DNA from: Comamonas sp. SCN 67-35
GTDB taxonomy: Bacteria; Pseudomonadota; Gammaproteobacteria; Burkholderiales; Burkholderiaceae_C
Length of the DNA stretch: 64,000 nucleotides
Direction of reading: 5' to 3'
NCBI GenBank assembly: GCA_001725255.1
Contig: MEFV01000002.1
Location: forward strand, 1-64,000
Made by a program: the position numbers and the translations under genes. Under the pieces are notes generated by a model. It saw only the letters and a list, made by a program, of their open reading frames with translations. It did not search any database and was not told the origin of the DNA. Position 1 is the first letter of the stretch, and each line of letters begins with the position of its first letter. Of this stretch, positions 1 to 64,000 are shown in pieces.

Positions 1-68
1 GGCTGAGTCCAAGGTCTTGCTGCTTCATGGGTCGATTGTTGCAGTTGCGCGTGCATCAGACCATCAGG

Positions 69-115
69 GAGAGCACGGGTTTTGAACATCTTCCCTAGGT
101 GCTCTCTGGATTTTT
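69..115 (+). terminator. Hairpin plus T-run beside the array's distal end
   Basis: GAGAGCAC (69-76) pairs with GTGCTCTC (99-106), and an inner GGG/CCC can extend the fold. Five T's follow at 111-115. This is terminator-like for a plus-strand gene lying before the window. It ends five bases before the first repeat, so it would keep outside transcription out of the array. The loop is long (22 nt), which lowers confidence. Bases 1-68 show nothing else that I can name. Confidence 0.4.
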
Positions 116-119
116 CAGC

Positions 120-3100
120 TTTCTGAGCTGCCTATGCGGCAGTGAACGAAAACGGAGAATTCCGCATCCTGCTCTGTACTTTTCTGAGCTGCCTATGCGG
201 CAGTGAACCGAAGCACTCGCCGCGAAATTGCGGACCAGTATTTTCTGAGCTGCCTATGCGGCAGTGAACATCCCCGCCGAGAGATACGATGTCATCGAGT
301 GTTTTCTGAGCTGCCTATGCGGCAGTGAACAATCGCTATGAGCATCGAGCCTTCGCTGATGGTTTCTGAGCTGCCTATGCGGCAGTGAACGTTGGGGGAG
401 CCGTTCTGGTTCTTCGCTGCATTTTCTGAGCTGCCTATGCGGCAGTGAACGTCAGGCTCCATGGGGTTGTCGCGGTCTCGCATTTCTGAGCTGCCTATGC
501 GGCAGTGAACGACACGGGCCGGGGCGTCACGCACGAGATCGTTTTCTGAGCTGCCTATGCGGCAGTGAACCACGACGACGTGGGCAACCCGCAGGCGCTT
601 GAATTTCTGAGCTGCCTATGCGGCAGTGAACGCGCCCAGCAGGCCCTCAGCCTTGGGCATCCATTTCTGAGCTGCCTATGCGGCAGTGAACACATCACCC
701 GTGCAGCCAGGCAGCCACGGCGGTTTCTGAGCTGCCTATGCGGCAGTGAACACATCACCCGTGCAGCCAGGCAGCCACGGCGGTTTCTGAGCTGCCTATG
801 CGGCAGTGAACCGCCTGCTCGCCAAAGCTGACGACGGCGGTGCTTTCTGAGCTGCCTATGCGGCAGTGAACGGCGGCCAGCGCCTCGGCGTAGCTCACGT
901 TCGTTTCTGAGCTGCCTATGCGGCAGTGAACTCGTGGCGCTGTACGTTCTGGAGGTGGTCTGCTTTCTGAGCTGCCTATGCGGCAGTGAACTGCAGGTGG
1001 ACGACATCGGCCACACCTGGCGTTTTCTGAGCTGCCTATGCGGCAGTGAACAAGAGGCCGCGCTGTACCTCACGCCAGTTCCTTTTCTGAGCTGCCTATG
1101 CGGCAGTGAACACGTTGTCAAACACATTGATGATTTATTTTCTATTTCTGAGCTGCCTATGCGGCAGTGAACAACTACGAGGGGGAGCTGGTCGTCAAGT
1201 GTCTTTTCTGAGCTGCCTATGCGGCAGTGAACCCGGGCCACGCGCAAAACGCACCCCGCCGAGTTTTCTGAGCTGCCTATGCGGCAGTGAACCGAAAGGC
1301 CTGGCTCGACTACCAGGCGGAGATTTTCTGAGCTGCCTATGCGGCAGTGAACACTGGAGCAAACGGCTTCTCGGCCATCCCCAATTTCTGAGCTGCCTAT
1401 GCGGCAGTGAACGCGCTGGCTGCACCCTGAGTGCCCGTGGCGCTTTTCTGAGCTGCCTATGCGGCAGTGAACTTGAAGGACGACGCATGAGCACGATGTT
1501 TTTCTTTTCTGAGCTGCCTATGCGGCAGTGAACGTGGCGCCATGAACCTCAAAACATGGCTTGAATTTCTGAGCTGCCTATGCGGCAGTGAACATCAGTC
1601 CTTCCAGGTACATCCGCCCGCGCTTTTTCTGAGCTGCCTATGCGGCAGTGAACGGTGCCAGTCGCTGGCCATGGAGCGAACAAGCTTTCTGAGCTGCCTA
1701 TGCGGCAGTGAACATCTGTCCTCTCCAGTTACAGGTGATCCGTCGTTTTCTGAGCTGCCTATGCGGCAGTGAACTTTTGATGTGGAGCGGCGTGGATGCG
1801 CTGCCATTTCTGAGCTGCCTATGCGGCAGTGAACACAACCTCGACACGCTCCACACCGATGGATCTTTTCTGAGCTGCCTATGCGGCAGTGAACGCATTC
1901 CGGTCTCCACGGATGATGTGCCAGAATTTCTGAGCTGCCTATGCGGCAGTGAACGCTCGCCGTAGCGGCGCGCCTCTGTCTCGGTGTTTTCTGAGCTGCC
2001 TATGCGGCAGTGAACGACACGCAGCCTTCGACGCACACATTGTCCGATTTCTGAGCTGCCTATGCGGCAGTGAACCCATCGATCAGATTCTTCGCATCGT
2101 CGTCATATTTCTGAGCTGCCTATGCGGCAGTGAACACTTGCAGCGCCGCTACGTGCAGGAGTGGCACTTTCTGAGCTGCCTATGCGGCAGTGAACATCGT
2201 GCTCACTGTCGCCGCCAGCGTCGAACTTTTCTGAGCTGCCTATGCGGCAGTGAACTTGCTCGCGCTCCACGTCGCGCTTGTACTGGTTTTTCTGAGCTGC
2301 CTATGCGGCAGTGAACGTCGTCACTCGCTGCTCGCCCGCCACGGTGGCGTTTCTGAGCTGCCTATGCGGCAGTGAACGCAGGCGGTACCCGCGTTGAAGG
2401 CTTCGAGCTTTTCTGAGCTGCCTATGCGGCAGTGAACAAGTATCGCGACGAGGTGACGTCCACGCACAATTTCTGAGCTGCCTATGCGGCAGTGAACTAT
2501 GCCATGACCCGCGACGACATCATCCGCATTTTCTGAGCTGCCTATGCGGCAGTGAACTGCATGTGCGCGGACTGCGCGCCGAGCTTTGAGTTTCTGAGCT
2601 GCCTATGCGGCAGTGAACATGACAGGCTTGCATGGGTTGGGTGGCCACAGTTTCTGAGCTGCCTATGCGGCAGTGAACGATGATGCGCTCTCGGTGATTT
2701 GGCTGGGCAGTTTCTGAGCTGCCTATGCGGCAGTGAACAAAGCCGCGCGCGCCGCCGCAGCGCTCAAAAATTTCTGAGCTGCCTATGCGGCAGTGAACGC
2801 GGTAGACAAAGTCTGGGGCTTTGAGTCCTGTTTCTGAGCTGCCTATGCGGCAGTGAACCCATCGCTGCGGGCGCCGTTCGCATGCCCGGCTTTCTGAGCT
2901 GCCTATGCGGCAGTGAACCTCCAGGATGTGGTGGATAGCCTGCAGGGTTGCCTTTCTGAGCTGCCTATGCGGCAGTGAACGAAGAAGCGTTTTCTAGCGC
3001 CGCAATGCAAAGATTTCTGAGCTGCCTATGCGGCAGTGAACATGTTCGCGTGTGCGCCGTGCGCCCGTGCCATTTTCTGAGCTGCCTATGCGGCAGTGAA

Positions 3101-6053
3101 CGATCATGTCACGGACGTGCGCGATGTAGCCAATTTCTGAGCTGCCTATGCGGCAGTGAACGAGCAGCGGGAGGCGGCACGAAAAGCCCTGCATTTCTGA
3201 GCTGCCTATGCGGCAGTGAACATGCGCATGGGTCGTGGACTTCGCGGCGAGGTTTTCTGAGCTGCCTATGCGGCAGTGAACTCGGCGCCGCGCTGTGCAG
3301 CGGTTTCGAGCATTTTCTGAGCTGCCTATGCGGCAGTGAACTCGGAGTAGAGATGCAGCGTGGCGCATGAGTGTTTCTGAGCTGCCTATGCGGCAGTGAA
3401 CGACTACTCGATAGCTGCCAGCGCGAATATCAATTTCTGAGCTGCCTATGCGGCAGTGAACGCAACCCTGCTGGTGCAGATGCAGCAGCTCAATTTCTGA
3501 GCTGCCTATGCGGCAGTGAACAGTATTGTTCTGTTCGCGAGCAACATCGAAAATTTCTGAGCTGCCTATGCGGCAGTGAACGTTCAACGGAGCCTGCGTG
3601 CGGCCCTACAGCGTTTTCTGAGCTGCCTATGCGGCAGTGAACCATCAGCGAAGAGCCAGTCAGCGACACCGACTTTTCTGAGCTGCCTATGCGGCAGTGA
3701 ACGTGATCGCTGCGGGGTCTTCCGTTGCAGTGTGGTTTCTGAGCTGCCTATGCGGCAGTGAACATGAAGCGTATCGAGCGGCAGATTCTGGCGGATTTCT
3801 GAGCTGCCTATGCGGCAGTGAACGCTCAAGACACTGCCAAGCGTCAAGACGCAGTTTTTCTGAGCTGCCTATGCGGCAGTGAACAATACGTATGTGGTTC
3901 ATGTGCTCTCCGAGGCTTTCTGAGCTGCCTATGCGGCAGTGAACTTTTTTAGTTACTCGTGTACCATTTGCGCCATTTTCTGAGCTGCCTATGCGGCAGT
4001 GAACGAAGGGCGCGCAGGAGGTCGTGCGCAGGCTTGTTTCTGAGCTGCCTATGCGGCAGTGAACCGTGGTTTCCATCGTGCGCAGCTACTGCCTTCTTTC
4101 TGAGCTGCCTATGCGGCAGTGAACAATCGGAAACGGTTACCGATCCGGCGCTAAACTTTCTGAGCTGCCTATGCGGCAGTGAACCCTGACGAGCGAATGG
4201 GCGAAGTTCGGCGACATTTCTGAGCTGCCTATGCGGCAGTGAACTCTGGAAGGCGACATCCTTCGGGTCGTACAGCTTTCTGAGCTGCCTATGCGGCAGT
4301 GAACATCAGCATCGCCGGCCGGCGTGCTGGCCTCGATTTTCTGAGCTGCCTATGCGGCAGTGAACCACCCCTTGTCTCCGCCGCGCTGTGCGCAACCTTT
4401 CTGAGCTGCCTATGCGGCAGTGAACAACTATGCGCCGGCGTCGGAATGCTCGGAGAATTTCTGAGCTGCCTATGCGGCAGTGAACACGGAGGGTAGTCTT
4501 AATCCCTTTCAATTCATTTTCTGAGCTGCCTATGCGGCAGTGAACAACCATAGATTGCCTTCTGTTGCCGTCTCAGCTTTCTGAGCTGCCTATGCGGCAG
4601 TGAACGCTCGCAGTAGAGGATCAGCACCTGTGGTTGATTTCTGAGCTGCCTATGCGGCAGTGAACGTCGTCGGGGCCGTATCGGCTTGTCCGGGCATTTT
4701 CTGAGCTGCCTATGCGGCAGTGAACTGATGCGCTTCACGGCTGCACCCCTGCGATGTTTTCTGAGCTGCCTATGCGGCAGTGAACACTTTGAAACCATCC
4801 TTCGTCGAATGATTGAATTTCTGAGCTGCCTATGCGGCAGTGAACTAAAGTGACGCGCAGATTTATTGTTACGCTTGTTTCTGAGCTGCCTATGCGGCAG
4901 TGAACTTGATCGTCGTCATACGTGGCGCTTCAGCGTCATTTCTGAGCTGCCTATGCGGCAGTGAACGTCGCATGTTCGCCTCGGTGGGGCATTGCTGAGT
5001 TTCTGAGCTGCCTATGCGGCAGTGAACGCAGCCGAGTCGCAGCAGCAGGCGGATGACGATTTTCTGAGCTGCCTATGCGGCAGTGAACTGCGGGTGCAGG
5101 CCAGCTGCCAGAGCATTTGCTTTCTGAGCTGCCTATGCGGCAGTGAACCGCCCGTCTCCCGCAGCCGCGCGCGCTCCTGGTCTTTCTGAGCTGCCTATGC
5201 GGCAGTGAACTTCCACCAGGCCATCAGAACCGACAAGCCCATCTTTCTGAGCTGCCTATGCGGCAGTGAACGGATCAAAGCCAACGGCGGTCATGGTGCC
5301 CTTTTTCTGAGCTGCCTATGCGGCAGTGAACGATGTTCTCGCCAGATGACAAAGGCCGGGACATTTCTGAGCTGCCTATGCGGCAGTGAACGGACCGTCT
5401 CCGCGTTGTTAGCGAACAGCAAATTTCTGAGCTGCCTATGCGGCAGTGAACAACAAGGCCCTGACCGAGGGGACAACCGAGCAGTTTCTGAGCTGCCTAT
5501 GCGGCAGTGAACTTCGCACCCGGCGCGAGGCCGAAGCCTGGGCGTTTCTGAGCTGCCTATGCGGCAGTGAACCGTGCAAGGGCTTCTCGGGCCTGCTCTC
5601 CGAATTTCTGAGCTGCCTATGCGGCAGTGAACTTGAGCACATGGCCCACAGGTGGGCAATCAAGTTTCTGAGCTGCCTATGCGGCAGTGAACTCCACGTA
5701 GCGCACCCAGCGGCGGGCCTTGAGTTTCTGAGCTGCCTATGCGGCAGTGAACTCGCGCGCCGCCGCGTCGTCCTACAGCTACAATTTCTGAGCTGCCTAT
5801 GCGGCAGTGAACCCCGGCGTCGAGGCCGCCAGCAAGGCGGCAAATTTCTGAGCTGCCTATGCGGCAGTGAACGTCGCTGCCGGGGTTCGGCAGCTTCTTG
5901 AACATTTCTGAGCTGCCTATGCGGCAGTGAACAATGTAATCTGCCCTGTCATAGTTTTTGCTTCCTTTCTGAGCTGCCTATGCGGCAGTGAACGTCCTGC
6001 ATCGCCTTCATGCCCGGCTGATCGATTTCTGAGCTGCCTATGCGGCAGTGAAC
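120..6053 (-). CRISPR. Type I-F CRISPR array, 99 repeats and 98 spacers
   Basis: A 28-bp repeat recurs every 60-61 bp. Read on the minus strand it starts GTTCA, carries the stem CTGCC/GGCAG around loop GCATA, and ends in the handle CTCAGAAA, the classic I-F repeat cleaved by Csy4. Counting one repeat per 60-base line gives 99 repeats from 120-147 to 6026-6053. Spacers are 32 or 33 nt. I saw no mismatch in any repeat, even the leader-distal one. The leader lies at the 6054 side, so spacers near 6000 are the newest. One repeat-spacer unit is duplicated (692-723 and 752-783). Many apparent proteins with repeated FLSCLCGSE or VHCRIGSSE are translations of the repeat, not genes. Confidence 0.99.
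692..783 (-). repeat. Duplicated spacer within the array
   Basis: The spacers at 692-723 and 752-783 are identical and adjacent, separated by one repeat. This fits a unit duplication by recombination between repeats in the older, leader-distal part of the array rather than two acquisitions. Confidence 0.97.
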
Positions 6054-6183
6054 AGGATTATCGGACTTGTAAGTCGTTGATTCTTAAACAACAAAACCCG
6101 CCGCACCCCGGAACACCCAATTTCAAAGGCGTTCTACAAGTAGTTGATTTACAAGACTTTGTGTCGTATCCCTCAAAAAGGGG
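6054..6183 (-). promoter_or_regulatory. CRISPR leader with promoter and two IHF sites
   Basis: This is the AT-richer gap between the csy4 stop and the first repeat. Minus-strand AATCAACGACTTA (6070-6082) and AATCAACTACTTG (6137-6149) each match the IHF consensus WATCAANNNNTTR exactly. IHF bends I-F leaders so that Cas1-Cas2/3 can insert spacers at the first repeat. A candidate promoter on the minus strand is TTGAGG (6171-6176), 17 bp, TGTAAA (6148-6153). Its -10 box touches the distal IHF site, so IHF could also affect array transcription; that last point is inference. Confidence 0.8.
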
Positions 6184-6759
6184 TCAAAACCACGGCACCG
6201 TCGCCTCATGCGCCAACCCGTAGGCATTGAACACCCCGGGCATGGGCTGAGGCAACAGCGGCCCGTGCTCCACACACAGGTTAAACGGCTGCCCGGTGCT
6301 GCCGCTGCGCAGTTGCACGAACGGCAGATTGGGGCGGCGCTCCACGCTGTCGGGAATGGCGGCTGCGGCCTGTTCGGCGGTTTCGCCCTTGCGCTGCATT
6401 CGGCGGCGGCGCAGGCGCTCGGCGTTGGTCTTGAACTGGCGCCGGCGCACGGTGCGGTGCTGGGCATCGGCGGGCGCTGAGCACGCCGTGGTCACCTGGG
6501 TGTGATCGCGCATTCCTTTGAGCCAGTCCTGTGCCATCAAGCGCTGCAGCGCCTCGGCCGTGCCGTGCAGGCGCAGCACGGCGCCCAGGGTACGCCGGGC
6601 CTGGGGCTGGTTGACGTGCTGCGGGTAGCTCACGCCGATGTCGGTGGTTTGCCCCTGCACCAGCACCCGGTGCAGTTTGGCCACCAGCGCCGCCAGCAGG
6701 TGCGCGTGGCTGAACTCGGGGTCGGGCAGCAGGGTGATGTCGATGTAGTGCGTGGTCAT
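6184..6759 (-). CDS. cas6f: Cas6f/Csy4 CRISPR RNA endonuclease
   Basis: This 191-aa protein is the usual size for Csy4. It cuts the I-F pre-crRNA just after each repeat hairpin and stays on the 3' stem as part of the Csy complex. His30 in KLHRVL aligns with the catalytic His29 of the Pseudomonas enzyme. The arginine-rich helix RLRRRRMQR (about 115-123) is the expected groove-binding helix, and the protein ends in the family-typical VPWF. It is the last cas gene before the leader, six bases after csy3. It should also process the mini-CRISPR at 10340-10398, whose hairpins keep the stem shape. Confidence 0.97.
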   Translation of the reverse strand: MTTHYIDITLLPDPEFSHAHLLAALVAKLHRVLVQGQTTDIGVSYPQHVNQPQARRTLGAVLRLHGTAEALQRLMAQDWLKGMRDHTQVTTACSAPADAQHRTVRRRQFKTNAERLRRRRMQRKGETAEQAAAAIPDSVERRPNLPFVQLRSGSTGQPFNLCVEHGPLLPQPMPGVFNAYGLAHEATVPWF

Positions 6760-6764
6760 GGTGA

Positions 6765-7793
6765 TCAGCTCGCGTCGCCAAACACGCCGCCACGGATCAG
6801 CACGGCCATCACGAAGTGCTGCTGCTCCACAGACGGCACCTGGTCTTTCAGCAGCCAGTTGTCCAGCAGGGTGTAGAAGTCCAGCTTCTGCTTGGGCTGG
6901 CGGTAGGCCTTGCCCTGGGTGGTGACCGAGCCGTAGGGCTCCACCGCAATCGGGCCCAGCTCATCCGCGCCTTCGTACCAGGTGTCGATGGTGCGGATGG
7001 CGTTGCCAATTTTTTGCGAGTGGATGGCGGCGATGCCGTCCACGGCGTACAGCGTTTTGCTCTTGCCGGCGCTGCCCTTGTCCAGAATCAGCTCTTGCGA
7101 TGGAAACACCTCTTGCCCCGCGCCCTGGCGCACAAAAGCCGTCACCCGCAGCAGCACATGCGCGGTGCCGGCCAGTCCGGTGGCGATGACTTGACCGAGT
7201 TCTGCGAGTCCGGTTGCTTCATTATTGATAACTGACATCGCTCGTGTATTCAGCGTTAGGGAATCAAAAGACCATGGATTCCCCACGGCCTGGCCGCCCT
7301 GCATGTGCTCCACGGTCACGTCCACGCTCTCGGCTCCCACGCGGTTGCGCCACAGAAAGCGGCCATTGGCCAGGTTGGCCGCGTAGCGCCGGGCCAGCTC
7401 GGCAAAGCCGTGTTGTTGCACATAGCCCTGCACGGTGGCCCGCAGCTTGGCCTGGTAGGCCGCGCTGTTGCAGGCCGATGGCGTGCCCGCGCCACCGAGC
7501 ACGCGCAGCGTGAACTGCACCTTGAGCGTGTCGGCCTGCGGCGGCAGCGCGGCCACGTCCACGGTTTGCAGGTTGGGGTTCTCGATCGCCGCATCCAGCT
7601 TGGCGGGGTCTTGATCCTTGGCCTTGAGGCGGTTGCTGATGGTGCCGCGCACGGACTTCGGTCGGATGGTCACGGGTGGCCAGGCGTGCGACTGGGCGCG
7701 GTCGTCCCAGCGGCCAGCGTGGAACACAGCGTCGGAAGGATCGAGCTTGCGCTCGAAGGCCAGGACGGAGGCGGTGGTGAGTTTGTCGGTCAT
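6765..7793 (-). CDS. cas7f: Cas7f/Csy3 backbone subunit
   Basis: This 342-aa protein matches the length and position of Csy3, which polymerises in six copies along the crRNA spacer to form the helical backbone of the I-F surveillance complex. The ATG at 7793 is preceded by AAGGA-like bases about 10 nt upstream. It lies 56 bp after csy2 and 5 bp before csy4, so the four csy genes form one operon. Recognition rests on order, size and the N-terminal stretch [19 protein letters not shown], typical of Csy3. I cannot point to single catalytic residues because the subunit is structural. Confidence 0.96.
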
Positions 7794-7849
7794 GGTGTCA
7801 ATCCTTGAAAAATGGGGTGCGTGAAGGGGTTGTGGGCGATGCGGCCTGC

Positions 7850-8920
7850 TCAGGTGTAGTCGTAGGCATCGGCGTCGTCCCAGTTCTCTGATGTAGGGGC
7901 CTCGCTATCGTCCAGCTGCGGGCTGGGCCGGTAGCCACTGCGGCAGCGGTACAGGCCCTGGGCCTCGTCGGTATCGGCCTGCCACAGCAGTTCGATCAGG
8001 CTGTGCAGCCGGTGCGGGCTGATCCATTCACCCAGCGAATAGACCGACTCCACGAAGCGCAGCGGCACGGTGGCGTCGCGGGCGTTGCGCACTGCGCCTG
8101 CGGGATGTGCCACCGGGGTCAGGGCGGCGTAGCCGACGGGGATGGGCACCACCCAGCCGCTGCCCTTGGGGCGCTGCGGGTCGCCCCAGGCCACCTTGTC
8201 GTCGGGCGCTGGGCTGCCGTCAGCACTCGGCAGGGGCTGGTGATTGAAGCGGGCCGCGTGCAGCCAGGCATCGAACAGCGTCGCTTCGGGTTGGGTGGTG
8301 CGCAGGTGCTGCAGGCGCTCGGCGAGCAGCCCGTCGCGCCCCACCAGGGCAAAGCCGGGCAGCCATTGCCTGCGCCACTGCCGGAACGCAGTGGCAGCGG
8401 CCTCGGGGTCGTCGGGCACGATGGCCATCCACGGTCGCACCCGCTTGCCCGGCACGGGGCGCGAGGGCAGCACGCTGCCACCGGCCACGCGCATACCCGC
8501 CAGCGTGTCGCCCGCGATCCGCGCCCAGTCGGCCAGTTGCGCGTCGTTGCCCTGCACCAGTGCAGCGGGCGTGCCGGGGGGGCGTTTTTCTGACACGGCC
8601 AGCACCAGCGTGATCTGCAGGTGCATGCGGCCCTCTTCCACGATGGCGGCGGTGCTGCCGTCCTTGTCCACAGGGTTGCGCGTCAGGTTGAAGCAGCGCA
8701 CATAGCCTTGCGTGACCTGCTCCTGGTGGTGGTGGCACACCACGCCCACAGCCTGCAGCCGCAGCGGTACGCCGGCCTGCGCCAACTTGCGCTCCAGTGC
8801 CCACATCAGGCCGGTAAAGGCGGTGATCGACGGAAAGCCGTGCGTGAGCGGGGTGGCGATGGCGTTGGCGTTCTGGATGCGCAGGTGGGGTAGGACGAGA
8901 ATGGCTTGGGGTTGGGTCAT
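7850..8920 (-). CDS. cas5f: Cas5f/Csy2 subunit
   Basis: This 356-aa Csy2 homologue pairs with Csy1 at the 5' handle (CTCAGAAA) of the crRNA to form the tail of the Csy complex. The N-terminal stretch [21 protein letters not shown] is typical of the family. The start ATG overlaps the csy1 stop by four bases (ATGA) and GGAGG lies ten bases upstream inside csy1, implying coupled translation. The 56-bp gap to csy3 holds no obvious promoter. Confidence 0.95.
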
Positions 8921-10275
8921 GGCGCCACCTCCATAGTCACACCATCGAGCCGGTCACGCAGGGAACGCAGTTGCAGCTGAAAACCGTCTTCGTCGGCCAG
9001 CAACACCTTCGCCCACTCACGCGCTTCGGCATCGCCCAGAGGCAGCTTGCCGCGCAGTTGCGCGTTCAGCCAGTTGGCAAAGCGCTTGCCGATGTCGGTA
9101 GGCCAATCCATTTGCAACCATTCCTGGGCAAAGGCAGTCTGGTCGGGAAGCTCGGCGCGCAAAGGGTCAAGCCAGAGCTGCTCGCTGCGGTGCAGATTTG
9201 CAAACCGCTCGTCGTCCAGGCTCCACCCCGGAGGCAACTGCTGCTGCAGCTCGGCAGCCAGCGATACCAGTTCGTCCAGCAGCGTGTCCAGCAGGGCCTC
9301 GCGGCGCTGGCGTGTGGCCAGATTCGGTTCGGGGTCGGACTCCAGAAACTGCCGCAGCGCCCGCACGGTGCGGCGCACCTCGGGGCGGGCGATGAATAGG
9401 CGGTCAAACACCGAACCGGCCTGCACCGGCAGCCGCATGGCGCTGGTCTGCCACTGCGGCGGCAGGGATGAGAGTAGGTAGTTCATGCCCCGACGTTCGC
9501 TGTTGAGCTGGCTGATGTTCTGCGGCTTGGTACCGCCCATGTTCTGCACAGCCAGGCCGGGGTAGTCGTGGAACACGCCGTCGTGCGCCTTGCGCTCTTT
9601 TTTCGCCACGCGGGCAGCCTTGTTGGCTTCGCCAAAGCGATCTTCCTGCACCTGGACGTGTACCGCATGGGCCAGCGACGTGGCGTACAGCGGCGCCAGC
9701 AGGGCGTAGTCCGCATCGGTGCACGCGTCGTCGCCGGTCAGCCAATAGAGTTGCTTGGCCAGGGTGTGGCTACTGGGCCCTTCGGCGCGTGGCTGTGTCA
9801 GCGACACGAAGGCGTCGCGCAGCGCCTGGGCTTGGGCCGGGTCGCTGTGCAGCGCGGCCAAGGCATCGGCCTCCTGCGCCAGCAGGGCGGTGAGCAGGCT
9901 GCGCCCATGAACCTCCAGCTTGAGAAATTTGTATACATCAAGCGCGGCGGCATTGCCCACCACATCGCCCGCAAAATGCTCGCCCAGTGCGTGGCTGCCG
10001 AGTTCGGCCAGCGTCGGTAGCCTGGCAGGCTCCACGTAGAGGTTGGTACCCCGTGCGTCGGGATGGATGGGCTTGAGGGAGTGGGTGACGGCCTGGATTT
10101 GGGCCACTCGGTGGGATGCGTCGGCAATCCATGTGGTGGGATTGTGCTGCGCGAGGAGTTCAGGGCGTTTGGGATCGTCATCCTTGAGCTTTTCGAGCTT
10201 GGCTTTCAAACGTTCGCTGATGAAAGTCGCAATCGCGTCTTTCCAGGATATTTCGATTTGAGGCGGTGTTGCCAT
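8917..10275 (-). CDS. cas8f: Cas8f/Csy1 large subunit
   Basis: This is the first gene of the csy operon and the PAM-reading large subunit of the I-F complex. I start it at ATG 10275, giving 452 aa beginning MATPPQIEIS, because GGAGGA sits 5-8 bases upstream. The open frame runs on to 10401 only because it reads through the promoter and the mini-CRISPR. Length and position fit Csy1; the family has few invariant motifs that I can point to. Its promoter is the apparent target of the crRNA-like RNA encoded just upstream, so csy expression is probably self-limiting. Confidence 0.95.
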   Translation of the reverse strand: MATPPQIEISWKDAIATFISERLKAKLEKLKDDDPKRPELLAQHNPTTWIADASHRVAQIQAVTHSLKPIHPDARGTNLYVEPARLPTLAELGSHALGEHFAGDVVGNAAALDVYKFLKLEVHGRSLLTALLAQEADALAALHSDPAQAQALRDAFVSLTQPRAEGPSSHTLAKQLYWLTGDDACTDADYALLAPLYATSLAHAVHVQVQEDRFGEANKAARVAKKERKAHDGVFHDYPGLAVQNMGGTKPQNISQLNSERRGMNYLLSSLPPQWQTSAMRLPVQAGSVFDRLFIARPEVRRTVRALRQFLESDPEPNLATRQRREALLDTLLDELVSLAAELQQQLPPGWSLDDERFANLHRSEQLWLDPLRAELPDQTAFAQEWLQMDWPTDIGKRFANWLNAQLRGKLPLGDAEAREWAKVLLADEDGFQLQLRSLRDRLDGVTMEVAP

Positions 10276-10304
10276 TGCTCCTCCTTTACAGATTTGGTTG
10301 TAAT
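10275..10304 (+). promoter_or_regulatory. Candidate promoter of the mini-CRISPR RNA
   Basis: TTGCTC (10275-10280), 18 bp, TGTAAT (10299-10304) reads toward the mini-CRISPR and would start transcription near 10311, just before its first repeat. The -10 box matches five of six consensus bases and the -35 box three of six. It overlaps the csy1 ribosome-binding site on the other strand, so the two promoters face each other and would compete. No other plus-strand promoter is evident before the first repeat. Confidence 0.45.
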
Positions 10305-10331
10305 ATGCCATGATGTGCGTAGCTTTGTCGA
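10302..10331 (-). promoter_or_regulatory. csy1 promoter holding a CC-PAM protospacer
   Basis: On the minus strand TCGACA (10326-10331) and CATATT (10302-10307) are separated by 18 bp, matching five and four consensus bases. The 18 bp between them (10308-10325) are, on the plus strand, CC followed by ATGATGTGCGTAGCTT. CC is the I-F PAM, in the correct position. The next 16 bases equal the first 16 bases of the mini-CRISPR spacer. Past base 16 the match falls to scattered positions. Binding here by the Csy complex would sit squarely on the RNA polymerase site. Confidence 0.75.
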
Positions 10332-10363
10332 GCAGACAGCTCAGAAAATGATGTGCGTAGCTT
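10310..10363. repeat. 16-bp direct repeat: csy1 target and guide seed
   Basis: ATGATGTGCGTAGCTT occurs at 10310-10325 and again at 10348-10363, 38 bp apart. The first copy follows CC and lies in the csy1 promoter. The second follows the CTCAGAAA handle of the degenerate repeat. This is the signature of a guide and its target rather than a random duplication. Confidence 0.9.
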
Positions 10364-10398
10364 GTTCGTACACATTCCATTGACTGCCGCATAGGCAG
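10340..10398 (+). ncRNA. CreR/CreA-like crRNA from a mini-CRISPR
   Basis: Two degenerate I-F repeats flank one 31-nt spacer. Repeat 1 (10320-10347) keeps the handle CTCAGAAA exactly, and its hairpin is kept by paired changes: TTGTC (10325-10329) with GACAG (10335-10339) in place of CTGCC/GGCAG. Repeat 2 (10379-10406) keeps the hairpin CTGCC/GGCAG and loop GCATA, but its 3' end has decayed. Csy4 cuts after 10339 and 10398 would give a 59-nt RNA with a proper 5' handle and 3' hairpin. Only the parts of the repeats that end up in the mature RNA are well conserved, as reported for the Cascade-guiding CreA and CreR RNAs. The spacer seed matches the csy1 promoter. Confidence 0.82.
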
Positions 10399-10400
10399 CA

Positions 10401-10415
10401 TACCGAATAACGGTA
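10401..10415. promoter_or_regulatory. Inverted repeat, probable HigA operator
   Basis: TACCG-N5-CGGTA lies 26 bases before the higB start and directly after the conserved part of mini-repeat 2. HigA-type antitoxins repress their own operons through such short palindromes. TATAAA at 10421-10426 could be a -10 box, but its -35 region is poor. higBA may therefore also be read from the mini-CRISPR promoter. Confidence 0.55.
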
Positions 10416-10440
10416 AGCGCTATAAAATCTCCTCCATCCC

Positions 10441-10722
10441 ATGGCGATCCTCTCTTTCAAGTGCCAGGAAACGCAGCGTTTGTTTACCAACGGCAAGAGT
10501 CGGCGCTTTGCCAACATCCAGAGCGTGGCGGAGCGCAAGCTGGCCCAACTGGATGCGGCAGCCACCCTGGATTTCTTGCGCAGCCCGCCGGGCAACCGGC
10601 TGGAACTGCTCAGCGGAGACCGCCAGGGCCAGCACAGCATCCGCATCAACGACCAATGGCGCGTGTGCTTTGTCTGGAGGGATAAAGGCGTGGCCGACGT
10701 GGAGATCGTGGATTACCACTGA
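10441..10722 (+). CDS. higB: HigB-type (RelE-fold) toxin
   Basis: This 93-aa protein belongs to the RelE/HigB killer family, ribosome-associated mRNA endonucleases. The family pattern is clear: an N-terminal KSRRFANIQ region, the central LRSPPGNRLELLSGDRQGQH, then the beta-strand stretch SIRINDQWRVCF and a C-terminal DVEIVDYH. The order, toxin before antitoxin, is the higBA order. No Shine-Dalgarno is visible; CTCCTCC before the ATG is its complement, and a start from TATAAA at 10421 would leave a leader of only about eight bases. It runs opposite to the cas genes and divides cas2-3 from the csy operon. Confidence 0.92.
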   Translation: MAILSFKCQETQRLFTNGKSRRFANIQSVAERKLAQLDAAATLDFLRSPPGNRLELLSGDRQGQHSIRINDQWRVCFVWRDKGVADVEIVDYH

Positions 10723-10776
10723 GGTCGGGATGAATGGCTTGCCGCCTAGGCGGTGGCCGATAGCAAGGAGAAAGCA

Positions 10777-11088
10777 ATGTTCAAAAATGGCATGCGCCCC
10801 GTCCACCCTGGCGAGGTGCTGCGCGAGGACTATCTCAAGCCCATGGACATGAGCGCCAACGCCCTGGCCCGGCAGCTGCATGTGCCGGCCTCGCGCATCA
10901 ATGACATCGTGCTGGAGCGGCGCGGCGTCACGGCCGATACAGCCCTGCGCCTGAGCCGCTTCTTTGGCGGCGATGCGCAGTCGTGGCTGAACCTGCAGAC
11001 GGCCTATGACCTGCGCGTGGCCGAGTTGGATGAGGCGCTGCAGACGGCGGTGATGGCAGTGCACCCCATGGCGCTGCATCCGGCCTGA
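10777..11088 (+). CDS. higA: HigA antitoxin, XRE-type helix-turn-helix
   Basis: This 103-aa protein opens with the family hallmark RPVHPGEVLREDYLKP, followed by the HTH segment MSANALARQLHVPASRIND (about 26-44). HigA neutralises HigB and represses the operon by binding an operator, probably the inverted repeat at 10401-10415. I use ATG 10777 rather than the upstream GTG at 10753 because AAGGAG lies six bases before it. The gap to higB is 54 bp. It converges with cas2-3 with only five bases between the stops, and no terminator is visible there. Confidence 0.94.
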   Translation: MFKNGMRPVHPGEVLREDYLKPMDMSANALARQLHVPASRINDIVLERRGVTADTALRLSRFFGGDAQSWLNLQTAYDLRVAELDEALQTAVMAVHPMALHPA

Positions 11089-11093
11089 CAGGC

Positions 11094-14000
11094 TCATTTT
11101 TTTGTGGTGAAGCCCAGGGTTTCGTGGAACAGCCAGCCATTCTGGCTGCGAGGCAGGCTGACGGTGGCATAGCGCTCGGCGCATTGCTGCAGCAACAGGC
11201 CTTGTGCCTGGGCCAGGGTGGTTAATTCGCCCATCAGATCGACTTGCGGCCAGGGTGAAACGCTGGGGGATTGCAGCAGCGCCTGCGGCACCTCGTGGCA
11301 AAGGCTTTCATGCACTGGCACGTACAGCTTGTCGCCCCGGCGCGATCCATCTTCTGCGCGGTGCAGCCGCAGAGTTTCTTCATCCTCGTCAGGCAGCAGC
11401 GCCACGTCTTCACGCGGTATGTCGTCATGGCGAAAGCGCTGGTATTGCGGCAGCAGGCCGGTGAGCCACAGGTGATCGGGGTGGACCCAGTGCAGGCTTG
11501 CCGCCCGGATGGGGGCCGTGGTGTATTTGCTGGCGGCTGAGCGCTGCAGCATGGCATCGCGCATACGTTCGTGCTCCAGGTCGACCCAATTGCGGCCAGG
11601 GTGGTAGTGCGCCGTGGCTGCCGAAATACGCGGCTGCGCATCGACAGCCCATGGCACATCGCCTTTCACGGTGCGGGCCAGCAACTGGTGTAGATCGTGG
11701 GCCTCGAAACGAAAATGCTGCGCTGCATCCGAGGAGCCAGCAGGCTGGGGGTTCATCTCAAAGCCCGGCTTGCAAAACGCTGCTTTGCCGGGGCGCTCGT
11801 AATGCCGCAAATTGCTGTCCAGCACCACCATATTGACCCCGTCCACGGCCCAGCCCCGGTGCCGCCGTACACGCCCGGCAAGCTGGATGAGCGAACGCAT
11901 GGACGAGGGCTCGACCACGGCCCAGTCGTAGTCGTGGTCGCGGCCCACTTCGGTGACGGGGCTGCCGAGCACGATGAATAGATGGTGAGGTTCAGGGTAG
12001 GCGTCGATCAGTGCACGCAAGGCCGGGTGCTGTAGTGCAGGATCAGTTCCGTCTTTGCTACGGCGGTTGAGCAGGCTGTCGAGCTGCCGCTCGATGGCCG
12101 AGCGCAGCAGCAACGGGTATTGCGAGTGGTAGGCGCACAGGTGGATATGCACGCCGGGCGCGGGCGTACCCTGCTGGTAGATGGCCAGCGCCACGTCGTA
12201 CAGCGGCGCGATGTTGGCCATGCGGATCAGGCCCAGGCTCACGCGCTTGCCCGTTGCGGTGTCGGTGCTGTGGTTGTGGGGTTGCTGGTGTAGTTGCCAC
12301 GCCTGCTCCAGCACCAGGCGGGCAAAGTCCTGGCGCCGCTCGGCCTCCTTCATGCCGTGCCAGGTGTCGGGCAGGCTCGCAATCCGTGCCCGGCGGCGCA
12401 CTTCGGCCTGTGCCAGCCGGGCCACGCGCTTTTGCACGTACTGCGCGTGGGCTGCGCGGAAGGCGCCGCCGTCGGCGCAGTCTTGCGCGGCCTGGTGGAA
12501 CTCGTCGATCCATAGGCAGCAGATGCTCACCGGCTCGCCGGGCCGCTCGCTGCGGTGCTGCAGGTACACCGTACGCCCGGCGCGGTAGGCCAGGAACAAG
12601 CCCTCCACCAGCGCAGGCGGCAAAGTGGCGGACGACAGCAGCACGCGGCTGCCCAGCAGGCCCGCCCAGTGCACCAGCCGCGTGAGGGCGGGCAGGTCGG
12701 CCATGTCGAAGTCGTCGGGCTCGTCCAGCACGAGGTCGCTGCTCAAGAGGCGGAGCATGGGTGCGATCTGGCGTCCGCCGCGCAGGCTTTCGGTGGCGGG
12801 TGTCAGGTGATCCACGGTGCAGACCAACAGCGGCGCGGTGATCAGGCGGCGTACCTGCGCATCGTCGGTCAGGCGTTGCAGCAGGGGGTGCTGGTCGTTG
12901 CCCTCAAAGAGCACGGCACCGGCTTCGTCCAGCAGTTCCTGGCGCGAGGCGGAGCCGGTGGCTTCTGCCTGCTGCTCCCAGTATTCGAACAGCGCGCGGC
13001 TGGCCGATCCGCCCACTCGAATGGCAAGCTGTTCTTCGTTCAGCCCCAGGTCGTTTTGAAAGCTGCGTCCGGTCTGCAGCGTGAGCGTGCGCAGCCCGAT
13101 GGCAAAGGCGCAGCGCATCCCCGTGGCCGGGTCGGCCAGGGCGTTCATCACGCGGGCGTTGGCCAGCGTCTTGCCGCAGCCGGTGGAGGCCATGTTGACG
13201 ATGAAAGCGCCTTGCGCCGCCGCCTGGGTGCGGAGGCTGGCAGCCAGGTCGGCAGACTTGTCCTGCCAGGCAAAGCGGGTGTCGGCGCTGCGCTTTTTGA
13301 GCGGCTTGTGGTTTTTCAGCGCAGGCAGGCTCTGCGCCAGGCTGGGCAGCGAACGAGCCACCAGCGTGGCGTGGGCCTGCACGCCCAGCAGGTGCTCATC
13401 CAGGGTTTGATTGAAAATCGGGCCTTGACGCTTGTCTGGTAAACGCAAGTGGCTATCATTTTTGACAGTATTAGCGCCCAGAGGATAACTCTCGTTGAGA
13501 AAAGGCTGGCGGCGTGACCGGTCTGTGATGCTGGAATAGTGGTGATCCGCCAGCATCAGGCACAGGCGCGAGACATGCATGGCGAACGGGTCGTGCAGCA
13601 CCGGCCCGCTGGCGGGGGATGTCGAGAGCTCCAGCAGCTTGCGGGCGTAGCGGGCAGCCTGCTTGCGCCAGGCGGGCGTGGCCACAGGCAGGCCGTACGG
13701 GAAGTGCCAGTGCGCTTGCACCGTGGCCGGGTCTGTACGTTCACGCGGCTCGTTCCAGTCGGCGCTGATGCGTGCCAAGACGCCATCCAGGTCGTTGGCA
13801 TTGACGAAACGGGGATGGGCGCCAAAGCGCTGCCACTGCGCGCGGGGTTCGCCTATGTCTTCGTCAGAACTACCGTCAGGCAGCTTGATGGGCAGACACG
13901 GCAGGCGGTGGTGAGTAAACACCAACCAAGCCACCGCCTGGGCCAATGGTGCATGGGCTAACGCGGCAAAAGGGGTACTCCTCTGGGCTGCAGGCTCATC

Positions 14001-14609
14001 CAGCCCATCGCGCAGCAGACGCCCACCTCGGTAGTCCAGCCACATTGCTTCAAACGCCTTGGCATCCGCATCCGGCTCGGCGCAAGCCACCAGCCGCTGC
14101 AGCCACTGCGCATCGTGGTCGCTGCCCACAAAGGCCTGGAACAGCCGCACCGACACCCACTCGTGCCGGTAGTGGTTGCGCTCGCGCAGGCCGGGATTGC
14201 GCAGCCGATCCTGGAATGCCTGCGTGGCCTTGCCCAGATCGTGCAGCAGGGCAGCCAGCGCCGCCAGAGCCGTCATCAGCGGCAGGAGGTGCCAGGCATT
14301 TTCATCCTCGGTGCGCAGCACGTTGCGGGCGGTGGTGCTGGTGGGCACGGCGCCCTGATCGTTGAACTGTCGGGTGTCGCCCACCACCCACAGCAGTTCG
14401 CTGTGGTCGCGCCCGCGAATCCAGTGACAGGCGACGGCGGTGTTCTTGCGCGCGCTCTGGCGCAGCAACTTGCGCACCGCGTCCAGCCCGGCCTGGGTGA
14501 TGGGGGTCTGCCAGGTGCGCTCGCCCCGGCGTTCGGCAAACTGGTCGAGGATGCGGCGCGTCTCTGTCAGCGCATTCTTGGTGCATTGGGCAACGAACAG
14601 CACGTTCAT
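11094..14609 (-). CDS. cas3f: Cas2-Cas3 fusion: nuclease-helicase with Cas2 domain
   Basis: This 1171-aa fusion protein is specific to type I-F. Residues 1-95 (starting MNVLFVAQC) are the Cas2-like part that joins Cas1 in spacer integration. The HD nuclease follows, with LLHDLGKATQ at 121-130. Walker A is STGCGKT near 475-481 and the DExD-type motif DEPD near 629-632. After the Csy complex binds its target, Cas3 unwinds and degrades the DNA. The start overlaps the cas1 stop by four bases (ATGA). It is cut off from the csy operon by higBA and the mini-CRISPR, so adaptation and degradation genes have their own promoter upstream of cas1. Confidence 0.98.
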   Translation of the reverse strand: MNVLFVAQCTKNALTETRRILDQFAERRGERTWQTPITQAGLDAVRKLLRQSARKNTAVACHWIRGRDHSELLWVVGDTRQFNDQGAVPTSTTARNVLRTEDENAWHLLPLMTALAALAALLHDLGKATQAFQDRLRNPGLRERNHYRHEWVSVRLFQAFVGSDHDAQWLQRLVACAEPDADAKAFEAMWLDYRGGRLLRDGLDEPAAQRSTPFAALAHAPLAQAVAWLVFTHHRLPCLPIKLPDGSSDEDIGEPRAQWQRFGAHPRFVNANDLDGVLARISADWNEPRERTDPATVQAHWHFPYGLPVATPAWRKQAARYARKLLELSTSPASGPVLHDPFAMHVSRLCLMLADHHYSSITDRSRRQPFLNESYPLGANTVKNDSHLRLPDKRQGPIFNQTLDEHLLGVQAHATLVARSLPSLAQSLPALKNHKPLKKRSADTRFAWQDKSADLAASLRTQAAAQGAFIVNMASTGCGKTLANARVMNALADPATGMRCAFAIGLRTLTLQTGRSFQNDLGLNEEQLAIRVGGSASRALFEYWEQQAEATGSASRQELLDEAGAVLFEGNDQHPLLQRLTDDAQVRRLITAPLLVCTVDHLTPATESLRGGRQIAPMLRLLSSDLVLDEPDDFDMADLPALTRLVHWAGLLGSRVLLSSATLPPALVEGLFLAYRAGRTVYLQHRSERPGEPVSICCLWIDEFHQAAQDCADGGAFRAAHAQYVQKRVARLAQAEVRRRARIASLPDTWHGMKEAERRQDFARLVLEQAWQLHQQPHNHSTDTATGKRVSLGLIRMANIAPLYDVALAIYQQGTPAPGVHIHLCAYHSQYPLLLRSAIERQLDSLLNRRSKDGTDPALQHPALRALIDAYPEPHHLFIVLGSPVTEVGRDHDYDWAVVEPSSMRSLIQLAGRVRRHRGWAVDGVNMVVLDSNLRHYERPGKAAFCKPGFEMNPQPAGSSDAAQHFRFEAHDLHQLLARTVKGDVPWAVDAQPRISAATAHYHPGRNWVDLEHERMRDAMLQRSAASKYTTAPIRAASLHWVHPDHLWLTGLLPQYQRFRHDDIPREDVALLPDEDEETLRLHRAEDGSRRGDKLYVPVHESLCHEVPQALLQSPSVSPWPQVDLMGELTTLAQAQGLLLQQCAERYATVSLPRSQNGWLFHETLGFTTKK

Positions 14610-15643
14610 GCGGTGCCCTCCTGGGGCTGCAGCGGCGTTTGCACCGGCCGGGCGGTCTGGAGGGCGATGTCTTTGAGTGTGTCGATCATGAAGTCCAGCG
14701 ATTCATTTTGCGTCAACGCCTCGATGCATTGGCGGCGAAACTGCTGCTCGTCGTCGCCCCGCATGGCAGACAGAAAGGCCTGCGGCAGGATGGCTGCATC
14801 CTTGACCAGATCGGCTGCATCGAACACCAGCCCGCCGCGCCGCGTCTTACCGTGCAGCACCGCTAAACCATGCGGCAGACCCAGCACCCAGGTGGCCGTG
14901 GCGCCCAGGCCATAGGCCAGGTAGTTGCCGTGGTCCAGAAAGCGGTTCGCGGCGTCGGTTCCCGTCCCGCGCTTGGCGCGGGTGAATTCGCCGTAGCCCA
15001 CCGCATCGACGGCCAGCTTGAACAAAGCCTTGGTGAGCTGCGCCTCGTCAGTCAGCAGCGCCGTCACGTCGGGGGCGTTGGCAATGCGCGGCGTGAACTG
15101 CTGCACCAGCGCCTGCAGGCGGGCCAGATCGACGGTGAAACCGGCTTCGCGCAGGGCGCGGGTGTTCCATGCGGCCAACAGGCGCTGCAGCCGCCGGGTC
15201 TGCAGTTGCTGGGCGGCGTGCAGGCGCAGCGCGTCGTCGAACCAGAACTGCACCCAGGCTTGCAGGTACTCGGTCGGCCGATATTCGCTTTGCGGCGTGA
15301 GCCAAGCCACCTCTACATCCACCTCATTGGCGGCGAACAGCGGCGTGCCGCCGCCACCACAAAAGCCCACCAGCACGCCGGCCCTGGCCAGCTCGCGCAT
15401 CGCGGCCTGGGTGATGGAGGTGCCCGTGCCCAGCAGAATGCTGGTGGTGTTGGCGATGGGGATGTTCCAGTACAGGCTTTTCTTGCCCGCGTCGGTCACG
15501 TACTCCACACGGCCGCTGTTGACGAGCACGCGGCAGTGCTCCAGGTAGTAGAGGTTGGCGCGTTTGGAATGCAGGATGCTCTTCGTTCCTGCTGTATCCG
15601 TATCGTGTGTCTGGTGCATAGGAAGTCTGCAAAAGCCTATCAA
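14606..15643 (-). CDS. cas1: Cas1 integrase, type I-F
   Basis: Cas1 inserts new spacers together with the Cas2 part of the fusion. The I-F hallmark is the segment SILHSKRANLYYLEHCRVLV followed by IPIANTTSILLGTGTSIT and GFCGGGGTPLF. The metal-binding region is near FLDHGNYLAYGLG and GLPHGLAVLHGKTRRGG. The 345-aa version uses TTG at 15643. ATG at 15619 would give 337 aa, closer to the family start. Neither has a clear ribosome-binding site, so the start is open. It is the first gene of the cas1-cas2-3 unit. Confidence 0.96.
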   Translation of the reverse strand: MIGFCRLPMHQTHDTDTAGTKSILHSKRANLYYLEHCRVLVNSGRVEYVTDAGKKSLYWNIPIANTTSILLGTGTSITQAAMRELARAGVLVGFCGGGGTPLFAANEVDVEVAWLTPQSEYRPTEYLQAWVQFWFDDALRLHAAQQLQTRRLQRLLAAWNTRALREAGFTVDLARLQALVQQFTPRIANAPDVTALLTDEAQLTKALFKLAVDAVGYGEFTRAKRGTGTDAANRFLDHGNYLAYGLGATATWVLGLPHGLAVLHGKTRRGGLVFDAADLVKDAAILPQAFLSAMRGDDEQQFRRQCIEALTQNESLDFMIDTLKDIALQTARPVQTPLQPQEGTA

Positions 15644-15954
15644 TGGAGGTTTGCCCCGTTTCGCAAGAGGCAGGTGGATCCGTCTGGATGCGAGTCAATG
15701 GACGATGGTGCAACGTTGCCGATTTAGTATTGGTGTTGAAAAATGTCCGTGTGAATACGCAGGCGTCGCGCGTGGCCAATACACGGCTGACAGCATGAAA
15801 AATTCGTCTTGATTTTTGATCGCACTGTCTGATCAAAAGGCAGTTTGCATGGTTGCGACTGAAATTTGCATTGCCTGTCGATTGTGTTGCATGGTGCGTC
15901 AGCGCTGAAACGTGTGAACAGCGTTATGGCGTCGTCAGCCTGCACAATCCCCCC
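15644..15954. other. Intergenic region between cas1 and a DMT gene
   Basis: This 311-bp divergent region must hold the cas1-cas2-3 promoter and the promoter of the transporter gene. It is AT-richer than its surroundings. On the minus strand TACTAA near 15724-15729 could be a -10 box for cas1, with only a weak -35 partner at a long spacing. I see no repeat copy, mini-CRISPR or terminator here. Confidence 0.4.
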
Positions 15955-16866
15955 ATGCACACTTCCCCCTCCTCCGCCCGCGGCGTCCTGCTGGTGCTCT
16001 TCGCCGCCATGCTCTGGGGTACCACGGGCACGGCGCAGGCGCTGGCGCCGTCGGGCTTGTCATCGTGGTGGGTGGCGGCACTGCGCGTGGGCATTGCCTG
16101 CGGGTTTTTCGTGCTGCTGGCCGTGCGCGCGCCCATGGCGCACGGGCGCTGGCCCTGGGGGCGGCTGGTGCTGGCGGGGGGCTGCATCGCGGCCTACAAC
16201 CTGAGTTTTTTTGCCGGGGTGCGTGCCAGCGGCGTGGCGCTGGGCACGGCGATCGCGGTGGGCAGCGCGCCGATCTGGGCCGGGCTGATCCAGACGGTGG
16301 TACAGCGGCGCCTGCCGCCGCTGCTCTGGTGGCTGGGTACGCTGGTGAGCGTGGCCGGTGGCGCGGTGATGGTGCTGGGGCAGGGCGCGGATCTGCATCT
16401 GGCGCCCGCGGGCGTGGCGCTGTGCCTGACAGCGGGCTTCACCTACGCGAGCTACACGCTCATCAACAAGGTGCTGGTGCTGCGCGTGGGCGCAGCGTGG
16501 ACCAATCTGGCGGTGTTCGCCACGGCGTCGCTGGTGGCGGTGCCCGTGGCGTGGGGTCTCAGCGGCCCCCTGCCGATGGGCGAAGGCAGCTGGGGCGTGG
16601 TGCTGTTCCTCGGGCTGGTGAGCACCGGTGTGGCGTACCTGCTCTTCTCCAACGGCCTGCGCTTCATCGCCGGTGCCACGGGCGTGACGCTGGCGCTGGC
16701 CGAGCCGGTGACGGCCTTCGTGCTCGCGGTGCTGGTGGTGGGCGAGCGCCAGCAGGCGCTGGCGTGGCTGGGGCTGGTGGCTGTGATCGCGGGGCTGCTG
16801 GTGGTGATCAGAAGCGAGATGCGCGCGCTGCCCGTGCGCGCGCCGCAAGTGGTGCGCGGGGGCTAG
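15955..16866 (+). CDS. EamA/DMT-family membrane transporter
   Basis: This 303-aa, ten-helix protein belongs to the drug/metabolite transporter superfamily and exports small metabolites or amino acids; the substrate cannot be read from sequence. Two EamA repeats are visible: the first begins RGVLLVLFAAMLWGTTGTAQ, the second begins near GVALCLTAGFTYASYTLINK and contains TGVAYLLFSNGLRFI and LAEPVTAFVLA, which are family-typical. The frame is open further upstream, but ATG 15955 starts just before the first helix as expected. Five bases separate its stop from the next gene, so the two are probably cotranscribed. Confidence 0.9.
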   Translation: MHTSPSSARGVLLVLFAAMLWGTTGTAQALAPSGLSSWWVAALRVGIACGFFVLLAVRAPMAHGRWPWGRLVLAGGCIAAYNLSFFAGVRASGVALGTAIAVGSAPIWAGLIQTVVQRRLPPLLWWLGTLVSVAGGAVMVLGQGADLHLAPAGVALCLTAGFTYASYTLINKVLVLRVGAAWTNLAVFATASLVAVPVAWGLSGPLPMGEGSWGVVLFLGLVSTGVAYLLFSNGLRFIAGATGVTLALAEPVTAFVLAVLVVGERQQALAWLGLVAVIAGLLVVIRSEMRALPVRAPQVVRGG

Positions 16867-16871
16867 GCATC

Positions 16872-17687
16872 ATGCGTGAGGCGGCTTCGATGTCGCGCCG
16901 TGCCGCGGTGCTGGCGCTGCTGGGCGTGGCGGCCGCGCCCGCGGGGGCGCAGGTGCAGGTGGGCAGTGCCTCGGGCATGCGCCGGCTCGTACCCGCCGGG
17001 CAGCTGGAGCAGGCGGCGGGCGAGCAGTATGCGCAGTTGCTCGCGCAGGCCAAGGCGCGGCGCGCGCTGGCGGGTGCGGGCGACCCGCAGCTCATGCAGC
17101 TGCGCGCCATTGCCCAGCGGCTGATTCCTCTGGCGCAGACGTGGAACGAGCGCTCGCGCCAGTGGCGCTGGGAGGTGAACCTGATCCGCAGCCCCGAGGT
17201 GAATGCGTTCTGCATGCCGGGCGGCAAGATCGTTTTTTTCACCGGCATCCTCGACCGCCTGAAGCTCGGCGACGATGAAATCGCCATGGTGATGGGCCAC
17301 GAGATGGCGCACGCGCTGCGCGAGCATGCGCGCGAGCGCGTGGCCAAGACGCAGGCGACGAACATCGGCCTGAGCCTGGGGGCGCAGCTGCTGGGCTTGG
17401 GCGATCTGGGCCGCGCGGCGGCGAGCCTGGGCGGGCAGCTGCTCACGCTCAAGTTCAGCCGTTCCGACGAGAGCGAGGCCGATCTCGTTGGCCTGGAGCT
17501 GGCCGCGCGCGCGGGCTACGACCCACGGGCCGCCGTCAGCCTGTGGCGCAAGATGGGTGAGGTGACGGGCGGCAAGGGCATCGGTTTTCTCTCGACCCAT
17601 CCCACGGGGCCGGACCGCATCAGGAACCTGGAGCAGAACCTGCCCAAGGTGCAGGGTTTGTACGAGGCGGCGCGCGAGCGTCGATGA
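16872..17687 (+). CDS. M48-family periplasmic metalloprotease
   Basis: This 271-aa protein has an N-terminal signal sequence (RRAAVLALLGVAAAPAGAQ) and the zinc motif HEMAH within VMGHEMAHALREHARER. The third ligand lies in SDESEADLVGLELAARAGYD. This is the Oma1/HtpX/LoiP family, which degrades misfolded envelope proteins. The C-terminal LSTHPTGPDRIRNL motif is typical of this group. It likely acts in the periplasm. Nothing ties it to the CRISPR or phenol genes on either side. Confidence 0.92.
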   Translation: MREAASMSRRAAVLALLGVAAAPAGAQVQVGSASGMRRLVPAGQLEQAAGEQYAQLLAQAKARRALAGAGDPQLMQLRAIAQRLIPLAQTWNERSRQWRWEVNLIRSPEVNAFCMPGGKIVFFTGILDRLKLGDDEIAMVMGHEMAHALREHARERVAKTQATNIGLSLGAQLLGLGDLGRAAASLGGQLLTLKFSRSDESEADLVGLELAARAGYDPRAAVSLWRKMGEVTGGKGIGFLSTHPTGPDRIRNLEQNLPKVQGLYEAARERR

Positions 17688-17730
17688 CGCGCCGGGCGGC
17701 AGACGCCTTGCGCGTCAGCGGCAGGGAGGC

Positions 17731-18489
17731 TCAGGCCAGCAGCGCCTCGCCGATCAGGGCGTGGTCGGCGCTGGGCAGCGTGATGCGGCCCTCGCGCAGC
17801 GCCTGGATCAGCAGATCGGGTGTGGCGCGGATGTGCGCCTCCAGCGCCAGCGCCGCGCGCGCAGCCTGCCCGGTCATGGCGTATTCGTAGATTTCGGTGT
17901 GCTCGGCATGCACCTCGCGCAGGCTGCCGGGCAGTTGCATGCTGACGCAGCGGTAACGCTCGCCATGGCGCGAGAGCAGGCGCAGCACGCGCTGCGTCCA
18001 GGGTGAGTCGTGGCCCGAGAGCAGGGCCTCGTGAAAGCGCAGGTTCAGGTGCTCCCACTCGCGCCGTCGCTCTGGCACGATGGGCTCGGCGTCGGACAGC
18101 GCGACGTAGGCCGTCTGCACGGCCTCGCGCCACGCCGCGCCGCCCTCCTGAATCGATTGACGCAGCGCCTCGGTTTCGATCTGCACCCGCAGCCGCGTGA
18201 TGTCTTCGAGCTCTTCGAGCGCGATGGGCGCCACGCGAAAACCGCGCTGGCCTTCGGCGACGGCCAGCGCGTCGCTCACCAGCCGCGTGATCGCCTCGCG
18301 CAGCGTGCCGGCACTCACTTCGTAGTGGTCCTTGAGGTGCTCGACGCGCAGTTTCTCGTTGGGGGCCAGGCGCCCCTCGATGATGTCGGCGCGCAGTTGT
18401 TCGTAGGCACGCTCGATGAGCGTGCGCGCCGTGGTGGGGGCGCCGCCGTCGGCGGCTGTCTTGGTGGGATCCATGCTGCGTTTGGCCAT
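17731..18489 (-). CDS. aphS: GntR/FCD regulator, AphS-like phenol repressor
   Basis: This 252-aa protein has an N-terminal winged HTH (about 22-90; ADIIEGRLAPNEKLRVEHLK and VSAGTLREAITRLVSDAL) and a C-terminal FCD ligand-binding domain with histidines that can bind metal. It lies seven bases after the sigma54 activator gene, so the two are cotranscribed. In Comamonas testosteroni a GntR repressor (AphS) in this very position silences the phenol genes unless they are induced. The same role is likely here; the name rests on synteny plus family. Confidence 0.82.
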   Translation of the reverse strand: MAKRSMDPTKTAADGGAPTTARTLIERAYEQLRADIIEGRLAPNEKLRVEHLKDHYEVSAGTLREAITRLVSDALAVAEGQRGFRVAPIALEELEDITRLRVQIETEALRQSIQEGGAAWREAVQTAYVALSDAEPIVPERRREWEHLNLRFHEALLSGHDSPWTQRVLRLLSRHGERYRCVSMQLPGSLREVHAEHTEIYEYAMTGQAARAALALEAHIRATPDLLIQALREGRITLPSADHALIGEALLA

Positions 18490-18496
18490 GATGGGT

Positions 18497-20218
18497 TCAG
18501 CTTTCTCGGATTTTGGCGAGGCGGTAGCTCAGTTGCGGTCGCGTCAGGCCCAGCAGCCGCGCGGCGGCGGCGAGATTGCCCTTGTTGCGAGCGACGGCTT
18601 CTTCGATCAGCTCGCGTTCGAGCCGCTGCAGCCCGATGCGCCGGTTCAGCAGCTGGTCCAGCAGCTTGCCCTCCACCACCTGGGTGTCGTTGCTGCGCAG
18701 ACGCCCGGAATCTTCCAGCGTGTGGCTGGCACCGTCGGCGGGTTGCGCGAAGAGATGGCGCGCCTCGATGAGTTGACCCACGCCCGCGAGGATCACGCCG
18801 CGCTCGATGAGGTTCTCCATCTCGCGCACATTGCCGGGCCAGGCGTGTTCGCGCAGCGCCAGCAGCGCCTCGTCGGTGAAGCCGCTCACGTGCTTGTCGT
18901 GCTTGCTGCAAAAGCGTTGCAGCAGGTGCCGGGCGAAGACTTCGATATCCTGCGTGCGCTCGCGCAGCGGCGGGATGCGGATGGGGTAGACGTTGATGCG
19001 GTAGTACAGATCTTCGCGAAAGCGCCCGGCGCGCACGGCTTCGAGCAGATCGACATGCGTGGCCGCCACCAGGCGCACGTCCACCTGGCGCGGCTGCGAG
19101 GCACCCAGGCGCTCGACCTGGCCGTCCTGCAGCACGCGCAGCAGCTTGGCCTGCGCGGGCAGCGGCAGTTCCCCGAGTTCGTCAAGAAAGAGCGTGCCGC
19201 CGCTGGCGCGCTCGAAGCGCCCGGGACGCGCGGCGTCGGCCCCCGTGTAGGCGCCTTTTTCGGTGCCGAAGAGCTCGGATTCGACCAGTTCGCCCGGCAG
19301 CGCCGCGCAGTTCACCGCCACGAAGGGTTTGGCCGCGCGCGGGCCGAGCGCATGCAGCGCGCGTGCGAAGCGTTCCTTGCCGGTGCCGGTCTCGCCGGTG
19401 AGCAGCACGGTCACCTGCGTGCCGGCAGCCTTGCGCAGCAATTCGGTGGCGGCGGTGAAGCCCGGCGAGCGGCCGACCAGCGGCCCGAGCGCATCCACCG
19501 GGGTCTCCGGTACGTCGTCGGCCGGCATGCGGCTGAACCAGGCGGTGACCTCGGGGCTGCCTTCGCTGGGTGGCAGGGCGTCGGCGACATAGTCGCGCGC
19601 CAGTTCCTCGCCTTCGCCGCCGGGCCAGTCGGCCACGGGCCAGCCCTCGATGCGGCAGTGCGCGTGGCCACTGCCCACGCACGCCACTTCCTTGTAGAGC
19701 ACGGGGCGGCCCATGAAGGCGCTGGTGTAGCCCGAGGCGTAGCCCAGCAGCATCCAGCACACGGGGTCTTTCTGCGGTCCGAAGTCGCGCAGGTGCGCTT
19801 CCACTTCCCATGAATGGTCCCAGCGGAAGATGCCGTGAAAGCGCCCCTGGCCGACATCCAGATCGAGGAGTTCGGGCGTGACCTGAACGGAGCCTTCGAG
19901 CATGTGCAATTGCGGGCCCACCGAAAACATCGAGAAAACGTCATCGCTGGCCCGCAATTGCCGTGCCAGCGCCGCGTCGCGCTCCCCTGCGGCGTAGCCC
20001 GCGCGCATCAGCAGGCGCCGTGCGCTTGCCATGCCCACCGCCTGCACCAGTTCCCGGCGCAGTGTGCCCAGCGACGCGGCGTGCATCAGCACCATGCGCT
20101 GGCCGGCGAGCCAGATGCGCCCGTCGGCCGAGGAAAACCGCACCTGACGGCGCAGGTCGGCGTCGGACGGCATGGTGAGGACGGATTCAGCCACGATTTT
20201 ATCGATAAGAATCATCAA
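18497..20218 (-). CDS. dmpR: DmpR/AphR-type sigma54 activator of phenol genes
   Basis: This 573-aa protein has the XylR/DmpR layout. The N-terminal sensor (about 25-200) includes the V4R segment [20 protein letters not shown] and [14 protein letters not shown]. The AAA+ domain has Walker A GETGTGKE (275-282) and the sigma54-contacting GAYTGA (323-328). The FIS-type HTH is at the C-terminus ([20 protein letters not shown]). Phenol binding to the sensor relieves repression of the ATPase, which then opens sigma54 promoters. ATG 20173 ([10 protein letters not shown]) is an alternative start nearer to homologues. It is divergent from dmpK, with its probable binding sites between the two. Confidence 0.95.
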
Positions 20219-20242
20219 TCAATCTCAACGGAAATTCACGAA

Positions 20243-20282
20243 TTGATGATTTCCGCGGTTCATCAATGATGCAAATGATCAA
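20243..20282. promoter_or_regulatory. Probable activator sites (UAS) for the sigma54 regulator
   Basis: TTGATGA (20243-20249) and TCATCAA (20260-20266) form an inverted repeat. Directly beside it, TGATGCAAATGATCAA (20267-20282) resembles the XylR/DmpR site TTGATC-N4-GATCAA. Both lie about 150-185 bp before the predicted dmpK start point, the usual distance for enhancer sites of this family. A partial further copy, AATTGATATTCCGC, is at 20321-20334. Confidence 0.6.
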
Positions 20283-20401
20283 GCCGGAGCGCAAGACATT
20301 TCTGAGCGGTTTCAAAAAGCAATTGATATTCCGCAAGTTCGGCCGCCAAACGTCAGGGTTTACCCGCGAATTTGGGTCTTTTTGGTAATTATCTCGATAA
20401 C

Positions 20402-20417
20402 TGGCACGCTCTCTGCA
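20402..20417 (+). promoter_or_regulatory. Sigma54 promoter of the phenol hydroxylase operon
   Basis: TGGCACG-N4-CTGCA matches the sigma54 consensus TGGCACG-N4-TTGCA in all but one position, with GG and GC 12 bp apart. The predicted start of transcription is near 20428. That falls one base before the dmpK ATG, which would make this message leaderless at its first gene. Confidence 0.88.
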
Positions 20418-20428
20418 TCGATGCAGGC

Positions 20429-20719
20429 ATGACCGGAGCACTTGACATCTCCCATGAGCCCTTCGACGTGGAGCGGCGCTTCATCCGCATCGTGGAGGAG
20501 CGCAGCAATGGTTTGGTCGAGTTCGAGTTTGCCGCGGGCGAACCCGACCTGTACGTCGAAATGATCCTGCCACGCGCGGAGTTCGAGGATTTCTGCCGCA
20601 TGCAGGGCGTGGTGCCCACGCAAGGGCGCCTGCCCCAGCACGAACAGGACAGCCTGGACGCGCACTGGGACTGGAACCTGCGTGACGCGCGCGAGCGGCA
20701 TTTTCGCGATCTGTCCTGA
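20429..20719 (+). CDS. dmpK: DmpK, phenol hydroxylase assembly protein
   Basis: This 96-aa protein starts MTGALDISHEPFDVERRFIR, the DmpK pattern, and continues GLVEFEFAAGEPDLYVEMILP. DmpK is needed to build or activate the multicomponent phenol hydroxylase but is not part of the catalytic complex. The open frame extends to 20372, but that part is the promoter. ATG 20429 is the only sensible start, although no Shine-Dalgarno precedes it. It is the first gene of dmpKLMNOP, about 40 bp before dmpL. Confidence 0.93.
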   Translation: MTGALDISHEPFDVERRFIRIVEERSNGLVEFEFAAGEPDLYVEMILPRAEFEDFCRMQGVVPTQGRLPQHEQDSLDAHWDWNLRDARERHFRDLS

Positions 20720-20760
20720 ACCGCCCTTCCTTTTCGTTTCAAAACAAGGAGACCTATTCC

Positions 20761-21753
20761 ATGCAAATTGACTTGCGTACCGTCAGCATCACACCGCTGC
20801 GGCAGACCTACAACCACATCGCCGACTACCTCGGCGCCGACAAGGCGGCGTCGCGCTACGTCGAGGCGACGATGGGCGTGCAGGGCACGACCAATTTTCA
20901 CTACCGCCCCACCTGGGATCCCGAGCGCGAGATGTTCGACGAGCGCCGCACCGCGATCAAGATGAAGGACTGGTATGTGCTGAAGGACCCGCGCCAGTAC
21001 TACTACGGCAGCTACACGCAGGCCCGGGCCCGCATGCAGGAGACGGCCGAGGCGGATTTCGATTTTGTCGAGAGTCGGGGCCTGGCCGACAGCTACGACG
21101 ACAGCGCCCGGCGCGCCGCGCTGGACTTCTACATTCCGCTGCGCCACGTGGCCTGGGGTGGCAACCTGAACAACGGCTACCAGAGCGCCTACGGCTACGG
21201 CACCGCGATCACGCAGGCGAGCCTGTACGCCAGCATGGACCAGCTGGGCGTGGCGCAGTACCTCACGCGCCTGGGCCTCCTGATGGGCAACGAGAGCGAG
21301 CTGGAAGCCGGCAAGCACGCCTGGATGAACGCGCCGGCCTGGCAGCCGCTGCGCAAGTACGTGGAGGACAGCTTCGTCGTGAAGGACTGGTTCGAGAACT
21401 TTGTCGCGCAGAACATGGCGCTCGACGGCTTGCTCTTCCGCCTGGCGTACAAGGAAGTGGACAAGCACCTGAACGAGCGCGCCGGCCCCACGGTGTCCAT
21501 GCTCACGCGCTTCCCGGCCGAGTGGTTCCCCGAGACCAGCAAGTGGGTCGATGCCGTGGTCAAGGCCACCGCCGCCGAGAGTGCCGAGAACAAGGTGCTG
21601 CTCGAAAAGTGGTACGCGCACTGGGTGGCGCGTGCGCAGGAAGCGCTCGCGCCCGTGGCGCAACTGGCGCTGGGCGAGGAAGCCGGCGAGGCCCTCGCCC
21701 GCGTGCGCGCCCAGCTCGATGCCCGCATGGCCAAGGCGGGCCTGGCGGTCTGA
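20761..21753 (+). CDS. dmpL: Phenol hydroxylase beta subunit (DmpL)
   Basis: This 330-aa protein is the beta subunit of the soluble diiron hydroxylase that converts phenol to catechol. It shares the ferritin-like fold of DmpN but lacks the metal ligands. The N-terminus MQIDLRTVSITPLRQTYNHI and the segment ASRYVEATMGVQGTTNFHYR are family-typical. AAGGAGA precedes the ATG. It forms the (DmpL-DmpN-DmpO)2 core with its downstream neighbours. Confidence 0.96.
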   Translation: MQIDLRTVSITPLRQTYNHIADYLGADKAASRYVEATMGVQGTTNFHYRPTWDPEREMFDERRTAIKMKDWYVLKDPRQYYYGSYTQARARMQETAEADFDFVESRGLADSYDDSARRAALDFYIPLRHVAWGGNLNNGYQSAYGYGTAITQASLYASMDQLGVAQYLTRLGLLMGNESELEAGKHAWMNAPAWQPLRKYVEDSFVVKDWFENFVAQNMALDGLLFRLAYKEVDKHLNERAGPTVSMLTRFPAEWFPETSKWVDAVVKATAAESAENKVLLEKWYAHWVARAQEALAPVAQLALGEEAGEALARVRAQLDARMAKAGLAV

Positions 21754-21791
21754 ACGCCCGTCCCCGACACCCTTCCCAGGAGACAGACAAA

Positions 21792-22070
21792 ATGACCCAA
21801 GTACCCAACGTGTTCATCGCGCTGCAGCGCAATGAGGAAACCCGCCCGATCGTCGACGCGATCCTGGCGGACAACCCCGGCGCCCTGCTCGACGAGCAGC
21901 CGGCCATGGTCAAGATCAACGTGCCCGGGCGCCTGGTGGTGCGCCGCAGCACCATCGAGCAGGAGATCGGGCGCGAGTTCGATCTGCAGGAGCTGCACGT
22001 GAACCTGATCACGCTGACCGGCCACATCGATGAATCCGACGACGAGTTCGTCCTGAGCTGGGTGCACTGA
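21792..22070 (+). CDS. dmpM: Phenol hydroxylase regulatory protein (DmpM)
   Basis: This 92-aa effector protein, cofactor-free in this family, docks on the hydroxylase to raise turnover and coupling, like MmoB. It reads MTQVPNVFIALQRNEETRPI and ends DESDDEFVLSWVH, a recognisable DmpM/TouD-like sequence. AGGAGA is nine bases before the ATG. It sits between the beta and alpha subunit genes, as in all dmp-type operons. Confidence 0.95.
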   Translation: MTQVPNVFIALQRNEETRPIVDAILADNPGALLDEQPAMVKINVPGRLVVRRSTIEQEIGREFDLQELHVNLITLTGHIDESDDEFVLSWVH

Positions 22071-22114
22071 GCACCGGCCGCCCGCAGAGATTCCCCCATC
22101 CAAGGAGACCGAAC

Positions 22115-23662
22115 ATGGACATGAAAGTCAACAAGAAGCTGGGTCTGAAAGACCGCTACAACCGCATGACCCGCGACCTGAACTGGACGCCGAGCTACCA
22201 GTCGCTCAAGGACATCTATCCGTACCTCGAGTACGAGGGCATCAAGATCCACGACTGGGACAAGTTCGAGGATCCGTTCCGCATGACGATGGACGCCTAC
22301 TGGAAGTACCAGGGCGAGAAGGAACGCAAGCTCTACGCCATTCTGGATGCGTTCGCGCAGAACAACGGCCACCTGGGCGTGACCGATGCACGCTACATCA
22401 ACACGCTGAAACTGTTCCTCACGGGCGTCTCGCCGCTCGAATACATGTCGCACAAGGGCTTTGCCATCCTGGGGCGCCAGTTCCAGGGCGCGGGCCCGCG
22501 CGTGGCCTGCCAGATGCAGTCGCTGGACGAGATCCGCCACGCTCAGACGCAGATCCACGCGATGAGCAACTACAACAAGTACTACAACGGCTTCCAGGAC
22601 TGGCAGCACATGCACCACCGCGTGTGGTACCTCAGTGTGCCCAAGAGCTTCTTCGAGGATGCGGTGACCTCGGGCCCGTTCGAGTACATCCTCTCGATCA
22701 GCTTCGCCTTCGAGTACGTGCTCACCAACCTGCTGTTCGTGCCCTTCATCTCGGGCGCGGCCTACAACGGCGACATGGGCGCGATGGCCTTCGGCTTCTC
22801 CGCGCAGTCCGACGAGTCGCGCCACATGACGTTGGGCCTGGAAGTCATCAAGTTCGTGCTTGAGCAGGACCCGGACAACCTGCCCATCGTGCAGAAGTGG
22901 ATCGACAAGTGGTTCTGGCGCGGCTACCGCGTGCTGACGCTCGTGGCCATGATGATGGACTACATGCTTCCCAAGCGCGTGATGAGCTGGAAGGAGGCGT
23001 GGGAGATCTACGCCGAGGAAAACGGCGGCGCGCTGTTCCGCGACCTCGCGCGCTATGGCGTGAAGGTGCCGCTGGGCTGGGAACAGGCCTGCAAGGAAAA
23101 GGATCACCTCTCGCACATGGCCTGGAACGTGTTCTACAACTACGGCGCGGCCGCGCCCTTCCACACCTGGGCGCCGAGCGAAGAGGACATGAAGTGGCTG
23201 TCGGCCAAGTACCCCGACAGCTTCGACAAGTACTACCGCCCGCTGTGGGAGCACTACGCGAAGGAGCAAAAGGAGGGTCGGCGTTTCTACAACAAGACGC
23301 TGCCCATGCTGTGCCAGACCTGCCAGATCCCGATGTTCTTCACCGAGCCGGACGATCCCACAAAAATTGCCTACCGCGAAAGCGACTGGCGCGGCAACAA
23401 GTTCCACTTCTGCTCGGACGGCTGCAAGCACATCTTCGACAACGAGCCCGAGAAGTTCGCCCAGAGCTGGCTGCCCGTGCACCAGATCTACCAGGGCAAC
23501 TGCTTCCCCGAGGACGTGGACCCGAGCAAGCCCGATTTCGATCCGCTGATGGAAGTGCTGCGCTACTACAAGATGGAGTTCGGCCGCGACAACCTGGACT
23601 ACGCCGATTCGCAGGACAAGAAGAACTTCGAAGCCTGGCGCGCGCAGGCGACGACCAACTGA
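22115..23662 (+). CDS. dmpN: Phenol hydroxylase alpha subunit (DmpN), diiron
   Basis: This 515-aa catalytic subunit carries the two EXXH half-sites of a bacterial multicomponent monooxygenase, DEIRHAQTQ (near residue 140) and DESRHMTLG (near 235). These bind the diiron centre that activates oxygen. A YHS-like cysteine-containing region near the C-terminus (LCQTCQIPMF, FHFCSDGCKHIF) is typical of DmpN. Length agrees with the family. AAGGAGA precedes the ATG. Confidence 0.97.
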   Translation: MDMKVNKKLGLKDRYNRMTRDLNWTPSYQSLKDIYPYLEYEGIKIHDWDKFEDPFRMTMDAYWKYQGEKERKLYAILDAFAQNNGHLGVTDARYINTLKLFLTGVSPLEYMSHKGFAILGRQFQGAGPRVACQMQSLDEIRHAQTQIHAMSNYNKYYNGFQDWQHMHHRVWYLSVPKSFFEDAVTSGPFEYILSISFAFEYVLTNLLFVPFISGAAYNGDMGAMAFGFSAQSDESRHMTLGLEVIKFVLEQDPDNLPIVQKWIDKWFWRGYRVLTLVAMMMDYMLPKRVMSWKEAWEIYAEENGGALFRDLARYGVKVPLGWEQACKEKDHLSHMAWNVFYNYGAAAPFHTWAPSEEDMKWLSAKYPDSFDKYYRPLWEHYAKEQKEGRRFYNKTLPMLCQTCQIPMFFTEPDDPTKIAYRESDWRGNKFHFCSDGCKHIFDNEPEKFAQSWLPVHQIYQGNCFPEDVDPSKPDFDPLMEVLRYYKMEFGRDNLDYADSQDKKNFEAWRAQATTN

Positions 23663-23683
23663 ACCCAAGCAAGGAGACACAAC

Positions 23684-24040
23684 ATGGCCGTCGTATCCAT
23701 TGCCCCCTATGACTTTCCGCCGAAGGATTCGGTGGACAAGTTCCCCGCGCCGCTGCTGTACGTGGGCTGGGAAGACCACAAGATGTTCTGCGCGCCGCTG
23801 TGCGTGCCCATGCCGCCCACGACCGTGTTCGGCGACTTCGTCAAGGGCGCGCTGCCCGACATGTACGGCGCGCACCCCGACTTCGCGAAGATCGCCTGGG
23901 ACAAGGTCGAATGGTTCAACTCGGGCAAGCCCTTCACGCCCGACCTGGGCAAGACCATGGCCGAGAACGGCATGGGCCACAAGAGCGTGATCCGATTTCG
24001 CACGCCGGGCCTGACGGGTCTGGCCGGGTCCTGCTTCTGA
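23684..24040 (+). CDS. dmpO: Phenol hydroxylase gamma subunit (DmpO)
   Basis: This 118-aa small subunit of the hydroxylase starts MAVVSIAPYDFPPKDSVDKF. It embraces the alpha subunit and contributes to stability; it has no cofactor. AAGGAGA precedes the ATG. An 80-bp gap to dmpP follows, filled by a dispersed palindromic element. Confidence 0.95.
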   Translation: MAVVSIAPYDFPPKDSVDKFPAPLLYVGWEDHKMFCAPLCVPMPPTTVFGDFVKGALPDMYGAHPDFAKIAWDKVEWFNSGKPFTPDLGKTMAENGMGHKSVIRFRTPGLTGLAGSCF

Positions 24041-24044
24041 GTGG

Positions 24045-24110
24045 AATTTGAGTGAAATATGGCTCAGGCGCTTGTCTATCAAGCGCTTGCAGCTATCGAT
24101 AGCGTAGTTC
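24045..24110. repeat. Dispersed palindromic element, copy A
   Basis: AATTTGAGTGAAAT is followed by GCGCTTGTC-TAT-CAAGCGCTTG and CAGCTATC. The centre folds as GCGCTTG/CAAGCGC. Related copies with the same order (spacer, GCG-arm palindrome, CAGCTATC) lie at 56708-56757 and 60662-60697. It fills the dmpO-dmpP gap and could form a hairpin in the operon mRNA. Confidence 0.75.
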
Positions 24111-24120
24111 GGCCAGTCTT

Positions 24121-25188
24121 ATGTCTTATCAATTGACCATCGAGCCCCTGGGTCAGACCGTGGAGGTCGAGGACGGGCAGACCATCCTCGACGCCGCGCT
24201 GCGCGCGGGCATCTACCTGCCGCATGCCTGCTGCCATGGCCTGTGCGGTACCTGCAAGGTGCAGGTGCAGGACGGCGAGATCGAGCACAACGAGGCCAGC
24301 ACCTTCGCGCTGATGGAGTACGAGCGCGAGGAGGGCATGTGCCTGGCGTGCGTCTCCACGCTCGAATCCGATGTGGTGATCGAGGCCGAGGTGGACGAGG
24401 AGCCCGACGCGCTCAACCTGCAGGTGCAGGACTATGCGGGCACGGTCTCGCGCATCGAAAACCTCACGCCCACCATCAAGGGGGTATGGATCAGGCTGGA
24501 CCACCCCATCGCCTTCCAGGCGGGGCAGTACATCAACCTACACATTCCGGGCGAAGGTGCCTCGCGTGCCTTCTCCATCGCCAGCAGCCCGATGCGGGCC
24601 GATGAGATCGAGCTCAACATCCGTCACGTGCCTGGCGGGCGCGGCACCGGCTGGGTGCACGAGCAGCTCAAGCCGGGCGAGCACGTACAGCTGGCCGGAC
24701 CCTATGGGCGCTTTTTCGTGCGCGAATCGGCGCACCGCAAGGAGGGGCACGGCTATCTGTTCCTCGCCGGCGGCTCGGGGCTGTCGAGTCCCCGCTCCAT
24801 GGTGCTCGATCTGCTCGCCTCGGGTTGCGACAGACCGGTTACGCTGATCAATGGTGCACGCTCGCGCGAGGAGCTCTACCACCACGACGAGTTCACGCGG
24901 CTCGCTGCCGAGCACCCGAATTTCACCTACGTCGCGGCGCTCTCGGGTGAGCCCGAGAGCAGCGATTGGGCGGGCGCGCGCGGCTTCGTGCACGACGCGG
25001 CCAAGGCGCATTTCGACAACGACTTTCGCGGCCACAAGGCCTACCTGTGCGGGCCGCCCCTGATGATCGAGGCCTGCATCACCACGCTGATGCAGGGGCG
25101 TTTGTTCGAGCGCGACATCTTCACCGAGAAGTTCATCTCGGCTGCCGATGCCCAGCAGGTGCGCAGCCCGCTGTTCCACAAGATCTGA
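24121..25188 (+). CDS. dmpP: Phenol hydroxylase reductase (DmpP)
   Basis: This 355-aa reductase moves electrons from NADH through FAD and a 2Fe-2S cluster to the hydroxylase. The N-terminal plant-type ferredoxin has CCHGLCGTC and a fourth cysteine in MCLACVST. The FAD domain has RAFSIASSP and the NAD domain LFLAGGSGLSS and AYLCGPPLMIEA. Length matches DmpP. No strong ribosome-binding site is visible, and the element just upstream replaces the usual short gap. It converges with the LysR gene. Confidence 0.97.
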   Translation: MSYQLTIEPLGQTVEVEDGQTILDAALRAGIYLPHACCHGLCGTCKVQVQDGEIEHNEASTFALMEYEREEGMCLACVSTLESDVVIEAEVDEEPDALNLQVQDYAGTVSRIENLTPTIKGVWIRLDHPIAFQAGQYINLHIPGEGASRAFSIASSPMRADEIELNIRHVPGGRGTGWVHEQLKPGEHVQLAGPYGRFFVRESAHRKEGHGYLFLAGGSGLSSPRSMVLDLLASGCDRPVTLINGARSREELYHHDEFTRLAAEHPNFTYVAALSGEPESSDWAGARGFVHDAAKAHFDNDFRGHKAYLCGPPLMIEACITTLMQGRLFERDIFTEKFISAADAQQVRSPLFHKI

Positions 25189-25233
25189 GCCATGCCGCGG
25201 CGCGCACACGACATCCGCAACCGGCCGCCGCGC

Positions 25234-26139
25234 TCAGCTGCTGCGCGGGCGGGGGTCGCGCGCGAAGGCGCGCACCACGTCCAGAAAGGCGTGCAGCGCG
25301 GGCGAGGCGTCGCCGCTGCGGTACAGGCAGCTCAGCTCCAGGTCCTTGAGCCAGGCGCTGTGCAGCGGGCGGAAGATCACGCCCGGCAGACGCAGGTTCG
25401 TGGCCGATTGCGTGGTGATGGCCGCGCCGAAGCCCGCCGACACCAGCGCCACGGCCGTCACCACATCCTCCACCTCCTGCTCCACCCGCAGCCGCACGCC
25501 CTCGGCGCGGAAGGCGTCGGTCACCTCCTGCGCGAGGCCACGCATGGGCACATTGGGGTAGACGATCAGCGGCACGCCGTCCAGGTCCGGGATGCGCAGC
25601 GAGGGGCGCACCGCCAGCGGATGGGCCGCCGCGATGGCGATCGCCAGCGGCTCACGCAGCACCGTCTCGATGCTGATGCCGGGCTCCCTCGGCACCAGGC
25701 GGTTGAAGCCCACCGTGATGCGGCGCTCGCGCAGCGCCTGCAACTGCCGGTCCTTGGTGAGGTTGTGCAGCACGATCTTCACCTCGGGGCGGGCCTGGTG
25801 AAAGCGCGCCAGCATGCGCGGAATCACGTCCAGCACACCCGAGCCGAACAGCCCGACGTCGAGCCGGCCGATCAGGCCCCGGCCGGCCAGGCGCGTGCGC
25901 TCGGTCGCTTGCTGCGTCAGCGCCAGCAGATTGGGCACTTCCTCCAGCAGCGTGCGGCCGGCCTCGGTCAGCGTCACGCCCTTGGGGGTGCGCACGAACA
26001 ACGGCACGCCGATCTTTTCCTCCAGCGCCTGGATGTGCCGCGTCAGTGGCGGCTGCGACAGGTGCAGGCGGGCGGCCGCGCGGCCGATGTGGCCCTCTTC
26101 GGCCACGGCGAGGAAATGGCGCATGTCCCGCAGGTCCAC
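25234..26139 (-). CDS. LysR-family regulator of the meta pathway
   Basis: This 301-aa LysR protein has an N-terminal HTH (MRHFLAVAEEGHIGRAAARL, LSQPPLTRHIQALE) and a CatM/BenM-like effector domain. I start it at GTG 26139 because GGAG lies six bases upstream; ATG 26124 is internal. It is divergent from the membrane monooxygenase-like gene. The two homologous 56-bp stretches at 26176-26231 and 26940-26995 are natural candidates for its binding sites. An AphT-type role, driving the meta-cleavage genes, is inferred from position. Confidence 0.88.
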   Translation of the reverse strand: MDLRDMRHFLAVAEEGHIGRAAARLHLSQPPLTRHIQALEEKIGVPLFVRTPKGVTLTEAGRTLLEEVPNLLALTQQATERTRLAGRGLIGRLDVGLFGSGVLDVIPRMLARFHQARPEVKIVLHNLTKDRQLQALRERRITVGFNRLVPREPGISIETVLREPLAIAIAAAHPLAVRPSLRIPDLDGVPLIVYPNVPMRGLAQEVTDAFRAEGVRLRVEQEVEDVVTAVALVSAGFGAAITTQSATNLRLPGVIFRPLHSAWLKDLELSCLYRSGDASPALHAFLDVVRAFARDPRPRSS

Positions 26140-26175
26140 GAGATTCTCCGGCAGTTTCTGGGTATATGCCGAAAT

Positions 26176-26231
26176 GGTATCAATTTTGATGAAAAATGGT
26201 ATTTGATGGTATGGAGTTGCCAATCTATCGT
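26176..26231 (+). promoter_or_regulatory. LysR-linked promoter, copy 1
   Basis: This 56-bp stretch begins GGTATC, contains AAAAATGGTATT, and ends CTATCGT. It aligns without gaps to 26940-26995. A -10-like TATCGT (26226-26231) lies at the end. It is in the divergent region between the LysR gene and the gene at 26311. Confidence 0.6.
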
Positions 26232-26310
26232 TGTGCCTGCCTCCACGAGCCTTGCGGTACGGCCACCGGCCCGTGGCCACTGGAGCCTGGAAAACCACCG
26301 GAGCGACGAG

Positions 26311-26904
26311 ATGGACGCACCTTCCAACGCCAATGCCAGCGCTGAGCTTCCCCGGCGCGCCGTGACCGTGCTGATCACGCGCCGTGTGGCGCCAGCTTCG
26401 AGGGCGGCTTTCGAGACGGGCATGCAGGGCATGCTGGCCGCGGCCGAGGACTTTGAAGGGCACCTGGGCGGGCAGCTGGTACGCCCGCACGAGGACGGCG
26501 ACAGCGATCCTCTGCTCTACCACGTGGTCTTCGCGTTCGACAGCGAGCCTCATCTGGCCGCGTGGCAGTCCTCGCCCGAGCGCGCGCACTGGCTGGCGCA
26601 GGTGCTGCCGCACACCGTGGGCGAGCAGCAGCTGCATCGCGTGAGCGGCCTGGACTACTGGTTTGCCGCGCCCGGCGCCACCACCCGGGCCGCGCCGCCG
26701 CGTTGGAAGGTGGCGGTCGTGACCTGGCTGGGCATCTTCCCGACCGTGCTGCTGCTGTTCCTGACCGTGGCACCGCCCATGGCCGACTGGGCGCTGGTGC
26801 CGCGCGTGCTGGTGATCACCGTGCTGGTGGTCGTGCTCATGACCTGGGTCGTCGCGCCGCGCCTGACGCGCTGGCTCGATGGCTGGCTGCATGCGGCGGG
26901 CTGA
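26311..26904 (+). CDS. ABM-domain protein with C-terminal membrane helices
   Basis: This 197-aa protein is not one I can name. Residues 10-115 look like an antibiotic-biosynthesis-monooxygenase fold (TVLITRRVAPASRAAFETG, YHVVFAFDSEPHLAAWQSSP, ERAHWL), a small ferredoxin-like dimer fold. Residues 130-190 hold two hydrophobic helices (VAVVTWLGIFPTVLLLFLTV and VLVITVLVVVLMTWVV). Such proteins are often annotated as antibiotic biosynthesis monooxygenase, but the function is unproven. GGAG lies upstream of ATG 26311. The shared promoter motif with the ferredoxin operon suggests it works with the meta pathway, perhaps against quinone or catechol stress at the membrane. Confidence 0.8.
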   Translation: MDAPSNANASAELPRRAVTVLITRRVAPASRAAFETGMQGMLAAAEDFEGHLGGQLVRPHEDGDSDPLLYHVVFAFDSEPHLAAWQSSPERAHWLAQVLPHTVGEQQLHRVSGLDYWFAAPGATTRAAPPRWKVAVVTWLGIFPTVLLLFLTVAPPMADWALVPRVLVITVLVVVLMTWVVAPRLTRWLDGWLHAAG

Positions 26905-26939
26905 CGCCGCGGGCCGACCCGGCATCTGGATGCGCAAAC

Positions 26940-26995
26940 GGTATCGAAATGGCAAAAAAATGGTATTGGACAGTATCGAAATGCTCCCCTATCGT
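26940..26995 (+). promoter_or_regulatory. LysR-linked promoter, copy 2
   Basis: This stretch is homologous to 26176-26231. TTGGAC (26965-26970) and TATCGT (26990-26995) can serve as -35 and -10 at 19-bp spacing, slightly long, as is common for activator-dependent promoters. It lies 59 bp before the ferredoxin gene that opens the meta-pathway operon. Confidence 0.6.
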
Positions 26996-27054
26996 CTGCA
27001 CCGGATGCCCGTCGAGACCCCGCCTGGAGAGGGGCCGAAAAGGAGACAAACCTC

Positions 27055-27399
27055 ATGCCGAAATTTGTCGTTCGCATAGAAGACACCGGTGAGCAGTACG
27101 CCTGCGCCGACGGCCGCTCGGTGCTCGTGGGCATGGAGGCGCTGGGCAAGAAGGGCATTCCCGTGGGCTGCCGTCAGGGTGGCTGCGGCGTCTGCAAGGT
27201 GCAGGTGCTCGAAGGCGAGTTCACGCGCCGCGTGATGAGCCGCGCCCATGTCAGTGCCGAGGAGGAGCGCAGCGGCTGCGTGCTCTCGTGCCGCATCTAC
27301 CCGAGCAGCGACCTGCGCATCCGCGTCGTGGGCGCCATGAAGAAAAACGTTTGCCGGCCAGCGCTACCGACCGGCACCCCATCCGTTGAACCCGCCTGA
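27055..27399 (+). CDS. dmpQ: 2Fe-2S ferredoxin, XylT/DmpQ type
   Basis: This 114-aa plant-type ferredoxin has the cluster motif GCRQGGCGVCKV and a distal cysteine in GCVLSCRIYP. XylT/DmpQ ferredoxins reduce the active-site iron of catechol 2,3-dioxygenase after it is oxidised by substituted catechols, restoring activity. It directly precedes the dioxygenase gene by 21 bp, as in other dmp/aph clusters. AAGGAGA precedes the ATG. Confidence 0.94.
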   Translation: MPKFVVRIEDTGEQYACADGRSVLVGMEALGKKGIPVGCRQGGCGVCKVQVLEGEFTRRVMSRAHVSAEEERSGCVLSCRIYPSSDLRIRVVGAMKKNVCRPALPTGTPSVEPA

Positions 27400-27420
27400 A
27401 GGCGAAGAAGGAGACTGAAC

Positions 27421-28347
27421 ATGTCAATGACTGGAGTTTTGCGTCCCGGACACGCGCAAATCCGCGTGCTCGACCTGGAGGAATCGGTCAAGTGGTACAC
27501 CGACGTCATGGGCCTCAAGCCCATGGGCCGCGACAGTCAGGGCCGGGCCTATTTCAAGACGCGGGCCGAACGTGACCACAACAGCGTCATCCTGCGCCAG
27601 GCGGACCATGCCGGCATGGACTTCTTCGGCTTCAAGGTGCTGGACAAGGCCACGCTCGACAATCTCGAAAAGAAACTGCAGGCCTACGGGGTGGCCACCG
27701 AGCGCGTGCCCGCCGGCGACCTGCTGGAGACCGGCGAGCGCGTGCGCTTCAAGATCCCGACCGGCCACACCATCGAGCTGTATGCTGAGAAGACCGCCGT
27801 CGGCAGCGGAGTGGGCTGCACCAACCCCGACATGGATGTGATCGACCAGCCCGGCATCACGCCGATCCGGCTCGACCACTGCCTGATCTACGGTGACGAT
27901 CTGGATGGCGCGCGCGACCTGTTCGTCAACGTGCTGGGCTTCACCCTGGTCGAGCGCGTGAAGCTCGAGGACGGCAAGACCGACCTGGCCGTGTGGCTCA
28001 CCTGCAGCGCCAAGGCGCACGACATCGCCATCGTGCGGCACAGCGAGAAGGACAAGATGCACCACGTGTCGTTCCAGCTCGGCACCTGGGAGCAGGTGCT
28101 GCGCGCCGCCGACATCATGAGCAAGAACCGCGTCTCGCTCGATATCGGCCCGACACGCCACGGCATCACCAACGGCACGACGATCTACTTCTTCGAGCCC
28201 TCGGGCAACCGCCTGGAAACCTTCAGCGGCGGCTACGACCACTACCCCGACATGGAGCCCATCACCTGGACCTGGGACGAGGTCGGCGCCGGCATCTTCT
28301 ATCACGACCGCAAGCTCAATGACGCCTTCCTGAGCGTGGTGACCTGA
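27421..28347 (+). CDS. dmpB: Catechol 2,3-dioxygenase
   Basis: This 308-aa, two-domain extradiol dioxygenase cleaves catechol to 2-hydroxymuconic semialdehyde. The Fe(II) ligands are visible as H153 (RLDHCLIY), H214 (KMHHVSF) and E266 (GNRLETFSGGY), the family triad. Length and the start MSMTGVLRPGHAQIRVLDLE agree with XylE/DmpB-type enzymes. GAAGGAGA precedes the ATG. It is the entry point of the meta pathway downstream of the phenol hydroxylase. Confidence 0.97.
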   Translation: MSMTGVLRPGHAQIRVLDLEESVKWYTDVMGLKPMGRDSQGRAYFKTRAERDHNSVILRQADHAGMDFFGFKVLDKATLDNLEKKLQAYGVATERVPAGDLLETGERVRFKIPTGHTIELYAEKTAVGSGVGCTNPDMDVIDQPGITPIRLDHCLIYGDDLDGARDLFVNVLGFTLVERVKLEDGKTDLAVWLTCSAKAHDIAIVRHSEKDKMHHVSFQLGTWEQVLRAADIMSKNRVSLDIGPTRHGITNGTTIYFFEPSGNRLETFSGGYDHYPDMEPITWTWDEVGAGIFYHDRKLNDAFLSVVT

Positions 28348-28399
28348 GCGAGCGCGATATCGGCCTGCCGCGCGCGTCGATCGGGCGCCTGCGCTCTTT

Positions 28400-28417
28400 G
28401 CCGTACGGGTGTACGGC
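28400..28417. other. Hairpin between dioxygenase and HbpS-like gene
   Basis: GCCGTAC-GGGT-GTACGGC is a perfect 7-bp stem with a tetraloop in the 153-bp gap. No T-run follows, so it may be an RNA-processing or stability element within the operon rather than a terminator. Confidence 0.45.
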
Positions 28418-28500
28418 TTGCGGTGCCATGCGTCCTTCGGTGCGCTCGCCACAGTCACTGACGTGCTTATTTCTTCCCCCTGGACAAACGACGATCCGCC

Positions 28501-28932
28501 ATGAGCGCACACAGCATCGAACAACGCGTCATCACCGCCGAGGCGGCCAATGCGGCCGTCGTGGCGGCCGTCGCCAAGGCCCAGGAGCTCGGTATCCGCA
28601 TCAACGCGGCCGTGACCGATGCCTCGGGCGTGCTCGCGGCCTTCCTGCGCATGCCGGGGGCCTTCCTGCATTCGGTGGACATCGCCATCGACAAGGCCTA
28701 CACGGCGGCGGGCTTCGGTTTCGCTACCGCGCAGTGGGCCGAGGTGCTCAAGGGCGACGAGGCCTTGCGCCTGGGGATGCCGGTGCGTCCGCGCAATGTG
28801 GTGTTTGGCGGCGGTCTCCCCATCCGTGAAGGGGGCGCGCTGATCGGCGGCATCGGTGTTTCCGGCGGCTCGGCCGAGCAGGACGCCGATTGCGCGCGCG
28901 CGGGCCTGGCCGCCCTGGGACTGAACGAGTGA
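28501..28932 (+). CDS. HbpS/GlcG-like (DUF336) small protein
   Basis: This 143-aa protein has the GlcG/HbpS fold: AAVVAAVAKAQELGIRINAAV, GVLAAFLRMPGAFLHSVDIA and the glycine-rich end LIGGIGVSGGSAEQDADCA. Members often ride in aromatic-degradation operons with no fixed role; some bind haem or corrinoids. No signal peptide is seen, so it is probably cytosolic. It sits between the dioxygenase and the semialdehyde dehydrogenase genes, implying a helper role in ring-cleavage metabolism. Confidence 0.85.
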   Translation: MSAHSIEQRVITAEAANAAVVAAVAKAQELGIRINAAVTDASGVLAAFLRMPGAFLHSVDIAIDKAYTAAGFGFATAQWAEVLKGDEALRLGMPVRPRNVVFGGGLPIREGGALIGGIGVSGGSAEQDADCARAGLAALGLNE

Positions 28933-28963
28933 GGGGTTCAGAGCGTTTTGACAACAGTGAGCA

Positions 28964-30430
28964 ATGGACATGAAAGAATTCCTGAACTTCATCAATGGTG
29001 AGTACGTTCGCAATGCCAGTGGCAGGACGTTCGAGGATCGCAACCCGGTGGACAACAGCGTCATCGGCAAGGTGTGGGAAGCGGGCCAGCCCGAGGTGAA
29101 TGCGGCCGTGGCCGCTGCGAAGGCCGCGCTCAAGGGCGACTGGGGCCGCATGTCGGTGGTGGAGCGCTGCAAGCTGCTCGATGCGCTGGCCATCGGCATC
29201 AACAAACGCTTCGATGATTTCCTGCAGGCCGAGATCCTTGACACCGGCAAGCCCCACCACCTGGCTTCGCACGTGGACATCCCGCGCGGCGCTGCCAATT
29301 TCCAGATCTTCATCGACACCATCAAGAGCGTCTCCACCGAGTCGTTCAACATGCGCACGCACGACGGCAAGACGGCGCTGAGCTATGGCGTGCGTACGCC
29401 GCGCGGCGTGATCGCCGTCGTCTGTCCGTGGAATCTGCCGCTGCTCCTGATGACCTGGAAGGTCGGCCCGGCGCTCGCCTGCGGCAACACCGTGGTCGTC
29501 AAGCCATCGGAGGAAACGCCCGCCACCGCCACGCTGCTGGGCGAGGTGATGAACGCGGTGGGCATGCCTGCGGGCGTGTACAACGTGGTGCATGGCTTCG
29601 GCCCCGATTCGGCCGGTGAATTCCTCACGCGCCACCCCGATGTGAACGGCATCACCTTCACCGGCGAGACGCGCACTGGCACCGCCATCATGAAGGCCGC
29701 AGCCGAAGGCATTCGTCCGGTCTCGCTCGAACTCGGCGGCAAGAACGCGGCCGTGGTGTTCGCCGACTGCGATTTCCAGGTGGCGGTCGATACCGTCACG
29801 CGCTCGTGCTTCGAGAACGCCGGCCAGGTGTGCCTGGGCACCGAGCGCGTCTACGTCGAGCGCCCCATCTTCGACAGGTTCGTCGCGGCGCTGAAGGCCA
29901 GGGCCGAAGCCATGACGCCTGGCGAGCCTTTCGACCCGGCCACGAAGATCGGCCCCGCGATCAGCAAGGAGCATCAGGCCAAGGTGCTGGGCTATTACAA
30001 GAAAGCGGTGGAAGAAGGCGCCACCGTGGTGACGGGCGGCGGCGTGCCCGAGATGCCCGCCAGGTTCAAGGACGGCTGCTGGGTGCAGCCCACGATCTGG
30101 ACCGGCCTGCCCGAGACCGCGAGCGTGATCACCGAGGAGATCTTCGGCCCGTGCTGCCACATCGCCCCGTTTGACGGCGAGGACGAGGTGCTCAGGAAGG
30201 TGAACGACAACCGCTACGGCCTGGCGACCTCGATCTTCACGCAGGACATCGGCCGTGCCAACCGCATGGCGCAGCAGATCGAGGTGGGCCTGGCGTGGAT
30301 CAACAGCTGGTTTCTGCGCGACCTGCGCACGCCTTTCGGCGGCTCCAAGCAATCGGGGATCGGGCGCGAGGGCGGCGTGCACTCGCTCGAGTTCTATACC
30401 GAGTTGCGCAACGTGATGGTCAAGTTCTGA
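28964..30430 (+). CDS. dmpC: 2-hydroxymuconic semialdehyde dehydrogenase
   Basis: This 488-aa aldehyde dehydrogenase oxidises the ring-cleavage product to 2-hydroxymuconate with NAD+, opening the oxalocrotonate branch. Motifs are PWNLPLLLMTWKVGPALACG, the catalytic glutamate in LELGGKNA and the catalytic cysteine in FENAGQVCLGTER. The start MDMKEFLNFINGEYV is DmpC-like. It is followed after six bases by the hydrolase gene of the alternative branch. Confidence 0.96.
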   Translation: MDMKEFLNFINGEYVRNASGRTFEDRNPVDNSVIGKVWEAGQPEVNAAVAAAKAALKGDWGRMSVVERCKLLDALAIGINKRFDDFLQAEILDTGKPHHLASHVDIPRGAANFQIFIDTIKSVSTESFNMRTHDGKTALSYGVRTPRGVIAVVCPWNLPLLLMTWKVGPALACGNTVVVKPSEETPATATLLGEVMNAVGMPAGVYNVVHGFGPDSAGEFLTRHPDVNGITFTGETRTGTAIMKAAAEGIRPVSLELGGKNAAVVFADCDFQVAVDTVTRSCFENAGQVCLGTERVYVERPIFDRFVAALKARAEAMTPGEPFDPATKIGPAISKEHQAKVLGYYKKAVEEGATVVTGGGVPEMPARFKDGCWVQPTIWTGLPETASVITEEIFGPCCHIAPFDGEDEVLRKVNDNRYGLATSIFTQDIGRANRMAQQIEVGLAWINSWFLRDLRTPFGGSKQSGIGREGGVHSLEFYTELRNVMVKF

Positions 30431-30436
30431 AAGAAG

Positions 30437-31312
30437 ATGGAGATGGCTGCTGATCCGGAGCTCGGGCGCCGCGTTCGCACCGGCGCGTTTGAAACCAATG
30501 TGCATGATCTGGGTGCGGGCAGGCCCGTGCTGTTCATCCACGGTTCGGGCCCGGGGGTGAGTGCGTACGCCAACTGGCGCCTCGTGATGCCCGTGATGGC
30601 CCGCACGCGTCGTGTGCTGGCGCCGGACATGGTGGGTTTCGGTTTTACCGACCGCTTTCCGGCCGGCACTGGCCCGGAGCGCTACAACATGGACACCTGG
30701 GTGGGCCAGGCGATCGATCTGCTCGACGCGCTGGACATCGAACGTGCCGACGTGGTGGGCAATTCGTTTGGCGGCGCACTGTCGCTGGCCTTGGCGATCC
30801 GAGCGCCCGAGCGGGTGCGCCGGCTGGTGCTGATGGGCTCGGTGGGGGTTCCGTTTCCGATCACGCCGGGGCTGGATGCGGTCTGGGGCTACGAGGCGTC
30901 GTTCGAGAACATGCGCCGCATCATGGACTGGTTTGCCTACGACCGCGGTCTTGTGACGGACGAGCTGGCGCAATTGCGCTACGAGGCCAGCGCGCGCCCG
31001 GGTTTTCAGGAAGCGTTCGGCGCGATGTTCCCGGCGCCGCGCCAGCGCTGGGTCGATGCCATGGCCAGCCCCGAGGCGGCGATCCGCGCGCTGGCGCACG
31101 AGACCTTGATCGTGCATGGGCGCGAGGATCAGGTGATACCGCTGCAGGCCTCGCTCACGCTGTCCGGGTGGATCCCGAACAGCCAGTTGCACGTGTTCGG
31201 CCATTGCGGCCACTGGACACAGATCGAGCACGCCGCGCGCTTTGCGCAGCTGGTGGGCAATTTTCTTGACGAGGCCGATGCCCGGGAACAGGGCATGCGG
31301 GACGCGCACTGA
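30437..31312 (+). CDS. dmpD: 2-hydroxymuconic semialdehyde hydrolase
   Basis: This 291-aa alpha/beta hydrolase removes formate (or a carboxylic acid) from the ring-cleavage product to give 2-oxopent-4-enoate. The oxyanion segment LFIHGSGPGVSAYANWR and nucleophile motif GNSFGG are those of DmpD/XylF. The acid is in HGREDQVIP and the histidine in FGHCGHWTQIEH. It complements the dehydrogenase branch for substrates such as methylated catechols. Confidence 0.95.
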   Translation: MEMAADPELGRRVRTGAFETNVHDLGAGRPVLFIHGSGPGVSAYANWRLVMPVMARTRRVLAPDMVGFGFTDRFPAGTGPERYNMDTWVGQAIDLLDALDIERADVVGNSFGGALSLALAIRAPERVRRLVLMGSVGVPFPITPGLDAVWGYEASFENMRRIMDWFAYDRGLVTDELAQLRYEASARPGFQEAFGAMFPAPRQRWVDAMASPEAAIRALAHETLIVHGREDQVIPLQASLTLSGWIPNSQLHVFGHCGHWTQIEHAARFAQLVGNFLDEADAREQGMRDAH

Positions 31313-31330
31313 ATCGCAAAGGATTTGAAG

Positions 31331-32113
31331 ATGACTCCCAAGATGCATGACAAGCTGGGCGCCGAGCTGCACAAGGCGCTCGTCGATGGCACGGTGCTGT
31401 CCCCGCTCTCCGTGCGCCACCCGGACATGACGATCGATGACGCCTATGCCGTGCAGCAGCGCCTGATGGAGCGGCGCCTGGCCGCGGGTGAGAAAGTCAT
31501 AGGCAAGAAGATCGGGGTGACCAGCCAGGCGGTGATGGACATGCTCGGCGTGTTCCAGCCCGACTTCGGCTGGCTGACCGACGCCATGGTCTACAACGAA
31601 GGTGAGTCCATCCCCATGCAGCGGCTGATCCAGCCCAAGGCCGAGGGCGAGATCGCCTTCGTGCTCAAGAAGACGCTCAAGGGGCCGGGCGTGACGGTGG
31701 CCGACGTGCTCGCCGCCACCGAGGGCGTGATGGCCTGCTTCGAGATCGTCGATTCGCGCATCGCGGACTGGAAGATCAAGATCCAGGACACCGTGGCCGA
31801 CAACGCCTCGTGCGGCGTCTTCGTGCTCGGCGACCGGCTCGTCGATGCGCGTGATGTGGATCTCACCACCTGCGGCATGGTGCTGGAGAAGAACGGCGAG
31901 ATCGTCGTCACCGGCGCGGGCGCCGCGGCGCTCGGCCATCCGGCCAACGCGGTGGCCTGGCTCGCCAACACGCTGGGCGCGCATGGCACGGCGCTGGAGG
32001 CCGGCGAGGTGGTGCTCTCGGGCTCGCTCGCGGCCATGGTGCCGGTGGAGGCCGGCGACAACCTGCGCGTGGCGATTGGCGGCATTGGTGGCTGCTCGGT
32101 ACGGTTTGTGTGA
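31331..32113 (+). CDS. dmpE: 2-oxopent-4-enoate hydratase
   Basis: This 260-aa hydratase adds water to 2-hydroxypenta-2,4-dienoate to give 4-hydroxy-2-oxovalerate. It shows the family motifs GKKIGVTSQAVMDMLGV and PKAEGEIAFVL, with acidic metal ligands and SRIADWKIKIQDTVADNAS. I use ATG 31331, with AAGGA upstream, rather than TTG 31325. The operon also holds its paralogue dmpH at 35623, which is closely similar in fold. Confidence 0.95.
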   Translation: MTPKMHDKLGAELHKALVDGTVLSPLSVRHPDMTIDDAYAVQQRLMERRLAAGEKVIGKKIGVTSQAVMDMLGVFQPDFGWLTDAMVYNEGESIPMQRLIQPKAEGEIAFVLKKTLKGPGVTVADVLAATEGVMACFEIVDSRIADWKIKIQDTVADNASCGVFVLGDRLVDARDVDLTTCGMVLEKNGEIVVTGAGAAALGHPANAVAWLANTLGAHGTALEAGEVVLSGSLAAMVPVEAGDNLRVAIGGIGGCSVRFV

Positions 32114-32164
32114 ATGACGAAGGGCACACGTCCGTTCGTCAGGTGATTTGAGAAAGGCAGAGAA

Positions 32165-33079
32165 ATGAGCAAGAAAGTGAAATGCGCCCTGATCGGCCCC
32201 GGCAACATCGGCACCGACCTGCTGGCCAAACTCCAGCGCAGCCCGGTGCTGGAGCCGGTGTGGATGGTCGGCATCGACCCCACCTCCGATGGCCTCAAGC
32301 GCGCACGCGAGATGGGCATCAAGACCACCGACCAGGGCGTCGATGGCCTCGTGCCGCACATCAAGCAGGATGGCGTGCAGATCGTTTTCGACGCCACCAG
32401 CGCCTACGTGCACGCGGAAAATTCGCGCAAGGTGATCGCGCAGGGCGCGATGATGGTGGACCTCACGCCCGCGGCCATCGGGCCCTACTGCGTGCCGCCC
32501 GTGAACCTGAAGGCGCACGTGGGCCAGCAGGAGATGAACGTCAACATGGTCACCTGCGGCGGGCAGGCCACCATCCCCATGGTCGCGGCCATCAGCCGCG
32601 TGCAGCCCGTGCCCTATGCCGAGATCGTCGCCACGGTCTCCAGCAAATCCGCCGGTCCCGGCACGCGCAAGAACATCGACGAATTCACGCGCACCACCGC
32701 GGGCGCGATCGAGAAGGTGGGCGGCGCCAAAAAGGGCAAGGCCATCATCATCATCAACCCGGCCGATCCGCCGCTCATCATGCGCGACACGGTGCACTGC
32801 CTGACGGAGACCGAACCCGACCAGGCCGCGATCACCAAGAGCATCCACGACATGATGGCCGAGGTGAACAAATACGTGCCCGGCTACCGCATCGTCAACG
32901 GCCCGGTGTTCGACGGCAAGCGCATTTCGGTCTATCTGGAGGTCGAGGGCCTGGGCGATTACCTGCCCAAGTACTCGGGCAACCTGGACATCATGACGGC
33001 GGCGGCCGCGCGTACCGCCGAGATGTTCGCCGAGGAAATCCTCGCCGGGCGCCTCACGCTCGAACCCGTGGCCGCCTGA
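32165..33079 (+). CDS. dmpF: Acetaldehyde dehydrogenase, acylating
   Basis: This 304-aa enzyme converts acetaldehyde, NAD+ and CoA to acetyl-CoA. Rossmann motif [10 protein letters not shown] is at 11-20 and the catalytic cysteine is C131 in [10 protein letters not shown]. It forms a channelling complex with the aldolase DmpG encoded 14 bp downstream, so the toxic aldehyde is not released. Length matches DmpF/MhpF. Confidence 0.97.
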
Positions 33080-33093
33080 AGGAGACATACACC

Positions 33094-34128
33094 ATGAGCA
33101 TCAAAGGCAAGAAAATCACGTTGCATGAAATGGCGCTGCGCGACGGCATGCACCCCAAGCAGCACCAGATCAGCATCGAGCAGATGAAGAGCGTGGCCAC
33201 CGCGCTGGACGCGGCGGGCATGCCGCTGATCGAAGTCACCCACGGCGATGGCCTGGGCGGCGACTCGGTCAACTACGGCTTTGCCATGCACACGGATGAG
33301 GAGTATCTGAAGGCGGTCATTCCCCTGATGAAGCACGCCAGGATCTCGGCGCTGCTGCTGCCCGGCATCGGTACCGTCGATCACCTCAGGATGGCGCACG
33401 ACGTGGGCGTGCACACCATCCGCGTGGCCACGCATTGCACCGAGGCGGACGTTTCCGAGCAGCACATCACGCTCGCGCGCAAGCTCGGCATGGACACCGT
33501 GGGCTTTCTCATGATGAGCCACATGAACAGCCCTGAGGGGCTGGTCAAGCAGGCGAAATTGATGGAAGGCTACGGTGCCAACTGCGTCTATGTGACGGAT
33601 TCGGCCGGGCACATGCTGCCCGAGGATGTGCGCGCGCGCCTGGGCGCGGTGAGGGACGCCCTCAAGCCCGAGACGGAACTCGGCTTTCACGCGCACCACA
33701 ACCTGGCGATGGGCGTGGCCAATTCGATCACCGCGATCGAGATGGGCGCCAACCGCGTGGACGCAGCCAGCGCGGGCCTGGGTGCAGGCGCGGGCAATAC
33801 GCCGATGGAAGTGCTCGTGGCGGTGCTCGACCTGATGGGCGTGCAGACCGGTGTCGACGTGTTCAAGATCCAGGACGTGGCCGAGGACCTGATCGTGCCG
33901 ATGATGGACTTCCCCATTCGCATCGACCGCGACGCGCTCACGCTCGGTTACGCCGGTGTCTATGGCTCGTTCCTGCTCTTTGCCAAGCGTGCCGAGAAGA
34001 AATACGGCGTGCCCGCGCGCGAGATCCTCGTGGAGATGGGCCGCCGGGGCTGCGTGGGCGGGCAGGAAGACATGATCGAGGACACCGCGCTCACGCTCGC
34101 GCGCCAGCGCGGCCTGAAGGTGGCCTGA
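33094..34128 (+). CDS. dmpG: 4-hydroxy-2-oxovalerate aldolase
   Basis: This 344-aa, HMGL-like TIM-barrel aldolase splits 4-hydroxy-2-oxovalerate to pyruvate and acetaldehyde. The catalytic arginine-aspartate pair is in [11 protein letters not shown] (near 14-24) and the Mn-binding histidines are in [10 protein letters not shown]. The C-terminal part is the DmpG communication domain that contacts DmpF. AAGGAGA precedes the ATG. Confidence 0.97.
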
Positions 34129-34155
34129 AGGCGTCCTGAGCCGGGAGCGCATGCC

Positions 34156-35586
34156 ATGCTGAAGCTGTTGGGGGCCTTGCTCGCGCTGGTGCTGGCGCTG
34201 CTCGCGTCGACGCTGTCGCCGTGGGCCGCCATGGGCCAGGCCGCGTTGCTGGCGCTGTTGCTGTTGTGCCTGCTGGCCTTGGCGATGCGCCCGCGTTCTG
34301 GCGTGGCCTGGGCCGATGGCGCGGCGCGCGCCGATCGGCACGCGCTGGCGGTGATCGCCGAAAACGCCGGGATGATGTCCTCCTTCACCCGCGTGGTGGC
34401 TGCCTCGCGCGAGCAGCAGACGCTGCTGGCGGGGCTGCGCGAGGGCGTGGACGTGCTTGCCGACAGCGTACGGACCGTCGTGCAATCGGCGGACATCACG
34501 CACGATGAAGTCAGCACCATGCACGGTCTGGCGCGGCAGGGCGATGAGTCGCTGCGCCGCACGGCCGAGCGCATCGAGGCGCTCGCGCAGTCGGCCGGCG
34601 CGCTGGATGCGCGCTTTCGTGAAGTGATGCGCCACACGCAGGAGATCAAGGGGCTGCTGGCGGTGATTCAGAACGTCACCATGCAGACCAATCTGCTCTC
34701 GCTCAACGCCGCCGTCGAGGCGGCGCGCGCGGGCGAGCATGGGCGCGGCTTTGCGGTGGTGGCTGACGAAGTGCGCAAACTGGCCGTGCGTACCGGCGAG
34801 GCCACGCAGCAGATCCAGCAGACGATCAGCGGCATCACCGCGAGCGCGGCCGCGGCGGACGAACACCTCAAGACCGTGCTCGAAGGCGTGAACGAGAGCG
34901 TGCAGCGCACGCGCGAGACGGGTGAAGCGCTGGCCGACATCCGCGAACGCTCCGGACGCACGCTGCAGGCCGCCACGGCCATGGCGAGTGCCGCGCAAGC
35001 CCAGGACGCCACGAGCGAACGCCTGATGCAGGACGCCGGGCAGCTCGCCTCGGCCGCCGGCCAGTCGCTCGAATGGGTGGGCAAGAGCAACGCGCAGCTG
35101 CGCGTGGTGCAGGCGCTGATCGGCGAGCTCAAGCAGGAGACTTCGGCGCTGCTCACCGATCACCGCGATGTGGACGTGCTCATCGATTGCATCGAGGAAA
35201 TGCGCGCCTGCAACATCCTCGTGATGAATTCCGGGGCGCCGGCCGAGCTCGAACCCGTGATTCGGCGCATCGCGCAGCTCGACGGGCGGCTGGATGCCGC
35301 CTGGGAGCACTGGCAGGCAGGCCCCGGCAGCAGACATCAGGCCGCGACCGCGGCCGCCGCCTTCACTGCCGCGGTGGGGCATTACCGCGCCGTGCGCGGC
35401 GAGGCGCTGGCCCTGGCTCGGGCGGGGCGCTTCGAAGAGGTGCGCCGCAAGATTCCCACCGATGTGCGCCAGGCCTATGACGGTGCCCGGCAGACGCTGG
35501 CGCAAATCGACACACAGGACAAGGCGCTGCGCGATCGCAGGGGCCGACTGCCCCTGGGTGGTCGGCGGCTCGTGTCCGCCTCCTGA
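34156..35586 (+). CDS. Chemoreceptor without periplasmic sensor domain
   Basis: This 476-aa methyl-accepting chemotaxis protein has the signalling hairpin tip [20 protein letters not shown] and [17 protein letters not shown] (near 178-212). The N-terminus has only two membrane helices (about 1-20 and 27-45) joined by a very short loop, so no periplasmic ligand domain exists. The long C-terminal tail (340-476) contains [19 protein letters not shown] and a helical segment that may be the sensory part, perhaps metal-binding as in CZB domains, though I do not see the full CZB motif. Placed inside the meta-pathway operon, it probably guides movement toward aromatic substrates or their metabolic state. 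Confidence 0.88.
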
Positions 35587-35622
35587 AGTACCTTGATTTT
35601 TCTTTGACGGACCCTGAAAACC

Positions 35623-36411
35623 ATGGCTCTTTCCTCCAAAACCCTGGACCAGCTGGCCCGGCACCTGCACGCCTGCCAGCGCGAGGCGCGCGACACGCCC
35701 AAGATCACCGATGAGCACCCCGAGATGGACTGGGATGACGCCTACGCCATCCAGGATCGCATCCTCGCGGCCAAGCTCAAGGCCGGTGCGCGCGTCGCTG
35801 GCTACAAGGCGGGTCTGACCTCGCACGCCAAGATGAAGCAGATGGGCGTGACCGACCCGGTGTTCGGTTTTCTCGTCGACGAATTCACCGTGCCCGACGG
35901 CGGCGAGGTGAAGGTGGGCGAGCTCATCCATCCCAAGGTCGAGCCCGAGATCTGCTTCGTCACGCGCACCGAGCTCGCTGGGCCCGGCTGCAGCATCGCC
36001 CACGTGCTCGCCGCGAGCGACGTGGTGCTGCCGGGCATCGAAGTCATCGACAGCCGCTACCGCGATTTCAAGTTCGATCTGAAGAGCGTCGTGGCCGACA
36101 ACACCTCGGCCGCGCGCTTCGTCGTTGGTGGCCATGCGGTCGATGCGCGCAGCGTCGATTTGCGCACCACTGGCATCGTGCTCGAAAAGAACGGCGTGCC
36201 CGTGGCGCTGGGCGCGGGCGCGGCGGTACTCGGCCACCCGGCGGCTGCCGTCGCCATGCTCGTCAACCATTTGGGGCGCCGCGGCAAGAGTCTGCCCGCG
36301 GGTTCGCTGGTGCTCTCGGGCGGTGCCACGGAGGCGGTAACCGTCAAGGCGGGTGATCACGTCTGCCTGCGCATGCAGGGCATGGGCAGCGTCTCGATGC
36401 GCTTTGTCTGA
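35623..36411 (+). CDS. dmpH: 4-oxalocrotonate decarboxylase
   Basis: This 262-aa paralogue of DmpE decarboxylates 2-oxo-3-hexenedioate to 2-hydroxypenta-2,4-dienoate, feeding the hydratase. Shared motifs are GYKAGLTSHAKMKQMGV, PKVEPEICFV, and DSRYRDFKFDLKSVVADNTS. DmpH forms a complex with DmpE so that the unstable dienol is passed on. The chemoreceptor gene separates it from dmpG, which is unusual compared with the compact dmp order. Confidence 0.94.
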   Translation: MALSSKTLDQLARHLHACQREARDTPKITDEHPEMDWDDAYAIQDRILAAKLKAGARVAGYKAGLTSHAKMKQMGVTDPVFGFLVDEFTVPDGGEVKVGELIHPKVEPEICFVTRTELAGPGCSIAHVLAASDVVLPGIEVIDSRYRDFKFDLKSVVADNTSAARFVVGGHAVDARSVDLRTTGIVLEKNGVPVALGAGAAVLGHPAAAVAMLVNHLGRRGKSLPAGSLVLSGGATEAVTVKAGDHVCLRMQGMGSVSMRFV

Positions 36412-36433
36412 GCCCGAACAGGAGCCACGCACC

Positions 36434-36625
36434 ATGCCATTCGCACAGATCTACATGCTCGAAGGCCGCACCGAGGCGCAGAAAAAGGCCGTGATCGAGA
36501 AAGTCACGCAGGCCCTCGTCGAGGCCGTGGGCGCACCCGTCAGCACGGTGCGCGTGATGATCCAGGAGGTGCCCAAGGAGAACTGGGGTATCGCCGGAGT
36601 CAGCGCCAAGGAACTGGGGCGCTGA
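36434..36625 (+). CDS. dmpI: 4-oxalocrotonate tautomerase
   Basis: This 63-aa tautomerase begins MPFAQIYMLEGRTEAQKKA. After Met removal the N-terminal proline is the catalytic base, with the arginines of EGRTEAQ and STVRVM in the usual places. It converts 2-hydroxymuconate to 2-oxo-3-hexenedioate, the substrate of DmpH. The frame is open to 36353 inside dmpH but ATG 36434 places the proline correctly. It is the last catabolic gene before the transporter genes. Confidence 0.96.
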   Translation: MPFAQIYMLEGRTEAQKKAVIEKVTQALVEAVGAPVSTVRVMIQEVPKENWGIAGVSAKELGR

Positions 36626-36682
36626 CGGACCGCGAGCCTGATGCCAGGCAGCAAGACAACGATAACCTGCAAGGAGACAGAT

Positions 36683-37942
36683 ATGATCGATTCTTCCCGC
36701 CGTCAGGCGCTCGCCAGGATGGGCGGCATCGCTGCCGCTTCCATGCTTCCCGCCCCTTGGGTCCATGCGGCGCAGACGCTCAAGATCGGCTATGTGGCGC
36801 CTGCCACAGGGCCGCTTTCGGTGTTTGCCGAACCCGATCCGTACACGCTCGAAGTCGTGCGCAAGCTGCTCGCCAATGGCATTCAGGCGGGCGGCAAGAC
36901 CTACGCGGTCGAGATCGTCTACAAGGATTCGCAATCGAACGCGGCGCGCGCGGCCGACGTGACCGCCGACCTCATCCTCAAGGACAAGGTGGACATCGTC
37001 GTCGCCGGCTGCACGCCCGAGACCACCAACCCCGTGGCCGACCAGTGCGAGCTCAACGGTGTGCCCTGCGTCACGAACGACACACCCTGGCAACCTCATT
37101 TTTTCGGCCGGGGCGGCGACCCGAAAAAGGGGTTCGAATGGACCAACCATTTCTTCTGGGGGCTGGAAGACATCATTGGCGTGTTCACCGGCATCTGGGA
37201 CAAGCTGCCGACCAATCGCGTCGTGGGCGCGCTTTGGCCCAACGACCCGGATGGCAACGCCTGGGGTGATGCCAAGATGGGTTTCCCGGCTGTCGCCGGA
37301 GCGAAGAACCTCAAGTTCGTCGATCCGGGCCGCTACCAGAGCCCGAACGACAACTTCACCAACTACATCACCGAATTCAAGAAGGCCGGGGTGGAAGTGG
37401 TCACCGGCGTCGTCCCACCACCGGATTTCGGCAATTTCTGGGCGCAGTGCGCCCAGCAGGGCTTCAAGCCGAAGATCGTCACCGTGGGCAAGGCCACCGA
37501 ATTTCCGGCCGCCGTGCAGGCTTTCGGTTCGCGCAGCGACGGGCTCTCCGTCGAGGTCTGGTGGTCACCGCACCATCCATTCCGGAGCTCGCTCACCGGC
37601 GAGAGCGCAGCCGCGCTGGCCACCGCCTACACCAAGGCCACGGGCCGACCGTGGAACATGACGGTGGGTTTCAAGCACTCGCTGTTCGAGGTGGCGCTGG
37701 CGGCGTTCAAGAAGGCCGGCGGCAAGGGTCCCAAGGCGCTGCGCGATGCCTTGCGCGCGACCGATCTGGACACCATCGTCGGTCACGTCAACTTCACCAA
37801 GGGACCGGTTCCGAGCGTCAGCAAGACCCCGTTGGTGGGTGGCCAGTGGCACAAGCGGGGTGATGGGTTCGAGCTGCTCATCGTCGAGAACAGCCAGGCC
37901 AGCCTCATTCCCGTGGGCGCCGAGCTCAAGGCCATCGGCTGA
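36683..37942 (+). CDS. Liv-type substrate-binding protein with Tat signal
   Basis: This 419-aa periplasmic binding protein of the branched-chain amino acid/amide family (type 1 fold) begins KIGYVAPATGPLSVFAEPDP after the leader. The leader carries SRRQALARMGG, a twin-arginine pattern, and ends near WVHAA, so it is probably exported folded. AAGGAGA precedes ATG 36683. With the four genes that follow it forms a full ABC importer; its place in the phenol operon suggests an aromatic acid or related ligand rather than an amino acid. Confidence 0.9.
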   Translation: MIDSSRRQALARMGGIAAASMLPAPWVHAAQTLKIGYVAPATGPLSVFAEPDPYTLEVVRKLLANGIQAGGKTYAVEIVYKDSQSNAARAADVTADLILKDKVDIVVAGCTPETTNPVADQCELNGVPCVTNDTPWQPHFFGRGGDPKKGFEWTNHFFWGLEDIIGVFTGIWDKLPTNRVVGALWPNDPDGNAWGDAKMGFPAVAGAKNLKFVDPGRYQSPNDNFTNYITEFKKAGVEVVTGVVPPPDFGNFWAQCAQQGFKPKIVTVGKATEFPAAVQAFGSRSDGLSVEVWWSPHHPFRSSLTGESAAALATAYTKATGRPWNMTVGFKHSLFEVALAAFKKAGGKGPKALRDALRATDLDTIVGHVNFTKGPVPSVSKTPLVGGQWHKRGDGFELLIVENSQASLIPVGAELKAIG

Positions 37943-37952
37943 GCGCCGCGCC

Positions 37953-38720
37953 ATGGTGACATACAACGGCGCGCCATCCGCCGCGCCGCTGCTTGATCTG
38001 CGTGGCATCAGCCGCCGCTTCGGCGCGCTGCGCGTGGTCGATGAGCTCAGCCTGCGGGTCGCGGGTGGCGAGGCATTGGGCGTGATCGGTCCCAACGGGG
38101 CAGGCAAGACGACGCTGATGAACCTCATCGCGGGCGACATCGGCGTGAACAGCGGCCAGGTGGTGTTCGATGGCCACGACGTGACGCAGCTGCCGCCGCA
38201 GGAGCGTTGCCGCGCCGGGATCGCACGTACCTACCAGGTGCCGCATCCCTTCGTCGGGCTCACGGTGTTCGAGAACGTCCTGGTGGGCGCCGTATTCAGC
38301 TCGAACCTGAGCGAAAAGGCCGCGCGTCCGCGTGTGCGTGAGGTGCTGCAAATGACGGGCCTACTTTCCAGGGCCGATCGGCTGGCTGGTGCCTTGCCGC
38401 TGCTCGATCGCAAGCGCCTGGAGCTAGCGCGTGCGCTTGCAGCCAGGCCCCGACTGCTGCTGCTCGATGAAATTGCCGGAGGGCTCACCGACGAGGAAGT
38501 GCGGACGCTGATCGAAACCATCCGCTCGATACGCGCATCGGGCGTGACCATCATCTGGATCGAGCACATCGTGCACGCACTCATGGCGGTGGTCGATCGG
38601 CTCGTCGCGCTGGACTTTGGCCGCATGGTGACCGAGGGTGCGCCGAAAACGGTGATGCAGGACCCGGCCGTGCGCGAGATCTACATGGGCATCGATGCCG
38701 TCGAGGAGATCGTCCCATGA
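37953..38720 (+). CDS. livG: ABC importer ATPase, LivG type
   Basis: This 255-aa ATPase has Walker A GPNGAGKTTLMNL, the LivG-typical RTYQVPHPFVGLTVFENVLVG, and Walker B LLLLDEIAGGLTDEE. The ABC signature is poor: the place of LSGGQ reads LPLLDRKRLELARAL. The partner ATPase has a canonical signature, so the dimer probably has one strong and one weak ATP site, or this family simply tolerates it. ATG 37953 follows the binding-protein stop by ten bases. Confidence 0.93.
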   Translation: MVTYNGAPSAAPLLDLRGISRRFGALRVVDELSLRVAGGEALGVIGPNGAGKTTLMNLIAGDIGVNSGQVVFDGHDVTQLPPQERCRAGIARTYQVPHPFVGLTVFENVLVGAVFSSNLSEKAARPRVREVLQMTGLLSRADRLAGALPLLDRKRLELARALAARPRLLLLDEIAGGLTDEEVRTLIETIRSIRASGVTIIWIEHIVHALMAVVDRLVALDFGRMVTEGAPKTVMQDPAVREIYMGIDAVEEIVP

Positions 38721-39433
38721 ACCTGCTTCAGGTGCATGCCCTCACCGCGGCTTACGGTGACTTTCAGGCGCTCTTCGGCATTGATCTCCTGCTTGCGCCG
38801 GGCGAGGTGCTGGCCATCATCGGAACCAACGGTGCCGGCAAGACCACGCTGCTGCGCACGCTTGCGGGGAGCTTGCCGGTGCGTTCGGGGACGATCGTGT
38901 TCGATGGCAAGTCCATTGCAGGGCTGCCCGCGCATCGCATCTGCGCGCGAGGCCTGGCGCTCGTGCCCGAAGGCCGGCGGCTGTTCCCGAGCCTGAGCGT
39001 GCAGGAGAACCTGCTCATGGGCGCCTATGCACGGCGCAGTGGCCCGTGGAACCTCGAGGCGGTCTATGGCCTGTTCCCCATCCTGCGTGAATTCTGCCGC
39101 AGACCCGCCACCGATCTCTCGGGCGGGCAGCAGCAGATGGTGGCCATGGGCCGCGCACTGATGAGCAATCCGCGCCTGCTCCTGTGCGACGAAATCTCGC
39201 TGGGACTCGCGCCCGTGATCGTCAAGGACATCTATCGTGCGCTTCCCCGGATCTGCGAGCACGGTGTTTCGGTGATCGTGGTCGAGCAGGACATCAGCCA
39301 GGCGCTGCGCGTGGCGCGCCGGGTGGTGTGCGTGCGTGAAGGCCGCGTGGTGCTGGAAGGCGTTCCAGGGCAGCTCGGGCGCGAAGCGATTGCGCAGGCC
39401 TATTTCGGCGCGGCCGAGCAGGAGGCAGCATGA
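38717..39433 (+). CDS. livF: ABC importer ATPase, LivF type
   Basis: This 238-aa ATPase has Walker A GTNGAGKTTLLRTL, signature LSGGQQQMVAMGRALM and Walker B LLLCDEISLGLAP. It forms a heterodimer with the LivG-type protein. The start overlaps the upstream stop by four bases (ATGA), and its own stop overlaps the next start in the same way, so the importer genes are translationally coupled. Confidence 0.95.
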   Translation: MNLLQVHALTAAYGDFQALFGIDLLLAPGEVLAIIGTNGAGKTTLLRTLAGSLPVRSGTIVFDGKSIAGLPAHRICARGLALVPEGRRLFPSLSVQENLLMGAYARRSGPWNLEAVYGLFPILREFCRRPATDLSGGQQQMVAMGRALMSNPRLLLCDEISLGLAPVIVKDIYRALPRICEHGVSVIVVEQDISQALRVARRVVCVREGRVVLEGVPGQLGREAIAQAYFGAAEQEAA

Positions 39434-40305
39434 CCGCCGAGTGGGTCAACACCATCGTGCAGGGCGTGCTGCTGGGCGGGCTTTATGCGCTCTTTGCCGC
39501 AGGCCTGTCGATCAGCTTTGGCGTCATGCGCATGATCAATATCGCGCACGGCGACATGATCATCCTGGCGAGCTACGCCACCATCGTCGGCGCATCGTAT
39601 CTGCACCTGCCCATGGGGATCACGGTCGTGCTCGTCGTCGTGGTGCTTTCCGCCATGGGCTACGCGGCGCAGCGCCTCGTGTTCAACCGCACGCTCGGTG
39701 GCGATCTGCTGCGGCCGCTGCTGCTCACCTTCGGCCTGTCGATCGTCATCCGCGAGAGCCTGCAGGCGGTGTTCTCGGCCGACGTGCGCGGGGTGGACGT
39801 GGGACCGATCGCGACGGCCACCTGGAGTCTCGGGGCGCAGATCAACGTCGGGGTGCTGCCGCTCATCGTCATGCTGATCGGTCTGGCAGCCATCGCGGGA
39901 TTGCAATGGCTGTTTGGCGGCACGCGCATCGGACGCTCGTTTCGCGCCACGTCCGATGATGCCGACACCGCCTCGCTCATGGGGGTGGATCGCCAGCATG
40001 TCTACGCGCTGGCGATGGTGTTCGGCAGCGCGATGGTGGCCTTGGCGGGTGCGTTTCTCGTGATGCGCACCACGGTCAATCCGACCGATGGCCCCATGCG
40101 CCTCATCTATGCGTTCGAGGCCGTGATCATCGGCGGGCTCGGTTCTCTCTGGGGTACGGTGGCGGGTGGGGTGGTACTGGGCGTGGCGCAGGCCATAGGC
40201 GCCAAGCTCAATCCGGGCTGGGGAACTCTCGCGGGGCATCTGGCATTTCTCGCAATCCTGTGGGCACGGCCGCAAGGGCTGTTCCCGACCACGCGTGATC
40301 GGTAA
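39430..40305 (+). CDS. livH: ABC importer permease, LivH type
   Basis: This 291-aa membrane protein with about eight helices has the family opening WVNTIVQGVLLGGLYALFAA and GVMRMINIAHGDMIILASY, and the cytoplasmic coupling segment GRSFRATSDDADTASLMGVD (EAA-like). It pairs with LivM to form the membrane channel. It overlaps livF by four bases and ends two bases before livM. Confidence 0.95.
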   Translation: MTAEWVNTIVQGVLLGGLYALFAAGLSISFGVMRMINIAHGDMIILASYATIVGASYLHLPMGITVVLVVVVLSAMGYAAQRLVFNRTLGGDLLRPLLLTFGLSIVIRESLQAVFSADVRGVDVGPIATATWSLGAQINVGVLPLIVMLIGLAAIAGLQWLFGGTRIGRSFRATSDDADTASLMGVDRQHVYALAMVFGSAMVALAGAFLVMRTTVNPTDGPMRLIYAFEAVIIGGLGSLWGTVAGGVVLGVAQAIGAKLNPGWGTLAGHLAFLAILWARPQGLFPTTRDR

Positions 40306-40307
40306 CC

Positions 40308-41306
40308 ATGAGACTTGATTTGCCTGCTCGCCTGGCCGCCATCGTCGGCATCTTGGCCATTGTGGCCGTCGCCAGCATGCCCTGGTGGGCCGAGCGCGCG
40401 ACGATCTATCTGGCGGTCGAAGTCCTCGCCATGCTAGCACTTGCGCAGATGTGGAATCTGCTTGCGGGCTACGGTGGCCTGCTGTCGGTGGGGCAACAGG
40501 GCTTCGTTGGCCTGGGCGCGTATGCGCTCGTGGTATTCGGCCTGCAGATGGGGCTGAACGCCTTCCTCGTGATCCCCCTGGCGGGCATCGTCGGCGCGCT
40601 GGCGGCGCTGCTGGTCGCGCCGCTGGTGTTTCGCCTGAGCGGCGCGCACTTCGCCATCGGCACCTGGGTGGTGGCCGAAGTGTTTCGCCTCGTCGTGGCC
40701 AATCTGCCATTCGTGAGCGGCGGCTCTGGCGTGAGCGTCGCCAAGACCGTGATGGGCATGGGCATGGACACGCGCATCAGCCTCACGCTGTGGTGGGCGC
40801 TGGCGCTGGGCGCGGGCGCGACCCTCGCGGTCTATCTGCTGCTGCGCTCGCGCTGGGGCCTGGCGCTGGTGGCGGTGCGCGACTCGGAGCGCGCCTCTCG
40901 CAGCCTGGGCGTGCGCGTGGGCCGCATCAAGTGGGCCGTCTGGGTGGGCGCGGCGGCCGGCTGCGCGATGACCGGCGCGCTGCTTTTCATCACCAAGCTG
41001 CGCGTCGCACCCGATCCGGCATTCTCGATCGACTGGACGACGACGATGTTCTTCATCGTCGTGATCGGCGGTATCGGTACGCTGGAAGGTCCGATCATCG
41101 GCACCATCGCCTACTTCCTCCTGCGCGAATGGCTCTCGGACATGGGCAGCGTCTATCTGATCACGCTCGGCGTCATCACCATGCTCGTGATGCTGTTCTT
41201 CGACAAGGGCCTCTGGGGACTGGTGGCCAGGCGCACGGGTTGGCAACTGTTTCCGTTGCAGCGACGCATGGGCCTGCCGGCACGGGAGGAAGCGGGCGGA
41301 GCGTGA
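40308..41306 (+). CDS. livM: ABC importer permease, LivM type
   Basis: This 332-aa membrane protein contains MWNLLAGYGGLLSVGQQGFV and the coupling loop LVAVRDSERASRSLGV followed by IKWAVWVGAAAGCAMTGAL, characteristic of LivM. It is the last gene of the importer and of the phenol block. The 78-bp gap to the convergent SulP gene contains a stem, GCACCAC (41356-41362) with GTGGTGC (41370-41376), that may act as a weak two-way stop, but no T-run follows. Confidence 0.94.
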   Translation: MRLDLPARLAAIVGILAIVAVASMPWWAERATIYLAVEVLAMLALAQMWNLLAGYGGLLSVGQQGFVGLGAYALVVFGLQMGLNAFLVIPLAGIVGALAALLVAPLVFRLSGAHFAIGTWVVAEVFRLVVANLPFVSGGSGVSVAKTVMGMGMDTRISLTLWWALALGAGATLAVYLLLRSRWGLALVAVRDSERASRSLGVRVGRIKWAVWVGAAAGCAMTGALLFITKLRVAPDPAFSIDWTTTMFFIVVIGGIGTLEGPIIGTIAYFLLREWLSDMGSVYLITLGVITMLVMLFFDKGLWGLVARRTGWQLFPLQRRMGLPAREEAGGA

Positions 41307-41384
41307 TGGCGCGCCTGGGTTCGGCGCTGCTCGGAAGCCAGCAGCGCCAGCGCCAGCACCACGCCGCCGGTGGTGCCGTGCAAC

Positions 41385-43067
41385 CTAGCGAGTCGTGGGC
41401 TGGGACGTGCTCTCGCGGGTCGCAGCAAGAGCACTCTCCAGCGTGCCGAACAGGCTCACGCCGGGGCGCGTGGTCAGCCCGCTGCGCTGCGCCATTCCCA
41501 GCGGCTCGTCGCCGAGGCCGGCCATCAGCACGCGGACGTTTCGCGTCTCACAAGCCCGCAGCAAGGCGCCCAGTGTTGCCGCTCCTGTGCTGTCCATGTA
41601 GGGCACCGCGCCCAGGTCCAGCACGAGCGCTTGCGAGGGCAGCGCGTCCTCGATCTGCTGCAGCGCGGTGGCAGAGCCGAAGAACAAGGGGCCGGTGATG
41701 CGCCAGGCGTGCACGTGGTCTGCGTCCGTTGCCAGCTCCGGAGCCGCCAAGGGCTGCGCATTCGTGAGCCGCGCCATGCGGTAGATGAAGATCGCGCAGG
41801 CGCTGAAGATGCCGACCTGCACCGCCATCGTGAGATCGAAGACCACGGTGAGCAGAAACACCGACAGCAGCGTGCCGCGATACGTCATCCGGTAGTGACG
41901 CAGGTGCGCGAATGCGCGCCACTCGCCCATGTTCCAGGCCACGTGCAGCAGGATGGCCGCCAGGCACGCGAGCGGAATCGAACTGGCCAGCGGCGCGGCC
42001 ACGAGAATCACCACGAGCAGTGTCAGCGCATGCACCATGCCCGCGATGGGGCTGGTGGCGCCGCTCTTGACATTGGTGACGGTGCGCGCAATCGTGCCTG
42101 TGGCCGGCATGCCGCCGAAGAAGGGCACGACGAAGTTGGCGATACCCTGGGCCATCAGCTCCTGGTTGGGATCGTGCCGGTCCTGGATGATCCCGTCGGC
42201 CACGCGAGCGCACAGCAGCGATTCGATCGACCCCAGCAGCGCCAGCGTGATCGCGGGCATGAGCATGAAGCGCGCCGATTCCCACGACACCTCGGGCAGC
42301 GTGAACGCGGGCAGCGCCGCCGGTATGCCGCCGAAGCGGCTGCCTATGGTCTCCACCGGCAGCTTGAACACGGCGACCGCGATCGTGGCCAGCACCAGCG
42401 CGACGATGGCGCCGGGCACCATGGTGAGCTTGCCGGAAAACGGCGCGCGTGCGCCGAGCGACGGCATCCCGTGCTGCCAGACGACGATGACGGCGAGGCT
42501 CACGAGGGCAATGCCGAAGGCCCAGACGTTCATCGTGTGCGCATAGGCCCACAGGGCGGCGAGAATGCCGAAGAAATCCGCGGGCATGCTGGGGACTTTC
42601 AGACCCAGGAAATCCTTCACCTGCGAGAGCGCGATCAGTACCGCGATGCCGTTCGTGAACCCGGTGATGACGGCCACGGGAATGAAGCGCACGAGCGTGC
42701 CCAGCCTGAACAGACCCATGGCAAAGAGCATCACCCCCGAGAGGGCGGTTGCGATGATCAGATTGGCCACGCCATACTGCTGCACGATGCCGTAGACGAT
42801 GACGATGAAGGCACCGGCCGGACCGCCGATCTGTACGCGGCTGCCGCCCAGCAGCGCCACCAGGAAGCCCGCGATGATGGTGGTGAAGATGCCGGCCTCG
42901 GGCTTGAGCCCCGAGGCGATCGCGAACGCCATGGCGAGCGGCAGCGCGACGACGGCGACCGTCAGGCCCGCGCCGATGTCGGCGATCAGGCGGGTGCGGT
43001 CATAGTCCGCGAGGCAAGAGATGAGGCGGGGGCGAAAGGAAAAGACCACGAACACGGCTCCAGGCAA
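41385..43067 (-). CDS. SulP-family anion transporter with STAS domain
   Basis: This 560-aa SLC26/SulP protein has about 12 membrane helices in the first 420 residues (GLTVAVVALPLAMAFAIASG, GGSRVQIGGPAGAFIVIV, GTIARTVTNVKSGA) and a cytosolic STAS domain at the end (LVLDLGAVPYMDSTGAATLG). It carries sulfate, bicarbonate or dicarboxylates; sequence alone does not decide. The frame starts at TTG 43067; a GTG about 15-20 bases further in, with GGAG eight bases before it, is as likely. Confidence 0.92.
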   Translation of the reverse strand: MPGAVFVVFSFRPRLISCLADYDRTRLIADIGAGLTVAVVALPLAMAFAIASGLKPEAGIFTTIIAGFLVALLGGSRVQIGGPAGAFIVIVYGIVQQYGVANLIIATALSGVMLFAMGLFRLGTLVRFIPVAVITGFTNGIAVLIALSQVKDFLGLKVPSMPADFFGILAALWAYAHTMNVWAFGIALVSLAVIVVWQHGMPSLGARAPFSGKLTMVPGAIVALVLATIAVAVFKLPVETIGSRFGGIPAALPAFTLPEVSWESARFMLMPAITLALLGSIESLLCARVADGIIQDRHDPNQELMAQGIANFVVPFFGGMPATGTIARTVTNVKSGATSPIAGMVHALTLLVVILVAAPLASSIPLACLAAILLHVAWNMGEWRAFAHLRHYRMTYRGTLLSVFLLTVVFDLTMAVQVGIFSACAIFIYRMARLTNAQPLAAPELATDADHVHAWRITGPLFFGSATALQQIEDALPSQALVLDLGAVPYMDSTGAATLGALLRACETRNVRVLMAGLGDEPLGMAQRSGLTTRPGVSLFGTLESALAATRESTSQPTTR

Positions 43068-43372
43068 CAGATGAGCGACAACGAGGGCAGGACGATCGTT
43101 GTGCCTGGGGTGGGCCGCAATGGCGCAGCCGCGTGATGAAGCGGCGCCGACGGGTGAGTTGCTGGACGGTCAGCATCGTTGAATGTGGCGAGTGGCGCCA
43201 GTGTACGCCCCGGCGTGCCGGGGCGCTGTTTCCGCTGATGCCGGCCCATGGATATGCGCCGGCACCTTGCCTGAACAGGCGTAGAGTCACGCCGCCTCGC
43301 CCTTCGCGCGTGGCGGACCCCGACCAACCCAGGCCGCGCTGCGTCGCGACCCTTGCTTGCAGCAGGTGCCTT
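43068..43372. other. Divergent gap between SulP and nadB genes
   Basis: This 305-bp region must hold two promoters, but I find no convincing pair of boxes. A strong stem-loop, GCCCCGG (43206-43212) with CCGGGGC (43217-43223) around CGTG, stands in the middle and may separate the two transcription units. The nadB-frame reading here has no start motif or protein-like sequence. Confidence 0.4.
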
Positions 43373-44959
43373 GTGCAGGAACTTGACTTTGACGTACTCA
43401 TCGTGGGCAGCGGCCTGGCCGGCCTGAGCGCCGCCCTGCGCCTGGCGCCCACGCACCGCGTGGCCGTGATCACCAAGCGCGCCATCACCGACGGATCGAG
43501 CCAGTGGGCACAGGGCGGAATTGCCGCCGTGCTGGGCGAGCGCGACAGCTTCGAGGCCCATGTGCAGGACACCTTCGTCGCCGGGGCCGGGCTGTGCGCT
43601 CCCGATGCCACCCGCCTCGTGGTCGAGCAGGCGCCCGAATGCATCGCCTGGCTGCGGGAGCTGGGCGTGCCGTTTTCGATGGAAGAGGGCCAGCTGCACC
43701 TCACGCGCGAGGGTGGGCACAGCGAGCGGCGCATCGTGCACGCCACCGATGCCACGGGCGCAGCGGTGCAGCGCACGCTCATCGCCGCGGTGCGCGCCAC
43801 GTCCGCGATCACGGTGTTCGAGCAGCACACGCTGGTGGACCTGATCACCGCGCGCAAGCTCGGGCGCAAGGGGCAGGCGTGCCTGGGGCTGTATGCGCTT
43901 GATGAGGCGACGGACAGCGTGCGCACCTTTCGCGCACCGCAGACGCTGCTGGCTACCGGCGGCGCGGGCAAGGTCTATCTCTACACCACCAACCCCGACA
44001 CGTCCACGGGCGATGGCATCGCCGCCGCCTGGCGCGCGGGCTGCCGCGTGGCCAACATGGAATTCATCCAGTTTCATCCCACCTGCCTGTACCACCCGCA
44101 CGCCAAGTCCTTCCTCATCAGCGAGGCGGTGCGCGGCGAAGGTGGCGTGCTCAGGCTGCCAAAGGCGCTCGGTGGCGAGCGCTTCATGCCCAGGCATGAC
44201 GAGCGCGCGGAGCTTGCGCCGCGCGACGTGGTGGCGCGCGCCATCGATTTCGAGATGAAGCGTCATGGCCTGGACTGCGTGATGCTGGACATCTCGCACC
44301 GCAGCCCGGAGTTTCTGCACGAGCACTTTCCCAACATCCTTGCGCATTGCGCATCGCTGGGCATCGACATCACGCGCGAGCCCATCCCCGTGGTGCCAGC
44401 GGCGCACTACACCTGTGGCGGCATCCTCACCGATCTGCACGGGCGCACCGATCTGCAGGGGCTGTATGCCGTGGGCGAGGCGGCCTGCACCGGCCTGCAT
44501 GGCGCCAATCGCCTCGCCAGCAATTCGCTGTTGGAGTGCATGGTGTTCGCGCAGGCGGCGAGCCAGAGCATTGCCACCGCGCACATGCCCGAGCGCGTGG
44601 CGCTGCCCGCGTGGGACGACAGCCGCGTGACCGACGCCGACGAGGCGGTCGTCATCTCGCACAACTGGGACGAGCTGCGCCGCTTCATGTGGGACTACGT
44701 CGGCATCGTGCGCACCAACAAGCGCCTGGAGCGGGCGATGCACCGCATTGCGCTGCTCAGGAGTGAGATCCAGGAGTTCTACGGGCAGTTTCACGTCACG
44801 CGCGATCTGCTGGAGCTGCGCAACCTCGTGCAGGTGGCCGAGCTCATCGTGCGCTCGGCGCAGGCGCGCCATGAAAGCCGCGGCCTGCACTACAGCCGCG
44901 ACTGGCCCGAACTGGCCGCGCCGGCCGCGCCCACCATCCTCGTGCCCGAACTGAACTGA
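43373..44959 (+). CDS. nadB: L-aspartate oxidase
   Basis: This 528-aa FAD enzyme oxidises L-aspartate to iminoaspartate, the first step of NAD synthesis. Motifs: dinucleotide fold VLIVGSGLAGLSAALRL at the N-terminus, SSQWAQGGIAAVLG, EFIQFHPTCLYHP, and TCGGILTDLHGRTDLQGLYA. I start at GTG 43373, just before the FAD fold, with AGGTG eight bases upstream; the frame extends 240 bases further without protein-like sequence. The stop lies inside a GAACT tandem tract. Confidence 0.95.
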   Translation: MQELDFDVLIVGSGLAGLSAALRLAPTHRVAVITKRAITDGSSQWAQGGIAAVLGERDSFEAHVQDTFVAGAGLCAPDATRLVVEQAPECIAWLRELGVPFSMEEGQLHLTREGGHSERRIVHATDATGAAVQRTLIAAVRATSAITVFEQHTLVDLITARKLGRKGQACLGLYALDEATDSVRTFRAPQTLLATGGAGKVYLYTTNPDTSTGDGIAAAWRAGCRVANMEFIQFHPTCLYHPHAKSFLISEAVRGEGGVLRLPKALGGERFMPRHDERAELAPRDVVARAIDFEMKRHGLDCVMLDISHRSPEFLHEHFPNILAHCASLGIDITREPIPVVPAAHYTCGGILTDLHGRTDLQGLYAVGEAACTGLHGANRLASNSLLECMVFAQAASQSIATAHMPERVALPAWDDSRVTDADEAVVISHNWDELRRFMWDYVGIVRTNKRLERAMHRIALLRSEIQEFYGQFHVTRDLLELRNLVQVAELIVRSAQARHESRGLHYSRDWPELAAPAAPTILVPELN

Positions 44960-45002
44960 ACTGAACTGAACTGAACTGAACTGAACTGAACTGAACTGAA
45001 CT
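44948..45002. repeat. GAACT pentanucleotide tandem repeat, 11 units
   Basis: Eleven perfect GAACT units span the last codons of nadB and most of the short gap to the convergent pabBC gene. The nadB stop TGA arises inside the second unit, so added or lost units would not change the protein. Slippage would only change the spacing between the two gene ends. Confidence 0.97.
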
Positions 45003-45010
45003 GGCGCGCG

Positions 45011-46774
45011 TCACGGCGTGCGCAGGCGGGCGTCGAGCCAGCCGCGCAGGCTGTTGATGAAGGCCCAGCGCTCGACGCGCGGCACGTCCTTCAGGCGCAG
45101 CACGCCCTCCCGCACCCGGCCTTCGCGCAGCGCCACCGCGCGGCCCACGCCGGGCAGCAGTCCGCACGCGAGCGCCGGCGTGATCCAGCGGCCATCGAGC
45201 CACGCGGCGACGTTGCCGAAGGTGGATTCGGTGATCTCGCCCGCCATGTTGTAGAGCACGGTATCGAAGGCGCCGGGCGGCGGCGCAAACGCCGCATAGT
45301 GCGCGCGCCGCGTGGTCTTGTGGCGGGTGAATTCGCCGTGCGCCTCGGCAAAGGGCTGGTCGGCCAGAGCCAGCACCACGGGCGTGGCCGTGGCTTGCAG
45401 CGTGAAGGCCTCGACATGCGGCGCGCCCAGCGCGTCCAGCCGCAGGCGCGCGCGCCACAACCCTTGCGGGTGGGTGGCGCACAGCGTATCCAGGCAGGCC
45501 TGCACGCGCGCCTCGTCCCAGGGCAGGCCAAAGTGCGCGGCGCCCTGAGCCATGCGCGCCAGGTGCTCGGCGCGGTGGCGCAACGCGCCGCCTTCGAGCG
45601 CCAGGGTTTCCAGCAGATCGAACGGTGCGCTGGCACGCTCCACGAAGATGCGCTTGGCCCTCCATTCGCTCCATTCGTCGTGGGCGGTGGCGCCCGAGGT
45701 GATGCCGCTGCCGATGCCGCAGGTGGCGCGCGAGCCGCGCAGCGCCACGGTGCGGATCGGCACGTTGAAGGTGGCCGCGATGCCGCCCGCGCCGTCGGGG
45801 CGCACCACGCCGATGGCGCCACAGTACACGCCGCGTGGCGTGGGCTCCAGCGCATGGATGAGCCGCATCGCGCTCGGCTTGGGCGCGCCCGTGACCGAAC
45901 CGCAGGGAAACAGTGCGCCGAACACGTCGGCCAGCCGCGTGCCCGCGCGCGTGCGCGCCGCCACGTCCGAGGTCATCTGCCACACGGTGGGCAGGGCCTG
46001 CGCATGAAACAGCCGCGGCACGCGCACGCTGTGCAGCTCGGCGATGCGCGAGAGGTCGTTGCGCAGCAGGTCCACGATCATCACGTTCTCGGCACGCTCC
46101 TTGGGCGAGGCGCGCAGGCGCTGAGCCTGCGCCGCGTCCTGCCCGGGCGTGGCGGCGCGCGCGGCCGTGCCCTTCATCGGGCGCGCGAGGATGTCCCCCG
46201 TGCCGTCGGCCCTGGCGTGCCAGTCGAAGAACAACTCGGGCGAGACCGACAGAGCGGCCTCCTCGCCCATGTCCAGGTAGGCGGCATAACCGCCGGGCTG
46301 CGCGCGGCGCAGCGCCGCGAACAAGGCGTGTGGCGCGCCTTGCAGATGGCCGCGCAGCGGCGCCGTGTAATTGATCTGGTAGCACTCGCCCGCGGCAATT
46401 GCGCCGTGGATGCGTCCGATGGCCGCGTCGAATTCGTGCCGGGGAAGGGGGGCGTCCCAGCGCACCGAGGCATCGCCCGGCGCCAGCGCGCCATCCCAGG
46501 GCTCGGGCGCATCGAACACCGCGAACCACGCCAGGGGCCCGTCGGTCGCATGGGTGCGCAGGGCGGTGTCGAACGCGGGCGCGGCCTCGTAGCGCAGCTG
46601 CCCCACTACCCAGGCGCCGGCGCGCGCGGCGTCCTCTACCTGATCGAGCACCGTGCGCACCTCGCCCGGCGCGTGCGCGCGCAGCGTTGCGCGCGGCGCC
46701 CGGGCTCCAAAGCGCAGGCGCGGCGCCGTGTCCGCGCGCGGGTCGGTGAAGTCGATCAGGACCGTGGGGAACAT
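45011..46774 (-). CDS. pabBC: Fused aminodeoxychorismate synthase and lyase
   Basis: This 587-aa fusion makes 4-aminobenzoate for folate. Residues 1-330 are PabB-like (chorismate-binding: INYTAPLRGHL, RPMKGTAARAATPGQ, PCGSVTGAPKPSAMRLIH, GAIGVVRPDG). The rest is a PabC-like class IV PLP lyase (GEFTRHKTTRRAHYAAFA with the PLP lysine, NMAGEITESTFGNVA, GLLPGVGRA). ATG 46774 (MFPTVLIDF) is chosen; the frame is open to 46864 but overlaps nothing recognisable. It lies 65 bp after nadA on the same strand. Confidence 0.93.
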   Translation of the reverse strand: MFPTVLIDFTDPRADTAPRLRFGARAPRATLRAHAPGEVRTVLDQVEDAARAGAWVVGQLRYEAAPAFDTALRTHATDGPLAWFAVFDAPEPWDGALAPGDASVRWDAPLPRHEFDAAIGRIHGAIAAGECYQINYTAPLRGHLQGAPHALFAALRRAQPGGYAAYLDMGEEAALSVSPELFFDWHARADGTGDILARPMKGTAARAATPGQDAAQAQRLRASPKERAENVMIVDLLRNDLSRIAELHSVRVPRLFHAQALPTVWQMTSDVAARTRAGTRLADVFGALFPCGSVTGAPKPSAMRLIHALEPTPRGVYCGAIGVVRPDGAGGIAATFNVPIRTVALRGSRATCGIGSGITSGATAHDEWSEWRAKRIFVERASAPFDLLETLALEGGALRHRAEHLARMAQGAAHFGLPWDEARVQACLDTLCATHPQGLWRARLRLDALGAPHVEAFTLQATATPVVLALADQPFAEAHGEFTRHKTTRRAHYAAFAPPPGAFDTVLYNMAGEITESTFGNVAAWLDGRWITPALACGLLPGVGRAVALREGRVREGVLRLKDVPRVERWAFINSLRGWLDARLRTP

Positions 46775-46838
46775 GCCGGATGGGCGCGCGTGCCGGGGTG
46801 TCGCAACGCGATGCCGCCGCCAGGGGGCGCGGCGCTCT

Positions 46839-47978
46839 TTAGGCCGCGCCGATACCGGCCACAAGCGCGCCGGGCGCGTGGCCTTGCCTGAGGCCCGCGG
46901 TGAAGGCCAGCATGCGATCGATGGGCACGCGCGCGCGCAGCCCCAGCGCGGGATCGACGTGGACTTCGCCTGAACCGGTTTCGAGCGCGTGCGCCACGCC
47001 GGCCAGGCTGTTCATCGCCATCCACGGGCAGTGCGCGCAACTCTTGCAGGTGGCGCCGTTGCCGGCGGTCGGCGCCTCGATGAAGACCTTGTCCGGGTTG
47101 CGCACGCGCAGCTGGTGCATCAGGCCGGTGTCGGTGGCGACGATGAATTCGGGCGCATCCAGGCGCGCAGCGGCGGCAAGGATGGCCGAGGTCGATCCCA
47201 CGGCGTCGGCCAGCGCGATGACGGCGGGTGGCGACTCGGGATGCACCAGCACCTTCGCCTGCGGGTGCTGCTCCTTGAGCAGTTGCAACTCCACCGCCTT
47301 GAACTCGTCGTGCACGATGCAGGCGCCGTTCCACATCACCATGTCGGCGCCGGTTTCACGGCGGATGTAGTCGCCCAGGTGCCGGTCGGGCGCCCAGAGG
47401 ATTTTCTGCCCCGCGGCCGTGAGCGCGCGCACGATGTCGAGCGCGCAGCTCGACGTCACCAGCCAGTCCGAGCGCGCCTTCACGGCCGCGCTGGTGTTGG
47501 CGTAGACGACGACCGTGCGGTCGGGGTGGGCGTCGCAGAAGGCGGAGAACGCGTCCGCCGGGCAGCCCAGGTCGAGCGAGCAGGTGGCGTCCAGGTCGGG
47601 CATCAGCACGCGCTTGCTAGGTGAGAGGATCTTGGCCGTTTCGCCCATGAAGCGCACGCCTGAGACCACGAGGGTCTGTGCCGTGTGATCGCGCCCGAAG
47701 CGTGCCATCTCCAGCGAGTCGCTGACGATGCCGCCGGTTTCCTCGGCCAGCTCCTGCAGGTCGGGATGCACGTAGTAGTGCGAGACCATGACCGCATTGC
47801 GCTCGCGCAGCAGGCGGCGGATGCGTGCCTTGGTCTCGTCGCGCTCCTCGGGCGTGAGCTCGGGCGGCACGCGGGCCCAGGCGCGGCGCGTGTCGCAGGC
47901 CGAGAGCGCCTCCTTCGCGCGCTCGATGTCGAGCGCCACGGGTTGTTCGTATTCCACGTCAATGACGGTGCCGGTCAT
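46839..47978 (-). CDS. nadA: Quinolinate synthase
   Basis: This 379-aa 4Fe-4S enzyme condenses iminoaspartate with dihydroxyacetone phosphate to quinolinate. Features: [20 protein letters not shown], cluster cysteines in [15 protein letters not shown], in [14 protein letters not shown], and in [16 protein letters not shown] near the C-terminus. Length agrees with the long proteobacterial NadA. It follows nadC after three bases. Confidence 0.96.
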
Positions 47979-47981
47979 GCT

Positions 47982-48863
47982 TCAGCCTCCTTGCAGGCGC
48001 CAGGAAAAATCGGTGGCCTTGACGTCCTTGGTCAGTGCGCCGATGGAGATGCGGTCCACGCCGGTCTCCGCCAGCTCGCGCACACGGTCGAGCGAGACCC
48101 CGCCCGAGATTTCCAGCACGGCGCGACGCTCGCCCGCCGCGCGGTTGCGCCGCACGGCCTCGCGCAGCGTCGGCAGGTCCATGTTGTCCAGCAGCACCAT
48201 GCGCGCGCCGTGCGCCAGTGCTTCGTCGAACTGCGCGAGCGTCTCCACTTCGATCTCGATGAATTGGGCCGCGCCGCCCAGCCGGGCCGCAGCCTGCAGC
48301 GCGGCGGCCACGCCCCCGGCGGCGGCGATGTGGTTTTCCTTGATGAGGATGGCGTCGAACAGGCCGATGCGGTGGTTCACGCCGCCGCCCACGGCCACGG
48401 CGTATTTCTGCGCCAGACGCAGGCCGGGCAGGGTCTTGCGCGTGTCCACGATGCGCGCCTGCGTGCCTTGCACCGCCCGCACGTGGCGCGCGGTGCTCGT
48501 GGCCACGGCGCTGAGCAGCTGCAGGAAGTTGAGCGCCGTGCGCTCGGCCGTGAGCAGCGCTCGCGCGTTGCCCGTGACCTCGATCACGAAGCTGCCCGCG
48601 CGGCAGTGCGCGCCTTCGTCCGCCAGGCGCGAGATGCGCGCGCCCGGGTCCATCTGCCGCACCACGGCTTCGAACCACGGCAGGCCGCAGAGCACGGCGT
48701 CGTCGCGCAGCAGTACGCGCGCCGTCGCGGTTTTTTCCACCGGGATGAGCGCGGCGGTGAGGTCGCCGCTGCCCACGTCTTCCCGCAGCGCCCGCTGCGC
48801 ATCGGCATGGGCCAGATCGGTGAGCTGCGCGGGGGTCAGGCTCCAGGGGTGCATTTCATCCAT
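47982..48863 (-). CDS. nadC: Quinolinate phosphoribosyltransferase
   Basis: This 293-aa enzyme turns quinolinate and PRPP into nicotinate mononucleotide. Motifs: [16 protein letters not shown] at the start, [19 protein letters not shown], the substrate-binding [18 protein letters not shown] and [21 protein letters not shown] use ATG 48863; the frame continues to TTG 48890. With nadA downstream and nadB nearby on the other strand, the de novo NAD pathway is complete here. Confidence 0.96.
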
Positions 48864-48940
48864 GTTCGCGTGAGATGGGGTGCCGTCCAAAGAGCGCGCA
48901 TTGTGCCTCGCGCGCCTTCGGGCGGGACATCACCGGCCTC

Positions 48941-51010
<2,070 letters not shown>

Positions 51011-51090
51011 GCGGGCGCGAGTATAGAGCGATGGGCCGCCGCGCGCCATGGGGGTGCGCGTGGCGGCGTGCAGGGCCCGCGCGCCTGCCC

Positions 51091-51729
51091 TCAGGTGCCG
51101 CCGACGTAGGGATTGCTGCGCCGTTCGCGTCCGAAGCTGCTCTCGGGCCCGTGGCCGGGGATGAAGATCGTGTCGTCGCCCATGGGCCACAGGCGCTGCG
51201 TGATGCTGGCGATGAGCTGCTCGTGATTGCCCTGCGGGAAATCGGTGCGGCCTATGCTGCCCGCGAACAGCACGTCGCCGACGAAGCAGCGCTGGATTTG
51301 CGGCGCATGAAACACCACGTGGCCGGGCGTGTGGCCGGGGCAGTGGCGCACGTGGAGTTGTTCGTGGCCGATGGTGACGGCGTCGCCGTCGCGCAGCCAG
51401 CGCGTGGGCGTGAAGGTTCTCGCCGGTGGAAAGCCGAACATCGCGCTTTGCTGCGGCAGCCCGGCTATCCAGAACTGGTCGCCCTCGTGCGGGCCGATGA
51501 TGGGCAGCGAGAAGCGTTCAGCCAGCTCACCGGCGCCGCCGGCGTGGTCGATGTGCGCGTGCGTGAGCCAGATGGCGGTCAGCGAGAGGCCCAGACGCCG
51601 CACCTCGGCAAGGATGTGATCCAGGTCGCCGCCCGGGTCGATGACAGCCGCCAGCGTCGTCTGGTCGCACCAGACGAGCGAGCAGTTCTGCGCGAACGGC
51701 GTGACGGGCAGGGTGTGGTAATGCAGCAT
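51091..51729 (-). CDS. Metallo-beta-lactamase-fold hydrolase, glyoxalase II-like
   Basis: This 212-aa protein has the zinc motif THAHIDHAGG (near 60-69), further ligands in RHCPGHTPGHVVF and FVGDVLFAGSIGRTD, and a final PGHGPESSFGRER. This is the YcbL type of small hydroxyacylglutathione hydrolase, which splits lactoylglutathione or related thioesters. ATG 51729 (MLHYHTLPVTPFAQNCS) matches the family start. Confidence 0.92.
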   Translation of the reverse strand: MLHYHTLPVTPFAQNCSLVWCDQTTLAAVIDPGGDLDHILAEVRRLGLSLTAIWLTHAHIDHAGGAGELAERFSLPIIGPHEGDQFWIAGLPQQSAMFGFPPARTFTPTRWLRDGDAVTIGHEQLHVRHCPGHTPGHVVFHAPQIQRCFVGDVLFAGSIGRTDFPQGNHEQLIASITQRLWPMGDDTIFIPGHGPESSFGRERRSNPYVGGT

Positions 51730-51769
51730 GGCGAGCGATTGTGGCCCATGCCATGCCGCGGCCACCCGA

Positions 51770-53017
<1,248 letters not shown>

Positions 53018-53066
53018 CTAGTGCGCGATGGACACCGTGCCTAGCGGCACTCTGTGGGTGTTGTGC

Positions 53067-53097
53067 GATCATCGCGCAGATTTATCGATCATCGCGC
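53067..53097. promoter_or_regulatory. Two direct repeats in the pobA-pobR gap
   Basis: GATCATCGCGC occurs at 53067-53077 and 53087-53097, exactly 20 bp apart, two helical turns. IclR-family activators of the PobR/PcaU group bind short direct repeats between divergent genes, so these are the likely binding sites. The second copy ends three bases before the pobR start. Confidence 0.7.
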
Positions 53098-53100
53098 GAA

Positions 53101-53889
53101 ATGACGGATCACTTTCCGACTTCTCTTGCCCCTGCCGACACCATCGCCGGGCTCGCCAAGGGCCTGGCGGTGCTCGAGAGTTTCGACACCGAGCGCCAGC
53201 GCCTGAATGCGACCATGGCCGCGCAGCGCGCGGGCATCACACGCGCGGCGGCGCGCCGCCACCTGCTCACGCTGGCGCACCTCGGTTATCTCGAATCGGA
53301 TGGCTCGTACTACTGGCTGGCGCCGAAGGTGCTGCGGTTCTCGGGCGCCTACATGGCCACGGCGCGGCTGCCGCGCGTGGTCCAGCCCGAGCTGCATCGC
53401 ATGGCGGCGCGCACCGGGCTGTCGTTCTCGTGCGCGGTGCGCGATGGCGATTTCGTCGTGATCGTGGCGCGCAGCGCGGTGCGCGAAAGCGGCGACCGGC
53501 TGCTGGCGCACGGCGTGCACCTGGGCTCGCGCCTGCCGGCGCACGCCACGTCGACCGGCCGCGTGCTGCTGGCCGCGCTGCCCGACGCCGAGCGCGCTGC
53601 GTGGCTCGCGGGTGTCGACCTGCAGCGCCTCACGGCGCACACCGTGAGCGATGCGGCCGCGCTGGCCGCCGTGCTCGATGACGTGCGGCGCATGGACTAC
53701 TGCGTGGCCGTGCAGGAGCACGAGCTGGGCATCCAGGCGCTGGCCGTGCCGCTGCGCGACGTGCGTGGCAACACGCTGGCGGCGCTCAACGTGGTGACCG
53801 CGACGAACCGCATGCCGCCGCAGGAGCTGGAGCGGCAGTTGCTGCCTCTGCTGCAGGAGGCGGCGCGGACGCTGCGGCCGCTGGTGTGA
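53101..53889 (+). CDS. pobR: IclR-family regulator, PobR type
   Basis: This 262-aa IclR regulator has an N-terminal winged HTH (LAKGLAVLESFDTERQRLNA, AAARRHLLTLAHLGYLESDG) and a C-terminal effector domain with GSRLPAHATSTGRVLLAALP. It most likely activates pobA in response to 4-hydroxybenzoate, given the divergent arrangement. No ribosome-binding site precedes ATG 53101, and the direct repeats overlap its leader, so it probably represses itself. Confidence 0.93.
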   Translation: MTDHFPTSLAPADTIAGLAKGLAVLESFDTERQRLNATMAAQRAGITRAAARRHLLTLAHLGYLESDGSYYWLAPKVLRFSGAYMATARLPRVVQPELHRMAARTGLSFSCAVRDGDFVVIVARSAVRESGDRLLAHGVHLGSRLPAHATSTGRVLLAALPDAERAAWLAGVDLQRLTAHTVSDAAALAAVLDDVRRMDYCVAVQEHELGIQALAVPLRDVRGNTLAALNVVTATNRMPPQELERQLLPLLQEAARTLRPLV

Positions 53890-53899
53890 AGGGCCGGCC

Positions 53900-54808
53900 T
53901 CAGGCCGCGCCGCTTTCCACTGCGCACACCCGCAGGCTCAGCTGGCGCAGCAGCTCGGCCGTGCGCTGCACCAGCGGCGTCGAGCGCCGGGTGGCGGGCT
54001 GCACCACGTACAGGGTGCTGACGATGTGGGGCGAGTGGATGGGCGCCTCGGCCAGGCCAGTGTCGCCGCCCTGGCCCTGTAGCGCGCTGTCGGTGAGCGC
54101 GGCGTAGCCGTAGCCGGCGCGCACGAGGTCGAGGATGACCGGCACGCTCGATACTTCCCAGACCACGTCGAGCTTGACCTGCGAGAGCGTGGCCTGCGCT
54201 TCCATCAATTTGCGAAAGATCTGGCTGCGCTGCGGCATCACGAGCGGGTAGCGGGCAAGATCGGCAAACGCCACACCTTCTGGCGGCAGGCTGCCGGCCG
54301 GGCCGATCAGGCGCAGGCGTTCTTCCAGCACCGGGGCGGCCTCGATCTGCGGGTGGCTGGCGGGCGAATAGACCAGGCCCAGATCCATGCGCGCGCTGCC
54401 CAGCCACTCGGCAATGGTGACGGAAAATGCCTCGACGATTTCCAGTCGCGCCTTGGGCATGTCGTGCTGGAAGCGCTCGATCAGCAGCGGCGTGAGGCGC
54501 CGCGCCAGGCTGGGCGGCAGGCCGACCGTCACCCGCCCGACGGGCTCGCCCCGCCCGCTCAGCAGGTCGTCGCGCGCCGCCGCGACGCCTTGCAGGATCG
54601 CGTGGCCGTGCTCCAGCAGCCGCCGGCCCGCGTCGGTCGGCACCACGCCGCGGCCGGTGCGCGTCAGGAGTGTCTCGCGCAGCTCCAGTTCCAGCGCCCG
54701 CACCTGGCGGCTCAGCGCCGGCTGTGCCACCTCCAGTGCCTGCGCGGCGCGCGTGAAGCTGCCCAGTTCGGCCACGCGCACAAAGTATTCGAGCTGCTTC
54801 AGATCCAT
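53900..54808 (-). CDS. LysR-family regulator of the protocatechuate operon
   Basis: This 302-aa LysR protein has HTH segment LEYFVRVAELGSFTRAAQAL and QPALSRQVRALELELRETLL, followed by a substrate-binding domain. ATG 54808 is used; GTG 54814 is an alternative. It is divergent from the operon that starts at 54948 and faces the palindrome at 54850-54864. By analogy with PmdR of Comamonas, it may sense protocatechuate or a pathway intermediate; this is inference from position. Confidence 0.9.
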   Translation of the reverse strand: MDLKQLEYFVRVAELGSFTRAAQALEVAQPALSRQVRALELELRETLLTRTGRGVVPTDAGRRLLEHGHAILQGVAAARDDLLSGRGEPVGRVTVGLPPSLARRLTPLLIERFQHDMPKARLEIVEAFSVTIAEWLGSARMDLGLVYSPASHPQIEAAPVLEERLRLIGPAGSLPPEGVAFADLARYPLVMPQRSQIFRKLMEAQATLSQVKLDVVWEVSSVPVILDLVRAGYGYAALTDSALQGQGGDTGLAEAPIHSPHIVSTLYVVQPATRRSTPLVQRTAELLRQLSLRVCAVESGAA

Positions 54809-54849
54809 GGACACACCCCCTGGGGATGGGCGTCATCGTAAGCCAAGCC

Positions 54850-54864
54850 ATGCCGTTTTGGCAT
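54850..54864. promoter_or_regulatory. LysR-type palindrome before the pmd operon
   Basis: ATGCC-GTTTT-GGCAT is a perfect palindrome containing the LysR signature T-N11-A. It lies 42 bp from the LysR start codon and 84 bp from the first gene of the operon, the usual place for the recognition site of a LysR activator. Confidence 0.7.
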
Positions 54865-54947
54865 ATCTGCTAGTGGCGATATCGACTTGTTCCGACGGAC
54901 ACGCATATCCACAATGCCTCGGAGTACAGCCTTTTCATCCATCTGTC

Positions 54948-55649
54948 ATGAGCACGAGCACCTCCCCAGCCCTGCGCGCCATCTCCTCGATGGCCACGCG
55001 CGCCGTGCTGGCGGATCTGGTGCGCGCCTGGCAGCAGCAGGGCGGGCAGCCAGTGGCGCTCGAATCGGTCGGCGGAGTGGACGCCGCGCGGCGTGTGCAA
55101 GCGGGTGAAGCGCTGGACGTGGTGTTGCTGGCCAGCGATGCGATCGCCGCGCTGATCGCGGGCGGCCATGCCGTCGCCGGCAGCCAGGTGGATTGGGTGC
55201 GCTCCGGCACCGCCGTGGCTGTACGCGAGGGGGCTTCGCTGCCGGACATCGGCAGCGAGGCCGCGCTGCGGGCCGCCGTGCTGCAGGCCGCCAGCATCGG
55301 CTATTCCACCGGCCCCAGCGGCAAGGCCCTGCTGCAGCTGTTTGCGCGCTGGGGTGTTGCAGAGCAGCTCGCGCCCCGGCTGGTGCAGGCGCGCCCCGGC
55401 GTGCCGGTGGGGCAGCTTGTCGCGCGGGGCGAAGCGGCCCTGGGGTTTCAGCAACGGAGTGAATTGATGCATGTGCCGGGCATCACCGTGGTCGGCGAGC
55501 TGCCGCCGGCGGTGGCGATCGATACCGTGTTCTCCGGCGCGCTGGTCGCCGGTGGTCGCGATGAAGCGGCCGCGCGGCAGTTTCTCGCGTTCCTCGCGGG
55601 TCCGCAGGCCGCGGCGGCCAAGCAGCGCCAGGGCATGCGGCCGCTGTGA
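54948..55649 (+). CDS. ModA-like substrate-binding fold protein, no signal
   Basis: This 233-aa protein resembles the molybdate-type periplasmic binding fold (ALDVVLLASDAIAALIAGGH, SIGYSTGPSGKALLQLFARWG, FLAFLAGPQAAAAKQRQGMRPL). Such PBP type 2 proteins normally have a signal peptide, but this one starts MSTSTSPALRAISSMATRAV with no hydrophobic leader, so it is probably cytosolic. It is the first gene of the pmd operon, 22 bp before pmdE. It may bind an aromatic acid or a pathway intermediate; its function is unknown. Confidence 0.83.
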   Translation: MSTSTSPALRAISSMATRAVLADLVRAWQQQGGQPVALESVGGVDAARRVQAGEALDVVLLASDAIAALIAGGHAVAGSQVDWVRSGTAVAVREGASLPDIGSEAALRAAVLQAASIGYSTGPSGKALLQLFARWGVAEQLAPRLVQARPGVPVGQLVARGEAALGFQQRSELMHVPGITVVGELPPAVAIDTVFSGALVAGGRDEAAARQFLAFLAGPQAAAAKQRQGMRPL

Positions 55650-55671
55650 GATTTCGAGAAGGAATGGATTC

Positions 55672-56709
55672 ATGATCATCGACGTGCACGGCCACTACAC
55701 CACCGCCCCCGCGGCGCTGGGTGAATGGCGCAACCGGCAGATCGCCGCGCTGAAAGACCCCGGCCTGCAGCCGAAGGTGGCTGAGCTCCGCATCAGCGAC
55801 GACGACATCCGCGACAGCATCGAGAAGAACCAGTTGCGCCTGATGAAGGAACGCGGCTCGGATCTGACCATCTTCAGCCCGCGCGCGAGCTTCATGGCGC
55901 ACCACATCGGCAATTTCGAGACATCGAGCACCTGGGCGGCGATCTGCAACGAACTCTGCCACCGCGTGAGCGAGCTGTTCCCCGATCACTTCGCGCCCGC
56001 CGCGATGCTGCCGCAGTCACCCGGCGTCGATCCGGCCACCTGCATCCCGGAACTGGAAAAGTGCGTGAAGGAGTACGGCGCGGTCGGCATCAACCTGAAT
56101 CCCGACCCCTCGGGCGGGCACTGGAGCAGCCCGCCGCTGACCGACCGCAGCTGGTACCCGATCTACGAGAAGATGGTCGAATACGACATCCCCGCGATGA
56201 TCCACGTGAGCACGAGCTGCAATGCGTGCTTTCACACCACCGGCGCGCACTACATCAACGCCGACACCACGGCCGTGATGCAGCTCATCCAGGGCGATCT
56301 GTTCAAGGATTTTCCGACGCTCAAGTTCCTGATTCCGCACGGCGGCGGCGCGGCGCCCTACCACTGGGGCCGCTACCGGGGCCTGGCGCAGGAATTAAAG
56401 AAGCCGCTGCTGGACACGCACCTGCTGAACAACCTCTACTTCGACACTTGCGTCTACCACCAGCCTGGCATCAATTTGCTGACCGAGGTGATCCCGGTCA
56501 AGAACATCCTGTTCGCCAGCGAAATGATAGGTGCGGTGCGCGGCATCGATCCCGAAACCGGGCACTACTACGACGACACCAAGCGCTATGTGGAGGCCAC
56601 GCAGAACCTGACGGCCGAGGAGAAGCACCAGATCTATGAAGGCAACGCGCGGCGCGTCTTCACGCGGCTGGATGCGCGGCTCAAGGCGCGCGAAGTGGGT
56701 CAGGCGTGA
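55672..56709 (+). CDS. pmdE: 4-oxalomesaconate hydratase
   Basis: This 345-aa amidohydrolase-family enzyme (LigJ/PmdE) hydrates 4-oxalomesaconate to 4-carboxy-4-hydroxy-2-oxoadipate. Metal-ligand histidines are in MIIDVHGHYT, and further motifs are AMIHVSTSC, FLIPHGGGAAPYHWGRYRGL and ILFASEMIGAVRGIDPETG. AGAAGGAA precedes the ATG. It is followed by an 79-bp gap with a dispersed palindromic element, then the aldolase. Confidence 0.93.
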   Translation: MIIDVHGHYTTAPAALGEWRNRQIAALKDPGLQPKVAELRISDDDIRDSIEKNQLRLMKERGSDLTIFSPRASFMAHHIGNFETSSTWAAICNELCHRVSELFPDHFAPAAMLPQSPGVDPATCIPELEKCVKEYGAVGINLNPDPSGGHWSSPPLTDRSWYPIYEKMVEYDIPAMIHVSTSCNACFHTTGAHYINADTTAVMQLIQGDLFKDFPTLKFLIPHGGGAAPYHWGRYRGLAQELKKPLLDTHLLNNLYFDTCVYHQPGINLLTEVIPVKNILFASEMIGAVRGIDPETGHYYDDTKRYVEATQNLTAEEKHQIYEGNARRVFTRLDARLKAREVGQA

Positions 56710-56757
56710 ATTTGAATGAAATCGGCCTGAAACGCCCATCCATCAAGCGTCAACAGC
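56708..56757. repeat. Dispersed palindromic element, copy B
   Basis: AATTTGAATGAAAT-CGGCCTG leads into ACGCCCATCCATCAAGCGT and CAACAGCTATC. Arrangement and edges match copy A at 24045-24110, but one arm of the palindrome has decayed. It fills the pmdE-pmdF gap. Confidence 0.7.
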
Positions 56758-56788
56758 TATCTTTTGAGGGATTTTTCGGAGTTGAGCC

Positions 56789-57472
56789 ATGTATGAACTA
56801 GGCGTTGTCTATCGCAACATCACCCGCGCGGATGCGGCCGTGGCCGATGCGCTGGCGCGCTACGGCGCCGCGACGGTGCATGAGGCGCAGGGCCGCGTCG
56901 GCCTGCTCAAGCCCTACATGCGCCCCATCTACCCGGGCGCGCAGATCTCGGGCACCGCGGTCACCGTGCTGCTGCAGCCGGGCGACAACTGGATGCTGCA
57001 CGTCGCGGCCGAGCAGATCCGCCCGGGCGACGTGGTCGTCGCGGGCGTGACGAGCGACTGCACCGACGGCTACTTCGGCGACCTGCTCGCCACCAGCTTC
57101 AAGGCGCGCGGCGCGCGTGCGCTCATCATCGACGCCGGCGTGCGCGACGTGCGCACGCTGCACGAGATGAACTTCCCGGTCTGGAGCAAGGCGATCTCGT
57201 CCAAGGGCACGATCAAGGCGACGCTGGGCTCGGTCAACATCCCGGTGGTCTGCGCCGGCATGTGGGTGCGTCCCGGCGACGTGATCGTGGCCGACGACGA
57301 CGGCATCGTCTGCGTGCCGCGCGAGAAGGCGGCGGCGGCACTCGCGGCCGCGCAAAAGCGCGAGGCCAACGAGACGGCCAAGCGCGAGGTCTTCGCCGGC
57401 GGCACGCTGGGCCTGGACTACTACAAGATGCGCGAAGGCCTGGCCAAGGCCGGGCTGCGCTACATCGATTGA
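56789..57472 (+). CDS. pmdF: 4-carboxy-4-hydroxy-2-oxoadipate aldolase
   Basis: This 227-aa class II aldolase of the LigK/ProA (RraA-like) family splits its substrate into pyruvate and oxaloacetate, the final step of the 4,5-pathway. The metal and phosphate-site region [20 protein letters not shown] and the motif [15 protein letters not shown] are typical, with [14 protein letters not shown] near the end. It is cotranscribed with the following genes (10-bp gap). Confidence 0.95.
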
Positions 57473-57482
57473 CGAGCCCGCG

Positions 57483-58408
57483 ATGACCCTGCCCGCATCT
57501 GCGCTGGACTGGACGGTCGGCCTCGTCGGCTACGGCGAGGTGGGTCGGATCCTGGCCGAGGATCTGCGCGCGCAGGGCGTGGCCGTGGCGGCGTACGACC
57601 TCAAGCTCGGCACCGTTGAGGGGCAGGCGCTGCAGGCCCACGCGAGCCAGCACGGTGTTCGGCTTGAGCCCGACCATGCGGGACTTGCGGCGCAATCGGA
57701 TTTCGTCATCAGCGCCGTGACCGCCAGCCAGACCGTGGCGGTGGCGCAGGCCTGCGCAAGCGGCCTGCGCGCCGGGGCCTTCTATCTGGATTTCAACTCC
57801 GCCTCGCCCGGCGCCAAGCAGCAGGCCGCGGCGCTCGTCGACGCCACCGGCGCGCGCTACGTCGAGGGCGCGGTGATGACCAGCGTGCCGCCGTATCGCA
57901 TCAAGGTGCCGCTGCTGCTGGGCGGCACACATGCGGCGCAACTGGCCGAAAAGATCCGTCCGCTGGGTTTTGCGGCCCAGGTGGCGAGCGAGCGTATCGG
58001 CGTCGCCTCGGCCACCAAGATGTGCCGCAGCGTGATGATCAAGGGGCTGGAGGCCATGGTGATCGAGAGCTTCACCGCCGCGCGGCACTACGGCGTGGAG
58101 GACGCGGTGCTCGCTTCCTTGCATGAAACCTTCCCCGGCATCGATTGGGAGCGGCATGGCGCGTATTTCTTCCAGCGCGTGATCGAGCATGGCCGGCGGC
58201 GCAGCGAGGAGATGTTTGAATCCGCGCGCACCGTGCGCGACGCGGGCCTGCCGCCCTCCATCGCCCAAGGCGCGGCCGAGCGCCAGGCATGGATCGCCGA
58301 TCTGGCGCAAGTCGGCGTATTCGGCGAGCGCGGCACCCCCGGTTTTGCGCGCAGCGGCGACTGGCGCGTCGAGGCCGACCGGCTGCTCGCGCACCTCAAG
58401 GAAAGCAC

Positions 58409-58412
<4 letters not shown>
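57483..58412 (+). CDS. 6-PGDH-like NAD(P) dehydrogenase with DUF1932
   Basis: This 309-aa protein has an N-terminal Rossmann fold (VGLVGYGEVGRILAEDLR, FVISAVTASQTVAVAQAC, FYLDFNSASPGAKQQ) of the 3-hydroxyisobutyrate/6-phosphogluconate dehydrogenase type and a C-terminal DUF1932-like helical domain with the catalytic-type lysine in SATKMCRSVMIKGLEAM. Its reaction is not known. It is translationally coupled to pmdD (ATGA overlap) and sits where the operon should hold only pathway enzymes. It could interconvert a keto and hydroxy acid of the pathway. Confidence 0.85.
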
Positions 58413-60697
<2,285 letters not shown>

Positions 60698-60712
60698 AAA
60701 AGGAAAATTCCC

Positions 60713-61672
60713 ATGACCCAAACCATCAGGGTGGCGCTGGCAGGCGCCGGGGCCTTCGGCATCAAGCATCTGGACGGCATTCAGAAGATAGACGGTGTCG
60801 AAGTCGTTTCGCTCGTCGGCCGCAGGCTGGAGCCAACGCAGGAGGTGGCGAAGAAGTACGGCATAGGCCACGTCGCGACCGAACTGTCCGAGGCGCTCGC
60901 GCGCCCCGAGGTCGATGCCGTGATCCTGTGCACGCCCACGCAGATGCATGCGGCGCAGGCCATCGAGTGCCTGCAGGCGGGCAAGCACGTGCAGGTGGAA
61001 ATTCCGTTGTGCGACAAGCTGGCCGACGGTCAGCGCGTGCTGGACGCACAACAACGGGCCGGGCGCATCGCCATGGTCGGGCACACGCGCCGCTTCAACC
61101 CCAGCCACCAGTGGGTGCACAAGAAGATTGCCGCGGGCGAGTTCCACATCCAGCAGATGGACGTGCAGACCTACTTCTTTCGCCGCACCAACACCAACGC
61201 GCTGGGTCAGCCGCGCTCATGGACCGATCACCTGCTGTGGCACCACGCCGCGCACACGGTCGATCTGTTCGCGTACCAGGCGGGCAGCCCCATCGTGCAG
61301 GCCAACGCCCTCCAGGGGCCGATCCACCCGCAGCTCGGCATCGCGATGGACATGAGCATCCAGCTCAAGGCGGCCAATGGCGCGATCTGCACGCTCAGCC
61401 TCTCGTTCAACAACGACGGGCCGCTGGGCACGTTCTTCCGCTACATCGGCGACACCGGCACGTACCTGGCGCGCTACGACGACCTGGTCACCGGCAGGGA
61501 CGAGAAGATTGACGTCTCCAAAGTGGACGTGTCGATGAACGGCATCGAACTGCAGGACCGCGAATTCTTCGCCGCGATCCGCGAAGGGCGTGAACCCAAC
61601 GCCAGCGTCCGGCAGGTCTTCGGCTGCTACCAGGTGCTGCACGACCTGCAGCGGCAACTCACGGCTCCATAG
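60713..61672 (+). CDS. pmdC: 4-carboxy-2-hydroxymuconate-6-semialdehyde dehydrogenase
   Basis: This 319-aa Gfo/Idh/MocA-family oxidoreductase (LigC/PmdC) oxidises the hemiacetal form of the ring-cleavage product to 2-pyrone-4,6-dicarboxylate. The Rossmann motif is RVALAGAGAFGIKHLDGIQ, with DAVILCTPTQMHAAQAIECL and VQVEIPLCDKLADG, and active-site FFRRTNTNALGQPRSWTDHL. It is the last gene of the pmd operon proper. Confidence 0.95.
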   Translation: MTQTIRVALAGAGAFGIKHLDGIQKIDGVEVVSLVGRRLEPTQEVAKKYGIGHVATELSEALARPEVDAVILCTPTQMHAAQAIECLQAGKHVQVEIPLCDKLADGQRVLDAQQRAGRIAMVGHTRRFNPSHQWVHKKIAAGEFHIQQMDVQTYFFRRTNTNALGQPRSWTDHLLWHHAAHTVDLFAYQAGSPIVQANALQGPIHPQLGIAMDMSIQLKAANGAICTLSLSFNNDGPLGTFFRYIGDTGTYLARYDDLVTGRDEKIDVSKVDVSMNGIELQDREFFAAIREGREPNASVRQVFGCYQVLHDLQRQLTAP

Positions 61673-61685
61673 GACTTTGGCATCC

Positions 61686-63578
61686 ATGCAGTTTCACCAC
61701 CACGGCTATGTCTCCGGCGACCCGCGCATCCAGCCTGCGGCGGGTGTCGGCATTGATCGTCCGGCGCAGATCCCCGGGAAGGTCGATGTGCTGATCGTCG
61801 GCGCGGGTCCGGCCGGGATGATCCTGGCGGCGCAGCTCGCGCAGTTTCCCGGTATCACCACGCGCATCGTCGAGCGGCGCGCGGGCCGTCTGGAAATCGG
61901 GCAGGCCGACGGCATCCAGAAGCGCAGCGTCGAGACCTTTGAGGCTTTCGGTTTCGCCGACGAGATCGTCGCCGAGGGCTGCGAGGTCACGCAGACGGTG
62001 TTCTGGAAGCCCGACCCGGCCAACCCGGCCCGCATCGTTCGCACCTCGCGCGAGCCCGAGGACGAGCACGACACCAGCGAGTACCCGCACATCCTGGTGA
62101 ACCAGGCGCGCGTGCTCGATTATTTCGAGCAGGCGATGCAGCGCGCGCCCACGCGCATGCGGCCCGACTACGGGCTGGAATTCGTTGGCCTGGACGTGGC
62201 GGCGACGGGCGAATACCCGGTGGCGGTGACGCTGCGCCACACCGCCGGGGATCTGACGGGCCAGACCCGCGTGGTGCAGGCCCGGTACGTGGTGGGCACC
62301 GACGGCGCGCACAGCCGCGTGCGCGGCGCCATCGGCTGCCGTTTCACGGGCGGCGCGTCCAACCACGCCTGGGGCGTGATGGATCTGCTGGCGGTGACGG
62401 ACTTCCCCGACACCCGCACCAAGTGCGTGATCAAGTCCGAGGACCAGGGCAGCATCCTGCTCATCCCGCGCGAGGGCGGCTTCATGTTCCGCCTCTACGT
62501 CGATCTGGGCGAGGTCGATCCCGAGGCGCGCAGCAGCATCCGCCAGACCACGGTGGAGCAGACCATCGCGCGGGCGCAGGCCATCCTTCGGCCCTATGTG
62601 CTGGATGTGCGCCACGTGGCCTGGTACAGCGTCTATGAGGTGGGCCACCGCGTCTGTGATCGTTTCGACGACGTGCCGCCCGATCAGGCAGGCCGGCGCA
62701 TGCCGCGCGTGTTCATCGCGGGCGATGCCAGCCACACGCACAGCGCCAAGGCGGGGCAGGGCATGAACGTGTCCATGCAGGACGGCTTCAACCTCGGCTG
62801 GAAACTTGCGCACGTGCTCGAAGGCCGCAGTCCCGAGAACCTGCTGGCCAGCTATTCGGCCGAGCGCCAGGTGATCGGCCAGAACATCATCGACTTCGAC
62901 AAGCGCTGGGCCACGACGATGGCCACGCCGCCCGAGCAGTTCGGCAGTCCGCACGAGGTCGAAGCCGCGTATGCGCAAATCACCGAATTCGCCCAGGGCT
63001 TCATGACGCAGTACGCGCCGTCGCTCATCACGGGCGGTGGCGAGCACCAGCACCTGGCAGCGGGATTGCCCATCGGCAAGCGCTTTCATTCCGCGCGCGT
63101 GACGCGCGTGGCCGATGCCAGGCCGCTGCACCTGGGCCATCAGGCGCGGGCCGACGGGCGCTGGCGGCTCTATGTGTTTGCCGATGCGGCGCGCGCGGGC
63201 GAAGCCTCGCCCACCACCGCGCTGGCCACGTGGCTGGCCGAGGCCGCCGATTCGCCGCTGCGCGCCTGCACGCCCGCGGGGCTGGACGCGAACGCCTGGT
63301 TCGACGTGAAGGTCATCTACCAGCAACCGCACACCGAGGTGGATATCGCGCATGTCCCCGATGCCTTCAAGCCGCGTGTCGGTCCATGGCAGCTCGTCGA
63401 TCACGAAAACGTGTTCGCTGCGCTGGCCGATGAGGACATCTTCGCGCAGCGCGCGATCAGCCGCGAGGGCGCGCTCGTGCTGGTGCGCCCCGACCAGTAC
63501 GTGGCGCACGTGCTGCCGCTCTCGGCCACGGCCGAGCTCGCCGCGTTCTTGCCCGGTTTCATGCGCTCGCGCGCCTGA
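61686..63578 (+). CDS. mobA: 3-hydroxybenzoate 4-monooxygenase
   Basis: This 630-aa FAD monooxygenase of the phenol-hydroxylase-like group has FAD motif [19 protein letters not shown], the DG motif YVVGTDGAHSRVRGAIG, and the GD motif FIAGDASHTHSAKAGQGMNV, plus the C-terminal thioredoxin-like domain expected at this length. MobA of Comamonas makes protocatechuate from 3-hydroxybenzoate. The position right after pmdC supports this over a phenol hydroxylase role. It lies 13 bp after pmdC. Confidence 0.9.
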   Translation: MQFHHHGYVSGDPRIQPAAGVGIDRPAQIPGKVDVLIVGAGPAGMILAAQLAQFPGITTRIVERRAGRLEIGQADGIQKRSVETFEAFGFADEIVAEGCEVTQTVFWKPDPANPARIVRTSREPEDEHDTSEYPHILVNQARVLDYFEQAMQRAPTRMRPDYGLEFVGLDVAATGEYPVAVTLRHTAGDLTGQTRVVQARYVVGTDGAHSRVRGAIGCRFTGGASNHAWGVMDLLAVTDFPDTRTKCVIKSEDQGSILLIPREGGFMFRLYVDLGEVDPEARSSIRQTTVEQTIARAQAILRPYVLDVRHVAWYSVYEVGHRVCDRFDDVPPDQAGRRMPRVFIAGDASHTHSAKAGQGMNVSMQDGFNLGWKLAHVLEGRSPENLLASYSAERQVIGQNIIDFDKRWATTMATPPEQFGSPHEVEAAYAQITEFAQGFMTQYAPSLITGGGEHQHLAAGLPIGKRFHSARVTRVADARPLHLGHQARADGRWRLYVFADAARAGEASPTTALATWLAEAADSPLRACTPAGLDANAWFDVKVIYQQPHTEVDIAHVPDAFKPRVGPWQLVDHENVFAALADEDIFAQRAISREGALVLVRPDQYVAHVLPLSATAELAAFLPGFMRSRA

Positions 63579-63623
63579 AGCCGCCGTCGCTTTCGTTCAC
63601 CACTTCAACCACAGGAGACTTCC

Positions 63624-64000
63624 ATGCGATTCGTCAAAACCGTGATTCAGGCCACGCTGGTGGCCAGCGCGCTCGCCAGCGCCGGGCTGGCCCAGGCCAA
63701 GGACCTGACCATAGGCCTGGTGCTGTCGGTGTCCGGCCCGTTCGCCGACTACGGCAAGCAGATCAAGCATGGCATCGACGTCTACATGGCGCAGCACGGC
63801 GACACCGTGGCCGGGCGCAAGGTCAAGCTCATCGTCAAGGACGACACCGGCATGGCGCCGCAGGTGGCCAAGCGCATGGCGCAGGAGCTGCTGGTGAATG
63901 ACAAGGTGGACATCCTCGCCGGGTTCGACCTCACGCCCAACGCCTTCTCGGCCGCGCCGCTGGCCACTCAGGCCAAGGTGCCCATGGTGGTGATGAACGC
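63624..64000 (+). CDS. Liv-type substrate-binding protein, 3' end cut off
   Basis: The first 125 residues are present. A Sec signal peptide (RFVKTVIQATLVASALASAG, cleavage after AQA) is followed by KDLTIGLVLSVSGPFADYGK, the type 1 periplasmic-binding fold of branched-chain amino acid importers. AGGAGA precedes the ATG. It follows mobA by 45 bp, so it is likely part of an uptake system for hydroxybenzoates or related acids, whose other genes lie beyond the window. Confidence 0.9.
   Translation, partial: MRFVKTVIQATLVASALASAGLAQAKDLTIGLVLSVSGPFADYGKQIKHGIDVYMAQHGDTVAGRKVKLIVKDDTGMAPQVAKRMAQELLVNDKVDILAGFDLTPNAFSAAPLATQAKVPMVVMN

Follow-up and report, generated by a model that had tools for sequence, protein, structure and literature searches.

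The gap between cas3 and csy1 in a type I-F CRISPR-Cas locus of Comamonas sp. SCN 67-35 holds a single CRISPR-like unit that stands apart from the main array, and the question it raises is what such a unit guides the Csy complex to. We analyzed a 64,000-nucleotide stretch of contig MEFV01000002.1, hereafter the window, and collected its features in Table 1. A first-pass annotation had described a lone two-repeat, one-spacer unit on the strand opposite the cas genes, and the strands agree with that description: the unit is on the plus strand, and the array and csy genes are on the minus strand. The same gap also contains a HigB/HigA pair, likewise on the plus strand. Among the Csy1 matches listed, the closest named relative was that of Comamonadaceae bacterium isolate MH_R1_12 (L009), which is 92% identical.

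Table 1. Features of the type I-F locus, the mini-CRISPR, and the adjoining toxin-antitoxin pair, in window coordinates.
Feature	Position	Strand	Basis or remark
Main I-F array	120-6053	-	99 exact repeats, 98 spacers
cas6f/csy4	6184-6759	-	Pfam
csy3	6765-7793	-	Pfam
csy2	7850-8920	-	Pfam
csy1	8917-10275	-	Pfam Cas_Csy1
Predicted guide promoter	10285-10314	+	TTTACA 10285-10290, 18 nt, CATGAT 10309-10314; consensus scan
Predicted csy1 promoter	10331-10302	-	TCGACA 10331-10326, 18 nt, CATATT 10307-10302; consensus scan
CC PAM of target	10308-10309	+	Sequence
Target (protospacer)	10310-10341	+	Bases 1-16 (10310-10325) identical to spacer; 23/32 overall
psiR1, degenerate repeat	10320-10347	+	18/28 like array repeat; hairpin 10325-10339, 5' handle 10340-10347
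Predicted 59-nt guide RNA	10340-10398	+	Csy4 cuts predicted from repeat anatomy
Spacer, 31 nt	10348-10378	+	Repeat anatomy
psiR2, degenerate repeat	10379-10406	+	21/28 like array repeat; hairpin 10384-10398
Palindrome TACCGAATAACGGTA, likely HigA operator	10401-10415	+	-10-like TATAAA at 10421
higB-like toxin gene	10441-10722	+	Pfam HigB-like_toxin
higA-like antitoxin gene	10777-11088	+	Pfam HTH_3
cas3	11094-14609	-	Pfam
cas1	14606-15643	-	Pfam

Several details of the locus were recorded in passing. Two neighboring array spacers at 664-811 are identical, and a PAM-proximal match of 14 bases to one main-array spacer lies outside the array, somewhere in window positions 6101-64000. The array repeat also occurs near 75184 of contig C15 in the same genome, which has 127 repeat matches in total, 99 of them in the window. 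The csy1 frame remains open upstream across the mini-CRISPR (10276-10401, minus strand; a 494-aa frame), which is likely chance.

The anatomy of the unit is that of a guide bounded by degenerate repeats. The 8-nt handle of psiR1, CTCAGAAA, is intact, and its hairpin has five pairs in which TTGTC/GACAG replaces the CTGCC/GGCAG of the array repeat. In psiR2 the hairpin letters are identical to those of the array repeat and the 3' end is not kept. Rfam gave a weak CRISPR-DR4 match to psiR2 at 10384-10402 (20.7 bits, under the cut-off of 35), and the whole unit folded no better than its shuffles (z = -0.92; 38 of 200 shuffles folded equally well). Because the spacer is 31 nt, the 59-nt RNA proposed earlier fits the unit. 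CreR RNAs, which regulate cas genes, were reportedly described by Liu et al. in Cell Host Microbe in 2023; two of their features are present here: a lone spacer flanked by degenerate repeats away from the array, and repeats that keep the Cas6 hairpin and 5' handle.

A further CreR feature, a PAM-flanked partial match beside the effector operon, is also found. The initial reading held that the start of the spacer matches a site with a CC PAM 38 bp away over 16 bases, and this was confirmed: the window has just two copies of the 16-mer, one at 10310 in the target and one at 10348 in the spacer. The PAM of the target lies 32 bp from the csy1 start codon. For comparison, none of the 98 main-array spacers matched CC sites of this intergenic region over more than 8 PAM-proximal bases. 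Unlike in most relatives, the window pair also matches at positions 6 and 12; relative to L009, the first 16 bases of the target differ only at position 6 and those of the spacer only at position 12. These extra matches, together with those at positions 19-21, could carry a higher risk of cutting.

Matches elsewhere were also considered. The sequence CCATGATNTGCGT was found twice in the whole genome, at the window locus and at C21:45181. We rejected the latter as a second target, as it is a single extra copy with about 0.4 expected, its surroundings having been judged by eye. Candidate phage copies of the guide, comprising the handle-plus-seed pattern in 2 viral stretches and the PAM-plus-seed pattern in 47, were taken as chance. 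A tblastn search of those 49 stretches with eight window proteins gave no hits at 1e-5, and none of the PAM-plus-seed matches had an exact CTGCC-N5-GGCAG hairpin nearby.

We surveyed the cas3-csy1 gaps of related loci, given L numbers here. From at least 561 confirmed contig matches to Csy1 we took the best 80, and we added 8 loci from 100 relatives and 30 fetched from the 42 with a match among 399 family genomes. The resulting 118 loci reduced to 102 unique gaps once 16 duplicates were removed (e.g., L042, which equals L002), and 83 gaps were at least 110 bp long. These loci are the best Csy1 matches and are mutually related, and so are neither independent nor a census. Units were detected from structure alone (psiR1 hairpin, handle, and psiR2 hairpin) with a cut-off score of 20.

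A unit scoring at least 20 was detected in 56 of the 83 gaps, as compared with a maximum of 19 in 249 letter-shuffled gaps, where shuffles were scored on one strand and real gaps on both. Every one of the 56 units was opposite csy1. All except those of L010 and L116, which had no good target, were accompanied by a CC-flanked target on the unit's strand that agreed with the spacer at 8 or more of the 9 seed positions, and this target always fell between csy1 and psiR1. The same level of seed match was reached by 2/56 on the other strand and by 11/659 in the gaps of other loci, close relatives among them. With the PAM requirement dropped, 53 of 55 loci still had CC directly in front of their best site. 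The unit is not essential to I-F systems, since 27 of the 83 gaps and the 19 short gaps had no scored unit; in one HigBA-bearing locus, L021, the unit is decayed and has no good target.

Type I guides flip every sixth base out of the duplex, and the pattern of identity between spacer and target, with gaps at positions 6, 12, and 18, is as expected of Csy guides. Across the 54 loci, identity at positions 1-5 was observed in 54, 54, 53, 53, and 54; at positions 7-11 in 54, 51, 46, 51, and 51; and at positions 13-17 in 49, 40, 46, 43, and 39, falling to 7, 14, and 8 loci at positions 6, 12, and 18. Positions 1-5 and 7-10 had been used in choosing targets, and position 6 and those from 11 onward had not. 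Selection for mismatches at positions 6 and 12 was not supported, because matches there were as frequent as in shuffles (7 vs 8.3 and 14 vs 11.1; 8 vs 13.3 at position 18). In L107, spacer and target share 22 of their first 24 bases, many more than in most loci.

The 54 loci contain 47 distinct seeds. Among loci picked without reference to the stem, all five psiR1 pairs with a 5-base loop were present in 34 of 54, and the others fit a 4- or 6-base loop. The hairpin was kept through changes on both sides in 15 of the 54. Overall, 205 of 270 psiR1 pairs were formed, relative to 188 on average and at most 197 over 2000 arm swaps. The layout that the relatives share makes a chance match unlikely, and the earlier CreR/CreA-like reading is supported at the level of sequence by the same geometry in 54 unique loci, including the window.

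Targets fell into two classes and a middle group by their distance from csy1, which rests on start codons chosen by script: 36 far (219-358 nt), 7 middle (67-147 nt), and 11 near (16-44 nt, leaving 14-42 nt from PAM to csy1), the window being near. A Shine-Dalgarno-led mini-ORF of 6-16 codons lay between target and csy1 in all 36 far loci (e.g., L013, L044, and L075), as compared with 0.18 per locus in shuffled sequence. Tandem AGA/AGG codons occurred in 20 of these 36, relative to 0.003 per shuffled locus. By eye, we also noted TTA TTA in L015, L016, L023, L044, L074, and L090, and ATA ATA in L075 and L083; several different rare tRNAs are apparently targeted by the far mini-ORFs. The far class appears CreTA-like and resembles CreT as outlined in PMC8501985 and PMC10097628. 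As a control, the same search recovered the published LoGeW2-3 CreTA locus, which has the far geometry with its PAM about 200 nt from csy1. No mini-ORF was found between target and csy1 in the near loci, where there is too little space for one, or in any of the 7 middle loci.

Near targets had a different hallmark. Read on the csy1 strand, bases 1-6 of the target matched TATAAT at 5 or more of 6 positions in 8 of the 11 near loci and at 4 positions in the other 3. Among the remaining targets 3 of 43 reached 5 or more, and none of the 246 other CC sites did (Fisher p = 2e-5, the loci being related). The hexamer of the window, CATCAT, matches at 4 of 6 and is of the poorer kind. No conserved -35 was seen by eye among near loci. 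Near and far loci interleave on a quickly built Csy1 tree, with at least 5 changes between them, near L002 standing beside far L013, for example.

A consensus scan of 10200-10500 found two promoter-like sites relative to 0.3 expected. The target covers the predicted -35 of csy1 and abuts its -10, CATATT, which is just outside the target. It also overlaps the -10 of the promoter predicted for the guide itself. Taken with the survey, this arrangement makes it likely, in our judgment, that the mini-CRISPR gives rise to a CreR-type guide, probably loaded on Csy, that covers the predicted csy1 promoter and in this way represses the csy operon. Csy4 would cut after both hairpins to release the guide RNA, and the loaded complex would bind 10308-10341 through about 16 pairs. 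Such pairing would be too short for DNA destruction by Cas3 and sufficient to block RNA polymerase at the csy1 promoter, following the precedent of I-F CreA at its own target (PMC10097628) and of CreR as reported for I-B, I-E, and V-A (PMC13131331). The guide's predicted promoter would probably be blocked as well, limiting the guide itself. The resulting feedback loop would keep Csy at a set level, and csy expression would rise when ordinary crRNAs occupy the complex or an anti-CRISPR disables it. The original CreR/CreA-like label holds as far as sequence goes and gains precision here: it had neither told CreR from CreTA nor taken HigBA into account, and in the window's class it is csy1, instead of a CreT-like mini-ORF, that lies behind the target.

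Toxin-antitoxin (TA) genes occur in a number of these gaps. Pfam supported BrnT, HigB, HicB, nucleotidyltransferase (NTP_transf_2), HepT, FitA-type RHH, PIN, and AbiEi among ten gap proteins; a CopG-type antitoxin was below the cut-off and the HicA-like protein of L080 had no match. By eye, we further assigned a Fic-like gene in L067, an AbiE partner in L108, and, in L105, a PIN gene that shares the strand of csy1. In the gaps of L001, L004, L052, L080, L096, and L108, unrelated TA-type families stand behind the guide unit. The higB-like frame of L029 has a seeming early in-frame stop at about gap position 190 with higA intact, and higA was found without higB in L013, L024, and L027.

CrePA, reportedly described by Shu et al. 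in Nat Chem Biol in 2025, suggests another role for the window unit: the Csy-guide complex might mainly silence HigB, with the target in a promoter that transcribes the guide and onward higBA, such that loss of Csy raises HigB. The higB start is only 34 bp beyond psiR2 on the same strand, and no terminator-like site was found in 10200-10500. Searches with nine protein probes placed TA-type genes on the unit's strand, behind it, in 8 of the 11 near loci, 1 of the 7 middle loci, and 8 of the 36 far loci. However, once kinship is allowed for, the apparent tie between the near class and TA genes comes down to 5 independent pairs, counting the AbiE of L108, and these gave it no statistical support (sign test p = 0.25-1). 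Of the 46 loci that lack a scored unit, 13 have TA genes too. HigA is present in cis, so HigB would already be held in check. Of the 8 HigB-bearing loci tested, 7 carry an operator-like palindrome and a -10-like box ahead of higB, L021 with its decayed guide among them, and because of this HigBA is probably a neighbor rather than a gene under control of the guide, most likely transcribed from its own HigA-controlled promoter. Moreover, known CreP has KilA-N, as outlined in PMC12737573, and HigB does not. Silencing of HigB as the main function is therefore improbable in our view.

The far loci invite the idea that the window guide instead represses an RNA toxin that escaped recognition, given that every far locus of the same gap has a mini-ORF and that the Acinetobacter I-F CreTA recovered by our search is in this gap too. 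Yet the 32 bp between target and csy1, which end in the csy1 Shine-Dalgarno, cannot fit a mini-ORF, and the opposite side of the target is occupied by the guide and HigBA; we regard a hidden toxin here as extremely unlikely. It is slightly easier, though still very unlikely, to picture the unit as a relic that currently has no function, either the remnant of a dying array or a short piece of promoter duplicated in tandem. Spacer and target do form a 21-nt direct repeat (90%) with copies 38 bp apart, and both repeats are degenerate. But identity confined to pairing positions across 47 distinct seeds, hairpins maintained by double changes, and the intact psiR1 handle all argue against a relic.

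Repression of csy by the guide, if correct, would extend RNA-guided cas autorepression to type I-F, in the gap used by I-F CreTA. Many anti-CRISPRs are known for type I-F. Dosage control and addiction would become alternative uses of one element, and target-csy1 distance, -10 overlap, and the mini-ORF would provide a sequence rule separating CreR from CreTA. The natural series of guide-target pairs would also bear on how much pairing allows binding without cutting. More tentatively, the I-F cas3-csy1 gap might be an exchangeable control cassette, although we consider this rather doubtful as a whole. Its guide would have one of two aims, a rare-codon RNA toxin (36 loci) or the effector's own promoter (the window's class), and lineages would have changed from one aim to the other several times. 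In loci that have lost the RNA toxin, a type II TA pair would have taken the place behind the guide, and one Csy-bound site would set effector dose and, by read-through, touch the protein toxin pair.

Among known systems, Racr, the phage RNA anti-CRISPRs outlined in PMC10651486, share with the window a repeat-like element outside an array; unlike Racr, the window unit is within a cas locus and has a spacer and a local target. In the viral stretches fetched, we saw no copy of the window's handle plus seed that adjoined a repeat or a cas gene. CrePA, in the outline of PMC12737573, resembles the window in having a CRISPR guide unit with a protein toxin gene next to it. Its toxin carries KilA-N, whereas Pfam gives a HigB-like toxin in the window, accompanied by its own antitoxin HigA. 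The window target is upstream of higB on the same strand and adjoins csy1.

The Acinetobacter I-F CreTA, as presented in PMC10097628, is similar in its position in the cas3-csy1 gap, its psiR1-spacer-psiR2 order opposite csy1, its CC PAM, and the unpaired 6th base of CreA. The same account gives promoter repression by I-F CreA-Csy with 17 paired bases and the CreA 6th base unpaired. Its target is about 200 nt from csy1 and controls a mini-ORF toxin RNA, for which the window lacks room. The window has the crossed psiR1-psiR2 guide with a PAM-flanked target and no toxin RNA gene under that target. Judged by its sequence, the window unit is not CreTA, because the toxin mini-ORF is absent.

CreR is named for types I-B, I-E, and V-A in the portion of PMC13131331 devoted to it, and is described as widespread across type I at large in PMC12737573. 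Its release by anti-CRISPRs is covered in outline by reviews (PMC13131331, PMC12737573, PMC12948488). Titles and abstract openings retrieved in a literature search mentioned neither CreR in type I-F nor type II TA pairs between cas3 and csy1. An I-F unit of the CreR type whose seed falls on a -10 box, among a CreTA-like majority in the same gap, seems novel, and I-F members may already be listed in the primary CreR paper. As outlined in these sources, CreR and the window unit share a mini-CRISPR beside the cas genes with no toxin RNA under the target; the window differs in its I-F effector, in the near-locus seeds placed on a -10-like box, and in the type II TA pair behind the guide.
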